Below are positions 1-64,000 of a DNA stretch of 64,000 bases, piece after piece; positions within the stretch are counted from its first letter, which is position 1, and each line of letters opens with the position of its first letter. The notes beneath the pieces were generated by a model that saw only the letters and a list, made by a program, of their open reading frames with translations, was not told the origin of the DNA and searched no databases. The position numbers and the translations under genes are program-made. This DNA comes from Thamnidium elegans (Eukaryota; Mucoromycota; Mucoromycetes; Mucorales; Mucoraceae), in contig JAIXMG010000029.1 of assembly GCA_025201345.1 (NCBI GenBank), positions 1-64,000 of the forward strand, written 5' to 3'.

Positions 1-880
1 TTCATATAGTGCATGTAGTCCTAAAAACACGTGATATGCACGTGTTTGTCATGTGTAATTTTTGATTGTTTATATTAGTGTGAATATAATAGTTAGAGAT
101 GTACATCTTTAATGAAATATGCTCAAAATCAATCAAATATTTATCTCCATGTGTTTAATAACATTTACACTTATCTACTTTCTGATATAGCTGTTACTTC
201 ACTTTTCTATTAGTCTTAATCTCTTTTATTTACTTGTGATGTTTGTCTTTTATATTATTATTATTTATATCTATAATTGATGAAACTGCGATTTTAATTT
301 GACACGTTATACTTCTTTCAATATCTAGATGATTGAGATCTAATATTTTTCCCTGCTTAAATTTGACTACTTTGACGCGACATAACTTTTGGTACAAAAA
401 CGATAAAAAATTGAAATAAGTATGAACAAGCATTATTTTTATTATTCAATCGTAATCACAAATAAAAGTGTCGATTTTACGCGTTTTTTTTTTTTATTTA
501 TCTAAAAAAAATCAAATTTTGTTATAAAGTACTCAGTGTCAAACTTCTACTAATCTTGTAAATATCAATACATAAATCCATTTTTATAGGAAAAAACTTC
601 CCAAAAAAAGTAAATATATAGTAGAAACGTTTTTCTATTCATCTAAGCATTTTTTATGCCATGTTTCCTGTGTGGATTTTCGTTAAAATCAAATTAAAGG
701 TGTTAATTGGGTGGTTTTGGCGCTATTTTCGCGAAAAAATGTAAGAATATGCTATGGTAGCTGGTTTTAACGTTAGATATGATAAGAAGAGTAGATTATA
801 GTGCATTCCACTCATTTATGTCTCACAAATAAATCTTCTTTCATAAGTAAACTAAAAAGAAATACCATATAAAAGGTAAA
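1..880. other. AT-rich stretch without a recognised gene
   Basis: I see no coding sequence with recognisable similarity here. The stretch is AT-rich with scattered short T and A runs. One open frame on the minus strand near 230-433 has no domain features. It probably belongs to the transposon-rich flank. Confidence 0.5.
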
Positions 881-1304
881 AGTCTGACAAATAGTGTCAA
901 TTTTGATAGTAATATGTAATATATATATATAAGCCTATTGTGACTGCATCGTCCAGACCTGGACGAACCAGTCACGTATACTGTCTGTCTTGGCTTGCGT
1001 AGGTAATTTTCTGTGTCTTATGTGCTTATATTATTATATGTAATATACTCTGACAAATGCTGTCAATTTTGATAGTATTATGTAATATATATATAAGCCT
1101 ATTGTGACTGCATCGTCCAGACCTGGACGAACCAGTCACATATACTGTCTTGGCCTGCTTAAGTACCTGACATAATATCAGGTAATAGAGTCTGGCAAAT
1201 GCTGTCAATTTTTATTAGTGTTATGTAATTTTATGTAATATACTATATAAGCTTACTGTGACTGCATCGTCCAGACCTGGACAAACCAGTCACATACTGT
1301 CTTG
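881..1304. repeat. Three tandem copies of a hairpin-bearing repeat
   Basis: Copies start near 881, 1049 and 1190. Each reads CTGnCAAATnnTGTCAATTTT, then a TA-rich spacer, then a GC-richer palindromic core. The cores lie at 940-975, 1104-1139 and 1258-1293. Each core has an outer stem GTGACTG/CAGTCAC and an inner stem GTCCAG/CTGGAC separated by 4-nt internal loops. All 13 stem pairs are identical in the three copies, while the internal loop varies (GAAC against AAAC) and the spacer drifts in length. The function is unknown; it could be part of a mobile element or a structured terminus. Confidence 0.8.
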
Positions 1305-1654
1305 TTAAATTTACTAGTAGTAAGGCTATCTTACTATAGCTATAGCTGACAACCATCACTGACTAATTGACGACATTTTTGCTTATAATTGACAACCATC
1401 AGCACCTAAGGACTGCATTGAAAACTTCCTTAAAATGCTCTGTCTAATGCACTTTCCGAGTCCTCAGAACACCCTCTTTCGCATCCATGTAGTGATTACT
1501 TTCAGTCTAGTCATTTTTGGTACCTCTGTCTAATGAATTTCACTTAATACCCCAAACCCCAACCCCAATGCCCTTGGTCCTTTAGGGGGCAACTGGGTCG
1601 CCGGTTAGGCGATCCCTGTTGGCCCGTTTGTTTTCTTATCTGCCCTACCTCTTT

Positions 1655-2000
1655 TCTACTTATGCTTTTTTTTTTTTCTTTTCTTTTTTTTTTTTTTTTT
1701 TTCTACTTATGCTTTTTTTTTATTTTTCTTATTATCCCCATTCTTTTACCCTATCTTATTCTTTTTCTTATTCTCCTATTTATCCCACTTATTTCCCCTC
1801 TTTTACACCCATTTTCAATTTTTACCCCTCCCCATCTCGATTTCACGACCTCATCAATATTACTCCTATGCGCTCCCAGAGCTACAATTGCTCCCAGGTC
1901 GCTACGCTCCCATTCTTCACCCGTTTATATACTCCCTCTCCCAGAAGCTACGCTCCCATTCTCCCCAGGTTTATATAGAAATACCTCCATCTTCCACTTA
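1655..2000 (+). repeat. Polypyrimidine tract
   Basis: The plus strand is overwhelmingly T and C for over 300 bases, with few purines. Near its right end a short unit, GCTACGCTCCCATTCT, occurs twice (about 1900-1960). Open frames here translate to phenylalanine-, proline- and serine-rich strings caused by composition, so no gene is called. Confidence 0.6.
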
Positions 2001-2002
2001 TT

Positions 2003-2235
2003 TCCGTATTTTATCCAGTGTAGCTAGTTCTGGATCAAGACCAATGTTATTACAATATCTCTTATCTCCCATTAATGTTATTGGATTAAAATTTTTATAT
2101 TTTATGTCAGAAGTAGGAACCGTTTTCACTAGAAATGTCCGTATTGATTTCGGTGTTTAATAATAATGTATCGGGATGCATTATTATTGAAATATTAGAT
2201 GTTTTTATTCACAATATGATTATTTATATGTTTTA
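2003..2235. repeat. Dispersed repeat block, copy A (uninterrupted)
   Basis: This block matches 12544-12786 almost base for base, then continues at 13197-13227. Its right end, around the GTTTT at 2230-2234, runs straight into the gypsy-derived sequence starting TATATAAATATCAACC. It is the empty-site version of the locus that carries a solo LTR in copy B. No function is evident; copy A has a short open frame, but copy B does not keep it well. Confidence 0.8.
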
Positions 2236-2568
2236 TATAAATATCAACCTCAAATACGACAGATTATACAGGCTCAAAAGGATAAAGAGCGTTGGGATGC
2301 CTCGTTAAAAAATAATGAAATTCAAACTTTTGTTGAAGGAGATTATGTTATGCTCAGGCATGAATCTAAGAAAAGTCTTGAGTTCAACTGGATGGGTCCG
2401 TACATTGTCCTCAAAACAAATCTTGATTACAATATATATCAAATACAAGAAATTGAAGGAAAGGTTTATAATTCATGGGTTCACACGGATAGATTACATA
2501 TTGCAAAATATGATGGCTCCAAACCAAACAAATCATGGTATATTCCCAGAACGGCTCGTGCAAAATAA
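2227..2568 (+). pseudogene. Relic Ty3/gypsy pol tail: integrase C-terminus with GPY/F module
   Basis: The reading frame runs from about 2227 to a TAA at 2566-2568. It contains LRHESKKSLEFNWMGPY, then EGKVYNSWVHTDRL and SWYIPR. This is the C-terminal GPY/F module of a Ty3/gypsy (Metaviridae-type) integrase. It is colinear with the tail of the full element at 10254-10466 and clearly related to it, but diverged. Everything upstream of this pol segment is missing, so it is a truncated relic. It keeps KDKER-Trp where the full element has KDKER-stop. A purine run, GGAGGGAGG (2599-2607), follows like a polypurine tract. Confidence 0.88.
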
Positions 2569-2610
2569 TTTTTTTTCCTGTGCTGTACTTTTTTTTTTGG
2601 AGGGAGGTAG

Positions 2611-2770
2611 TGTCAGGTTCTCAGACACAAGTGTAACCTCAAATTATTGTTACGTTCGGTTTAATAATAGTTTTATTTCTTTGAGGGAAATAAAGACAGA
2701 GTAGTATAGTTTAAAGAATAAATTATACTTGAGTGAGCACCACGTTATTGTTATTATACTTAGTTTAAAA
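2611..2770 (+). repeat. Probable 3' LTR remnant of the relic gypsy element
   Basis: Immediately after a purine-rich tract, the sequence starts TGTCAGGTTCTCAGACAC, the expected TG start of an LTR directly following a polypurine tract. The right boundary cannot be set from this window because no second copy with both ends is present. The sequence differs from the 141-bp LTR of the full element, so this is a separate subfamily. Confidence 0.45.
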
Positions 2771-3359
2771 TATAAATGTAGGTAACGAACCAGAAGTTAA
2801 AGTAAAGAAAAATAATTTAGATAGAAATAAAATAAGATACAATGAATACAGTCAATAGTTCAAGGGATCAATCAAAGTAAAATATAGAATAAAAGTTGTT
2901 TGTATAATACAGTTGTTGAGTAGATTTTTAATCAGTTGAAAGATAAGTTTTTATTTAGTTATAGGAATTCAGGCTTTTATAGACCTTGTAGTTCCCTTGA
3001 ATTCGAAGATAATAGAATAAAATAATGAAAAAATAATATAGATGAATGGTTTTAGCATTGTATAACATCTAATAACAAAATAATAATACTAAATTTGAGT
3101 CGGAACAAAACATTTTAGTTTTGTTGAACACGACTAAAGAAGTACGATAGTAAAATAATAAAATAAAGTTAATACTAAAATATAATATACTCTGTTTGAA
3201 AGAATATAATTTAGGAAGTTGTTGTCTGAAGTAAAAAAAAATTAAATGGTAGCTGTCATAAAAAATCAGCTCGTAACATTATATTATAAATATTAATTGT
3301 ATACAAAATAAATAAAGATCATCTTTTATTCTCTTAATCAAATCTATTGTATATCCTAT
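2771..3359. other. AT-rich transposon-flank sequence without a gene
   Basis: No gene is recognisable. One small perfect hairpin, AACAAAAC with GTTTTGTT around a 6-nt loop, lies near 3106. The stretch ends at the target-site sequence CTAT in front of the gypsy 5' LTR. Confidence 0.4.
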
Positions 3360-3500
3360 TGTCACAGCTAAAATAGAATAAGCTGTGTACTACTTCAATT
3401 TAGATATAAATTACTTTAAAATATAAACTCAATAAAAAGTTATCTTTTTACCACTATATATTTACAACTAAAAGTATTGTCTATTAAAATAACTCTGACA
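3360..3500 (+). repeat. 5' LTR of the gypsy element
   Basis: It begins TGTCACAGC and ends CTCTGACA, giving a TGTCA/TGACA inverted terminus. It is unusually short at 141 bp. It differs from the 3' LTR only in AAAAAGTTATC versus AAAAGGTCATC. Confidence 0.95.
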
Positions 3501-3502
3501 AT

Positions 3503-3512
3503 TGGTAGCACC
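3503..3512 (+). promoter_or_regulatory. Primer-binding site of the gypsy element
   Basis: TGGTAGCACC lies 2 nt after the 5' LTR. It differs at one position from TGGTAGCGCC, the sequence complementary to the 3' end of initiator tRNA-Met used by yeast Ty elements. Priming by initiator tRNA-Met is therefore likely. This is inferred, because the host tRNA is not in the window. Confidence 0.6.
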
Positions 3513-3547
3513 AGTAGTTAAAAACACAAATTAACTAAGTATCGTGA

Positions 3548-6500
3548 ATGTCATCAGACGACTGTATTCAGAAAGAAATACTGGATCATCCGACACACAT
3601 CATTCAAGAAATAATTAAATCAGCAAAAAGAAAGTTAAAACCAGAAGAGCAAAAGGAATTAGTGGAATTTATAACATCCAGAGGAATTTTAATAGATACA
3701 CCAAAAACATACATAAATTATACAAAATCAGAAAAAGTAACAATATATCAAGGATCAAGAACATTAATAGATCAATTCAAAGTATATAAAAATAAAAATA
3801 AAAACACTGTAATAGAAGAAGATATTGAAATGAATACAGAAAATAATTCAACAACAACAAGTAATAAAACTTTCTCTGAAGAAGAAGTTTTACGTTTAAT
3901 TTCTGCAGCTATACAACAACAGCAGCAACAACCACAACAACATCAACAACAATTCAGTAATCAAGTACGAATTCCTACCCCCCCTACATATGATGGTAGT
4001 AGAGATATTACAAAAATAAATAATTGGTACACTTCGGTGGAACATTATTTAAGTTTTTATAATTTTGAAAGAGCGCGTTGGGTATCCTATGCGATATCAT
4101 TATTAACAGATCATGCTCGATTATGGTACTACCGTATGGCGCAACGATCTTCTCACGATTTATCCGACTGGGAAGTATTTAAAATTAGTATGGATATGGA
4201 ATTCAAACCAAAGTATACATTACAATCAACAAGAGATAGATTATTTGAGTTAAAACAAACTTCATCTGTACAACATTACATTAAAGAATTTCAAGATGTA
4301 TTACTCGAATTAGATATCACAGAAGATGAAGCTATGGATAAGTTTGCAAGAGGATTGAAAGATCGTGCTAGGGCACATATATTACTAAAAGACCCCATTG
4401 ATTTAGAAAGTATGTTTCATTGTGCACGAACGTTTGAGTCTGCCACACAATATGGTAAATCAACAAATAGTTTTAACCCAACAACATCAGCTATCGATGA
4501 TCCCATGGATTTATCGGTTATTGAAATTAAAAAACAAAATCAACTACTTCTAAATTTATTAAAGCAACAACAAGGTTCTAACAACAATAGTTCTGGACAA
4601 AGAAGTAATAATAACTGTTTTTATTGCGATAAGATTGGACATAAAAAGGCTGAATGTAGAAATAAAAAATGGGATGAGGATAGAGGTATTTTTCAATCTA
4701 AACGAAATAATCGTAGTGACTATCGTACACAAAAACCTCGCAATAATTATAATAGTAATACTACTAATAATTACAGCACTAATAATAATAATAACTACCG
4801 AAAACCTAACAATTTTCGTCAGCAGATCAACGCATTATTAGATAGTTATGATCCATTAAGCAATAACACAAATAGTTATCAAACTAATACTAACAATGAT
4901 AACGATAATAAAAACCTAATTGATCTATCATCTTGTGATAATCAAGACTACTACTCTTATCCTATATTGTCACCTAACATTGCGCCGGAAACACATACTT
5001 TGTCATCTGCTGAAAAGTCATTTTTAAACAATGTTGATAATTCATCCAATGCGTTACCTTTATACAAAACTATGGTGGGTGGATCTAATTTCAAAATATT
5101 AATCGACAGTGGTGCCAGTACAAATTATGTACATCCTAAATTACTTTCGCACGCTTTGACAGAAAGGGAAGTTGTCAATCAGGCAGTAGAAACTGCAGAT
5201 GGTAACAAGACGAACATAAACAAAAAAATTACTTTTAGATTATTTTTAGGAAATAACCATGAACACCAAGAAGTAATCACTGCATATGTTTTTGAATCAA
5301 AATTTGATATTATCCTCGGTCGTAACTGGTTGAAAGAAACTAAGCCTAAACCTGACTGGTTTGATGACACATGGGAAGTTACTGATAAAAATACAACTAT
5401 TGTCACCAAAATATATCCTGTATCACCACCAAAAGCATTACATAATATCAATACAATTAATCCACAATTAAAAACAAAGGAGACAACTAATATTGATTAT
5501 CTAGCATCAGCTACGCAAGTAGCTAGATGGCTTAAAAAAGACCAAATAACTGAATGTTTTGTAGTAAATTTTATAGATGAAAGTACAGGTAACCACGCAA
5601 CAATCACACCAATATCACCTATTGATATGAAAGACATTCAACTTGATAAAGAATGGAAAGAAGAATTTGCAAAATTATTTCCTTATGCATTCAAAGGCGA
5701 AATAACTGAATTACCACCGAATAGACATACCAGAGATATAATTGTAACTGACCCTAAAGACGCTCCTCCTATTTTTCACCAACCGTATCGAATGAGTCCT
5801 CTAGAATTAGCGGAACTCAAAAAGCAATTAATGGATTTAGAAGAAAAAGGATTGATAGTACCAACTGCATCACCTTATGGGTTCCCTATTTTATTTGTTC
5901 GAAAAGCAGGATCAAATAACGCTGATGGAACACCAAAATTAAGAATGTGTTGTGATTTTCGCAGTATTAACAAAATTACCATTGCTCAAAGAATACCAAT
6001 ACCAAGAATAGATGAGTGTCTGGATCAATTGCATAACAGTACTTGTTTCTCACAAATTGATTTAATTGGAGCTTTTAATCAAGTTCGTTTATCTGAATCA
6101 GATTCAATGAAAGCAACAATATCGCATCGTTTCGGTCAGCATAGATTTTTAGTTGCCCCTTTTGGATTAAAGAATTCTGGTCCATATTTTCAAGATGTCA
6201 TCAACAAAGTTCTGAAGTCATTCGTAGATAAATTCGTAATAATATATGTTGATGATTTATTAGTATATTCAAAAAATGAAAGTGAACACAAAGAGCATGT
6301 AAAACAGGTTTTACAAAAACTTGATGAAGCTAAATTTGTTATAAATATAAAGAAATCACATTTCAATATGAAAGAACTGACATTTTTAGGTTATCATATA
6401 TCAAAAAATGGTATCTCTCCTTCGCAACAAAAAACAGAAGCTATTGGTTTATGGCCTATTCCCACTAATGTTCAACAAGTACGTCAATTCCTTGGGCTTA

Positions 6501-6790
6501 CCCAATATTATCGCAGATTCATTCCAAAGTTTGCGCATATTGCGTCTCCCCTTACAGATTTAACGGCGGGTACTGGTTATAAAACACGTGCTATAGAATG
6601 GACACCACAATGTCAAAATGCTTTCGATTTATTAAAACAAAAATTGTCCTCTGCTCCAATATTACTTACTCCAGATATGAACAAACCATTCCGAATTGAA
6701 TGTGATAGCTCTGATTTTGCGGCAGGTGCGGTGTTACTTCAACAAGATCAAGATAATAATTGGAAACCATTGGCTTTTGAAAGTAAAAGA
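3548..6790 (+). pseudogene. gag-pol, first part: gag, protease, RT, start of RNase H
   Basis: One continuous frame of about 1080 codons encodes the structural and replication proteins. Visible parts are a Gln-rich segment near residue 125, the gag capsid region (to about 330), a CCHC zinc knuckle CFYCDKIGHKKAEC at about 357, a protease active site DSGAS near 520, and reverse transcriptase with LRMCCDFRSIN and YVDDLLVYS near 900. The RNase H start is PFRIECDSSDFAAGAVL. Gag and pol are fused without a frameshift. The frame is cut after AFESKR by the nested DNA transposon; its apparent C-terminal residues beyond that point are read from the inserted element. It resumes in phase at 8781. Confidence 0.93.
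6783..6790. repeat. Target-site duplication of the nested transposon, left copy
   Basis: GTAAAAGA directly precedes the left terminus at 6791. The same 8 bp directly follow the right terminus at 8773-8780. Removing the element and one copy restores the gypsy reading phase, which fixes the boundaries. Confidence 0.93.
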
Positions 6791-6822
6791 GGGTCATTAT
6801 GTATAAAGGTCTCATATATTTT

Positions 6823-7746
6823 TTAAACCAATTTTTCTATCAAAGTTATAAAGTTATCAATCGATGTTTTCTTTATGCTATTAAATGTGTATAAAGGAAA
6901 AACAAAATTACTATTAGATACTTTTTTATTATTATATATTTTAGAACTAATTTCTAAATTTTTCATGAACCTTGATTTATTTTTATCATAAATTTCATAA
7001 ATATCATTAATATAATTGTCATCAATTTGGCTATTACTGTATTTTATATATATATCATTAAATAATTTTAATGTATTTCTATTATTTAGTTTTATTTTGT
7101 CAAATACACTATCTTGTTTATTCTTATGTATATTTAAATTTAGTTTACTTAGTTTATTTATAACTTTTAAATTTTCGTCGTCTTCATTTAATTTATTATA
7201 CTTTTTTCTTTTTTTATTTGTATAAGTTTTGGGATAATTTTCATTACATAATTCTTCTCCCATTTCAACATCACTTAATGTATTTGACTCCTCATATAAT
7301 TCATCTAATTCATCATCCAAAGTGTTGCTATTATCTAATTTATTTTTACATATATTACATATTTTATTATACTCATCTTCGTCATAATTTTCACAATCTT
7401 TATTTTTACATATATCAGGACAAATACATCCATTTTCATTAATTTCAAATCCACAATCTTCGCATATATTATTATTATTATTATCGTCAATATTAAAATC
7501 TAATGTATTTTCTATATTTGTGTTCTTGCTAATATGATTATATTCTTCATCTTTGTTTTCTTTTGTTTCATAATATATTTCTCGGGAGCACTTATTCTCT
7601 ATGGTTTCATTATTTTTATTTAAATTTTTATAGAATAAATTTTCTTTTTTTAATGTATTAACTCTTAATTCTAATTTTTTTATTTTTAGTATCAAATATA
7701 AATATTTTGATTTTTTAATATTAAAATATAAATTATCTTTATTCAT
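6823..7746 (-). CDS. Companion protein of the Merlin-like element: coiled-coil, Cys-rich, function unknown
   Basis: This is a 307-residue protein I do not recognise. It is Lys- and Asn-rich with a charged N-terminal helix (about 10-45) that looks coiled-coil. A cysteine cluster spans residues 95-133: CEDC, then CIC, then spaced single cysteines, then CNIC. This spacing suits a zinc-binding fold of RING or double-treble-clef type. An acidic stretch (about 140-170), a basic KKRKK motif and a C-terminal helical part follow. The start lies 30 nt after the transposase stop, so both may come from one transcript. A diverged, broken copy at 14.5-15.4 kb keeps the cysteine pattern almost intact, which suggests the core was under selection. 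A role in DNA binding or in the transposition complex is only a guess. Confidence 0.75.
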   Translation of the reverse strand: MNKDNLYFNIKKSKYLYLILKIKKLELRVNTLKKENLFYKNLNKNNETIENKCSREIYYETKENKDEEYNHISKNTNIENTLDFNIDDNNNNNICEDCGFEINENGCICPDICKNKDCENYDEDEYNKICNICKNKLDNSNTLDDELDELYEESNTLSDVEMGEELCNENYPKTYTNKKRKKYNKLNEDDENLKVINKLSKLNLNIHKNKQDSVFDKIKLNNRNTLKLFNDIYIKYSNSQIDDNYINDIYEIYDKNKSRFMKNLEISSKIYNNKKVSNSNFVFPLYTFNSIKKTSIDNFITLIEKLV

Positions 7747-7776
7747 TTATTTTTTTATTATACGTAAATTCAATTT

Positions 7777-8655
7777 TTAATCTTTTAAAAAGTTTTTCCA
7801 AATATTATATTCTCTATTCTTTTTTCTCCATTGATATTCCCTTAAATATAAGACTATGTCCTTTTTATTTCTATTTCTTGGTATAATACTTTGCTTTAGT
7901 CCATTCCATGTTCCTTCTATTGTATTTGTATGGACTCCTGTAACCGGATCTTTAAAATGTTTTTTATGATTAACTGTTTTATGTTTATATCCTATTTTAC
8001 TTAAATTATTATACCCTTTCCAACAATCTGTATATATTGTAGTACCTTTCTTAATGTATTTTTCTATTATTTCATTAATATTTTCTATATTTCTTTCTTC
8101 AATAGGTTCTAAAAATATTTTTTTATTTTCATTTTTAACTTTATTCTTTAATCTACTTCTTTGTATACCTCCAATAACCCATGCACCTTCTACACTATGT
8201 CCTTTATTATATTTTCTCTTCGCTATTTTAGTTTCATCGATTTCAACAATTTCATTTCTTCCTCCTATTTTATTTCTTGGCTTAATAAGTTGCTTATCTT
8301 TTATGTACTTTCTAAATAATTTACTATATCTACTTACTGTATTTTTATCAATTTGTAAACTTGAACTTATAAAAGACGAAGGAGCTTTACCTAAAAATAA
8401 ATATAGTATATGTAATTGAATATTTAATGGTAATCTTAACTTATTAAATATTGTTCCTTTTAATGGTGATAATGCTTTTCTGCATTTATAATATTTACAT
8501 ACGTATAACTTTTTCTTAAAATTTAATTTCATATCATAGTTACATATGCTGCACTTATCAAACTTATTCACATACTTATTTTCTATTAAGTAATTTAATG
8601 CGTTATCTTCATTGTCAAATATATGCTTCAAATTTTGATATGACTCTATAAACAT
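7777..8655 (-). CDS. DDE transposase of the IS1595/Merlin superfamily
   Basis: The 292-residue protein has an N-terminal zinc ribbon (CSIC at 35-38, CKYYKC at 53-58). A helix-turn-helix-like region (about 80-120) and an ISXO2-like catalytic domain follow. The catalytic triad is readable as Asp140 in EIDET, Asp210 in YTDCW and Glu247 in NTIEGTW. Family landmarks KRKYNKGH, WVIGGIQR and VNHKKHF are present, so the frame is intact and may encode an active enzyme. It lies on the strand opposite to the gypsy genes. The length is normal for the family. Confidence 0.93.
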   Translation of the reverse strand: MFIESYQNLKHIFDNEDNALNYLIENKYVNKFDKCSICNYDMKLNFKKKLYVCKYYKCRKALSPLKGTIFNKLRLPLNIQLHILYLFLGKAPSSFISSSLQIDKNTVSRYSKLFRKYIKDKQLIKPRNKIGGRNEIVEIDETKIAKRKYNKGHSVEGAWVIGGIQRSRLKNKVKNENKKIFLEPIEERNIENINEIIEKYIKKGTTIYTDCWKGYNNLSKIGYKHKTVNHKKHFKDPVTGVHTNTIEGTWNGLKQSIIPRNRNKKDIVLYLREYQWRKKNREYNIWKNFLKD

Positions 8656-8780
8656 ATTATATAATGTATTATTCTAAACTATATTTTTTATTTAAAAGGA
8701 AAATCAATTTTATACAAAAAGTAAAATATTCGGTGTTTAAAATTGACCTGAGACTTATATGCATATACATCCGTAAAAGA

Positions 8781-10466
8781 TATAGTAAAGAAGAAAGAGT
8801 ATACCCCGCTCAGGAACGTGAAATGTTAGCCATTCTGATTGCATTAAGAAAATGGAGATGTTTCATTGATGGTAAAGATTATGTTGTATATACTGACCAT
8901 CTCCCACTTAAATATTACAGAGATCAAAAACATCCAGTACCTCGTTTAGTACGATGGATGTCAGAAATAGAATTATATAACCCTAATATTCAATATAAAC
9001 CTGGTAAAGAGAATATTATACCCGATTTATTATCTCGTCGCGATGGACCCGATTGCAATCCTGCATCCACATCAGTACAACCAAAATATTTATATAACTC
9101 TGAAATTAATAATAACAATAATAATACTAAACATTCTTTAAGTAAACCAGTTCAGTCAATCAGGGATGACCCTATTCAAGACTGGCCCTTACAATATTTT
9201 CGTAATGAAAACCAATGGCCTCAACTACTACAGAAAGAACTCCAACAAAACAAAGAAAAATTTATAGTCAAAAATCAACATATATATAAACTAATCAAAA
9301 ATTCAAAAACAAATGAAAGCATGGAATTAAAGTTTATACCTTTTCATCAACGTGCTGATTTTATTAACAATTTCCACATAGCATACGGTCATCTTAGTCA
9401 ACTGTCAATATACCACCAATTAAAAAATAGAATTTGGTGGCCGGGTATACAACAAGATATAATTGAATACTTGAAATCCTGTGCTCAATGTCAACTCGCA
9501 AGTCGTTCGGAAAAGAATATTCACCATTCACCAATGAAACCTCTTGATATTCCTCCTGCTTTTTCGCGTTGGCATCTTGATTTTATAGGAGAATTACCAA
9601 CAACAAAAAATGAAAATAGATGGATACTTGTGGCTGTTGATTATTCGACTAATTGGCCTATTATACGTGCATTAAAAAATGCAACTGGTGATGAAATCGT
9701 ACGATTTATATATGAAGAAATTGTACTAAAATTTGGTAACCCCGTAGAGATCTTTACAGATAGAGGTGCCAACTTTATGTCTAAAGTATTGAAGCAATAC
9801 ATGAATAAAATCAGGTCAAAGCATACCTTTACGAGTGCTTTTCATCCAAGAAGTAATTCAAAGTGTGAAAGACTTAACCAAGTAATCAAGAATATGTTAA
9901 AGAAGTATGTTAATGGTGATGTTCATAGCTGGGACGAATATATTGATACAGTTACGTTTGCTTGCCGTATTCGAAAACATACTACAACGGGATATAGTCC
10001 ATTTTTCCTCGTATATGGTACTCAGCCAAGGATTCCTGGAGACTTTCATAGACCTTATATGAATGATATAACCGAATTTGATGCCAACCTGATAACTGAA
10101 GATGCTTTAACTCGTATTCGTAACCTTAGAGAAGCTAGATTCTTAGCAGAAGAAAATTTACGGAACCAAGGTATAAAGGATAAGGAAAGATAGGATAAAA
10201 TAATAAAGGGTAAAGAAACACAAGTATTTAGTAAAAACGATTTTGTACTATTACGACATGAATCTAAAAAAGGTCTGGAATACAACTGGATGGGACCTTA
10301 TCAAATTATTAACTGCAATCTGGATTTCAATGTCTACCAGATCAAAGAATTAGAAGGAAAAGTTTATAACTCATGGGTACATACAGACCGATTAAAACCA
10401 ATATCAATCAATAATAACAACTTAACAACTAGTTGGTATATTCCACGTATTGCAAGAGCACAATAA
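8781..10466 (+). pseudogene. gag-pol, second part: RNase H remainder and integrase, with internal TAG
   Basis: The frame resumes with YSKEERVYPAQEREMLA (RNase H) and DGKDYVVYTDHLPLK. Integrase follows with an HHCC zinc-binding domain (HIAYGH ... CAQCQLA), and a catalytic core with HLDFIGELP, IFTDRGANF and the glutamate in NSKCERLNQ. The C-terminal GPY/F module is NWMGPY. A TAG at 10191-10193 truncates the protein just before that module; the same frame stays open to TAA at 10464-10466. The relic at 2.2 kb has Trp (TGG) at this place, so a single G-to-A change explains the stop. Confidence 0.92.
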
Positions 10467-10478
10467 CAATGAAACAAC

Positions 10479-10517
<39 letters not shown>

Positions 10518-10690
10518 AAAATTCAATTCAGTCAAATTAATTCAATCAAACAGCAATTTATTATCAAAACAATACTCAAAGATTCTTTACTCTTCATTAT
10601 ATTATCACTCTAACCTAATCTTTTGTATTTTTTTTTTTTTTTTTTTTTTCCTCTGTTATCCAACACTTGACTTTAGACTAGTAAAACTTT

Positions 10691-10703
10691 AGGGAGGGGA
10701 TAT
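10691..10703 (+). promoter_or_regulatory. Polypurine tract of the gypsy element
   Basis: AGGGAGGGGA plus three bases sits directly before the 3' LTR. It is the expected plus-strand primer site. Confidence 0.8.
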
Positions 10704-10844
10704 TGTCACAGCTAAAATAGAATAAGCTGTGTACTACTTCAATTTAGATATAAATTACTTTAAAATATAAACTCAATAAAAGGTCATCTTTTTACCACTA
10801 TATATTTACAACTAAAAGTATTGTCTATTAAAATAACTCTGACA
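10704..10844 (+). repeat. 3' LTR of the gypsy element
   Basis: It is 141 bp long and matches the 5' LTR at 139 positions. It is followed by CTAT, which also precedes the 5' LTR. Confidence 0.95.
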
Positions 10845-10952
10845 CTATTTCAACTATTGTACCTTTAACTATTAGCGTGAGCACGACAAAAATAATTCTG
10901 ACACCGAACGTAACAACAAAAAGACAAAAATCTTAAAAGTATCAAAAGAATA

Positions 10953-10977
10953 TGCGGCTAAAGTGGATCGAACACCT

Positions 10978-11009
<32 letters not shown>

Positions 11010-11025
11010 GCTGAGCTATACCCGC
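10953..11025 (-). tRNA. tRNA-Phe (GAA)
   Basis: The minus strand folds as a 73-nt cloverleaf without CCA and without an intron. The D arm is TAGCTCAGCTGGGAGAG (A box). The anticodon stem TCAGA/TCTGA encloses CTGAAGA, with anticodon GAA. The T arm carries GTTCGATCC (B box). It closely resembles yeast tRNA-Phe. One acceptor pair is G-G (position 5 with 68) and the T stem has one G-T pair, so function is likely but not certain. The 3' end lies 108 bp from the gypsy 3' LTR. Confidence 0.92.
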
Positions 11026-11084
11026 ATTCTCTTTTTTGTCAATCCAAAAACTACTAATAATCCAGTATTCAAAAACCCATCCAG

Positions 11085-11250
11085 TTCGGACCGCACAAGT
11101 ATGGCCAGTCCGATGGAGTTGACAATGCCCGGTCCGGCAAAAATGAATGTTGATAAGGCGCGGCCAAAAAGAAGATTCAAGCCAACTGTACCAAAAACAA
11201 GACCTTGTAAGAAATCCCGCTTATCTCTAATTAAACTATTTAAAGAATAG
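11085..11250 (+). other. Small basic ORF, unit 1 of a duplicated pair
   Basis: The frame contains SSDRTSMASPMELTMPGP, then KRRFKPTVPKTR and KKSR. The second unit at 11489-11671 shares SDRT, PM(E/D)L, KRRFKPT(V/I)PKTR and KKSR in the same order. The DNA is GC-richer than its surroundings, with repeated CGGACCGGAC motifs. The order 'PMDL-linker-basic patch' also resembles the linker before a gag zinc knuckle, so these may be gag fragments. No start codon context or full gene can be defined. Confidence 0.4.
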
Positions 11251-11488
11251 TTTATATTATTATTTATTTGTTTCAAACATAAAGTATAAGAACGACCCAT
11301 ATTGTTATTAATAAAAGAACATCTTTTTTCTTCCTTATAGATATTTAAGTATACTTCTTAAGAAGAAGTCTTTTATCGTATAACTTGTATTAGGCGGAAT
11401 AAGTTGTTAAACCGAGTCCCTGGGCCCTAATACATGACATTTTTGTCGAACCGGAAAATTGCTATAATATAATCCAGCCAATCAAAAC

Positions 11489-11671
11489 TTGACCGATTCG
11501 GACCGGACTTGCACGTCCGAGCCGATGGATCTCGGACCGGACTTTACTAGGAACACCCCCTCTAGAACGAAAAGAAGATTCAAGCCAACTATTCCAAAAA
11601 CAAGAAGATTTAAGAAATCACGCATAAATGTATTAAAAACTAAAACAGATCATGCACAAACTATGATGTAA
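11489..11671 (+). other. Small basic ORF, unit 2 of a duplicated pair
   Basis: This 60-residue frame begins MTDSDRTCTSEPMDLGP and contains RTKRRFKPTIPKTRRFKKSR. It repeats the motif order of the unit 400 bp upstream. Two copies of CGGACCGGACTT lie at its 5' end. Whether it is translated is unknown. Confidence 0.4.
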
Positions 11672-11773
11672 TAATTACCGCAAATATTAAAGTATAAATA
11701 CCCCTCTTACATTTTATTAATAAACATTAGCTTTTTTTTTTACTATTAAATTCATTTGGTATACTTCTGTAAC

Positions 11774-12482
11774 TGTGGAATCCGAGCTATGATATAGTGA
11801 AGATTCAAAAATAAAAATAAAAACAATGATGTGATCAAGCATATACAAATATATATTCTCATATATATTGAAGGACGTTACACAGTGTTAAAAATAGGGA
11901 GTGTTTTAGAGGACCAATACGCGTAAAATAGAGATGGTTTGTGTTACGTGAGATATTTATTGTAACTTGGATTTGTTTCAGTGGGTTAAAAAAATATGTT
12001 TGCAACAGCAATGATTATATTTTCAAAAACAGTAGTGTTTTTAGAAAACGTGTACAATTTAAAGAATAGAATCTTTTATATAAACAGGAAAACGTTATTC
12101 ATTTACACATACATGATTATCTCACACGTCTTTACCCCTTTATGACTAATTCATATTTATTTTAACTAAGCCTTACCGACATCGTCCAGTAATAACTGTT
12201 GTCTGAGTAATGATTAGAGGATTGACCATAATTATATATCTTGACCGAAGACTAGGTTAGATAAGCACGGCTCGTAATTATATAAGGAAACTGTAGCACT
12301 TATTGTGATACAGCACACTACCAGAATTGTACTTAAACTCAGATATAAAAAAGCTATATAAACAGACACCTTTTTTATTTAATAAAACGATAATTCCTAT
12401 TTTGCGACTGATTACTTTTTAGTATCTTTTTGTTTTTATTTTAATTTTTGAATCTTCACTATTTCATAGCTCGGATTCCACA
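11774..12482. mobile_element. 709-bp element with long terminal inverted repeats
   Basis: The left end TGTGGAATCCGAGCTATG continues for about 51 bp and is matched in reverse complement at the right end (about 12432-12482) with roughly two mismatches. There is no transposase frame inside. This is the form of a non-autonomous inverted-repeat element (MITE-like). Only an AC dinucleotide is shared by the two flanks, so no convincing target duplication can be claimed and the superfamily is undetermined. Confidence 0.72.
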
Positions 12483-12543
12483 ACTATATTCATATCATTG
12501 ATGTGAGTTAATGTATTGCTTATAACAATGGGTGTTCCTTTCT

Positions 12544-13227
12544 TTTATCCAGAGGAGCTAGTTCTGGATCAAGACCAATGTTATTACAATATCTCTTATC
12601 TCGCATTAATGTTATTGGATTAAAAATTTTATATTTTAAGTCAGAAGCAGGAACCGTTTTCACTAGAAATGTCCGTATTGATTTCGGTGTTTAATAATAA
12701 TGTATCGGGATGCATTATTATTGAAATATTAGAAGTTTTTATTATTAAGCTTGTTTTTATTCACAATATGATTATTTATATGTTTTTGTCAGGAACTGGG
12801 CTTGACCTATATTATACAATAATATCAGAGGATACCTACTAGTTACTGGGGACAGGATCGTAGTGTTCAAGAGTAGTTTATTATATCAAGTAAAGGGGAA
12901 ATAAAAGAATATACAAGATAATCGACAATGGGAAGAAAAGGGGAAGGGAAAAGGTGTGTATTTATATCTTTTAGATATAACATGGGTTCGCATAAGATAG
13001 AACATAGTCCCATCTTATGGGGTACATGAGTCATCCTGCATGACTGAAACTTGAGTCATCTTACGTGTTTGAAACATGAGTCACAATGCATGGGGTTGGT
13101 CTTGATTGGATATGCGCTGCATAAATAGGAATAGCCTATTCATGGAACGTCGTAGAATGTCGTGGAATCTAATGGTCACGAGACTGGTTCATGACAGTTT
13201 TATATAAATATCAACCTCAAATACGAC
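12544..13227. repeat. Dispersed repeat block, copy B, split by a solo LTR
   Basis: Positions 12544-12786 match 2003-2234, with a short extra ATTATTAAGCTTG-like insertion near 12740. Positions 13197-13227 match the continuation at 2230-2262. The sequence between them is a precise 410-bp insertion. Confidence 0.82.
12787..13196. mobile_element. Solo LTR, 410 bp
   Basis: It starts TGTCAGGAAC and ends GTTCATGACA, an inverted terminus matching at 9 of 10 positions. It is flanked by a 5-bp direct repeat GTTTT (12782-12786 and 13197-13201). The paralogous block at 2.2 kb has a single GTTTT at the matching place (2230-2234), so the uninserted site is known. It contains no coding frame. The orientation and the parent element are unknown; the sequence is not like the 141-bp LTR of the full element. 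Confidence 0.85.
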
Positions 13228-13346
13228 AAGATCTAAGAATAAAAAAATTGGTCATTTAATTCAGTATGATTTGTTTTTGTGCATAATACTTTTTGGATCA
13301 AGTTATTGAGAGAGCTTTTAACTTCTTGGGGTGTTTCTGGATCTTC

Positions 13347-13577
13347 TTAAATCATTTTCAGTTTATTTAAGTATGAATTTAACAAAGTGTTTTTCTTCGT
13401 AATACGTCGTTTGCTTTCATTGATAGATTTCAAAAATAGTTCGGAAGACCATTTTGAAATTGGGTTGTTTGAAAAGAAATTTAATTCGTAATTATCGCCT
13501 TTATAAAGGTATTTGTAATCTGCTATGTTCATTGTTTGTGTGATATTGACGATTATGCTAATAAGAGTAAATATCAA
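13347..13577 (-). other. Hypothetical 76-residue ORF
   Basis: The frame begins with a hydrophobic, signal-like stretch (MIFTLISIIVNITQTMN) and has no domain I recognise. It partly overlaps the outer end of the inverted-repeat arm, so it may be transposon-derived or spurious. Confidence 0.2.
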
Positions 13578-13890
13578 AAAAAGAAAATAAAGAAAATAAA
13601 CGTAGAATTTATCAGACTTTAAAAAGGAATTGTTGTTTTTATTAATGAAATAATGTGTGCCTTATATACAAAATAAGTTAAATAAGCGCTTATCCACTTA
13701 ATATGAAACATGGACAATGTTAACCATCTAATAGTGGATGAACAATTTGGAAATATAAATAGTTTCTTTAGAAGGTCAATTGTAACAGCGGTAATGCTTA
13801 TTATCTTTCTAATTGGCTTTTCTAAATAAAAGATCCAGGATAGAGGCTTGTTCATTCAAAGTAATTGGGGCATTATTTATGAACCAGTTA
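13525..13890 (-). repeat. Left arm of a long inverted repeat
   Basis: Read on the minus strand, this segment aligns with 17110-17459 on the plus strand with many substitutions and small indels. Shared anchors are AACAAGCCTCTATC, CAATTAGAAA, AATTGACCTTCTAAAGAA, ATAAGCGCTTAT, TATATAAGGCACACA and GTCTGATAA. Both arms translate to related strings (KPIRKII ... IDLLKKLFIFPNCS), possibly old coding sequence. Confidence 0.75.
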
Positions 13891-14146
13891 TCTGTCCTTG
13901 ATAAGAATTAAAACAGTCTAATGCTTATATAATCGATAAAAGAGAACAATAGAAGGTGTCTGAGTAGATATATGTAATATACAACATTTGTGTATAATTT
14001 ATGTAAGAAATATGTGAAAACATATACTTGTATAAATTATGTATAAATTTGTACCATTGAATATACTACGTAAGTACAACAGTTTGACAACTAGTTTCAA
14101 TGAGACTTGAAACAAAACGATATTTACGCGTTTTTAATATTTTTAT

Positions 14147-15485
14147 GAGTCATTATGTATTAAGGTCTCACATATTTTCTATAACATGTTGATATATTGT
14201 TAAATATGAGTCTTATAATTTCGTTAAAAGTCAAAAATAAGATGGTTTTTATTAATTTGCAAAAAGAAGGTTATTTTATATAAAAGTGAGATCTGAATTC
14301 AATGACCGTTTGAATATATCCGCTTATAGCTTATTGTGCTTGGGAAAATATTATATAATCTGAGCTTGGTAAAATAGGTGACGATTTGTGTAAAAGGGAA
14401 AATGGTGAATTTCCTGATGTATCACAAATATTCTAAATAGGTTCTTTAGCTGGAATCTTAATTATTACACTGAGTAAATAATTAAGCTTGTCAAATAAGA
14501 TCCAAAGCAGATCTTAAATAGTAATCAAAAGGTTAGATATATAGCTGGTATATACCACGTGTTTTCTAATAAATTTATAAAATTGTCAATGGATGATTTT
14601 TTCATGCTATTAAATGTGTATAGTGGAAATACATAATTACTATTATATATTCTATCATTGGAACATATTTTAAAACTAATTTCTAAGTTTTTCATAAGCC
14701 TTGATTTATTTTTATCATAAATTTCATAAATATTATTAATATAGTCATCCTTAATTTCTTTTTTCATGTGTTTTATATATATCATTAAATAATTTTAATG
14801 TATTTCTATTATTTAATTTTATATCTTCAATTAAATGATCTTTTTCATTCTTAGTTATATTAATATAGTTCTTATTTAGTTTATTTATTACTTTTATATT
14901 TTCTTCATTCTCATTTAATTTATTATAATTTTTTCTATTTTTACTTGTTTTAGATGAGTTTTCATTATAGAATTCTTCTTCCATTTCAATATCACTTAAC
15001 GTATTTGACTCTTCGCACAGTTCATCTACCTCTTCATCTAATTTATTTTTACATATATTACATATTTCATTATACTCATCTTCGTCATAGTTTTCACAAT
15101 CTTCATTTTTACATATATCAGGACAAATACATCCATTTTCTTTAATTTCAAATCCATAATCTTCGCATATATCAATTTCTTTACCATCATCTATATCAAT
15201 TTCTTTACTATCATCTATATCTGATTCTAATGTATTTATATTATTTAGTCTCTCTTCTAAATGTTTGTTTATTTTATCGTCAATATTATTATTTATTTTT
15301 TCTTTATTTAATGATTTGTAATAAGAATTTTCTTCTTTTAATTTATTAATTTTTTTTCTAATTTCATAACTCTAGTTACTAAATAAATATACTTTTGTTT
15401 TTTAATTTTAATGTACAAAGAGTTATAAGAAGGCATTGTTTAATTTTTATTTATATCTAAATTCAATTTTTGATCTTTTAAAAAG
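14147..15485 (-). pseudogene. Decayed second copy of the Merlin companion gene
   Basis: The left terminus GAGTCATTATGTATTAAGG (14147 onward) matches the intact element's left inverted repeat at 22 of 24 positions. Minus-strand frames between about 14560 and 15437 align along the companion protein. The pieces include the N-terminal LYIKIKKQKYIYLV, the cysteine core (GFEIKENGCICPDICKN, ENYDEDEYNEICNIC) and the C-terminal IYEIYDKNKSRLMKNLEIS. The frame is broken by shifts near the N-terminus and at about 14760-14785. The transposase is missing: homology stops at 15485, where another element begins. Confidence 0.85.
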
Positions 15486-17084
15486 CACCACGGCGAGAAA
15501 TAGCGCTAAATATTAAGCACTGGTGCTTGTACAAGCACTGGAATGCTTGGGGAAGCACTAGCGCTAATTTTAAGCAGGTGAAAAAAAAAAAATAATCACT
15601 GGAAATTGGAACCCCATCTTTTCAAGCTCAGGGTTAGCTTTTTTTCACAAAAAAATAAAATAAAATAAAAAAGAAATACTAGTAAAAATTATGTTTTTGA
15701 AAAAAAAACCATTTCAACGCTTGGTGAAGCGCTAGCGCTAAATTTAGCACTGAATTTTTTTTTTTATGTACCGTTTGACATATTGTTATTTTATCTTCCG
15801 CTTAATAAAAGACTTTATAAACTATGCGTTTTTTTTTTCAAGCTTCACTCTATTCAACTACTTTATAACTTTTTTACTTTTTTAAATGAATACTACGACC
15901 GTTAGTTACAACAATAAAAAAAGACCTTACTGCTAACTCCATAAAATATGGTAAATAATAAAGATGTAATTCTAATTTATTGTACATATACAGAATTTTT
16001 TATAATAAGCCTATCTCGTAATAATTTGCAAATCACTATCGAAGTAGAAGCTCCTTTTTTTTAAAAGGCAAAAATATATATTTTTTTTTTAAGACAAACG
16101 AAATAATTTACACTACTATTACAAGTCGTTTATCTTGCTGGCATTTTTGAACATGTCTTGATCGAAAGCTGTCGAAGACAAAATGACATAGTACCAATTG
16201 GACGACCCAACTTGTTTATTTATCAAGTCAGTCTTTTGAATTAAACCAACAGTTGAAATAATGTCGGCGAATCCCGAGATTAATAACACTGGGGATTCGT
16301 TTTTTTTTTAGTATAAATATTTCGTTTTTTTTTAATTGCTTTTCCTTTCCTTTTATTTTTTTTCTTTTATCAATTTTTCTTAATAAAATAAAATAAAAGT
16401 TCTCTTGAACTTTACTTATATAGGTTTTCGCCATGTTGTAACTCATCTCATTCTTTGAAATCAGGTAATGCTATTAAGTATAAATTATGAAGACAACTAC
16501 ATATATCTAATATTCTATTATTTCTATTCTATATATTTTTTATTTCTATTACTGCTTGCTTAAAGGGTATTTACTTTAATAAATTTTGCTAAAAGGTAAT
16601 TATTTCATTTGATTCAAACTTAATAATAGCTTATTCTGACTCTTTTTTTTTATATAGGTATTGTCTTATTCCACAAGTGTCCATTCCCTTTTTTTTTCTT
16701 TTTTTATTATTGTCCGTATCAAAATATAATAACAAACTATAATATACACATATACCCTTCCATTTCTTAATATATACATTCACATATAAATAAATAATAA
16801 AAATGCTCGCTTTTTTTCAGAATCTCTCTTTTTTTTATATATACCTGAATATATAAATATTTATTACAAAATGTGCTATAATTATTATATTATTGAATAA
16901 ATATTTTATACCATGACCTGATTAATTCCATACCGTCGTAATGCTGTTTTTTTTAAATGTGAGCCAACGCTTAATCTAGCGATAGTGATCAGCCAAGCGT
17001 TAGTCGTAACTGAAGCGCTAGCGCTAAACCAAGCACCAGTGCTTAGCAACAGCGCTAAATTTAGCGCTATTTCTCGCCTTGGTG
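15486..17084. mobile_element. Non-autonomous inverted-repeat element with AGCGCT-rich ends
   Basis: The ends CACCACGGCGAGAAATAGCG (left) and the reverse complement of 17059-17084 match over 26 bp with one mismatch. Inside each end lies AAGCACTGGTGCTT (or its complement) and a clustered palindrome AGCGCT, eight copies in total at 15502, 15560, 15728, 15734, 17014, 17020, 17051 and 17063. No transposase frame exists in the 1.6 kb. CA-starting termini with subterminal motif clusters suit the hAT or CACTA groups. The flanks share TTAAA (15478-15482 and 17085-17089), a possible decayed 8-bp duplication. The element truncates the Merlin relic. Confidence 0.8.
16265..16312. other. Hairpin followed by a T run inside the AGCGCT element
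   Basis: GAATCCC and GGGATTC are separated by about 16 nt, then a run of T follows. It resembles a factor-independent or Pol III-type terminator in shape only. Confidence 0.3.
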
Positions 17085-17109
17085 TTAAACTCTTGACAAA
17101 CAGAAGATA

Positions 17110-17459
17110 AGTGGTTTACATAAATAATTGTCACATTATTTATAATCAACAAGCCTCTATCTTACGTCTTTTGTTAAAGAAGCCAATTAGAAACATAATA
17201 CGCATCGCTGCTATTGTAATTGACCTTCTAAAGAATCTATTTATCTTTCCAAATTGCTCATTCATTAATGTCTCGTTAAAACTGTCCAAGTTTCACATTA
17301 ATGATAAGCGCTTATTCAACCCATAATATGTATATAAGGCACACACTTTTTCATTAATAAAAATAACAATCTATTCTTAGTCTGATAATTATCTAGTTAT
17401 TTTACTTTTTTATTTTATTTTTTGATATAACTTTTATTTTATAACCGTTAATATCACAG
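17110..17459 (+). repeat. Right arm of a long inverted repeat
   Basis: This is the partner of 13525-13890 in opposite orientation. The two arms enclose the Merlin relic and the AGCGCT-rich element. The arms are diverged, so the pairing is old. Confidence 0.75.
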
Positions 17460-17660
17460 GAAGATGTACGCATTTATAGTCTTTGTTTCTATTCTCTACC
17501 ATATCACTCACTTCATTCGATAAATGAATCGGGGCATTATCTATGATAAAATAAAGACCTTTCATTTCAGGACATCTGTTCGTCCAAGATGTCGAGTGTC
17601 TCTCCTATAAAAATTAAGGTAATAACCTGTTGTCGTAACCGTCTTCACGTGAAAAAAAAC
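17455..17660 (-). pseudogene. Tc1/mariner-type (DDE_3) transposase fragment
   Basis: On the minus strand one frame reads VKTVTTTGYYLNF, a second reads ETLDILDEQ, and a third reads PEMKGLYFIIDNAPIHLSNE followed by YKCVHLP. This is the conserved order of IS630/Tc1/mariner transposases around the second catalytic Asp (the D of DNAPIH). Two frameshifts in 200 bp, and loss of the expected proline-rich PYSPxLNPIE sequence after VHLP, show it is a dead fragment. Confidence 0.8.
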
Positions 17661-17788
17661 AAACTGATTATGAATTAGAAAAGTAAAAATTAAAGAGGTG
17701 AATAATAATGTTCACAGTGAAATTCCAATTTAAGTTTGAGAAGTGTTCCAAATCAGGTTCAAATTCTGTTCGAATCTAATTGGTTGAA

Positions 17789-18042
17789 TGTGTGGTAAAA
17801 TCACACATAAAATAGAATATATAATAATCGATGAACCATCGATTATAAAACATAACAAACGTTAGGTATCAAAATGAACCTTATATATATAAAAAAAACA
17901 CAGGATCTAGAAACGAAGATCCTCAGGCTATAAAAATCACTAGATCAAATCTACGTGTAACGATCAATCACAATAGTGTGACCACTATTGCAAAAGACTA
18001 TAAATAAGAAATCATAGTTAGCAATCCCTTTTACCGGGATTG
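17789..18042. other. Cluster of six inverted repeats (hairpins)
   Basis: Six hairpins follow one another in 254 bp. They are TGTGTG/CACACA (17789-17807), ATAATCGATG/CATCGATTAT with a 3-nt loop (17824-17846), AGGATCT/AGATCCT (17902-17923), TAGAT/ATCTA extended by CAC/GTG with a bulge (17938-17957), CAATAGTG/CACTATTG (17971-17990) and CAATCCC/GGGATTG (18022-18042). TATA-like stretches lie between them. It could be an LTR, a structured RNA or a replication-related end; no second copy is in the window to define borders. Confidence 0.7.
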
Positions 18043-18677
18043 ATTTTTACAATTAAAATAAGAAATAAACGTTATTAGACATTTAATCTTATTCACCTGT
18101 TTTTATTAATTTTTCTGTGTTAAATCAAAGTATTTCTCCACAGAATGTTCCATTTTATTTTCGAGAAATGTACAACTAAGTTCAAAAAATGTACGATTTG
18201 AGAGTGGAGGCACTGTATTATTCAAAGTGTATCCTTCATTTAACATCAGATATGTTACTCCATCTACTTATTTTTATTTTACAATACCTTTTAGTTCTTT
18301 CTGATTGTAAAAACATCAATTTATTTATATTATTAGTCGACTAGAACAAAAACATCTCACTTAGCTTGGAAAGTTTATCCATTACAACCATCTTAGAGTC
18401 AAAAGTAACATATTTATTCCTTATATCGAAGATATTTTACAAGATTCGAAGGATTTCCTGACCGACACCTTTGAATATAAATACCACATAAATTTTACTT
18501 TTTAAATAAATCTCATCTTATTTTTCACCTATATTTTATACTCTATATTTTTCAGTTTCTTACTTATAAAAAGATCCCTTGAATTATATTCTTCTATTAT
18601 ATAATTCTCTGTAAACTTATTTCTCTTTTATTTTATTTTTCTACGTATTATATCTTTTATATAATACATTCTTTAGT

Positions 18678-18725
18678 TGGACAACTATAAACCTGGTGCT
18701 TACTTTCATTTTATTGAACTTATAA
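18678..18725 (+). repeat. Short inverted repeat, left partner
   Basis: GGACAACTATAAACCTGGTG and the following bases match the reverse complement of about 19447-19496 over some 43 bp with about five differences. The pair could be the ends of a small decayed element of about 800 bp. Confidence 0.5.
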
Positions 18726-19446
18726 AATAATATCTTTTACTTTATACCTTACTTTCCATCCCTATTACAAATAACCACAATTCCATTTGTAACAATAGTG
18801 TGGTAAAGTGTAAAAAGAGTATAATAAGGTAATAGTAAGAAAAGTGAGCACCAGTTCCTGTTTTATAAGTAGAGCGGCTTAGGTAAATAAAGTAAATAGA
18901 GAGTTTTGGATAAAAGGTACAATGGAGAGTGAGATCCAAAGGAATTCAGGAACAAAATAAATTATAGAATAAAGAGATAAAACAAAAGAACTAATTTAAA
19001 GGTCTTTTATATATAAAGAGAAGTAAAAGATTAAGTTATTGACAAAATGTGAATTGATTTTTATTATATTGTATTTTTTTGAGGGCTATTTATATTATTT
19101 CAGATTATTACAAAAAGTATTATTTTAAGGCAAAGGAAGTTAAAATTTGTTTACGACCATCCTCGTCAAAGAGAACCCTCTTCAAAGAGCATCGTTCTTG
19201 ATTTAGTGTTATGGAAATAGATAGAAGACATTGCGTAACATTGGTTATAAAAGTATATTAGACATGTTTAGATGTAAAAGAGTGATTAAGATTTCGTCGT
19301 ACCTTGACTGGTGGTTATAACTCTTTTGTTACTATGAGTTCTATTTTAAAATCAAAAGTATTGTTACAAATTGAGTTACTTGTAGTGGTAATAAAAATGA
19401 AGAATGTGATAGAAATTAAATAAACAGTAAGGCTGTTTAAAAGTTC

Positions 19447-19496
19447 AATAAAAGTATAGTGAGCACCAGGTTTTAAGTTGTCCAGTTGTAAAAGGC
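19447..19496 (-). repeat. Short inverted repeat, right partner
   Basis: Its reverse complement reads GGACAACTTAAAACCTGGTG and continues to TTTTATTGAACTT, matching the left partner. Confidence 0.5.
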
Positions 19497-19614
19497 ATTA
19501 TAAACTGAAAGGTTTATAATGAGGAAAAGGAAAATAAAAAGGAAAATACAATGAATAATAAATATATTCCACATATTTGTGCTTTTAATAATAAATGTAT
19601 TATACAGATAATTG

Positions 19615-19890
19615 TTATATATAAAATCGTACCAAACAATCAGAGTCAATAGTGGGGAAACAGACTCGATGAGATATAATTCTAATAAAAGGGAGTGGCA
19701 AATATTGATTTATTGCAAATGATGGACTTTTTACAGGGCCTTCAAGCTGTGTAAAATTTATATTTAAATATCTCACTTGTACTAATCTAAAACACTCTTC
19801 ATAACGGATACCATGTACTTGAATAGGGCTCAGAATTAGCTTTTGAGGACTTGTAGTTAGCATGATGAGACCATTGTCTCTATAATTCTG
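19615..19890 (-). pseudogene. Fragment of an unknown family, member 1
   Basis: The frame (82 codons from Met, open further upstream) reads NYRDNGLIMLTTSP ... VRYLNINF ... FAINQYLPLPF and ends IDSDCLVRFYI. I do not recognise it. A second open frame at 31125-31394 shows the same order of short similarities (SDNMDLMI, VKLNMNIG, YAVNKIVLAPV, DQDRCLSFF). Both may be remnants or terminal exons of one dispersed gene family. No partner exons were found. Confidence 0.3.
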
Positions 19891-20260
19891 AGCGTAAGAG
19901 ATTAATCACTGTAAATAAATTACAGGCTCTTCTATTTTCTATTTTTTTAATTTTTTTCTGCAGCTTTTACATGTATTGTATATTGTATACCCTAATAAAA
20001 AACCATGGCAACGAAAACTTGGTCCCCTTTTTCGGTTAATTCAATTACTAAAATGTCTGAATTTTAAAGTGTAGATCACCCACTAGTGATTTAAGGTGAT
20101 ACAAACGTTTATTAAAAACAATAATTATTGACATTTTTATAATTATAATTGTTATTATTATTATAAAAGTAAGAAACAAGAAAATAAAGGAAATGTATGT
20201 TTATGTTATATATACTAAAGCAGTAATAGAGTTAGTTTAACAAAGAGTTAATTTTGCTGC

Positions 20261-20291
<31 letters not shown>

Positions 20292-20458
20292 GTGTACACT
20301 GAATGTACTACTATAAAACTTACAACTGGTCTCCTCTTTTTTTTTCTCTCTCTCTCTTTCTTTTTTCATTTTCTTCCTTCTAATTTTCTGTCCTCTCCTC
20401 TTTAGCTTTTATATATATATATACCTATAAATACTTGTAAAACTATATTAGATTCCCA

Positions 20459-22109
20459 ATGAGTAATACCAGGTACACAATCAGTAGAGATCGAATGGCA
20501 GACCTTCGAGTAAGTTAAACCTTTTTCCCTCCAAAAAAAAAAAAAAAAAAAGGCTAATTTTTTTTTGTTTTTTGTTTGAATTGCAGGGCGGCTCAGATAG
20601 GTACATAAAAATAAAAATAAAAATTAAAAGCCCAATTTTCTTATACATGTGAATTTACTTATAGTACGGATGCATTCGGACCAACAAGAACGACTGGAGA
20701 GACAACCAGTCAAAGATATCAAACAAACAACAGTTACGAAACCAGACCTTCTACGTATGAAATGCAAGAAAGACAGACCAGTCAAAACGTAGTAGCATCT
20801 GCAGCCCATACAGATATTTCAGAAAGGGACGGTTACTTGGCCGAGGTAAGGGGGTCCCTTTTTTTTATATAAATATATATAAAAGAGAGGAGTTATTTTG
20901 TATTCTAATTCATTATAATAGGTTGGAGAGATTTCATCATGTATAAAAGTTATTCATCAAAATATCGACCTTATAAGTGAATTACACGACTCTTCACTTG
21001 TCAGTATCAACGAGCAACAATGGAAGAAAAATTCAAGTCAGCTTTCTCAATTTGTTAATGAAACATCTAGTATGAATACAAATATTAAAAATAGAATTAA
21101 GGCTCTTGAGTCTAGTAATGCAAAACACCCCAATAATTCCGATTTAAAAATTAGAAGGGCACAGGTACACACACACATCTTATAAGTTACATCATTATAT
21201 TTAACTTGTTTAATTATATAAGGCTGCTAGAGTAAAGAAAGAATTCATCACTTGTATTCAAAGATATAAAGATGTCGAAGGTTCTTTTAATCAAAAGTAT
21301 CGTCAGCGTGTTGCTAGACAAATTAAAATTGGTAAATATATATTCATAAGTAAAGAACTTGTAGGTTAAAATTCTGTAATTATAGTAAAGCAAGACGTGA
21401 CAGAAGAAGAATTGGATGCTATTATTGACTCTGATCAACAGAACCAAATTTTCGCTCAAAGTGTACATAAAAACAAATAATTGTAGTATATACAAAAAAA
21501 AATTGACATTTTTTATTTATCCACAATAGTTGATGCAAAATAGTAGAACAGGTCAAGCAAAAGCAGTATTATCTGAAGTTCAAACCAGACATGACGACAT
21601 TAAACGTATTCAAAAAACCATTTTGGTAAAATTTACACATTAAGTATATATATACACATAAAAATAATAATAATAACAATGATACATAGGAATTGGCTCA
21701 ATTATTTGAAGACATGCAAATGATGGTAGAAGAACAAGGCGAAACGTTTGATCAAATTGAACATAATGCCGAAACTGCTGCTGTTGATATAGAAAAGGGT
21801 GGATCTCATATTGATAGAGCTATTGTTATTGCAAAGTCTACTCGTGCTGTACGTTTATATACATTTATAACATTGAATTATCATTTTACCTAATGTTTTT
21901 TATTTTATTTTATTTAGAAAAAATGGTGTTGTTTCTTTATTACCATTATTCTTGCTGTGGTTATTGCTATTCTTGTTTGGTGGTTTGCATTTGATCATCC
22001 TGTAAGTTTTTTCGTTTTTTTTTTTTTTGATTATTATTATACAATCTTAATTTTTGATTATTATTAGGGTGTTGGTGGTGGTAGCAGTAATAATGAATCT
22101 CAGCAATAA
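20459..22109 (+). CDS. Syntaxin-type Qa-SNARE (Sso1/Sso2-like)
   Basis: This is a membrane t-SNARE that would drive fusion of secretory vesicles with the plasma membrane together with SNAP-25- and synaptobrevin-type partners. The model has ten exons: 20459-20509, 20587-20600, 20665-20845, 20922-21164, 21223-21331, 21386-21462, 21530-21625, 21690-21848, 21918-22001 and 22068-22109, giving 351 residues. A divergent N-terminal part (about 1-80) precedes helices of the Habc type. The SNARE helix carries LFEDMQMMVEEQGETFDQIE, with the zero-layer Gln at 273. A basic KSTRAKK linker and a transmembrane segment (about 314-333, FFITIILAVVIAILVWW) follow. A Gly-rich tail after the membrane anchor is unusual, since most syntaxins end near it. 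Exon 2 is only 14 nt. A (TTA)n run follows in the 3' region. Confidence 0.9.
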
Positions 22110-22170
22110 TGTTTACTGCTGAATTTTATATGTGCACTTGAGAAACATCTACTCTTACTTACTTACTTAC

Positions 22171-22180
22171 TTATTACTGC

Positions 22181-22214
<34 letters not shown>

Positions 22215-22215
22215 T
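22171..22215. repeat. (TTA)n microsatellite
   Basis: About 14 TTA units lie 60 bp after the syntaxin stop, probably in the 3' UTR. Confidence 0.85.
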
Positions 22216-22401
22216 CCTTATTGCGACTAAGATTTTTTTTATATTTTTTTTATTTTTTTTTATGTGTGAGGTTTTTTTTTTATATATGTATGTATAAAAA
22301 TGAAGAGAGAAAAAGAAAAAAAAATGTATACAAGTGAAAAAATGGCAAAAAAAAGATAATATAACAAATAAAATAAACAGTAAAAAAAGGTAGATGAGCT
22401 T

Positions 22402-24161
22402 TTAGGTATCTATAAGCATATCAACTGAACTTGGGGAATAATCTTCAATTTCACCAATATCAAAATCATGAACTTCCATTACAGTCTTTCCTTCATCAGA
22501 GTTTGCGGATCTTCTACGTTGCATTAATACAACAGCTTTTGTATCCGAGAATTGTATCTTCCAAACAGTTTTAGCGGGTTGAGTAAAATTACGGATAAGA
22601 CGTCCTTGTTTTATATCCCACAATTTAATTCTACCATCATTACCAGCACTAACCATACGTCTATCGTCAAACTGTAAACAAGTAACTGAATTATCATGAG
22701 CTGAAATTTGTTGAATACATTCATAATGTTGAAGATCCCATACACGTAAACAACCATCAGAACCACCACTGACAAGTGTTGAACCAGATAATTGAAGTTG
22801 TCCTACAAGTGATGTATGCCCATGCAGTGTAGCTAAGCATTGTCCAGTTTCAGCTGACCAAACACGAATATTAGAATCCAAAGAACCTGTCACTACTTTA
22901 TGTCCATCAAAAGCAATTGCATAAATTTGTGTATAGTGACCAGCTAGCACATGAAGACATCTACCTGTGCGTAAATCCCATACTCTTGCAGTTGAATCGT
23001 ATGAACCAGATACAACAATATTGCCACTAATTTCCATACACCGAACACTTGCTTGATGACCAAGTAATACATGTAATAAAGCTCCTCTTTGAATATCCCA
23101 TACTCTCATTGTTGTATCCCTTGATCCTGTGACTGCAATTCTCTTGTCTTTCATTCGAAGGCAACGAACAGTTGAATTATGACCACGCAATGTATGACGT
23201 AACTCACCCGTGTTAAGGTTCCAAACACGAACATCACTATGACAATAAAATTAGTATTTTTTTTTTTTTTTTTTTTTTTTTGTAAGCCTTACCGATCACA
23301 TCCGCCTGTAACTAGGATACGTTCAGGATCATGCTTTTCTCCACCCTTAAATTGTAATGCCCAAACGCCACCTTCATGACCTTCTAAAGTCCGCACCTTT
23401 TCAGCGGTATTTGTATCAAATACTTCAATTCTATGATTATCACAACCAACAACAATATATTTTTCATCATACTGTAAAGAAGTAACTAAACCATCACCAA
23501 AGCCATCTTCTACAACTTTTACTTTTCCGCCATGAGCCCAAGCAGCAGCAATATTATATTTTCGCTTAAAATATTCTCTGTAAGAGAAATTTCGGCGTTG
23601 ACTCGGTGGATCCAATAGTTCTCCGCCGCATATACTTGAATTACGTCGGCGATACTGATGCTTCATACAAAGAGATTTCCAAGTGGCTTCATCTTTTAAT
23701 AAAGAGTTCCATAAAGTAGATACAGTAGCAGCTCTTGCTAATGTTTTTGGATCATCGATAAATGTTAATACATGTAAAGATATTTCTATAGGCAATTCCT
23801 TTAAGAAATCAATTTTTAATCTAGGTGCGATAAGGTTATTTAAATAAGTCAGCTGAGAGTTATCACAACTATTGATAATTTCATAAAGTAAGAATTGCTT
23901 TTGTTGAGGTGTAAGTTGTTGAAAGGATTGTTTTAATTGTCGTAAATGACTTAATTGATCTTCATCAAAACTAAACTCTGTACCAAGGTTAGTTGATTCC
24001 GTAAAAGAAGTTCTTAATCTTTGACTAGGTCTATTTGAATTATTGCTTTTGTTGGATTGACTTGGAAGTGGTGTACTATGTGATGAAGAAGAAGAGCTAT
24101 TATAATTGAAGTTAGGTGGTGTAGCAGGTGGTGAAATATCTTCTGGTGCACATATATCCAT
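22402..24161 (-). CDS. F-box/WD40 protein, Cdc4/Fbw7-like SCF substrate receptor
   Basis: The protein would recruit phosphorylated substrates to an SCF ubiquitin ligase. Two exons (24161-23293 and 23236-22402) encode 567 residues. A Ser/Asn-rich start is followed by a helical dimerisation-like segment (about 85-118). Next come an F-box (about 119-165: LPIEISLHVLTFID ... LWNSLLKDEATWKSL) and seven to eight WD40 blades from about 225 on. Blade motifs include TGSRDTTMRVWD, SGSYDSTARVWD, TGSLDSNIRVWS and SGGSDGCLRVWD. The order 'D-domain, F-box, eight-bladed propeller' is that of Cdc4, Fbw7 and Pop1. Which orthologue it is cannot be decided here; Met30/sconB-type is the main alternative. Confidence 0.9.
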
Positions 24162-25259
24162 TTTTTTTTTAAAAAAATTAATTTACTGGGGGTGAAGTTA
24201 TTATTAGAAGAAGAAAGTGTATATGTATACGAGTGTGTGTGTGTGTATTGGGTTAAATTTGTGTGGTGTGATTAAAAATAAGCCACAATAGATTTACATT
24301 GGTTAAAAGAAACTCCTTTTTTTTTCTTTTTTTTTTTTTCTATTCCTTTTAAAGAATACCCTATTCATTGTTTCCACATTTTTTTGTTTGATTGTTAATT
24401 TTGGCACGAAAGAATTTATAATAAATATGTATCAATTCAAAGAGGGCTTTTTATTAAAACATACTTGAAACTCTTAAAGTATAGTATCATCAAGAGTCTA
24501 AAATAGGTTCATATTCATTCTTTTTCTGCGATCTTTCCTTGTCCGTCTTTTAAACTCATATTATTTCGCTATAAAAAAAAAAGAGTAAAGTAACGTATAA
24601 ATTCTTTTTACTAGTTATTTTTTTAATACGTAAGCTATTTTAAAGATATAAACTGTGGTCAATAATTTTTGTGGAAATAGTAATGTATTCATTACAGTGG
24701 GCTCTTCAATTCTTTTTCACTAAATCCTTAAATTGGTAGTGGAACGACTATATTTGGAACACTGTTAATGCGTGCAACCGTTTCCAGCTCCGTTCATTTC
24801 CCTTTTGAAAGAGTCTGGTTGAGGTAACACACGCAAAAGGCTTATGCCGTGGAACACTTTTTACCGTAATTTTAGAGCAAATGATGTTTAGTTACATAAA
24901 CAATACTAAATCTCTTCCCCGTGTATGAGACGGTCATGTAGGAAATAAGGGTTCCTTCTTCCAGCTGTTATTCCATACTTAGTCTCAAAGGTAAATTAAA
25001 CCCAAAGCACAGCCAAGAAGCCATTCACACTTAAAGAGGAGAAACCATACAGTCTATTATGTATGAGTTAGTATAAAGAATATAAGTTTAAGTATATGCA
25101 TTATTACCATATATGTATATTTTATGAATAATATAAAAGAACTTTTAACATTATTGATGTCAGGTATATTTATCGTACCGCTAAGTCTGCGACTGTTTAT
25201 TTATGATATGGGCTCAGTAACAAAGTTTTTTTTTCTTCTTCTTTTTCTTTCTTGCTTAA
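24162..25259. other. Divergent intergenic region, 1.1 kb
   Basis: It lies between the divergent starts of the F-box gene and the glutamine amidohydrolase and probably holds both promoters. A (GT)n stretch lies near 24233-24246 and T runs near 24318-24341. I see no gene or RNA. Confidence 0.5.
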
Positions 25260-26072
25260 ATGTTGAATGTCAAAAAGTTTAATTTAACTTATACTCGGTG
25301 TTATTGTGAAGAAAATATTTATCTCTTGTGTAAAGAGATTGAAGAAAAACAGAATGAAACACTTGAACATTGTTCCGTAGTTTATATTAGTAACGATGAC
25401 AGAATGGTAACTATTTATTTACTTTTGATAAAAGGTAGCCACGCTAACAAAAATATACATGCTAGGTACCTTTATGGAAACAAAAAGCAGGAGTAGGTCA
25501 ACAACCAGTGGTTTGGGTGAGAAGGGGAAAATTTAGTATTTTTTTTTTTTTTTTTTTTTTTTTAATTCTAAATGATTTTTGTGAAGGATTATCATGTCAT
25601 TTTATATGTTGATGGAACTGAAGATAACGAAGCAATGATATATGATTATGATACAACCCTTTCATTCCCTTGTTCTGCCCAAGAATATATTATTGAAACA
25701 TTTAAACCAGAATACAAGTTGAAAAAGAAGTTTGACAGGTATACAAATATTATGTGTATATATTTAAAGTAACTGACACATGGGTTTATTAGATATTTTC
25801 GATTTGTTGGGGCCAAGACATACTTGGAACAATTTTCTTCTGATAGAAGTCACATGGTATGTTTAATAACTATAATAATAATAATTGATTTGAGTAACTA
25901 ATAACAATAACAATAACAAAAGATGAAAAAAGATGGGACGTATTACGCTGAACCACCGTTATATCCACCAATCAAATCTAATCAAAACCCAAACAATTTG
26001 TTTGACTTTATTTCCATGAAAGAGAATGAATATGGTACAGTTTATTCAACAAGTGAGTTTTACTGTTTATAG
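25260..26072 (+). CDS. Protein N-terminal glutamine amidohydrolase (NTAQ1 family)
   Basis: The enzyme deamidates N-terminal Gln to Glu, feeding proteins into the Arg/N-degron pathway. Five exons (25260-25406, 25466-25516, 25587-25738, 25793-25856, 25923-26072) give 187 residues, close to the roughly 200 of animal homologues. The catalytic triad is visible as Cys16 in YCEEN, His69 in WDYHVIL and Asp86 in MIYDYDTTL. Further family motifs are ISNDDRM, the SDRSHM turn and YAEPPLYPPI. The end YSTSEF aligns with the family C-terminus, but a GTGAG just there could be a donor site for one more short exon. Confidence 0.93.
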
Positions 26073-26226
26073 TTTATAAGGTATCACGAGAAAAAAGAAC
26101 CCCCCCTCCCCTCATTTATATTTTTTACTCCCTCTTTTTTTGTATTTTTACTTTTTCCCCCTTTTTTTCTTTCTTTCTCTTTTTCTCTCGTATATGTGTG
26201 TATATAAACAATAATAATAATAAAAT

Positions 26227-26538
26227 ATGCCAACACGAAAAGCACAAAATATATCAGAAGCTAAATTAGCACGATTATTACAATATAATAAAAACTTGAA
26301 AGAACAGTTAGATATTCCAAGAATTACAGTATCTGAAGCATCTTCCAGGTAAAAAAATAAATAATAATAATACACTAAAAAAAAAATAACTGTGCTTACC
26401 CCTCAAATAATTCTTAGTTTAATAGATTATTGCAATGAAACTAAAGATCCTTTACTTCCTTCTATTTGGGGACCTATAGACAAAAAGGACGATCCTTTTA
26501 CACCTACTAATAATGGAGGTTGTTGTAACATAATGTAA
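26227..26538 (+). CDS. Heterotrimeric G-protein gamma subunit
   Basis: It pairs with a G-beta propeller at the plasma membrane and takes part in nutrient or mating-factor signalling in fungi. Two exons (26227-26348 and 26418-26538) encode 80 residues. The GGL helix spans about 8-55 (SEAKLARLLQYNKNLKEQL, then SLIDYCNETKDPLLPSIWGP). The protein ends Cys-Cys-Asn-Ile-Met, a CaaX box for prenylation preceded by a likely palmitoylated Cys. Start and stop agree with fungal Ste18/Gpg1-type proteins in length. It follows the amidohydrolase by 154 bp on the same strand. Confidence 0.93.
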
Positions 26539-26606
26539 ACATATCTTTATTAAAATATGTATATTTTTTTTTCTCGGTTGATGAAATGGTTTATTTTTTT
26601 TACCCC

Positions 26607-26953
26607 TTAATATTTTGGATTGATTTTTCCTGTTGCTTCATATAATTTAATTGCTTCTAATAAACTGTCTTCTGGTACTCGATGCTGCATTAAAAATTTA
26701 TCGTTCAAGTGTAATACAGGTACATCAAACATGTACTTATCATGGAATTCTATTGGGCATTCTTCTTCATGAATATCCAACACTGTTAAACTAAATGGTG
26801 TCTACGCTTATTTTATTTAGTTTTCTTCATCTGTTTTACATTCATATATTATTTTACCTTTTTTTGAACTCGAAGAATAGCTTCTCTAGCATTGGTACAT
26901 AATGAACACGTACTAGAAGAAAATAATGTAATAGCTGCTTTACGGACTGACAT
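26607..26953 (-). CDS. Small glutaredoxin-like protein (DUF836 family)
   Basis: This 96-residue protein has exons 26953-26858 and 26801-26607. It starts with a beta strand and a redox motif, ITLFSSSTCSLCTNAREAI (a CxxC). It then has the thioredoxin-fold cis-Pro strand DVPVLHLND and a C-terminal helix LLEAIKLYEATG. It resembles the short glutaredoxin-like proteins of the yeast YDR286C/human C5orf63 type. Those are of uncertain function, and a mitochondrial or cytosolic thiol role is only suggested. It shares a 157-bp divergent promoter region with the Bmt2 gene. Confidence 0.88.
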
Positions 26954-27110
26954 GATACGAGAAAAATTAAAAAAAAGATCCAAAATATCCCCCCCCCTTA
27001 ACCCAATTTTTTATGTTGTTATTTTTTGCATTGTACAGTCACGTTAAAGTCACAATCCCCTCTTCCATTTTTTTTTTCTTTTCCTTTTTTTTTTTTTTAC
27101 ATATCAAAAA

Positions 27111-28031
27111 ATGGCAAAGAAACAAAAAAAGAAGCAACCCATTACAACTCGAGTTCAACCTACCGATGCTAAATTTAAACACTCTAGAGTAGAAACTGCT
27201 CGACTTATTCGTCGCTTCCATGTATTAAATAAAGAATTAGCAAAATGTAGAGCAGAACCTAGTCCAGCAAACGTAACATACGAACAAGATATCTTGAAAG
27301 AAATGGAATCCATGGGTGGATTAGATTGGTATCAAAAGGCTTCACAGTTAGGCCAGAGTAAAACTCGAGGAGGTGATTCCTCTAAATGGTTAATTCAAAC
27401 TTTAAAATCACATTGCAAGGAACAGCTTGATGGTTCAGCAAGGCCTTTAAAAGTATTGGATATTGGTGCCGTTGCACCTGATAATTACAAACCTTACAGT
27501 TCTTGGATTACTGCAAAGCCAATCGATTTAAATCCACAACATCCAGATATCCAAAAGCAGGACTTTTTAAAAATGACACCTCCCTCTACGGATGATACAA
27601 GGTTTGATATTGTGTGTTTAAGTCTAGTCATTAATTTTGTAGGGGATCCTAAAGACAGAGGTACATATATTATTGATTCCCGAGTGATATATAAACTAAC
27701 AGTTTAATGCGTGTATTTAGGTCAAATGTTGATTCATACCCGTCACTTTCTTACTTCACCATCCATCTCAAATAGATTACATTACCTCTTTTTAGTAGTA
27801 CCTTTACCATGCATTGATAATTCTCGGTACATGACACACGAATACTTGCTATCCATGATGACGTCCATTGGATATACCAAATGTATTCATCGCCATTTCT
27901 CCAACAAACTTGCCTATTATTTATTCGAACTTACGAGTGTACCTAGTACAAAAAATATCAATTGGAAAAAGAAGATTTTACCTGGAAAAGAAGGTGGTGC
28001 ACGAAATAATTTTGCTGTAGTTATAGAGTAA
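27111..28031 (+). CDS. BMT2: 25S rRNA adenine-N1 methyltransferase, Bmt2 family
   Basis: It is a nucleolar SAM-dependent enzyme that methylates N1 of an adenine in the large-subunit rRNA (A2142 in yeast). Two exons (27111-27660 and 27721-28031) encode 286 residues. The N-terminus is very basic (MAKKQKKKQ), as for nucleolar targeting. The family signature GGLDWYQKASQLGQSKTRGG lies near residue 67-86. The SAM-binding motif LDIGAVAPDNY and the catalytic-region motif FDIVCLSLVINFVGDP follow. The C-terminal GRNNF-like motif is present as GARNNF. The intron is 60 nt. Length and domain order are normal. Confidence 0.94.
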
Positions 28032-28032
28032 T

Positions 28033-28067
<35 letters not shown>

Positions 28068-28395
28068 ATTAAAAAGTTGCTTAACAACCAGTTTGATGTG
28101 TGACAACCAACTATTGTCTCTTATGCAGGACGCCATTGTCTAATACTGGAGTTTATAATAGCGGATAATATTTTCATTGGTGCAGACAGTGATCGTCTTT
28201 TTTTTTTGTGCAGTTATGTTCCTGTCAAGTTTTTTTATAAGCGTACATGAAAGAACTTTAACTTAAACTGATTGCAGATTTTGAAAGGATCGAACGAGCT
28301 GTTTATTTTTTATGATAAACATGGCTTAATAGTACCCATTTTTTTTTATATATGTGTAGGAATAATGTTTATTAATGTATGTGTATTAGAAGAGT
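28032..28395. other. Convergent 3' region
   Basis: This is the space between the convergent Bmt2 and Rad4 stops. It has a poly-T run at about 28037-28063 and no gene. Confidence 0.5.
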
Positions 28396-30745
28396 TTAAT
28401 CTTCTGGAAGAAACCCTCCTCCTTCATTATTATCATACGATGCCCATACATCGTCTTGTTTTTCTTTACCATAGTCGTGGTCAACTCTTGCTTTGATTAA
28501 AAGAGACTTGATTAATTTTCTCCATCTTAATAACGTATCCTTTTCTTGTTTTTCAATTGCTTTCATAGCTTCGTTTTGATCGTGTTCTTCCCATGCTTCT
28601 AGTAAAATGTGTCTTGATTCTTCTGCTACAACTATACCATTTATAACAGGCACAGCTCTCATTTTTACAAACTCAAAATCGACCTAACAAAACATAAAAT
28701 TAAATAAATACATTCAACAACATGCTTCTTTTTTTTTGTACCACAGCGTCGGCATAATTAATTCCTAATTTATTTGCCATTTTTGAAATTCCTTTAACTG
28801 AAATAGTAATATTAAAAGTGTATCCTTTTTGTTTTGATTTTTTTGCTTCTAGCTTACTTGGTATATGTGCAGCTCCTTTTGGCAACATGGTAGGTGTAAA
28901 AAGATCAATATTTCCGTATGCATTTTTAACGATTTTACCCTAATATACATATTTAGAAAAAAAAAACCTCTACTTTTTATATATTTATATACGGGTCTTA
29001 CGTTCACTATAGGCGGAGGTACATATAACTGTGTTTGCCATTCTCCATAACAAGGTACCATCATCTCATTTCCTTCTTGTTTAGCTCTCTCCTTTTCTCT
29101 CTTTTTTTCAATTGTGATAGCAATAGCTTTGACCATCTTTAACGGTTGTTCACCCTTCTTGATCTCTCGACCAGCTTTTCTAAATGTATCTGCTGTACAT
29201 AACGTCTTTACACATTCTCTTGGATAGACTTTCTCTCCTCGTATAATACCTAGTACAGGTTCCTTCGGATATAAGATTTCAAACTTTTTTAAATGCCGTT
29301 CTAATGCGTACAGTGGATGGTTATTGAATTTGCCAATTGCTTTAGGCATGACCTCATGCAACCTTCTTTGGTCTAATGCCTGTCTTTCTTCAATATCCCT
29401 ATCATTCATCACATTGTATTGTGTCAATATATCAAGACATATTTCAGACCATAATTTAAGTCCTGCAGTTGCTTCGCGTTTAGTGAGAGGCCTTTCACGG
29501 TCCTTGATTGCTTTTTCGTAATGAGAAGTGTATCTTCTTGTGACATCAGTAATATTACCGTGACCCTTTTTGTTGCTGACTGGATCAAAAGCTAAGACCA
29601 ATGAGAGTCGATTGGTACGGTCTAATTGTGCAGGTTCCATACGTAAAGGTTGATCTATAAGGCCTCGAATTGGATCTACACATACCCACTTGTCTTCTAA
29701 AAATACTTCGGCCCAAACAATGGGCGGTTTTGCTTTACTGTCTTTTAACTGTACGTTGATATCTACAGGAGCTCGTAAATTTCTTCTAAATTCAAATTGA
29801 ACAGAAGTAGAAGATTCTTCTTGTTGAGGTAAACTACTGGATTCTTTGGTCTTGGTGGGTGCCTTATACGATACAGGCTGCAATGAGCAAACGAGACGTG
29901 CCTCGTACCCACAAGTTCTCAACGCAGAGACAAATAGTTGTGCACTGGTATCGCGAGTACCAGATTTTAACGAAAGCAAATCTAGAAATTTATCAAAATT
30001 TTCGACATAGTCACTTTCTTCATTTGATTGACGTTTCTCAATCAATTTTTGAAGGTTGTTGGTGTTAAAATAATAAGAAGGTCTAGTCTGTAGTCCAGGT
30101 CCTGTTAGTTTAAAGTAATCGTTCCACCAGGATATCAAGTCTTTTATGCCAGATATTGTGTTGGATTGAATAATGTGAGGTGGAATAATTGACTTCAAAA
30201 CAGACTACAATTGTTCGAAAATAAGTAAATCGCTATTATATTTATTATATATATATATTTTTTTTTACTTGAATTTCCGAATTCGAACACCAACGGTTTC
30301 GTAACTTGTAGTGAGCTATTAGACATAACATATGGGAGTTATGTATCCAGTCACGAAGAGCTCGTTCGAAAGCAAGTTCCATGTGTGATTTTTTGGGTGC
30401 TTTAATCGGTGCATCCATAGTAATTTCAATATCATTATACACAGGTTCTTCGTCAAATTTTGGTAGCTCGATTTTCTGCCAATCGATTCCTTCGTCATCG
30501 TCATCGTCTTCGTCTTCTGTATCCTCTATTGTGTTACTATCGGATTCTGTATTTGCTTCTACAGGTACATTGTTATCATCTATTATATCCGTTTCTGTAA
30601 TATCCTCGTTCAAAGTAACTGCGCATTCTATTTTTTCCTTTCCTTTACGCTTTTTAGAAGCTTGTGCGGAGGAGATAGCCAAGTCTGTATCGTTCTTTCT
30701 TTTATTCGGTATTTCTTTACTTTTGCTGTTTCCGTTGGTGACCAT
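28396..30745 (-). CDS. RAD4: Rad4/XPC nucleotide-excision-repair protein
   Basis: It recognises helix-distorting DNA lesions in the nucleus and starts nucleotide-excision repair, with a Rad23-type partner. Four exons (30745-30269, 30204-29002, 28939-28742, 28683-28396) give 721 residues. A basic and acidic N-terminus with a run of Asp (DEDDDDDEG) precedes the transglutaminase-like fold ([19 protein letters not shown] ... [16 protein letters not shown]). BHD1 is marked by [17 protein letters not shown]2 by [12 protein letters not shown] ... GNIDLFTP, and BHD3 by [10 protein letters not shown] ... [10 protein letters not shown]. An in-frame ATG 66 nt upstream would add a hydrophobic leader that makes no sense for a nuclear protein, so I chose the inner start. 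The C-terminal tail after BHD3 is long. Confidence 0.95.
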
Positions 30746-32229
30746 TTGAGTATGTGTGTATACAAGAGAGAGAGAGAAAAAAAGATATATATATTTTTTT
30801 TTTGTTTTCAATAAAAGAGTTTTTTTGAAAACCAGATATGCAAAAACAGGAAGGAGTTAATAGTCACGCACCAGGTCTTTTTTTGAATCCGTTTTACTAA
30901 AGCCTACATTCAGAAAGGAAAAGAAGTGAGGAGGGTCATTTATGTCTCTCACAAGGAATAAAAGATTATTTTTATTCTTAGCATTCTTAAAGAAGAGACT
31001 TTTGGGCGATGGGTATATTATTTTTACTCAATGAGAAAAATAAGGTACTCATTGTAGAATACTGTGAGGGTTACATTTATGTTGGTACCGTTTTGAAATT
31101 GTAAATAGTAAACTTATCTTTTTTTTATTGATTGAAACAAGTGTTTATAATAATAATAAAAAACGAGAGACAACGATCTTGATCAACAGGAGCTAACACA
31201 ATTTTGTTGACTGCGTAAAATCTTAGGCCAATATTCATATTCAATTTGACGTAAACTTCTGCATCTCCACTATATCTATAAGTAAGTATTTCTCTGTTCC
31301 GTGCTAACAAATCAAGAGATGTATAAGGCATATTAATGATCATAAGATCCATATTATCACTATAAATATCACGACAGTCCAATCGTTTGTACAACTTATT
31401 CTAACAGCCAATAAGTGTTGTTCCGACTTGTTTCATGCAAGAAGCTAAAAAAAATACGTTACACTTTTTTTTTTTTTTTTTTTTTTTTGCCTAAATGTGT
31501 AAATATAATGTGCACCGAACTTTTACAGGTAAAAACTATACTTGGTCCCAAAAGGGTAAACAAGACTCAAACACAATGTGTGCTACTGACAACCGTAACT
31601 ATGGTAATTCATTAATTGCCCAATCAACCCGCCCAAAAAAAAAAAAAAAAAAAAAAAGTTGAAATCTTATTTTTTTACACTCTTTTCGATTGTCTCATCA
31701 AGCACCAACCTTTAATGCGTATTTTGCTTGATTTCGTATTACGTGTTCAAGACTAGTCGGTGTTTCGGACAGCATTGGCGTAGAACAATTGTTGACAGTT
31801 TTTCTTTAGATTAAATAGCTACCCCACTGGTGTAACATACGTAAGGTTTTGTTTGCAGAAAAACCAATGAATTGTTTATTGTTGAAAGAGCGATCTTTTT
31901 TTAAATAATTTATGAAACAGCATATTTTTAGTGTATGATATCATGCTACTTTGTACAATGTTTCCAATGTCAATTTAAGGATTTAGTAAAAAAAAAAAAA
32001 AAAAAAGTTAATTTAATCGATACAAGCATGAAAATATAACAATTATACGCCTTTATGAAAACCGACATCACATTTAGGTAAAATAAACCAAAACTATAAT
32101 TGAAAACGGGGATTGAACAAGGAAGCCAAGCCACTCTTTTATTTCAAAAAAGGTGTGGGAGGATTCTTTTTTGAAAGAACGAACTATTCGTTTTTTTTTT
32201 TCTTTTTCTCTTTTCTTTTTTATCAAACA
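30746..32229. other. Intergenic region, 1.5 kb
   Basis: It lies between the divergent Rad4 and Kap120 starts. It holds long T and A runs (about 31465-31488, 31635-31656, 31989-32006) and the weak coding-like fragment at 31125-31394. Confidence 0.45.
31125..31394 (-). pseudogene. Fragment of an unknown family, member 2
   Basis: An 89-codon frame reads YSDNMDLMIINMPYTSLDLL ... VYVKLNMNIGLRFYAVNKI and DQDRCLSFF. It resembles, segment by segment, the fragment at 19615-19890. No start-codon context, partner exons or known domain are evident. Confidence 0.3.
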
Positions 32230-35200
32230 ATGAGTGAAGCAAAACTACAATTACTAGGTGTACTTCGAGAAGCTACTTCACAGGATTTTCAACGCATGAG
32301 ACAAGCGGAAGATATGTTGAAGCAGTGGGAGAATGCACCTAGTTTCTTTGCCACCTTACAGGTACGCAGTTTTTATATTACACACACACACATATACGCG
32401 CGCGCGTAAAGTGTATTTTTTTAACTGGTTTCTTTTTTTTTGTTTTTTTTTTTTTTTTTTGTATGTGTAGGATATATTTTATGATAGGTCTGTTGAACAT
32501 GATATTCGATTTTTAAGTGGTATCTATTTAAAGAATGGTATCGACCGATTTTGGAGAAGAACAGCTAAAAAGTAAGACCAAAATAAATAGACTTTTATAG
32601 ATGGATTGACATATATATCTGTGTGTGAATATAGTCCTATTAGCGCAGAAGAGAAACAAGCTATTCGACAACGGCTACTTCAGTTCCTTGATGAACCTAG
32701 TAGAAAGGTATATACGGATATACATGTGTCATATTTCCTGTTCATATATAAACTGGGTTTTTATAATGATTTATAGCTTACTGCCCAAAATGCAGTGATT
32801 GTATCTAGAATTGCTCGACTTGATTATCCTAGAGACTGGTAAGGTGTTTTGGAGATATATAATCATTTTAACTAGTGTAAAGAGGAGAAAATAACTTTTT
32901 TTTCTTTTTGCGAGTGTAGGCCTGATTTGCTTTCAACATTAGTTCAATCAATGGAAACTACTGCGGGTAGTGATCCAGATCACACAAGATTAATTCATCA
33001 TCGTGTATTAGAAACACTCGGAGAAGTCTTGACAGAATTAAGTACAAGATTGTTATCTTCTGGACGTAAACAGTTTGCAGAAATTGCACCTAATATCTTT
33101 CAAACTGTGGCACAAGTGTATGTTGGATACGTAGATCGTACAATTACGAATCTATCAAATCAAATCGAGAATACAGACGCTGTTTTAGTAGAATTAGATA
33201 TTGTTGCTACTTGTGTAAAATGTTTGAAAGTGTTGATGATTAGTGGAATTAGAGACGTTCACAAGTATAACGAAACTAGAGTATGTTATATTATTTATTT
33301 TGTGGAGGGGGGGTTTTTTTTTCTTTTTAAAAAAATACTAAATATAATATTTATGTGTCGTAGACTTTTATTGATATCAGTCGTAAACATTTAGAACAAT
33401 TTATGAACTGTCGCTTCGGATTGGTCCAACTTAATTATCAAGGAAAGATTAAACAAGACTTGGAAAACACGATTGAAGAATACGGATCACTTTACTTGGG
33501 ATTACAAAAGAGTCATCCTGTTTCAGCAGCATTATGTCCATCTTGGTTAGACATGATTAAATACTATTGGCAACATATTATGCTGGAAGGCAGCCGTATT
33601 GTATCTCACACATCAGATGCTACTGTATTTGAACCCTTTTTATTACAAGGCATGCTTTTAATCAAGGATACTATCAAAAACTCTTCTTACAATGCTGGTA
33701 AATTAGGTGCAGATCTTTTATCTGTAACGGAGGAAGAAAAGGAACTAGCATTAGAGGCAGGTCGATTAATTCACGAACAATTATTGACACCGGATTTTGT
33801 TAATATTTGTGCCGAGACTTTGGTCAGTCAATATATGTTGTTAACTCCTCAAGATTTTAGCAAATGGGAAGAAGATCCTGAAGGTTGGGCTATTTCTTTA
33901 GGTTCAGAGAATTGGGAGTTTGAATTAAGACCTTGTGCTGAAATGACATTTATGAATTTATTATCGCAATATCGAGATCAACTTGTACCCATCATGTTAA
34001 ATTTAGTTGAACGTGTAGCTAGTAAGTCTTTTTTTTTTTTTTTTATCATTATTTGCTGAAAAACTAAAAAAAAGCTTTTATTTGTGCAGCTGTTACCGAT
34101 CAACAAAGTTTATTGTTTAAGGATGCAGTTTATGGAGCTATTGGATTAGGTGTCAACTCACTTTACGGACGTCTTGATTTTGAACCATTTGTTATGAATA
34201 GATTAGTCCATGAATTGAAAACAAAAGATCCCAACTTTAAAATTTTGCGTCGTCGTATTGGCTGGATGCTCGGTAAATGGGTGACAGAAGGAATTAGTTC
34301 AGACTGTAGAAAAGTAATTTATGAAATCTTACTGGAACTAATGTCGGAAGAGGAAGACTTGGTTGTACGATTAACTGCAGCAAATGGATTAAAGCAAGCT
34401 GTAGATGATTGGGATTTTGATATTGATATTGTATTGCCTTACTTGGGAAGAGCCATGTCTTTACTGTTAACATTACTACATGAAGTAGAGGAATCTGATA
34501 CTACGATGCAGTTGATTTCGTATCTTACAGCTATCATGGATAGAACTAATATTAATGTAAGTGTATTACTGCTTAAAAAAAGTGAGTGTTACTTACTTTT
34601 TCTTTCTTTTTCTGTAGATGATACCTTATGCGGGACAAATCATTCAATTATTAACTCCATTATGGGGTCCCAATACCGAACCTTTACTTAAATCTTCACT
34701 AGTAGTTACTTTTACCAAAATTACAAGTGTAAGTGATTACGCAGGAAAAAAAAAATACGTTTTATCAGGTGATTAAATTCATCCCTTAAATAGATCCTTA
34801 ATGAACAGTCCGTTCAATTGCATGAAATACTTATCCCTATTGTACGCCATTGTACTGACTGCAGCAACGTAAGTTATTTTTTACCATATTTGACATGAAC
34901 GCTAAATTAATTATATATGCAGGAAGAGCATATTTATTTACTTGAAGATGCTTTGGATTTATGGTGGAGTTTGTTACAAAGTGCGCCTAGTTCTAGTGCA
35001 GAACTAATGTCACTTTTACCCTGTGCATTTACATTATTAGATTATGATACAGAGAATTTACGAAAGGTGCTCAAGATCATTGATAGTTATATTTTATTAG
35101 ATCCTATCACTACATTACAACCTACCAATACAGCTATTTTATTTGAAAAATTGGCAGGTAAAGTGGTATACTGTAGAGAGCAAGCTGCATCTTATATTAC

Positions 35201-36105
35201 GCATACGATTGATTTGGCATTACAAGGAGTGCCATTACAAGTATACGGAGAATCACTTGTTCAGTCTGGCTTGTTATCAAATATTCTTAGTGTTTTGATC
35301 CAAGACAAGGTAATATAAAGTATGCGTGTGTGTGTGTGTGTGTGTGTATGTGTGTGCCTTACCTTTTTTCTTTTTGTCCTTTAGATTTATGGTTATGCCA
35401 TTGTGAATTATATGAACTTGTTTGCTCGCTTATCGATTTATGACGCTAATTTTGTAATCCATGTTATTCAGCTGACAGGTCAGCAACAACAGATGCCTGG
35501 AGACTTTTTAGGAGATATAATGGATAAATGGTTGGACAAGGTAAGAAAAGTCCCCCTTTTTTTTTATTAGAGCTAAAATATTCATATGATACATCGTTTT
35601 TAGTTTGATAACGCTAGCCAGACAAGAGCTAGAAAATTAGCATGCATTGGGTACACAAATTTAATTTTGACTGGTAATACGACTATTTTAAACAGATTAC
35701 CCAATCTCATGGCCGTATGGAGTGACGTGGGACCAGAAATGAAAGAAGGTGATGGATCAGAGTAAGTTTTTTTATTATACAAATGGAAGTAAGAAATCAC
35801 ATGCTAATTAAAAATAAATAAAAGAGTCCTTTATAGTGAAGTAGATATGGAAGGTGATATTTATGAAATAGACGATAGTGCAGAAAAGACTAGAAAGAAT
35901 GAGGTAATATATATAGATATACATATATATAATTGTGTGTGATATTCAACTATTATTTTGTGCGTAGCTTTCACACCGTGATCCAGTTTATACCATTGAT
36001 TTAATTCACCTTATTCGTCAGACATTGAATCAATCATCCATAAGCGTTCTTTTAAATCAAATAGATGCTACACTTTTAGATCAAGTGAAGCAATTATTAC
36101 AGTAA
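32230..36105 (+). CDS. KAP120: Karyopherin-beta, Kap120/importin-11 family
   Basis: It is a nuclear transport receptor that binds Ran-GTP and carries cargo through the nuclear pore. Fourteen exons (from 32230-32361 to 35968-36105) encode 981 residues. The importin-beta N-terminal domain (about 1-105) reads QAEDMLKQWENAPSFFATLQ, then LKNGIDRFWRRTAK, RQRLLQFLDEP and QNAVIVSRIARLDYPRDWPDL. This order is closest to importin-11/Kap120 rather than to other importins. The rest consists of HEAT-like helical repeats, with an acidic insert near the C-terminus (EVDMEGDIYEIDDSAEK). One intron carries a (GT)n run (about 35324-35346). All exons keep phase, and the length is normal for the family. Confidence 0.94.
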
Positions 36106-36278
36106 GGTGAATTCCTTAAAAATAAAATAAAACGTGACCCCATTAAAACGTAATTTTATCTGATTTGCTATCACCTTTTAAAAAAAAAGATCTATTTTAT
36201 TTATTTCTTTTTCTTTATTATTTTACTCTTTTCTCTCTTATTTCCCAGCACACAAACAAAAAAAAAAAAAAAACAAAA

Positions 36279-37172
36279 ATGATCATTTCATCTATCCTTC
36301 ATCCAGCAGTGATTAGTACTAGTGCTATTTCCACAGTTGTATTTATATCTTGGTTTACATTTTGGAACAAGACAAAGTTAGCACGTACCGAGAAAGAAAG
36401 AGCTTATGTTAGTACATTACTTAGCAGTTCAATCACTAGTACCTTATCGCTACCACTTGTATATCGATTAATCACTAATGGAGGTGATTTTACTGACATA
36501 TTGGCTTACAGTACATGGACAGTATTAGCAACTACATTTTTCATGACATTTTTAGTGTTTGATCTAAGTATTGGAATGATTTACTATAGAAACAAAATTG
36601 ATATTCTGACAGGATGGGTTCATCATATCACTTATCTCTTTGTACTCACATGGGCTATCAAGACACAAATCTGTTCGGCATTTATTATGATGTGTATCCT
36701 TGAAGTACCTACCTTCTTATTGGCTTTAGGATCCATTCGAACTCAACTACGTCGTGACTATGTATTTGCATCTGCATTTGTGTTGACACGAATTTTATTT
36801 CATGCGTATGCAATTAAATGCGCTTGGAGCATGGATCCATTTGGACCCGTTGTAAATGCTTTATCTTTTTTCTTTCCTGTACATTGTTATTGGTTTTATG
36901 GTAAATATATTTGTATAATAGGGGCCTTTCTTTATTAAAAAGGAGCACAGTTTCTCATCTTTGTTTATCATTTAGGGTTTATTAAACAACAATTACGAAA
37001 AAAGAATCAAATTAAACCACAAGAGGTAATTCCAGTGGTGGTTGTAAAAGAGAAACCAACACAAGTAATTAAAAAGAAGCCTGTAATTAAAGTTACTCAA
37101 AGAAGAACAAATTATACATCAAACTATACTACACCATCATTATATCAATCACCTCCCGTGTCAGTACACTAA
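36279..37172 (+). CDS. TLC-domain (TRAM/LAG1/CLN8) membrane protein
   Basis: Two exons (36279-36900 and 36976-37172) encode 272 residues. Several membrane segments are visible: VISTSAISTVVFISWFTFW near the start, then WTVLATTFFMTFLVFDLSIG, HHITYLFVLTWAI, and two or three more up to FPVHCYWFYG. The TLC landmark is the GWVHHITY pair of histidines. The tail is basic (KQQLRKKNQIK, then KKKP) with no ER-retention motif at the end. The family includes lipid-sensing and ceramide-related proteins; the small size and lack of a homeobox-like part argue against a ceramide synthase. A longer in-frame start at 36165 exists but adds only composition-driven residues. Confidence 0.85.
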
Positions 37173-37196
37173 TAGTAATAATAAACGTATTTTATT

Positions 37197-37881
37197 TTAT
37201 AAAGACTTTTTGGATGCCATCTTTTCTTTAACAGTTGCATAAGCTTTAATGACGGCAGGTGGTACCTTTGGGTGAGCAGTGGGAGGAGTTAGCAGTTGAT
37301 CGATTTTTGATCCTAATTCAGTTAAACACTGTCTAGCATCAGAAGACATGTAATAACGCATACGTAAAAATTGAGCGTAGATCAAAATAGAAAAAATAGT
37401 AGATTTGAATCTATATATTATAGTATGTGATTAATTATTATTATTATTATTTTGATCAAAACTTACACAAATAAACCAAGTACAAGTCGCGTCATTACAC
37501 CGCAAACTTCAATTTTAGCAGCATACTCCATTGCTTTACTATGATAACTATTCATAATATTCTTGATAGATTCTTGAATTTTTGTTTGAGTAGGTGCAAA
37601 AGTAGGAATCAAGTGTTTTTCTGTGTATTCCATAGCATGGAATACAGAGTAAATGTAAAAAGGTACTAATGTGACTACAAGGAGAAAAAATAAAATAGGT
37701 TACATTTTTTGTTTGCAATCAAGATTCAAGTAATGTACTTACTTGCAATTCTTTTTGTAAGTAAAAAGTAGACTGCAACAATCAAGTATTGAGTATTTTC
37801 GTCCAACAGTACTCTTTTAAAGAAGGATTGATTCGTTGCCAAAGGCTATTTAGGCAAGAGTTAATTTAAAAAAGTCGCGTG

Positions 37882-37931
<50 letters not shown>

Positions 37932-38219
37932 ACTTACTTTATAGGAATTATAAAGAACTATGCTATAGGAGATAATAGTAGCAATATAGGATACTCTATA
38001 AAAGAAGCCCAAGGGATAAAATACAAGTCGTGAAAGGAAAAAAATGGTTGCGTTTAATACAACCAAAGCGTGTCCAACGAACCATCCAAATTGAAGATCC
38101 TATACATATCTTTTTTAGTATCTCTTTTTTTATATATATACCCGTCTTTTTTTTTTTACCTTGAAATTGATTTTCTCTACTGTATTTTGTTCTACTTTCT
38201 TCTCACCTTCTGTTTGCAT
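37197..38219 (-). CDS. Pom33/TMEM33 family membrane protein
   Basis: Five exons (38219-38160, 38099-37938, 37845-37743, 37674-37467, 37410-37197) encode 248 residues. Fungal members sit in the nuclear envelope and ER and help nuclear pore distribution; animal TMEM33 shapes ER tubules. Visible are DLQFGWFVGHALVVLN, the membrane segments TIFFLSRLVF and YIATIISYSIVLYN, a loop LLDENTQYLIVAVYFLL and the middle VFHAMEYTEKHLIP. A C-terminal segment LIYAQFLRMRYYMS and a short Lys-rich tail follow. The second intron contains a (TA)n(TG)n run (about 37889-37931). Its stop is only 25 bp from that of the TLC gene. Confidence 0.87.
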
Positions 38220-38910
38220 TTTTTCTTTAAATTAAAAGGAGAAGGAAAAAAGGAAAAAGTGCCGTACATCCTAAGTCAAATTATATAAGTTTTTCTGCGT
38301 CTAAACATTTGATTGGTGGTTTGTTTTTAGGAATTGACGGTAAAGTTTTAGAGGGGCGCTCCTCACAACATGAAGTTTTTAAACATATTTATAACAGGAT
38401 ATACACCTTAAACTAGAACGTAAAAGCTTACCTCAGTATACAGCTAATGAATAGAGTGATAAGAAAAAGGGTATAAAAAAAAACTAACATCACGTACTTG
38501 CAACACAAGTTGATAATAGGATTGTTAATTTGCGACTGAAATAAAAATAAAATAAAAAAATGCTTGTCTGTTGCTTGTTATGGTAACTCACTCGCTTCTT
38601 CTCCTGAGCAACTAACTAATAATAAAAAAAGCGCTTTTTTTATCAGGATAATGACACACTGGACTCAATTTAAATAACACTAGAGCTGCGCCAGCTTCTC
38701 ATTGTTTAATCAAATACATTTATCACAATGGTATTCCTAATAGAATAGCCTTCTTCTTTGTCTGCAAAGTGCTTCAATTGGTTTGAAAATGCTGGATTAA
38801 CACCACTTTCGGGTAAAAATGAAGTCACTTCTCTCAACTCCGAACTTTACAAGCATTTTTTAGAATCGACTTGGCAATAATTACGTTTTTTTTTCTTTAG
38901 TTTTTATAAT
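38220..38910. other. Divergent promoter region
   Basis: This 0.7-kb space separates the Pom33 and verprolin starts, so it should carry both promoters. No gene or RNA is visible. Confidence 0.5.
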
Positions 38911-40458
38911 ATGGAATCTGGTCTATTAGCTCAAATTCAAAAAGGTAAAGCCTTAAAGAAGTCGCAAACAAATGATAGATCTGCACCTATAGTAGCTGGT
39001 AAGTAATAACAATATATAAAATATACTTTACTCAGTGACACCAACAACAACAAAATAGCATCTAAACCATCAGGAGGTGCATCTATGGGTAGCATGGCAA
39101 GACCACCTATACCTGTAGGTGGTGGTTCTTTACCACATACAGCTTCTGCTCCACCTGCCGCCGCTCCTGCTGCTCCTCAATTAGGTGGGTTGTTTGCTCA
39201 AGGTATGCCAACACTTCGAAAAACGAGAGGTGCTGCAGTTGATACAGGAAGAGGAATGTCAAGTGAGTTTTTTATTTTTTTTTAAAAAAAAATTGTATTG
39301 TGTGTAATTATAAAATAACTCATCATTACGTTTAGGTCCATCTACACCTACGCCACCAGCTCCACCTCCACCTACACCAGGTCGAACACCAGCTTTTAAA
39401 CCGCCCGCTCTATCGAGTCATAACACATTACCGAGAAACTTTAAAGCACCACCACCTATTCCAGGTAGAGGATTACCTCAATTCAATCAAAGTGCATCTT
39501 CTACACCGCCACTTCCACCTGCATCACCCTATGGTAATAACAATAGTAATAGTGGTGGTGGTCCACCTCCACCTCCACCTCCACCACCTCCTCCACCACC
39601 ACCACCAGGAGGAGGAGGAGGAGGAGGACATGGTATTGCATCTGGTATGCCACCTAAAGTACAACAATCACTTGCTTCACCTGTAGTAGGACGTTCAAGA
39701 TCAAATAGTTCACCTTCACGACCTGTACCACCACCTCCTCCACGAGCAATCCCATCTCCGCCAGGAAGTCCTGCAAAAGCAGCAGCAGCAGCGCCAAGTA
39801 TCCCTCGCGGACCACCAAAATTTGGATTACCTCAAAGAGCACCTTCTAGTTCTTTAGCGGTACCACCTGTATTACCACCTGGTAGACCTCGATCTACATC
39901 CAATGCTTCACAGCGTCAATCTCCTGTAGCTACACCACCTAGATCTCCTTTACCTCCTCCACCACCTTCAATCGGTAGACCTTTTGGAGGTTCATCTGCA
40001 TCATCTTCTTCACCTCCTCCACCACCACCTCCACCTCCTCCACCTCCAGTAGCAGCACCGCATTCGGTACCTTCTATAGGTAGATCATTTGGTAATAATA
40101 ATAATGTGCCAGCTGCACCACCTTCTATAGGTAGATCTTTTGGATCATCCGCACCACAAGCACGACCTCCACCTCCACCTGTAGGTAATATTAGACAAAC
40201 ACCATTAATGGGATTAAGATCTTCGCCACCACCACAGCCACGCCAAGAGATTCCATTGACAGAAGGAGGAGGAAGATATACGTTTAGACCTACATCTGAT
40301 TTACCTCAACCACGATCCGTTCGAGCAATTTCTAAACATACATATCCTAGTGGAGAAACAAAAGGCAATGGTAAGTTTTAAATAATTTTGTATCTTTTTT
40401 CTGCGTACTAATTCTCTTCAAACCAGCGTATCCATTGGATTATTCGAAATTAAATTGA
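38911..40458 (+). CDS. WIP/verprolin-like actin regulator
   Basis: The protein binds WASP and actin and supports Arp2/3-driven actin patches for endocytosis and polar growth. Four exons (38911-38998, 39059-39262, 39336-40370, 40427-40458) give 452 residues. A WH2 actin-binding motif lies at the very start (LLAQIQKGKALKKSQ, residues 5-19). A short second basic motif, MPTLRKTRG, follows. The rest is Pro-rich with many polyproline runs (profilin and SH3 sites), one of them followed by seven Gly. The repeated SIGRSFG (about 240-300) stands out. The C-terminus (GGRYTFRPTSDLPQPR ... HTYPSG) suits the WASP-binding region of WIP. The last exon adds only ten residues. Confidence 0.87.
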
Positions 40459-40615
40459 TATGAGTTTTAATAATAAAAAATGATTGGATGTTTCTGTTTA
40501 AAACATCAGTCGATTTTTCTATATTTCTTGTATAAATTAACAACTTTTTTTTTTTTTTCTGGATCGAAATCAATTGTACCTTTTTTCTTCTTCCTTTTTA
40601 CATATATAAGAGAGT

Positions 40616-41737
40616 ATGCCACCTTTTATATTTGATCATAGTAATCCTAAACCGGAAGTAAATAATCGTCACCCGGATTATCGTCACCCGCTTTATATTG
40701 GAACCTGGAAAAGGTCGATCCCAGGTCGTGATGAAGATTTCGCTCGGGATGACATGGACGAACCTCACTTGAAGAGAAAGCATGCTCTCTTATTAAAGCA
40801 CCCTCAAATTACAAAGTTATACGGTGCCGAATTCAGTACGTTTTATATTGCTACCATTATTAATGTTATACAATTGGGTCTCGCCTTTTATTTTGGTCAT
40901 ACGTCGGTGCATTGGTCCATTTATTTACTGACGGCTTATTTTATTGGCGGCACCGCAACTGGTATGGTGGGTGTCATTATTCACGAAGCCTGTCATAATT
41001 TAGTAACCGGATCAAGTGTCGTGGATCGAATGATTGGGTTATACACGAATATTGTATTGCCGGTTCCTATCTCGCAGTCTTTTAGACGGTATCATATTGA
41101 ACATCATACATGGCAAGGGGTTGAAGGTATGGATCCCGATTTACCTTTAGAATGGGAAAAGAACTTGATTCGTGGTAATTCATGTAAAAAGATTTTATGG
41201 ATCTTGATTTATCCAGTCATGTATGTTGTTCGTGGTTTGGTGATGCAGCAAGATAGAGGTCATAAACCTAATAAGTGGGAAATTATTAACGTTGTGTTCT
41301 CTGTTGCCATGGATATTGTCATTGCCATGGTATGTGGTTATAAAGGTCTTGCTTACTTGTTTTTATCACTTTGGTTTGGATATTCTTTGCATCCTGGTGC
41401 TGCTCACTTTATTCAAGAACATTATACGTTTGATGATGGACAAGAGACTTATTCTTATTATGGTGTATTAAATGTACCATTTATGAATATTGGCTATCAT
41501 AATGAACATCATGACTTTCAAAAGATTCCTTGGACAAAATTACCTTTACTTCGATCCTTGGCTAGCGAATACTATGATACTTTGGCATACCATACTTCTT
41601 GGTTATTAGTTCATTGGAAATTTATTACTCAGCCTACAATGGGTCCTCAATCTAGAGTTGTACGTGATTATACTACCTTTAAACAAGGTAGAGCTTTAAT
41701 TAGAAAAATACGTGGCTTTAACGAAAAAAATAAATAA
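40616..41737 (+). CDS. Sphingolipid delta-4 desaturase (DES1/DEGS type)
   Basis: It introduces the 4,5-trans double bond into dihydroceramide in the ER membrane, as needed for glucosylceramide synthesis in fungi. The gene has no intron and encodes 373 residues. The N-terminal Lipid_DES region reads LLLKHPQITKLYGAE. The three histidine boxes that bind the di-iron centre are HEACH (123-127), HIEHH (160-164) and HNEHH (295-299). The motif GYHNEHHDFQKIPW is typical of the family. Several membrane segments lie between them. The start fits the family length (about 320-400). It converges on the cytochrome c synthase gene, with 59 bp between the stops. Confidence 0.95.
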   Translation: MPPFIFDHSNPKPEVNNRHPDYRHPLYIGTWKRSIPGRDEDFARDDMDEPHLKRKHALLLKHPQITKLYGAEFSTFYIATIINVIQLGLAFYFGHTSVHWSIYLLTAYFIGGTATGMVGVIIHEACHNLVTGSSVVDRMIGLYTNIVLPVPISQSFRRYHIEHHTWQGVEGMDPDLPLEWEKNLIRGNSCKKILWILIYPVMYVVRGLVMQQDRGHKPNKWEIINVVFSVAMDIVIAMVCGYKGLAYLFLSLWFGYSLHPGAAHFIQEHYTFDDGQETYSYYGVLNVPFMNIGYHNEHHDFQKIPWTKLPLLRSLASEYYDTLAYHTSWLLVHWKFITQPTMGPQSRVVRDYTTFKQGRALIRKIRGFNEKNK

Positions 41738-41796
41738 GTGGGTTGAAAATAAATAAAAAAAGGAGAGGGGGGGGATATATATGTAATATTTTTTTT

Positions 41797-42758
41797 TTAA
41801 GTGGTCTTTTCAACTGTAGGGAACCATTGATCCCATTTAATTTTAGCTGCTTCTTTAAATCTAATCATCATACTTTCAGCGTCATCTAATGCGGGGCGGA
41901 CGTCTAAATGGAAGACAGGTACACCTGGCACGTCTTCAGGTGCTTCATAGTAATCAATTACATATCTTCTAGATTGGCCACAACGGCTAATATACCAATC
42001 ATGTCTATCGAATGGTTTAGGCGCACTACACAATTTGAAATTAGATAAATGTTTTCTTGTGTGTCTTTCTCTCATATCTCCTTAACTTACCCAAATAATG
42101 AATGCCATTTTGCCTTGGGTGTAATGTCTTGAGGTCTACCTTGGAATTTAGATAAATAAGGATCCTCTACACAATCACTATTGTTTTATAAAAGTTAATG
42201 AAACCACATAATTTAATCAACAACAAAAACTTACCACTTGTATTTTGATTCCCATTTTAATACTTCTAACCAGGCTTCTTCATTTAAAAAGTTATGAATA
42301 TCTACCATGGTTTCAATTTCATCTTCAGGAGTCTCCCAACCCTTTCTACGAAGTGCGTTATAGAATTGTTGAGGACTAGGGTATTCCCACTTGGATTCAC
42401 TACCCTTTGCTTTAGGGATAGAAGATACAACACGTTCGGTAGGTAAGTCAACAGTTTGATCGGCTTGTTGTTGTTGTGTTAATTCGGGAATCATGTTGAG
42501 TTGGTTTAAATCATCTTTTTTGTGCATGGGACAACCAGGAGGGAACTCGGGCTTCTTTTCCACCTTCTTGACTGGACAAGAAGCAGGTTCCTCTACTTTC
42601 TTGACAGGACAAGAGGTAGGTTCCTCCACCTTCTTGATAGGACAAGATTCTTCTTTCTTGGGCATAGGACAACTAGGTGTTTCTTCAGCCTTTTTAGGCA
42701 TAGGACAGCTAGGTGCTTCTTCAGCCTTCTTGGGCATAGGACAACTATCAGTAGACAT
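41797..42758 (-). CDS. Holocytochrome c synthase (cytochrome c heme lyase)
   Basis: It attaches heme to apocytochrome c in the mitochondrial intermembrane space. Three exons (42758-42235, 42177-42091, 42025-41797) give 279 residues. The catalytic region is clear: [20 protein letters not shown], then [49 protein letters not shown] and [12 protein letters not shown]. The N-terminus carries seven Cys-Pro (CP) heme-binding motifs in short Lys-rich repeats (SCPMPKK three times, then CPIKK, CPVKK twice, CPMHKK), more than usual for the family. Whether it is specific for cytochrome c or c1 cannot be told. Confidence 0.94.
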
Positions 42759-44345
42759 TATTTTAAATTAAAGTAAGAAGGGTGCCTTGTAAAAAAAAAT
42801 TAAATTTTTTTTTTATTGTTCTTTTTTTTGGTTTCTTACTTTTTGGAACCCAGGTTATATCATTTGAAAACAGTCACGAACAGGCATCCCCCCTCTCTCC
42901 TCTTTTTATCCATGTCGCTAAGTTACCAAAGCTTTATAAAAATAAACTTTTTGTTCCATCAAGCATGCTCATTTATTTTTTTAAAAAAAAAAAGAATCTT
43001 TCATAAAATAAAAAGGTATTGGCAGCCTTGTAATTCTGTTTTTTTGTCGGTTTCTGGTTACTCAAAATGAGCGGTGTTTTTGACAGATGTGTTACTCTTT
43101 GGATAAACGTTCTTGACTTGTTAAAAAAACAAGTTCTTTATTTTCTGGTGAAGACCTTTTTTGTTCAAGAAATTAAATAAAGAGATTGCTTTTTTTTATG
43201 CTTAAAGTGATATTCAAATATACTCTTTGTTTTTATGCGTGGGGATGTGATATTTAAGTTCTGCTTATTTCGAAATAAAAAAAAATCGATTACTTTACGG
43301 TGATCGTATCTGGTAATTCAATTATCCATTTTTTTATTTTAGAAATAGTTGCGCATGTCTATTATTGAATAATATAGCCGCGTCCTTTTTTAAAAGAAAA
43401 GAAATACCTTTAGATAAAGTATAGATCCTCAATAAATTCGTAGCTGTCACTTGTCGCGTGCATATATTGTGTAGCACAAAGCTAGAGTGAACTCGGTTTG
43501 AGCAGGAAAATTTATATAGGTCTATTTGATTCACATTGTATACATATAATCAACCCTTTGATCGATTTTTATTTTATTTATTTTTTTAAAAAAAAAACCA
43601 TGTAATGTATTATTTTTAACTAAGATGGGCTCTTTCAAGAACTAAACGTATTTTGTTCACTTGAACAATGGATTTTTTTTTTACTCTTTAATCTTTTTTA
43701 TTAACGCATGCACTTTGTTAAAAAGTATTCATGATAGATATAAATTAGGTCTTCTCTTCTTTTATCTTTTGTTTACATTACTATATAGTTTATTATCTTG
43801 GTATCCCGTTTAAAGCACTTTACTTTTTTTTATCGTCTTTTTGTCTTCTAGCTTACTAGATGAATTCGCAACTTTCGTTTCTTTCCAACAATAACGCACT
43901 TCATACTTCAGAAAGTAGTAGTGACCTGATATTAGGACACCCCGCCACTGGATGTAGAGCACAATTCCCTACATTTATCAAAACCCATGGTTCATGCACC
44001 CTATTCTGTGTACGAAAAAATCAAGCTGGTACCTATATATCAAAATAATGTCTAGGCCGGAGCCTAGTAAATTAACCAAACTTGTTTTTTATGACGAATT
44101 ATCAAGAACGGGATACTGAATCTCTTATTTATCCGTAGTATTGTCTTTTCTCAAATACTTTATAATAAATATATATCTTTTTCATAAAAAAAACTAAAAT
44201 ATCCAGTTTTTTTTTTCTTTTTCTCTCCTTGTTGTATACTCTATATATATTGATACATCTCGGTATTTTATAGATTTGTTCGAGAGGTGTTCGCAGGTTA
44301 TTGTTATTTTATTTTTTTTGCTACATGTTCGATTTATATGCTCAG

Positions 44346-44379
<34 letters not shown>

Positions 44380-47300
44380 GTAACGTTTTTTTTGAACTTC
44401 TTACTTAAATGTGTTCCACCTAACTGTGATACTGTGAGGATATCGATAGGGCAGAAAATCGAATGGAGCGTTGCTAGCACACGGCTAAATTATTATGTGC
44501 TACTTTTTTTTTTGGCTCTTTATAAAGGTACGTGAAAAGAAAAATAGAAGACCTGGTAGATGTTGGTGCGGAGTTTAGGAAGATGTTTGCATTCATCCTC
44601 ATCGTGACAATCGACCCTCAAAATATTTGGTCGAATATAGAGTTAGGGTTGGAACTTTCGATTCAACGATATATAAAAAAAAAGTCTGTCTCATCACTGA
44701 TTTTTCTTTTATTTCATACTTTTATATTTTTATTTTTATTATTATTATTACAGTCTTTTTCAATAGTAAAAAATCCTCGTTGTAACAACACTTATCTGTT
44801 AAACTGTTGTTATCAGTTGCTCGGATTTTTAGAGTCGGTTATCGCTCAAACACATTCGTCCCCCCCCCCATTTTGTACCTTTCAAATTACATAATGATAA
44901 AACACACTCTTTAGAAATAAGCTTATTTATTAATGATGTCCATTTCTTTGAGATTGTATTACGTACCAGACACATACTAGATTGAAAGTTACATCTAGTC
45001 GGCGCATATTTTTATACGCTAACTGTATAGCTAGTTTATTCTGGTATAACCCAGTGTATATTGATTGATTAGAAAGTATATAATTAAACTAAACGGGGCT
45101 GATGCCCCGGCTCCTCGCTTGTCTTTAATATATACAATATAACAATATATATATTTATTTCCCTTTTTTTTCTTGAAATAATAATAAAAAAATGCTGAAC
45201 AAGATATGTCTATATAAAGTCAATAAATACTTTAAAAGTGATAAAATGTATTTCATATATATTATACATTTGTTACATTTTTTTTTTGACAACTATTAAT
45301 AAAAGTGAAGGGAACGCATGCTTAAAGGCGAAGCCTAATGATGCCGAGCATCCGTGCCTATATATTACAGTTGTAGCACTTTCTTTCAAAAAAGGGCAGA
45401 AAAAAAACATAGCTCCTCTTCTGAGAAGAACGCATGTGTAAAATAATTTTTTATCTATCAGTATTATATATTACTTTAAAACGTTTTCTTGTCTGTAACA
45501 CCCATTTTAAAGATAAAAGTAAAATGATACGCCACCCCTTGTCATGGTCCTTGAAAAAGAAAGAGAGGAGGCGAAAGTATGTAAGCTCAGGTTTTTTTTT
45601 TTTTTTTTTTTTTGACATTACACATTCAACGGAATAGACTTTGTGTGTAGTTACACGATTGTTTATTTATTTTTCTTTTTTTTTAAAAAAAAAAGGTTTC
45701 GTGAGTTCCTTCTAACTTGGTAAATAGGAGAAGAAGCGGTTACGTTAGCAGTACCACTTTAATTTTCAGGATGAAAACAAACTCTTTTTATTTTACGATC
45801 GGGGCAGCAGTAATATGGTTTAAAGTACGCTACACGTTGAACAATTCATGGTAAGGATCTATAGTTACATGACATGTACCCCTCACATTACACAGTAAAT
45901 GAAACATGTCAGTACTTTGAAGTACTTGAGCCTTTTTAGTTGATAGTTTTCGCCTAAATTTAGATTGACATAGTTACCCTAAAAAAAAAAAACTTCGGAT
46001 GCATAATTGCGTTTTTTCTTGTATACGTGTGCACAACATTTGATGTATTTTTTTCTTTGTTGCATGAATACAATGTGTCGTAAAATGATCATCCTGGTTT
46101 TGGTCTAGGTGATCTAGAGCATTATCGGATTCACGGAGTTTGACTACTTTATTTTGTCTATGATGTTCCTATTTATCAAGTCATCATATTTATGTGAAGT
46201 TAGAGGTTCAAAGTAATTGTACTCTTTTTTTTTAAAAAAAAAATAAATAAAAAAGAACTCATGTTAAGTTGTATTATTCACAAGTAAAGAAAAAAAAAAG
46301 AAAGATGTACTTGTAATCAAGATCTACTTGTCGTATGTATTACACAAACCAAGGATCTCTGTCTTTTTTTAAAAAAAAATTAATAATCAAATCGGGATAT
46401 GACAGCATCTTAAAGCGATAAAGATATTATCTCTTCAACATCAAAAAAAAAAAAAAAAAAAAATATACAAGTTCGGGGGTACTTTTGATAAGAAATTTTA
46501 GTTTCGCTGAAAAAAAAACACATTTTATTTTGTGTATCCATATTGTCGTACTTGATCATAGATGTGTTACTTTTCTCTGGCTATTTTTCTAGTTTCACTC
46601 ACTCGATCACTTTTTATTTTTATTCTTCAAGGTTGATGGCCCGAGCTTCGCCTTTTTTTTTTTCTTGTATTCATCGTGTACACACTTGAAAAGAAAAATA
46701 AATTATACGCTTAATAAAGAAATCAAAAAGACGGGATCTTTTTTTTTTTTTTTTTTTTTTTTTCATTTAAAATGAGTAACCTAGGTTATATGACAATCTT
46801 ACATGTGTTCGAGAAAAGTATAGAAAATTAGAGGGATCTTTTTATATTAATAACTCAGATTTGTTGGGTGGGAAAGTACATCTTTATTGCTTTAGCCATC
46901 AGGTCCGCCGTAAATGTAGAATATTAAACAATTTCTAAGTTTCTTGTTTTCCTATAATTTAAAAGTACGCGTTCGATTTGAATTCTAGTTTATTATTCTA
47001 AAAGGTAAATCTTTGTTTTTTAACAATGATATATAGACATTTGTTATGATTTCCTTTTCAAGTATGGATTAAGAGACAAAGAAAGTGAGCGAGTGTGTGG
47101 GTGACCGAAATCGGAATTGACATTTCTCTACCGAGAGATACAAAGGTCATAAACCGTATATATTTTTGTGTGTCACCCACACCTTATTATAGTTCTTCCG
47201 GGAAAAAAAATGATCTTTGTAAAACGCTTTGACCAAGGAATGATGAAAGAATAAAGTTGCAGTTTTTTTTTCGTTTTTTTTTTAGTCGTTGTTCTTACTG

Positions 47301-47617
47301 CTTTGATTATATATATAAACAGATAAACAACAAAAAGAGATAATATGGATACTTTTTAATTGCTTACATAGTTCGATCCGATTCTATTTTATACTAATAA
47401 ATAAGATGCATTAGAAATAAAAGGACTTTGAGTTCGGGGTAGGTAGTACTGATGGCGTGAGAGTTGGAGGAGTTATTTTTGAAGCACTTTATTAAATGAC
47501 AACGGAGAAAACATTCCCTAGTTTTTGTATATATATATATATATACTGGTACCCATTTTTCTTTTCTTCCTTTTTTTTTCTCTCTCTCAAATCTATTACT
47601 CAAATATTTTTAAAAGT
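42759..47617. other. 4.9-kb region without a recognisable gene
   Basis: I see no conserved coding frame, tRNA or rRNA. It is AT-rich with many T and A homopolymers (for example 44347-44377, 46443-46463, 46740-46763). A perfect 6-bp hairpin CTAGGC/GCCTAG lies near 44052. The frame at 43860-44045 (ATG to K) has a few non-random residues but no domain. The region ends at the forkhead gene and may contain its distal regulatory sequence or an untranslated RNA. Confidence 0.45.
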
Positions 47618-49025
47618 ATGACTAACAACAACAACACAAAACGAAAAAGTACCAACACCTCTTCAAAATCTCATTGCTTTACAATTGTACCAGAAATACC
47701 TCTGTTAGAAAGAACCATCCTTCCTTGCAAATCAAAACCTATGAACTCTTCGGGATTAAAAATTAAAATGGAGTCCGTTGGTATTCACCCTATGGAAGAT
47801 GATGATCTTGCCATGTGTCCCGCTAGAATTAGACCTTCTTGGCCCAAGAAAATTATTCCTTGGTGGGAACCTATCGAACCAAACGAAAAACCCCCTCACT
47901 CATATTCTACTTTAATTGCCCATGCCATCTTCTCTAGTAAAGATGGAAGGCTTACATTAAGTGATATTTATGCTTGGATCGCTAAGGCCTACCCTTCTTT
48001 TTCTGTCGGAAACGGCGGGTGGCAGGTAAGACAAACAATATAATTTTTTTTTTAATGCTGTGTACTTATTATTCATTCATTCGTAGAACTCTATTCGTCA
48101 TAATTTATCACTTAACAAAAAATGGTTTTATAAAATTGACCGTAGACCCACTCAAAAGAACCCAGGAAAAGGGTGCTACTGGACACTTGTGGCTGGTATC
48201 GAGCACATCTTTATCGAGAATTTAACTCATGAGACTGGTCATAGTCGAAGACACCATGATATTGGTCTTACTACTGAACTTTCTATTGGTCAGCGTAGAG
48301 GCGCTTGCTTCTATTATCAACGTGCTACTGTGCCGGATAGGACTCCTTCTGCTCCAACAACTGATAACAATGTGGTGAGAAAGTCTTTATCTACTCCGCT
48401 TTATACTACATTTAGAATGATTGATATGAACGAAAAATCTGCGCGACTTCGACAAAGACCTCGAAGACGTTCTTCGGTTCCAACTGATGATTCCGATAAT
48501 GACTCGGGTATAGATATAAATATTTCTAGCTCTGAAAAAAGTTCCTTACAAAAGAGAAGACGTACAAGCTCTATCAAAGAAACATGTTTATCCTCACCAC
48601 CAACGCCTCACTTACAATATGCCAGTAATAGTATGGTTAACTCTGCAAGTCCAAACTTGGAAACTAATACTTGGGTGGAACCATTATATAATAATAATGA
48701 TCATCAGTGGTCCCCGGCCACAACATCCGTCGAAAATATATGGTCTAATGTACCAACTGTACCATCACAAGAAGTCAAGAAAAGACAACCCATTACTATT
48801 AATTTGGAAGAGCAAGATCTCGCACTAAAATACTTTCAATTTGACCATGACGAGATAGACTTTTTAGCGCCACCTCTTATGCCAACCACTTTCTCTAACG
48901 ATTTGTATTATAACAATTTATACCCTCCTTCATCCAGTGTTACATATAACCCAAACTTCCTTTCATTATCATCCCCTTTGTTAAATAACCAATTTGTATC
49001 TATGCAGGACATATTATATTTCTAA
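47618..49025 (+). CDS. Forkhead transcription factor
   Basis: Two exons (47618-48025 and 48087-49025) encode 448 residues. The winged-helix DNA-binding domain spans about 90-178: EKPPHSYSTLIAHAIFSS, LTLSDIYAWIAKAYPSF, then the recognition helix WQNSIRHNLSLNKKWFYKI, and GKGCYWTL. The intron falls between WQ and NS inside the recognition helix. Downstream is a low-complexity region with basic patches (RQRPRRRSS, KRRRTSS) that may serve as nuclear signals, and an Asn/Ser/Pro-rich tail. It lacks an FHA domain, so it is not a full Fkh1/Fkh2-type protein. A longer frame from 47525 adds a Tyr/Ile/Phe-rich string from a TA repeat and was not used. Confidence 0.93.
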
Positions 49026-49370
49026 TCTCTCTTTTTTTTTTACATGTAATAATAATAAACAATATATATTTAGCTAGTTTAAGCTAAAAACCTCCCTCCC
49101 TCATAATTGCGAATATTTTTTCTTCCTTAATGAAATCTTCAGAATAACAAAGTTCGTGGGATATTGATTATTCCTAACATGGTGAATTTTAATAGATTAA
49201 TCTAACTTTGTATTCATTGGATATGTTTGGACGTGATATTTGGGTCAAAATACACACGCCTTTTTAAAAGGGCAGTCCTTCGTATCTTTTTTTTTTTTTT
49301 TTTTTTTTTTTTTTGTGCGTCACCTTCAGACCATATTTGCTTTTTTAATATATATATTTTTGATACAGGA
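49026..49370. other. Short intergenic region
   Basis: It contains a T run (about 49289-49313) and a TA stretch. The start of the next gene lies right after a TACAGG, so an upstream untranslated exon is possible. Confidence 0.4.
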
Positions 49371-50740
49371 ATGGATAGATACTCACGAGGATATGATGAG
49401 CGATACAGAGGCTACTACGATCGCCCTCGTTCCGACACTTATAGACCTGGAGAAAACTATAGATCAGAAAGAGATTACAGAGATGGAGGAGTAAGAGGTG
49501 GACGTAATTACTCGCCCAATCCTCATTATTCCTCTGGCAACAGTCGAGGTGGTGGTAATAGTGGTAATAGTAACGAAGATAGATACAGCTACACGGATTC
49601 GAGACCTTATTACCCTTCTTCAAGGGGTCCTTCACCTTCTCGTTCAGACTCTCGTTCACCTAGAAGACCTTCGTACGGATATTATCGTTCTGGACCTTCT
49701 TCTTATCCATACAATTCCAGAAGATCGCCTTCTCCTGCTAATGGTGGTCGTAGTGGAAGTTCTGGTAGAAGAGACTCTTATGATCATCGCCCATATCATA
49801 ATTCACCAAACTATCCTTATCCTTATCATAGAAATAGTAGCCCATACCCACCTTATTCTTCTAGGAGACATTATTCTGGGCCTCCCTCTTACCCGCCAGC
49901 AGGTAACGGGAGTGGCTATCATAGTCGAGAAAGTTCAGTTGGCCCTTCCTCTTTACAACAACAACACCAACCTCCACTTCCCCAACAACAAAGATCCCTT
50001 CATTCTACACCTACCTCCACAGCTCCTAATTCACCTGGGCATATGAATTATAATCCTATTCAGCCCTCTGCTCCTTCCGTTCAAAATCAACCTTTGAATG
50101 ATACTACACCTATAACCACACCTAATACTACTACCAATGTCATTAATACAAATACACCACAAACTCCTTCATCACTGTCCTTGAATACAAGCTACCCTCC
50201 TTCTTATCCGTACGCTTCACCTACTACATCATCAACTTATATTGGTGGTGGTAGTGGATCTAATGCACCTATACGACCTCATCATCATAACTATCATCAT
50301 AACTCTCACTATAATAGCAACTATCAATCTCATCATCCTTCGCCTTCAGTTACTATGCCGCCAATAAGACAAAGAATATCCTGGGCTCCAGATCAAGAAA
50401 AAGAGGTAAAATTGAAATTAATACAGAGAGAGAGAGAGAGAGAGAGATTAAAAAAAACTATATGGTTTAGGTAGAAAGATATCATAATGATCAGCGTAAA
50501 TTATGTGTGGAAGAGAACAAAATTTTGACAGCGTCCCGTAAGAGTCGGTTTGAATTAGAACTAGCAAATTGGGACACAAGGAAATTAGAGCATCAATTAG
50601 AGTTGGTACAAAAGCAATGGGAAGAGAATGGTATGGAAGATTTGATACGAGAAGAATTGAGTTCTCGTTTACCTGGAAGATCAAATATAAATCCTGTGCG
50701 TGCACTCACTTTAACTACTGCTAATCTTCAAATTTTGTAA
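49371..50740 (+). CDS. Low-complexity Arg/Tyr/Ser/Pro-rich protein with C-terminal coiled coil
   Basis: Two exons (49371-50405 and 50471-50740) encode 434 residues. I do not recognise the family. The N-terminal 190 residues are rich in Arg, Tyr, Ser and Gly (RYSRGYDERYRGYY ... SRSDSRSPRRPS), like RS- or RGG-type RNA-associated proteins. A Pro/Ser/Thr/Asn middle and a His-rich stretch (about 300-330) follow. The conserved-looking part is the C-terminal helix of about 90 residues (VERYHNDQRKLCVEENKIL, then RFELELANWDTRKLEHQLEL), which looks coiled-coil. The intron contains a (GA)n run. A nuclear, RNA- or chromatin-related role is only a guess from composition. Confidence 0.7.
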
Positions 50741-52920
50741 TGGTCCCCTCCCCCCCCCCTTTTTTTTTGAGTGTATATCCCTTATATCGTATATATAATA
50801 AAAGGAATTTTTTTGTTCCTGTCGCGTATTAGAGATCATATGTATTAATGAAACGGCGAGATAGAAACGAGTGTAAAGATATAGATTATTTCGCTATATA
50901 GATATGATTATAATGTGCGGTTTTTGAGTTTACTTGGTGATTACCGAATGGTTTAAGAAGGGGTTGCATCGTTTTATAATCATGCACAGAAAATGTCAAA
51001 TAATACGTAATTTCTATAGAGACGAGAGGTAGGCACATGTTCATTTTGTTTACATATCATTTCGGAAAAACTGACCAATAATGTTCATTGTGCAGATGCT
51101 GCAAGTGTCATTACCTCGTAACTTTTTTTTTAAGAAAAAAAAAACTGCTGAAGGGTAAGTATTTATCTATATCGTTAGTCAAGTCAAGATGTTATTTTAG
51201 TAGACATGTGTATACATAAGTGTATATACATAATAGTAATATATTATTCAAAGTATGGGGCCTTTGGCCATTTAGTCATTGTTCAAATAATTAAATTAGT
51301 CACTCTTACAGAAATAAACTACTGGAAAGTGTGCCTGCACCTTTGAAGAATATTTATTTTTGGAGGCCGACAATATCTACTATGCATTTATTGATCATAA
51401 GGATATATATAAAAAATCAACTTACAGTCTCTTCTCGTATAATTTCTGCCTTTTAAAGCTCTTGTCAATTAGTATTATATTATATATTAAACTCTAATAT
51501 CTACATAAAAAAAAAAGAGATAATATTATCTATAAGGCTTATGACATTGACATTCTTGCTGTTATTGCGGCTGAATCCGAGGGACGGATCATTATGTTTA
51601 GTCAGTATAGACTATCGTAATTGGTATGGTACTATTGATCGGCATTTATTTGCAATACAAAGCCGATTTATACACGGGTATTTAAAATCCATAAAATGAA
51701 TCGAGAAGTAGAGATTTCTAAAAGCAAATGTGGGCCAATCGGGTGATGTGACGAATTCAAAAGCTTATATTTCTATGGTTACTATCGCCGAAATCATCAA
51801 TTACTTTAACTAATAAAAAAACCCTCCCCCCCCCCCCAATATGTAGATCTTAAATGAAAAGAAAGTCGAGACAAACAATCAAGATAACTATACAATCTAG
51901 TAAGTGAACACAGAAATAATGTAGAAAAAAGAAGTATAATGTAGTACTTAATTCATCATGATATGCAATCCTTATCTACCTCTAATATTTGTAAAATATA
52001 TACTCAGCGCTATCATGCGTCTTGGGGGCTTTTAGTTATATTCTCAGGAAGGACAGTTTAACTTGAAAGTTACAATCTCATTTTCAATTTTTAAAAAGAA
52101 AAAAAATCGCATCATACTAGAGGCGCGTTTTTATATTAGAAAATATGTACGTCCATATCAGCAGAACCAGCTTATTAAAAAGGATAGACAGGATTATCAT
52201 ATAAATAAGTTTTCGAATGCACAAAGTGGATCTGCTATTTTCTACTTTTTATTTAATTGAGCAGTCGAAGAGGTACAAAGTGATATAACTATATTTTCTT
52301 ACTCGATAAGGGTAAAATATGATATCGAATAGAAACGTAAAAAAAATGAGTAACTAGGATAGTTGAATTTTCCAAAATTTTGATTTATGGCCGATGTTTT
52401 GATCGATAGCATAATTAAAAAAAAAAGCGATTTTGTGATTATATTAATCATTTGAGCTGTGACACTCGTTTGTCACAACACAATATCGTGTTTTCAAGTG
52501 CATTTGCAATCACTGATTCATGGCAGGTAACTAATCAACAATCCTTCTCAGGTATTTAGGTTATATCTATGCCAATAATTACCTTGTAATATAAGTATAA
52601 GTTTATACCAAACTAGCTGGGGGGGGGGGTTTAAAAAAGTAGCTGTAATCAGATGTGCATTGATTTTAAGATAAGATTAGTAATTTTCTCTAATTTCATA
52701 CTAATAATAATACAGCATGATAACTGCATTAAAGAATAACATTTTACTTAATTTTAAAGAATTCCGTTGCGTTAACAATATATAGTCTGTTGCGTACCTA
52801 TTTATTATGCACTAATATGTAAACAAACGGTGTATGTAATTTGTAATGGTTTTAATAGTTTATTTATTATGATTTAAGAGTAGGGGTTGATCGTTCGGTT
52901 ACGTAAGTATTGTAATTATT

Positions 52921-52961
<41 letters not shown>

Positions 52962-52969
52962 AAAGAAAG
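50741..52969. other. 2.2-kb region without a recognisable gene
   Basis: It lies downstream of the RS-like gene and downstream of the phosphatase gene (convergent). No conserved frame is seen; the only longer open frame (52063-52257) is composition-driven. Homopolymer C, G and T runs are present (51826-51837, 52620-52629, 52929-52954). Confidence 0.45.
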
Positions 52970-54865
52970 TTAAACTAAACAGTTTCTTCTATCCCTCTTG
53001 TAATGATGAAGATCTTTTGTCACACTAAATTGATCGACAATATTTCCTACAGTTCCATCCTCAAGCGCTTGATAATGAGTAATGAGAAGAGCAGAAGGAG
53101 AAACCTTAAAAGTAGAGAATCCGTAGCTACCGTATCTAGTCGCCGACCAATCAAAAAATGGACCTTTGCTAAACGCTGTAGGGCCCTCAGGTTGACCAGC
53201 GTTACCAATTACAATTTGAAAAAAGCTGGGTGCGTTATGGTATGAAGTAGAAACTCGCTTATTGTTTGCTACAGGATAGGTTCTTTCATAATTATGAACA
53301 TGACCACTGTAGGAAAATAAAATAGTTAAAATAATGTGATAGTAATGACCATGCAATAACGAACCTCATGTAAATATCCACGCGATGCTTTAACAAGATC
53401 TTCTCCAGCCCTCCCCATGTTCTATTATTACTGTCCGTTATTCCGTCTCTAATCATAGAAGCTTTTGTAGTACAATCAGAGCTTATAATAGAGCAATAGA
53501 TGGGATGATGTGTAAGTAAAATAATCCAAGGTCTTTCTAGACGATTTCTATTAGCTTCAACTAGATCTTTTTCTAACCAGTTAATAGCGGTTTCAATTTC
53601 ATCCTTGTTATCCGAGAAATATACTTCAGTTGAAAATGAAACGAGGTGAAGCGACTTATATTTGATTGAATAAAACATGGAATTATCAAAATTTGATTCG
53701 GCGAAAGGTACAATATTAAATCTGCAAAAATTATTATTTGGTTTAGTTTGCAAAAAGAGAAAAATAAAGGGGGTGGAAGACATGTTACAGACCTGTTTTT
53801 ATAATGGGTAAAATTATAAGCACCCTCATGATTACCAACTGCACCCAAATAGGGCACTTGAGCATATAGATCTTGCATAAAATTCAAGTACTCGTCACCT
53901 TTTGTTCCATTAAAGTCCTCCATATTGTAGGCTTGATCGCCAGCAAGCGTAACAAAATCGTACTTATGAGACTTTCCTAAATCAATCAAGTGAGATACTG
54001 CTACTGCATTGCAAGTGCCCTTAAAAAAAAAAAAAGTCCTAACCTATCAGTACCGTTATTAATTTCTCAACTTTATATACATACCACATCGCCAGTTGCA
54101 AGAAAACTAAAATGGTTTGTTGTAGGTGCCGTATGAAACTCATAGATTTTGGACCATTTTACAGGTCTACCATTTCTACCTGTCGCAGAACCTACCCTGT
54201 AGGCATACACTGTTGCTTGATCAAGAGCATCTGTTTTGAACTTGTGGAGATATAGTTTACGTTGAGCTAATCCACCATCAGTAAATACCCAGTCCTATAT
54301 AAATTAACACCATTTTTTTTTATAAGTAAACAAATACAAACAAAAAAGCTTCTTATATTTCTTTCAGCATGTACTTAAAGGAGAAGTAACAACAATAATA
54401 ATAATAATAATAAAATAATAATAATGATGATGATTTTCTTACCTCGCCTTTAACTATAATTTTATCTCTGTATAAATGGTGATGATCATTATTTCTCTTT
54501 GGCCAGTATTGTAAAACGGAATATCGGACACTTCCTAGCGTAGCAAATTGAACACGTGCATATTTCGCATCATCTGTCAAAGATATATGAATTTGCTGGG
54601 GTTCAGAAGTGGTATAAGTACGATTCCAATTATTCCCTAATACATTATAGGAATCAGCGTAACACATCATACCGGGACTACCATTAGGATCTACATCTAG
54701 CGGTTTTTTCAGCCAGTGTGCTTCTGTTGGAAAAATATCTATTTCCGCTGTAGCGAAAAAAGCTACAGTTATAAGTAAGAACGGAATGATCATATAAACC
54801 GCGACGTATCTTATTTTAGAGAAAAAGAAATAAAAAGAAAAAATAATACAAATACTACACAACAT
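52970..54865 (-). CDS. Purple acid phosphatase (metallophosphoesterase)
   Basis: It is a secreted or vacuolar phosphatase that releases phosphate from esters. Five exons (54865-54443, 54294-54085, 54019-53793, 53721-53365, 53306-52970) give 517 residues. A hydrophobic N-terminal signal is followed by a fibronectin-like domain (PQQIHISLTDDAKYARVQF). The metal-binding blocks are ATGDVG, LAGDQAYN, GAVGNHEGAYN, LLTHHPIYC and GHVHNYERTYP, in the standard order of the family. The usual tyrosine near the second block is present as QAYN. An internal Met at 54793 (MIIPFLLITVAFFATAE) gives a more typical signal peptide, so the true start may be that one. Several Asn-X-Ser/Thr sites suit a secreted glycoprotein. 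Confidence 0.92.
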
Positions 54866-55120
54866 CTTATTTATATTAGAAATATGACTTTTTCGTGATC
54901 AGTAGATCTTATTCTAGTTTTATTTTTATCTTTGGTCAGTACCTCCCTATGGTCTTATTTTAACCAAGATTTTCACCAATTATCCCGTTTTTTTAAGAAT
55001 ACTTTAGCTTAATATGTACGCTTCTCTTCATAAAAGCCACTTTATTTCTTATTTTTGTTTAGATACTATAAATACGCTTTAAATTTAGTGTCGTAGAATG
55101 CATAAATATCGCGTTTAATT
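54866..55120. other. Upstream region of the phosphatase gene
   Basis: It is AT-rich and presumably carries the phosphatase promoter. No feature is recognised. Confidence 0.35.
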
Positions 55121-56166
55121 TTATGCGTACGGTTTGTTTTTATGCAAAGATATTATTGGTTTAGGGTTATTAGAGATATCGAAATAGGATACATCAATTC
55201 TTTTTGGTACAGTCGGTGAAGTAGGCATAGATACAGTACCTACGGCAGTAGCGATATTAAAATGATTTGAGAGCTTTGTATTAGGTACAACAGGTCTTTC
55301 TGATGCAGTGGGTGTGGATACAGTAGCGGAGGTAGGATAATTCGAGATTTTGGCGATTGGTGCTACAGGTCTTTTTGCTGTAGCACCATCTATCACACGT
55401 AATTTATTTCATTCAACAGGCATACAAGTTGATTTAAGGTATCACACACAAACACATAAATTAGGTTAAATTATCCAAACTTAGGAATTTATCTTATTGC
55501 ATTAGACCTATCATCGTCCTTTTTATTAACACTTTCCCCCCTTGCCTTCGGACCTTGGTGTAGTCAACTTTAAATCCTATCAAGTGCTTGTTGTCTTCTT
55601 CATAGAAGTATACTTTTTCACTTGTTGAATCATCTGGTACTGCCTCACTAGGTTTCAACCGAATGGTACGTGAGTCGATTTCCAAGAGTCGCTTTAATAG
55701 AGACATCCAAATAGTATAGGTAAAGTCCTCTTCTGGAATATTGTTAGGATAGGCAGGGGTTGAGGATGGCTTGAAAGCTTTAAATGCTGTTCAGAATTGT
55801 GTCAAGAAATTTATAAGTAGTGTACTCAGCATCACGCACCTTATTTGAGCCACATAATCTATCCAGATATCTTCTTCCAAAAGTTACATTTTCCTTTTCT
55901 ACGCTTTTTGCACATGTATTCCCATTTTTCTTTAATCCAAGGTTCGGCTGATGATGTCTTGACTTGGCAATTCTTGATACACGTTCTATTTACACGTTCA
56001 GAAAGAAATTCTGACGTATTACTTTACTTTCATAAAGCATAAAAAAAAAAGGTAGTCTGATATCTATACGCTATTACAGTCGACTGTACCGCATTTGAAT
56101 GTTTGTAAGAAGCGCTCTTTTGCATGGCGGTTGCTTTAGGAAGAACATTATCATTTTGTACGGACA
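55121..56166 (-). pseudogene. Unrecognised gene relic or multi-exon gene of unknown function
   Basis: Minus-strand coding-like pieces appear in order: MSVQNDNVLPKATAMQKS (from 56163), EPWIKEKWEYMCKKRRKGK (about 55930-55880), and FTYTIWMSLLKRLLEIDS to VDYTKVRR (55725-55545). A last piece has Thr/Pro/Val repeats containing KRPVAPIAKISN and ERPVVPNTKLSN (55396-55121). They lie in different frames, with stop codons between. Splice sites can join some but not all, so I cannot give a complete model. The middle piece (EEDFTYTIWMSLLKRLLEID, SEKVYFYEEDN) looks like part of a real, perhaps mobile-element-derived protein. Confidence 0.35.
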
Positions 56167-56581
56167 TAAAATAAAAGATGTACATAAAAGAAAGAAGGGC
56201 GGTTTTTTTTTAAAAAAAAAAAAGATAAAATAAGTACTTAATAGATTGATAAAATAGCGGATCTCGTGCGATCTATTTAAGCATTTTTATATAAGTACAT
56301 GTCTACAACTTGTTGTTACAACTTATTTTAACGAACCAAAAATGTCTTATGCGTCACACATTTTTGCTTGAACGTGTAACAAGAATTCTCCTTAATAAGT
56401 ACACAATGATGGGAAACAAATTTTAGTAGTACTTTTTACATTCTATTCCTTATTGTAGTCAAATTTCATATAATATTTAGCACAATCACCATATAACGAG
56501 TAATGAATTTTGAAGCATGAAAAAAAAAAAAAAAAAAAGCTGGTATTAGACAAGATATATATTTATTTTAAACCATTGCTA

Positions 56582-59500
56582 TTAGTTGGTCAGTTTTAAG
56601 TTTGAGAGTTCATAAATAAGACCATTCAATAAATCATCTTCAGTACTCTTAAGATCAATTGATAAGGTAGCTACTTTAGGTTCTGATTCCATCGACAAGG
56701 TATATTTCAATAAACCAGCAACTTGTACTCCCTGTACACTTTTACCGTAAAGAGATGCAGCTCCAGGAACGACTTCAACCACAAGTAAACCACTGGTAAG
56801 AGTAACAGTTTCCAGTGCATTAATCAAGGCTTGTTCAATCGAATCGTCTGAAGATAAAGGTACTTCTAATGAAACATTTCCATGGTATTCGAAATCATCA
56901 CCATGTTCTGAGAGAAGAGTAGCGAATTCTGCGGGATCCATGGGATGTTTATCGTTTAAGAACAAGCTTACAGGGATAGCAATTTCGAGTGAGTGTTGGT
57001 TCACAGCAGATGAACCCTATTTTTATATATATTATTAATTTCGGCGTAAAAAAAAAAAAAAAAAAAAAGAATGTCTTTCAATAAACAACTTACCTCAATA
57101 TCATAAAATAAATCACCACGAAGACATAAACCTTGTCTTACATTACCAAGCACTTCGAAATGTGCAACACATTCGACCTTTTCGTTTATTTGAAGCTCAA
57201 AGGTTTCAGTAGCAGATGCAATGTTTGTAGTCTCTTCATTATTTTCAACCGACTTCATATCAAATGATTCAGCAAATTCCATACGTAAACTAGGAAGCAT
57301 ATGTTCATTATCCTTGTTCTCGATAGTAAAGTGAAGATCAACGATGGAAGGGTTTGTAGTGTTTAGGAGTAAATTACACATCTAGAGAAGTAGGGGTTAG
57401 TTGATGTATATTTAGAGTTCGGGTTAATCAAAACTTACTAAAGATACATGATCATCTCTAAAAACTTCAATTGCTTTATGGTACTTGCTTTCTTCATGCT
57501 TTTCAGCAAGCGCATCACGTACATCATCAGCAATTACAGCAAAATCTTCCTTGGCAAGTTCTTCTTCTTCAGTAGGAGCAACTTCCTTACGCTATATATA
57601 CAATAAAAGTTTAGAACAAAATTAAAAAAGAAAAAAGAAAAAAGGTTTTAATTAACTTACCTTGCTAGATTTCTTTGTAGAAGACTTCTTCTTCTTTTTC
57701 TTTTCTGGTGTAGATGATTCAGCTACGCTCTTTTCCTTGGAAGATTTCTTCTTAGATTCCAAGAGTTCCTTTTTCTTCTTTTGAAGCGCTCTTAACTCTT
57801 TACGCTCGTTTCTGTAACGAGCTTCTTCATTAACACGAACTTCTTCCGGACTCAAATAGGCCTTAACTTGTTGGAAAGTCTCGTCCTTGCCTAAAGGAGT
57901 CGACAAATCGACACTGTTTAAGCCTGACTCTTCGTTATTTTCAAAGATATCACGAGTGGATTTCTTGGTATAGACAATTCCTGTCTTCTTGTCCTTGACA
58001 GTTTTCTCATCTTCAGATTCAGCAGCATTTTCGGGCATTTCCTCTTCAGCATAGATAGGCGTCTTTACTTCCTTCTTAGCACGCTTCGATTTCTTGGCAT
58101 TCTTTTTCAACTTGCTGGCTTGTAAGTTGATTTCATCTATATCCAACTCGACGACAGGAATAGAGTCTACATCGTCCTCAAATTCAAACATCTGCTTCTT
58201 TTTATCGGACATGATATAATAAGGATCATTCTGACGAGCTTCTTTTCTAGCAGCGCGACGTTGTTCTTTATCCCCATCGTCTTCGCTACTATATTTCGAC
58301 TTGGATTTAGACTTCTTCTTCTTTCCAGATTTAGATACTTTTTCGTATCTACCAATAGGAGAATCAGCAGCCGAGACGTCAGAATCAAAGTCTGGGACCA
58401 AGTCGGGTAATGGATCATTGATCCAAGCATCCAAATCCAAGCCTTCGGGAATAGGCACCTTGGTTTGTGCCTTGGGTGCGACAGGATTTAATTCGTAGAT
58501 AAAGAATAAATCAGGGAGTCCTTCCAAAACTAAAGGTACTTCATTGGCATCAACAGTAGGATTGTCAACGGAATCTAAAATGATCTTGAAGAGTGATTTG
58601 ACATCGTATGCTCTTTCTTGTACTTCTAAATCGGTGCTGTGAGTGAACATGTCCATTTTTTCGTACATAACATTAGTGACTTTAATAAATTCACGTTGAA
58701 GTTCTGGGTTCCATTGAGAAGTTAATTCACTTGTCCAGTAAGCATAGATTTTAATAACGCTGTGAACATAGATAGTCTGTACTTTGACAGGGAGTTTGGT
58801 GACTTGAGGAGCTAAAAGACATTCGAGTGTGGATGGAATATCTTGCAAGTAATTACAGTATTCACCACAAATCCATGCTGCAGCAGATAAAACTTCGATG
58901 TTGGAGTCTCTCTTCTTTGCAGTTTCCAAAAATCGTTTGTCTTGCAAGAGGTTATACTAATAAAACAATGAATATTTTCTCTCTCTCTCTCTCTTTTTTT
59001 TTTAGAAATAAAATAACTTTACCATTTGACTGACAGAGAACTCACGAACACTCTTAACGCGGACACTGACATCCATTAATTGATTTGTCAAAGCATCGCC
59101 TACATTGACACCTGCTGCATAGGTGATGCCAACCAAAACAGTAATATACCACTCAAAGTCGTTAATATGATTATAATGGTTTTGAGAGCAAATAAAGATG
59201 ATACGGTTAATGATATCGGTACGATATACAGGATCAAAGATAGTAGATGGATCGTGAAGAGAAGATTCCGTGTTTGATTTAGGCATGATATGTGTAATCA
59301 ATCTCTTGACAATTTCAACTACGTTTCTACGGTTTACCATTCCAACAACTAAATCCAAAGATCTCAAACGAATACTAATATCCTCGTCATCAATACATTC
59401 TAAAATCAAATCTTTGTGTTCTGCAACTAATTTGGGATGAGTGACAAGTAATTTACTCATAGCAAGTAAACCAACGTATTTCACTAAGGCAATGTTAATA

Positions 59501-60708
59501 ACGATATATATATATATAAAGTGTATAAAAGTATACTTACAGTTTTGATCAGGGTCTTCCAAAAACTTTCTCAACTTGTTGGTACATGTTGCGGCTAAAG
59601 CGTTACCAGAATCGCCAGCAGCTTCCAAAAATCCTCCAGTGATAACAGTATAAATACACTCGTATAAGAGAGACATGGCAAGTGTTGTTTGGATATGAGA
59701 AGCCAATGGTGGTAATAATTTTTTGATTAATCTAGGCTCTAATGGAGTCAAGGAAGCAAACTATATCACCTTTTTTTTCTTAGTATTTTGATGTTATTCT
59801 CCCTTCCTAGTGCTTTTAGACTTACCAATTTAATAATTTTAATCAACATCCAGTTATTGGAAGAAGTGGTGAGTAATTTGAATAATTGAGGAGCAAGCGA
59901 TAAGTAGTTTTTGGGATTCTTTCTAGCTAATTCACAAACAACACTGATTACAGCAGATACCACAGCTAAATAAAACAATCAATACCTATATATATGAATA
60001 CACTAAACAAGTGTATACTCACATGGATCAGGGTCTTCTAACTTTTCTTTCAATCGAGGAAAACTTAATCGAAGTGCTTCTGGATATTTTAAAAATATCT
60101 TGTAAAGTACAAGTACAACCTTCTTACGAATATAGGGTCTAGAATGGTTTAACATGGAGACCAAGTCAGGGCAAAGATCTCTGGCAAGGTCAGGTGTAAC
60201 AATATGCGAGAGACCGTTCAAAGCAATTCCAATTTCAACAGGTGCTGATGAAGCCAAGTCCTAATAGAAAAAAAAAAGGGGAGTATCATGCGTTAATATA
60301 TTTTATATACTCGAAATAATTTTTTCCTTTTACCTTTTTAATCAAGTTTGTAGTTAACATGAGTACATCTGTATCTTGTTGAAAGGATAAAGTGGCAGCC
60401 AAGTAACCTGTTCTTTTATGTAAGAATTTAGCACTAGACATTACTTCGACCATGTGGAACGAAGCCCAGGACATGTCATAACCAAGCATATGCAACTATG
60501 AAGAAGAAATAAGTTTTTGAAAACTGTAGATTGAATCGAGAATATACTTTACATAAGTTAACTTGGCGACGGCAATCGACTTGATATCCAAATCGTTGGA
60601 TTTAACCTCGTTACGAATCTCTTGTAAACAGGCAGCAATGTATTTTTGCTCATTCTTTTTGTTGGCTCTTATACCTCGAATGAGGTCGGTCAGAGACTTT
60701 TCAAACAT
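56582..60708 (-). CDS. APL5: AP-3 adaptor complex subunit delta
   Basis: It is the large delta subunit of AP-3, which sorts cargo from the Golgi to the vacuole. Ten exons (60708-60553, 60495-60334, 60260-60023, 59965-59826, 59760-59541, 59483-59023, 58956-57661, 57591-57439, 57381-57094, 57016-56582) give 1182 residues. The adaptin trunk begins FEKSLTDLIRGIRANKKNEQ, typical of delta. Helical repeats such as SRPYIRKKVVLVLYKIFLKY and KLEDPDPSVVSAVISVVCEL follow up to about 560. A long hinge rich in Lys, Ser, Asp and Glu (about 640-890) holds YYIMSDKKKQMFEFEDDVD, the AP-3 delta signature. The C-terminal ear is in the last three exons. All exon phases agree. Confidence 0.95.
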
Positions 60709-61157
60709 GATGAAACTTGAAAGAAAAGGTAGAAAACTTTCTGATACAGTTCTTCCTCCCCCTTTACGCGAAGGGACTTTTAAATATTTGGCGGCTTACA
60801 GATAAATTTAGTTGTTTGGATAATATTTTTTCCACGAAATAGAAATACAGCTATCAACTCTCTTGACAAGATCATATGTGATTTCAAAAGACACAGCATA
60901 GCCTTTTTCATATACATGATGGCTCATGGCGAATTAACAGATACGCGAATCTCCAGTTGATAATTCACCACTAGCTCTCGTACTGACTAAGCTCAAGAAG
61001 ATAATTTACAACGAGTCTCGATATTGAATTTGGTACTGTGCAAGTAGCTATGTATTAAAGAAACATAAGTTGGGAGTCCATTAACTATTCCTCTAGCTTC
61101 GAAAATAAAAAATAGAAATTGGAATCTAACTAAATTATATAAAGGAAAATAGAGAAT
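60709..61157. other. Intergenic region upstream of the AP-3 delta gene
   Basis: It lies between the AP-3 start and the BTB gene's stop. No gene is seen; the AP-3 promoter should be here. Confidence 0.45.
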
Positions 61158-61742
61158 TTATTTGGCTGTGGAAACAAGATACATGATAGTTTTTTTTGAT
61201 GAATATTTTACGTAACCATAACCTTTGGCTCTATTACACACTTTTCCACAAGACTTGGGTTCTTTATGGACAAATATTCCTCGAGGACAATTGTAGGAGG
61301 TTACATCACACTGTATAGACGTAATAAATTTCTTTTCAAAACCTACCGCCATGCCATTAGTTAAGCTTCCGGCATTGCTACTAATATCAATACCAGAAAA
61401 ATTTAAAAATTCCTGTTGATCTAGTAGCATGAATACAATCTCCTCTTTGCTGAGCAATTTACTTATCATTGAAGATAACTTTGGAATTAGATAAAATTCG
61501 GCTTCATTTCTTAAGCTTTTCCAATATTGCTTATCAATATCCACTTCGCCTGTACGCAAGTAGAGTAATACATAACGGAACAAGAATCCATCGCGATCGA
61601 TAAATATTTCTCTTTGGCGTAATAGTTTTTCTAACCAGTTTCCTTCCACCAAATTAGAAAGATATTCGGACTCTCTTAAAGTGTCTTTGGTGGTATGGTA
61701 AATCGTTCCCCCTACATTGAGTTTTACTATTACGTTTTCCAT
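61158..61742 (-). CDS. BTB/POZ (KCTD, T1-type) protein
   Basis: The single exon encodes 194 residues. The T1/BTB domain fills about 3-100: VIVKLNVGGTIYHTTKDTL, then FIDRDGFLFRYVLLYLRTGE, and WKSLRNEAEFYLIPKLSSM. Proteins of this kind often bring substrates to cullin-3 ligases or form oligomers. The C-terminal 70 residues have a Cys-rich pattern (CDVTSYNCPRG ... SCGKVCNRA) and end YLVSTAK. This tail is shared with the neighbouring inverted copy and is not a known KCTD tail that I recognise. Confidence 0.88.
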   Translation of the reverse strand: MENVIVKLNVGGTIYHTTKDTLRESEYLSNLVEGNWLEKLLRQREIFIDRDGFLFRYVLLYLRTGEVDIDKQYWKSLRNEAEFYLIPKLSSMISKLLSKEEIVFMLLDQQEFLNFSGIDISSNAGSLTNGMAVGFEKKFITSIQCDVTSYNCPRGIFVHKEPKSCGKVCNRAKGYGYVKYSSKKTIMYLVSTAK

Positions 61743-62121
61743 ATATTTTTAAAGATAAAAAAGGAGGAGGTTACTCCTCTTAATTCTGGGGAACAATCTG
61801 ATTAAATAAGCGAGCATACTAACGTCAAGAAGACGGCGTCAAACAAAACTGGTATTAGCTTCAAGATTGCGCCAATAATTATAAAGATTGTAGTACATGA
61901 CGAAAAGGTAACTAAACAAGTTTGAAGCCAGTTTTTTTTTAGGTAATTGTAATTAAAACTTTTATGTTCATCTGTTTTAGAAGTACTAATTAAAGCTTTT
62001 TATTTATTCATTTTCTATTTACACAGGGATTTGACCACCTTTTTTTCGGAATGGTTATCACCGGAGTTGCAGTGTGGTATTCGCTTAAATAATCCTCTTC
62101 AATCTTTTTCCTTTTCTATAT
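61743..62121. other. Region between the two divergent BTB genes
   Basis: It is about 380 bp, AT-rich, and the shared upstream region of the inverted BTB pair. No recognisable element is seen. Confidence 0.4.
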
Positions 62122-62691
62122 AGAAATTTTATTGTAACACTTGATCTTGGAGGCACAGTTTACCGGACTACCGCAAACACCTTGATAGGAAAGTCTCAGT
62201 ACTTCAGTAATAGAGTAGAATTAAATGAATGGGGCCAAAAGGAGACCTTTATAGATCGTGATGGGTTCTTATTTCGTTATATATCTTTATATTTGCGTAC
62301 AGGTGAACTGGATATTGAAAAGAAACATTGGAAAAGCGTAAAAAAGGAAGCCGAGTTTTATCAGATTCCAACTTTAGTTGCAATGCTACATGAAATGATC
62401 AATAAAGAGCAACCAAAGAAGACTGTGTACAAGTTATCAGATGAATATGAATTTAGTAGATTCTCTAATATTGATATTAACAGCAGTACCGGCAACATAA
62501 CTGATTGTACGGCGGTAGGCTCTGGCAAGAGGTTTATTACATCTATACAGTGTGATACAACTCCCTATAAATGTCCTCCAGGAATACATGGCTTTCAATC
62601 AAATTATCAATGCGGTGCAGCATGTAATGAAGCTGGAAGAAATCGTTCATCTAAAAAAAATATCATGTATCTTGTTTCCACAACTGAATAA
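62122..62691 (+). CDS. BTB/POZ (KCTD, T1-type) protein, inverted paralogue with unclear 5' end
   Basis: The frame is open from 62089 and matches the neighbouring paralogue from NFIVTLDLGGTVYRTTANTL on. The first in-frame ATG is at 62182, which would remove the first beta strand of the BTB fold. Aligned with the paralogue, the expected start ATGGAA is ATAGAA with one base lost, so the start may be mutated. Alternatively a short first exon exists: a TATATAG acceptor lies at 62117-62123. Conserved parts are FIDRDGFLFRYISLYLRTGE, WKSVKKEAEFYQIPTL, the Cys pattern CDTTPYKCPPG ... QCGAACNEA, and the end YLVSTTE. It is a recent-looking duplication that may be functional or decaying. Confidence 0.75.
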   Translation, partial: RNFIVTLDLGGTVYRTTANTLIGKSQYFSNRVELNEWGQKETFIDRDGFLFRYISLYLRTGELDIEKKHWKSVKKEAEFYQIPTLVAMLHEMINKEQPKKTVYKLSDEYEFSRFSNIDINSSTGNITDCTAVGSGKRFITSIQCDTTPYKCPPGIHGFQSNYQCGAACNEAGRNRSSKKNIMYLVSTTE

Positions 62692-62788
62692 ATCTCTACA
62701 TATATATTACCTATTTATCTTAAGTGTCATAGTTATTTATTTTGATTTTTATTTATTCATATTATTATTGAAAACTAAAAAAGAAAAA

Positions 62789-64000
62789 TTATTTTAATTT
62801 TCTGATTTGTTCTTCTGAAGCTTCATCATGTAAGTAGAAGCAATTGTCTCCTTCCTTGCAATTTTTTGTAATATGGAAAAATCTACAAGCAAGGATATTT
62901 GATTCAACAACTTTTTTTTCTTCCTCTGAGGCTTCGGCGTGGCTAAATAAGCAGGCATCACCAGTGTTACAGTATCCTTTGAAATGGAAGAACCTGCATG
63001 GTCCAGTCAATGCTCTAAGTCTGTTTAATCCATCTTCGGTTAAAGGCTCGTGCGAGTAAGGGCATCGGTCTTCTTGTTCACATGTACCTTTCAAATGGAA
63101 GAATCTACAAGGTTCTATTTTCAAATCCTAAACAAAAAAAATATTACATTTAGTTTTAAAGCTATTTTTTTTTTCTTCTAAAATATTATATAGACTTACG
63201 TGTGAGTATAAACACTCTGCACCTTGATTACATGACCCAGTCTTAAAAAATTGGCAAACTGTCTTTAATGTTGGAGGCGGAGCAGGTTCACCTTCATGTT
63301 TAAATGTACAAGCATCACCCTAATTATATATTTACATTTAGTTACCTTTGAATATGTATATACATTTATATATTATACACTTACTTGTTTACAGAAGCCC
63401 TTTAAGAAATAACTACATACAACAGTTGGTACAAACTTCTTTTGGTTTTTATTGTTCTTATTAACTAAAATAAATAAATAGAGTAGCGCATGAGTATAGT
63501 CTTGTATTATACTTAATTTAATTCTGTTTTTTTTTACCTGGTGTTTTATTTGAGCCTCCAGCCTCTTTCTTTGTTGATGGAATACAGGTACCAGCTTCGT
63601 TCACTTGGCTTTGTTGTTTAGTTGATCCCTGTTTAGGTTTATCTTGCTTACGTTGTTTTTGTTGTGATACCGTAGAAACATTTACTGCTTGAGAACTAAT
63701 AGGTGTTTTATTTGCAGCTTGAGAGCTAATAGGTGTTTTATTTGCAACTTGAGGGTTAATGGGTGTTTTGTTCGCAGCTTGAGAAGGCACATGTGTTTTA
63801 TTTGCAGCTTGAGAACTAATAGGCGTTTTATTTGCAGCTTGAGAATTAATAGGTGTTTTATTTGTAGGTTGAGAATTAATAGGTGTTTTATTTGTAGGTT
63901 GAGAAGGTCCATGTGTTTTATTTGAAGCTTGTTGAGAAGATTCAGGTGCAGCTTGAGAAGGTCCATGCGCTTTATTTTCTGGTTGAGAAGGTTTAAATGA
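62789..64000 (-). CDS. CCCH zinc-finger protein with repeat-rich N-terminus (5' end outside window)
   Basis: Exons 63127-62789, 63319-63200, 63464-63385 and 64000-63538 (partial, continuing beyond 64000) are in phase. Five CCCH fingers are visible: CSYFLKGFCKQGDACTFKH, CQFFKTGSCNQGAECLYSH, then three beginning CRFF, of C-x7/8-C-x5-C-x3-H type. Such fingers bind RNA, or act in ubiquitin ligases when a RING is present; no RING is seen here. The N-terminal part consists of about nine repeats of a 10-residue unit (NKTPISSQAA and variants) followed by a Gln/Lys-rich linker. It probably acts in mRNA processing or stability, which is only inferred. Confidence 0.85.
63690..63966 (-). repeat. 30-bp tandem repeat within the CCCH gene
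   Basis: About nine units of the 30-nt period GCTTGAGAACTAATAGGTGT and so on (plus strand) encode the decapeptide repeats. Variation such as HGPSQ and HVPSQ in some units shows degeneration at the edges. Confidence 0.85.

What the first reader, a model, noticed from the sequence alone, without database searches (positions are those of the whole stretch)
6791..8772. Two-gene Merlin/IS1595-like transposon nested in a gypsy element
The sequence shows 24-bp imperfect inverted termini starting GG and an exact 8-bp duplication GTAAAAGA, and removing the element restores the host frame. It carries an intact DDE transposase and, 30 nt behind on the same strand, a 307-residue Cys-rich protein. Merlin elements are known mainly as single-gene transposons, so a compact two-gene form would be unusual. 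The tight tandem spacing suggests co-expression from one transcript or a read-through mechanism, rare in fungi. This is my best candidate for an undescribed system.
Basis: partly seen in the sequence, partly recalled or inferred. Interest (0 to 1): 0.78.

Follow-up and report, generated by a model that had tools for sequence, protein, structure and literature searches.

The report
Two-gene Merlin jumping gene family
A moving piece of DNA in a mould carries the usual cutting enzyme plus a second, undescribed protein, and smaller relatives without the enzyme still carry a protein gene, which suggests that these proteins help the DNA move.

Summary
Window 6791-8772 is a 1,982-bp Merlin/IS1595-type transposon inside a gypsy element. 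It has an exact 8-bp duplication, imperfect 24-nt inverted ends (17 of 24 match), a 292-aa DDE transposase and, 30 nt behind on the same strand, a 307-aa protein without a known domain. The genome is very probably that of the mould Thamnidium elegans. Its copies show that the second gene belongs to the element. Pairing recognised ends gave 43 elements: 16 with transposase plus companion (11 family A, 5 family C, whose companion is only 43% identical to A's), 16 with the companion alone (family B), 11 with an unrelated protein of about 251 aa (family D). None had the transposase without the companion, or none of these genes. The Cys cluster is not a family feature. Relatives of the companion were found in Gilbertella and on unnamed contigs. 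My literature searches listed no two-gene Merlin. Best reading: a two-component Merlin whose second protein is a transposition factor, working like PIF/Harbinger's Myb-like protein but unrelated to it, plus protein-coding satellites. Function and co-transcription were not testable, linkage in other species was not shown, and selection within the satellites is not significant.

The parts
6783..6790 (.). 8-bp target-site duplication GTAAAAGA, left copy
8773..8780 (.). 8-bp target-site duplication GTAAAAGA, right copy
6791..8772 (-). whole family-A Merlin/IS1595-type element, 1982 bp (genes read on the - strand)
8749..8772 (-). terminal inverted repeat at the 5' (transposase) end, GGATGTATATGCATATAAGTCTCA
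6791..6814 (+). terminal inverted repeat at the 3' (companion) end, GGGTCATTATGTATAAAGGTCTCA
7777..8655 (-). DDE transposase ORF, 292 aa; D140, D210, E247; four-Cys N-terminal motif C35/C38/C53/C58
7747..7776 (-). 30-nt gap between transposase stop and companion ATG
6823..7746 (-). companion ORF, 307 aa: basic N-terminus (coiled coil by my reading), acidic middle (here with a Cys cluster), conserved basic C-terminal part
14147..15485 (-). broken family-B (companion-only) copy: right end at 14147-14170, companion pieces 14561-15407, left end missing, interrupted by about 370 bp of other sequence

Best explanation
This is an autonomous two-component Merlin/IS1595-superfamily cut-and-paste transposon. 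The DDE protein cuts and joins at the GG...TCTCA ends and leaves 8-bp (once 9-bp) duplications. The second protein is a dedicated transposition factor: a basic, probably coiled-coil N-terminus for pairing, an acidic flexible middle, and a conserved basic C-terminal part that I infer contacts DNA or the transposase. Its role would be like that of the Myb-like protein of PIF/Harbinger, but it is unrelated to it. Smaller elements with the same kinds of ends but no transposase (B with only the companion, D with a different protein) borrow the transposase in trans and supply their own factor. Shown: anatomy, ends, duplications, past mobility of A, B and D, and constant linkage in this genome. Inferred: cut-and-paste chemistry (from the family), that the companion acts in transposition, its DNA or transposase contact, and any preference for the DNA that encodes it.
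For: Linkage: 24 of 24 distinct transposase loci of this type with the 3' end present have the companion behind them, 23 within 200 nt and one at 269 nt (de-duplicated by me). Paired-end census: 16 with both genes, 16 companion-only, 11 D, 0 with transposase but no companion, 0 without any of these genes. Persistence across divergence: A and C transposases are 83% identical, companions 43%, both genes kept. Protein-level constraint: amino-acid differences are fewer than when the same base changes are scattered, A-B companion 101 against 128.9 (sd 4.7), A-C C-terminal part 61 against 76.6 (sd 3.5), transposase 49 against 123.5 (sd 4.8); dN/dS for A-C is 0.21 in the last 87 codons of the companion compared, but 0.68 over the whole companion and 0.08 in the transposase. 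Mobility of satellites: of 11 family-B copies whose flanks I examined, 8 show a direct duplication (7 of 8 bp, 1 of 9 bp), 1 does not (C18, split by an A element), 1 has lost its left terminus and 1 could not be judged; 4 of 4 family-D copies show one. In B the leftover transposase tail has a premature stop, a 3-nt loss and a lost stop, while the companion frame is open. Of 49 merged companion loci, 40 have a right end within 150 nt; each of the other nine lies in a truncated or interrupted copy with one recognised end nearby (my reading).
Against: No functional, expression or binding data. B and D are each probably one founding event followed by recent amplification, so intact ORFs may reflect youth. 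Within-B constraint is weak (29 nonsynonymous, 14 synonymous events, p = 0.08), within-D absent (p = 0.34), and polarised branch tests were mostly not significant. Unrelated proteins in B and D fit 'any cargo' as well as 'required factor'. Other IS1595-domain transposases of this genome seem to do without a companion (no companion in the 240-650 nt downstream held for 4 of 5 loci read, the fifth being cut), so the reaction as such does not need one. The scatter test ignores rate differences along the gene, including an exchanged block.
Confidence: 0.58

Rival explanations
1. The companion regulates rather than takes part: a repressor, copy-number controller or anti-silencing factor made by the element. 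Companion-only elements would be selected because they dampen or titrate active copies, or protect themselves from host silencing.
For: Companion frames outlast the transposase in several A copies: among 11 paired A elements the companion is open over at least 304 residues in 9 (one of them without its first Met) and open with an in-frame insert in a tenth (C45), while the transposase is open in 7; C8, C64 and C18:28909 have a broken transposase and an open companion. It is the faster-evolving gene. The satellites carry two unrelated proteins.
Against: No data on silencing or expression. Four A-type loci have an open transposase but an incomplete or altered companion (C7:16406, C9, C12:1312 truncated; C45 with the insert), so the pattern is not one-sided.
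Confidence: 0.25
2. The companion and the D protein are hitch-hiking passengers: genes caught between Merlin ends that spread because the element spreads, with no role in movement.
For: Transposase relatives in the same genome seem to manage without it. Within-satellite selection is not significant. Merlin elsewhere is described with one transposase coding sequence (PMC4202319 passages).
Against: The companion persists from A to C and in Gilbertella and other relatives with a conserved C-terminal part. 24 of 24 transposase loci keep at least part of it. No derivative lacking all these genes among 43 paired elements.
Confidence: 0.14
3. Artefact or chance neighbour: two unrelated genes that happen to lie together in one insertion.
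For: None found.
Against: 11 paired A copies and 5 paired C copies at different sites share the arrangement, 10 of 11 A copies with duplications.
Confidence: 0.01

Closest known systems
Merlin superfamily (eukaryotic relatives of IS1016/IS1595)
   Same: DDE_Tnp_IS1595 domain, 5'-GG termini, 8-9 bp duplications, presence in Mucoromycota (PMC8101967 passages; tested here)
   Different: Carries a second gene; has protein-coding satellites; [quoted passage not shown]
Bacterial IS1595 family
   Same: Transposase passes NF033547; 8-bp duplications
   Different: Described with a single transposase gene (PMC8101967 passage); passenger-gene members are recalled, not verified here; no companion relative in the prokaryote contigs scanned
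PIF/Harbinger transposons
   Same: Two-gene plan: DDE transposase plus a roughly 300-400 aa second protein, both indicated to be needed for movement (PMC9710019 passages)
   Different: Different transposase family; companion has no Myb/SANT/MADF match; 8-bp instead of 3-bp duplications (the 3 bp is recalled)
En/Spm (TnpA/TnpD) and MuDR (MudrA/MudrB)
   Same: Second, element-coded protein beside the transposase (recalled)
   Different: No Pfam link found; different transposases, ends and duplication lengths (recalled)

Membership tests
Merlin / IS1595 superfamily | DDE_Tnp_IS1595 catalytic domain with D, D and E | tested here: met
   PF12762 69.6 bits (cut-off 27), NF033547 94.4 bits (cut-off 75); D140 in 9 of 10, D210 and E247 in 10 of 10 aligned sequences
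Merlin / IS1595 superfamily | 8-bp (or 9-bp) target-site duplication | tested here: met
   8 bp in 10 of 11 paired A copies, 7 of 11 B copies examined, 4 of 4 D, 1 of 1 C copy checked; 9 bp in one B copy
Merlin / IS1595 superfamily | inverted termini starting GG, 24 bp or longer | tested here: met
   24 nt, 17 of 24 match, at the short end of the published 24-462 bp range
Merlin (eukaryotic) | no Zn_Tnp_IS1595 N-terminal zinc domain | tested here: inconclusive
   No Pfam zinc match reported for the transposase, but C35/C38/C53/C58 are invariant in 10 of 10 aligned sequences
Merlin / IS1595 superfamily | single transposase gene (usual plan, not strictly defining) | tested here: not met
   Companion in 16 of 16 paired elements that carry the transposase
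PIF/Harbinger | Harbinger-type DDE transposase | tested here: not met
   The only Pfam hit above cut-off is IS1595
PIF/Harbinger | Myb-like (SANT/MADF) second protein | tested here: not met
   No Myb-like match among the families listed for 13 family members, Pfam E up to 1
two-component transposon (mode of action) | second protein needed for transposition | not testable with these tools
   Needs an assay
two-component transposon (mode of action) | both genes expressed together | not testable with these tools
   No RNA reads at hand

The most novel reading that the evidence does not exclude
A Merlin 'society': the transposase is a shared good, and each lineage of element must code, in cis, its own protein that marks or delivers its own DNA to that transposase. 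Loss of the transposase gene is tolerated, loss of the second protein is not, and the second protein can be replaced by an unrelated one (family D). That would explain why all 27 transposase-less elements with both ends found here carry a protein gene (its frame open in 22 of 27) and none is a non-coding MITE.
Probability: 0.25. Interest if true: 0.8.

Novelty: new variant of a known kind. Interest (0 to 1): 0.6.

Why it matters
In the papers I saw (passages and listings), Merlin is treated as a one-gene superfamily. A second, undescribed protein family tied to it would give a new example of how DDE transposons recruit accessory factors, beside Harbinger, En/Spm and MuDR. Satellites that lack the transposase but carry protein genes run against the usual picture of non-coding MITEs, and make it directly testable whether such proteins act in cis.

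Tried and rejected
Cys cluster as the key to function: rejected as a family trait, since family C, Gilbertella (P0138) and several other relatives lack it. It is near-identical between A and B (43 codons, no synonymous difference, against dS 0.86 and 0.44 on either side), which suggests recent exchange.

zf-AD (E 0.009, below cut-off), TSC22, CH and other weak Pfam hits: rejected as inconsistent between members. Closest PDB hit for the companion profile E 1.7, not meaningful. Companion and D protein related? No support (hhalign probability 0.3).

Relatives in viral and prokaryote contigs: none. Only 2081 also fits by family (both C-type). For 1946 and 2020 the identities do not fit co-divergence well and chance is possible; 3,580,802 points to the same contig, not to adjacency. 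Only 120 of 772 transposase hits were listed.

Selection in the satellites: the within-B test (p = 0.08), within-D test (p = 0.34) and most branch tests are not significant. All ORF indels seen in B and D are multiples of three, but many lie in tandem repeats, so I give this little weight.

Structure prediction was not obtained, so no fold search was made.

Full report
WHAT IS THERE. The element spans 6791-8772 (1,982 bp, 20.5% G+C) and is flanked by GTAAAAGA on both sides. Its ends match at 17 of 24 positions. It sits between two gypsy ORFs, 3548-6826 and 8664-10193, that meet at codon boundaries across the insertion. Both of its ORFs read on the minus strand: a 292-aa transposase (8655-7777) and, 30 nt on, a 307-aa companion (7746-6823). 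The leader before the transposase is 117 nt, and 32 nt lie between the companion's stop codon and the other end of the element.

TRANSPOSASE. It passes Pfam PF12762 and NCBIfam NF033547 above their cut-offs. D140, D210 and E247 are conserved in an alignment of ten sequences, except that D140 is replaced in one, from Mucor hiemalis. Four cysteines near the N-terminus are invariant in the ten. A search found 772 relatives at E up to 0.001, of which 120 were listed.

ORGANISM. The own genome has 34.1 Mb in 64 contigs. It is very probably that mould (Mucorales). A paper on another T. elegans assembly (31 Mb) lists Merlin among the DNA repeats present in all the Mucorales it sequenced (PMC7928374, passages seen).

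FAMILIES IN THIS GENOME. Family A: this element. Eleven copies have both ends, nine of 1,955-1,989 bp and two longer through insertions; 10 of 11 have matching 8-bp duplications, one of them inside a B element. Family C: transposase 83% identical to A, companion 43%, five copies with both ends, of which I delimited one (1,934 bp, duplication GTAATGCT). Family B: companion only, typically 1,115 bp, companion 65% identical to A's, 16 copies with both ends. In one search's table the open frame spans the protein in 14 of these 16. B keeps part of A's leader and about 90 nt of a decayed transposase tail, so I infer that it derives from a two-gene ancestor by internal deletion. Family D: C-type ends, about 1.18 kb, no transposase hit, an ORF of 251-259 aa in the four copies read, unrelated to the companion; 11 copies with both ends, the frame open in 8 of the 11, four of four read with 8-bp duplications.

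CENSUS. I searched the genome for both end types. The left pattern gave 58 matches (4 in the reversed-pattern control), the right pattern 54 (0 in the control). I used 53 left and all 54 right matches and paired the nearest ends within 4.5 kb: 43 elements, 10 unpaired left ends. Contents: 11 A and 5 C with transposase and companion, 16 B with companion, 11 with the D ORF; none with transposase but no companion; none without any of these genes. Gene presence here includes broken copies. Independently, of 26 transposase hits of this type whose 3' end is present, 24 have companion sequence within 200 nt downstream; the other two are a locus with the companion 269 nt away and a second piece of a locus already counted. 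Of 49 merged companion loci, 40 have a right end within 150 nt; the other nine are truncated or interrupted copies with one recognised end nearby. Of 48 (of 53) elements or single ends on contigs of known length, 37 lie within 60 kb of a contig end, where 13% of that length lies. Five loci with other IS1595-domain transposases of the same genome showed no companion in what I held, 240-650 nt downstream in four, while the fifth was cut at its 3' side; the genome-wide companion searches list no place in the fetched stretch of any of the five.

THE COMPANION PROTEIN. Two profile searches of 5.8 billion proteins each gave 18 hits, 19 together; each scored only the roughly 8,000 candidates sharing most words. 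Named ones are from Thamnidium elegans and Gilbertella persicaria (P0138). Of the 14 without an organism name, 5 have a longest contig of 1,946-2,088 bases and 3 of 1,068-1,132, close to the sizes of the two-gene and companion-only elements. The family has a basic N-terminal 48 residues (net +8 to +13 in 13 members), an acidic middle (-12 to -29) and a basic C-terminal part (+4 to +11), with conserved motifs such as NNRNTL, NKSRF and LYTFN. The coiled coil is my reading of the heptads, not a computed result. No Pfam or NCBIfam match passes a cut-off and no PDB match is significant.

CONSTRAINT. Between families the companion changes fewer amino acids than randomly placed base changes would, and the transposase far fewer. 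By dN/dS the whole companion is only mildly constrained (0.48 A-B, 0.68 A-C), its last 87 codons compared more so (0.42 and 0.21), the transposase strongly (0.08). Within recent copies the signal is weak: A companion p = 0.048, A transposase p = 0.10, B companion p = 0.08, D p = 0.34. Polarised branch tests gave p = 0.03 for the whole gene on branch A and p = 0.17 on branch B; of the four part-gene tests only the N-terminal one on branch B fell below 0.05 (p = 0.025).

MECHANISM. I propose a two-component transposon: the DDE protein catalyses, and the companion binds the ends or the transposase. The nearest working model is PIF/Harbinger, where studies indicate that both proteins are needed, and where the Myb-like one of a zebrafish element binds DNA and the interaction is needed for both to reach the nucleus (PMC9710019, passages seen). 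That the companion does this here is inference. B and D would use A's and C's transposases, whose ends they share closely. Why all 27 paired transposase-less elements carry a gene (frame open in 14 of 16 B and 8 of 11 D) is the most interesting open point, but B and D are probably only two founding events.

LITERATURE. PMC8101967 (abstract, passages and final remarks seen) surveys Merlin across eukaryotes, Mucoromycota included, and gives the diagnostic features used above; in the parts I saw it mentions no second gene. PMC4202319 (passages seen) describes microsporidian Merlin with a transposase coding sequence of 880 bp on average. Searches with Merlin plus IS1595/fungi, two ORFs, Mucorales, accessory protein or second ORF, and for IS1595 passenger genes listed no paper whose title or abstract start reports a two-gene Merlin. 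The library is open-access only and Repbase was not searched.

Noticed in passing
14147-15485: A broken companion-only (family B) copy in the same window: right end kept, left end lost, about 370 bp of other sequence inserted.
   Followed up: partly
L074 127-1304 (C6:615226-616403) and 10 further paired places: Family D: Merlin C-type ends around an unrelated 251-259 aa ORF; repeats like TGAGATGGATAA lie near the ends of L074.
   Followed up: partly
7339-7467 in the window; L061 Cys region: The Cys-coding block (43 codons) has no synonymous difference between A and B although its flanks differ strongly: recent exchange between families.
   Followed up: partly
L053 (C18:28222-31655): A family-A element inserted inside a family-B element, with duplication TCTGATTC; the B element itself shows no matching flanks.
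   Followed up: yes
L047 (C52:6111-8099): A full A copy whose left flank equals that of the C45 copy and whose right flank equals that of the C22:457k copy: recombination between copies or an assembly chimera.
   Followed up: no
1888-2160: The peptide SSGSRPMLLQYLLS...VFTRNVRIDFGV in this window also ends a predicted T. elegans protein (P0006) that starts as a B companion: an unidentified repeat, perhaps joined by a gene model's splice.
   Followed up: no
L066-L069: Other IS1595-domain transposases (ORFs of 416-438 aa from the first Met, one cut) with long acidic tails, two of them also Arg/Gly-rich; one search lists several places with equal scores.
   Followed up: partly
C45:4330-5484 in G000: The companion of the C45 copy seems to hold an in-frame insert: the open frame is 385 codons instead of 307.
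   Followed up: no
genome-wide, G000: 37 of 48 elements or single ends on contigs of known length lie within 60 kb of a contig end.
   Followed up: partly
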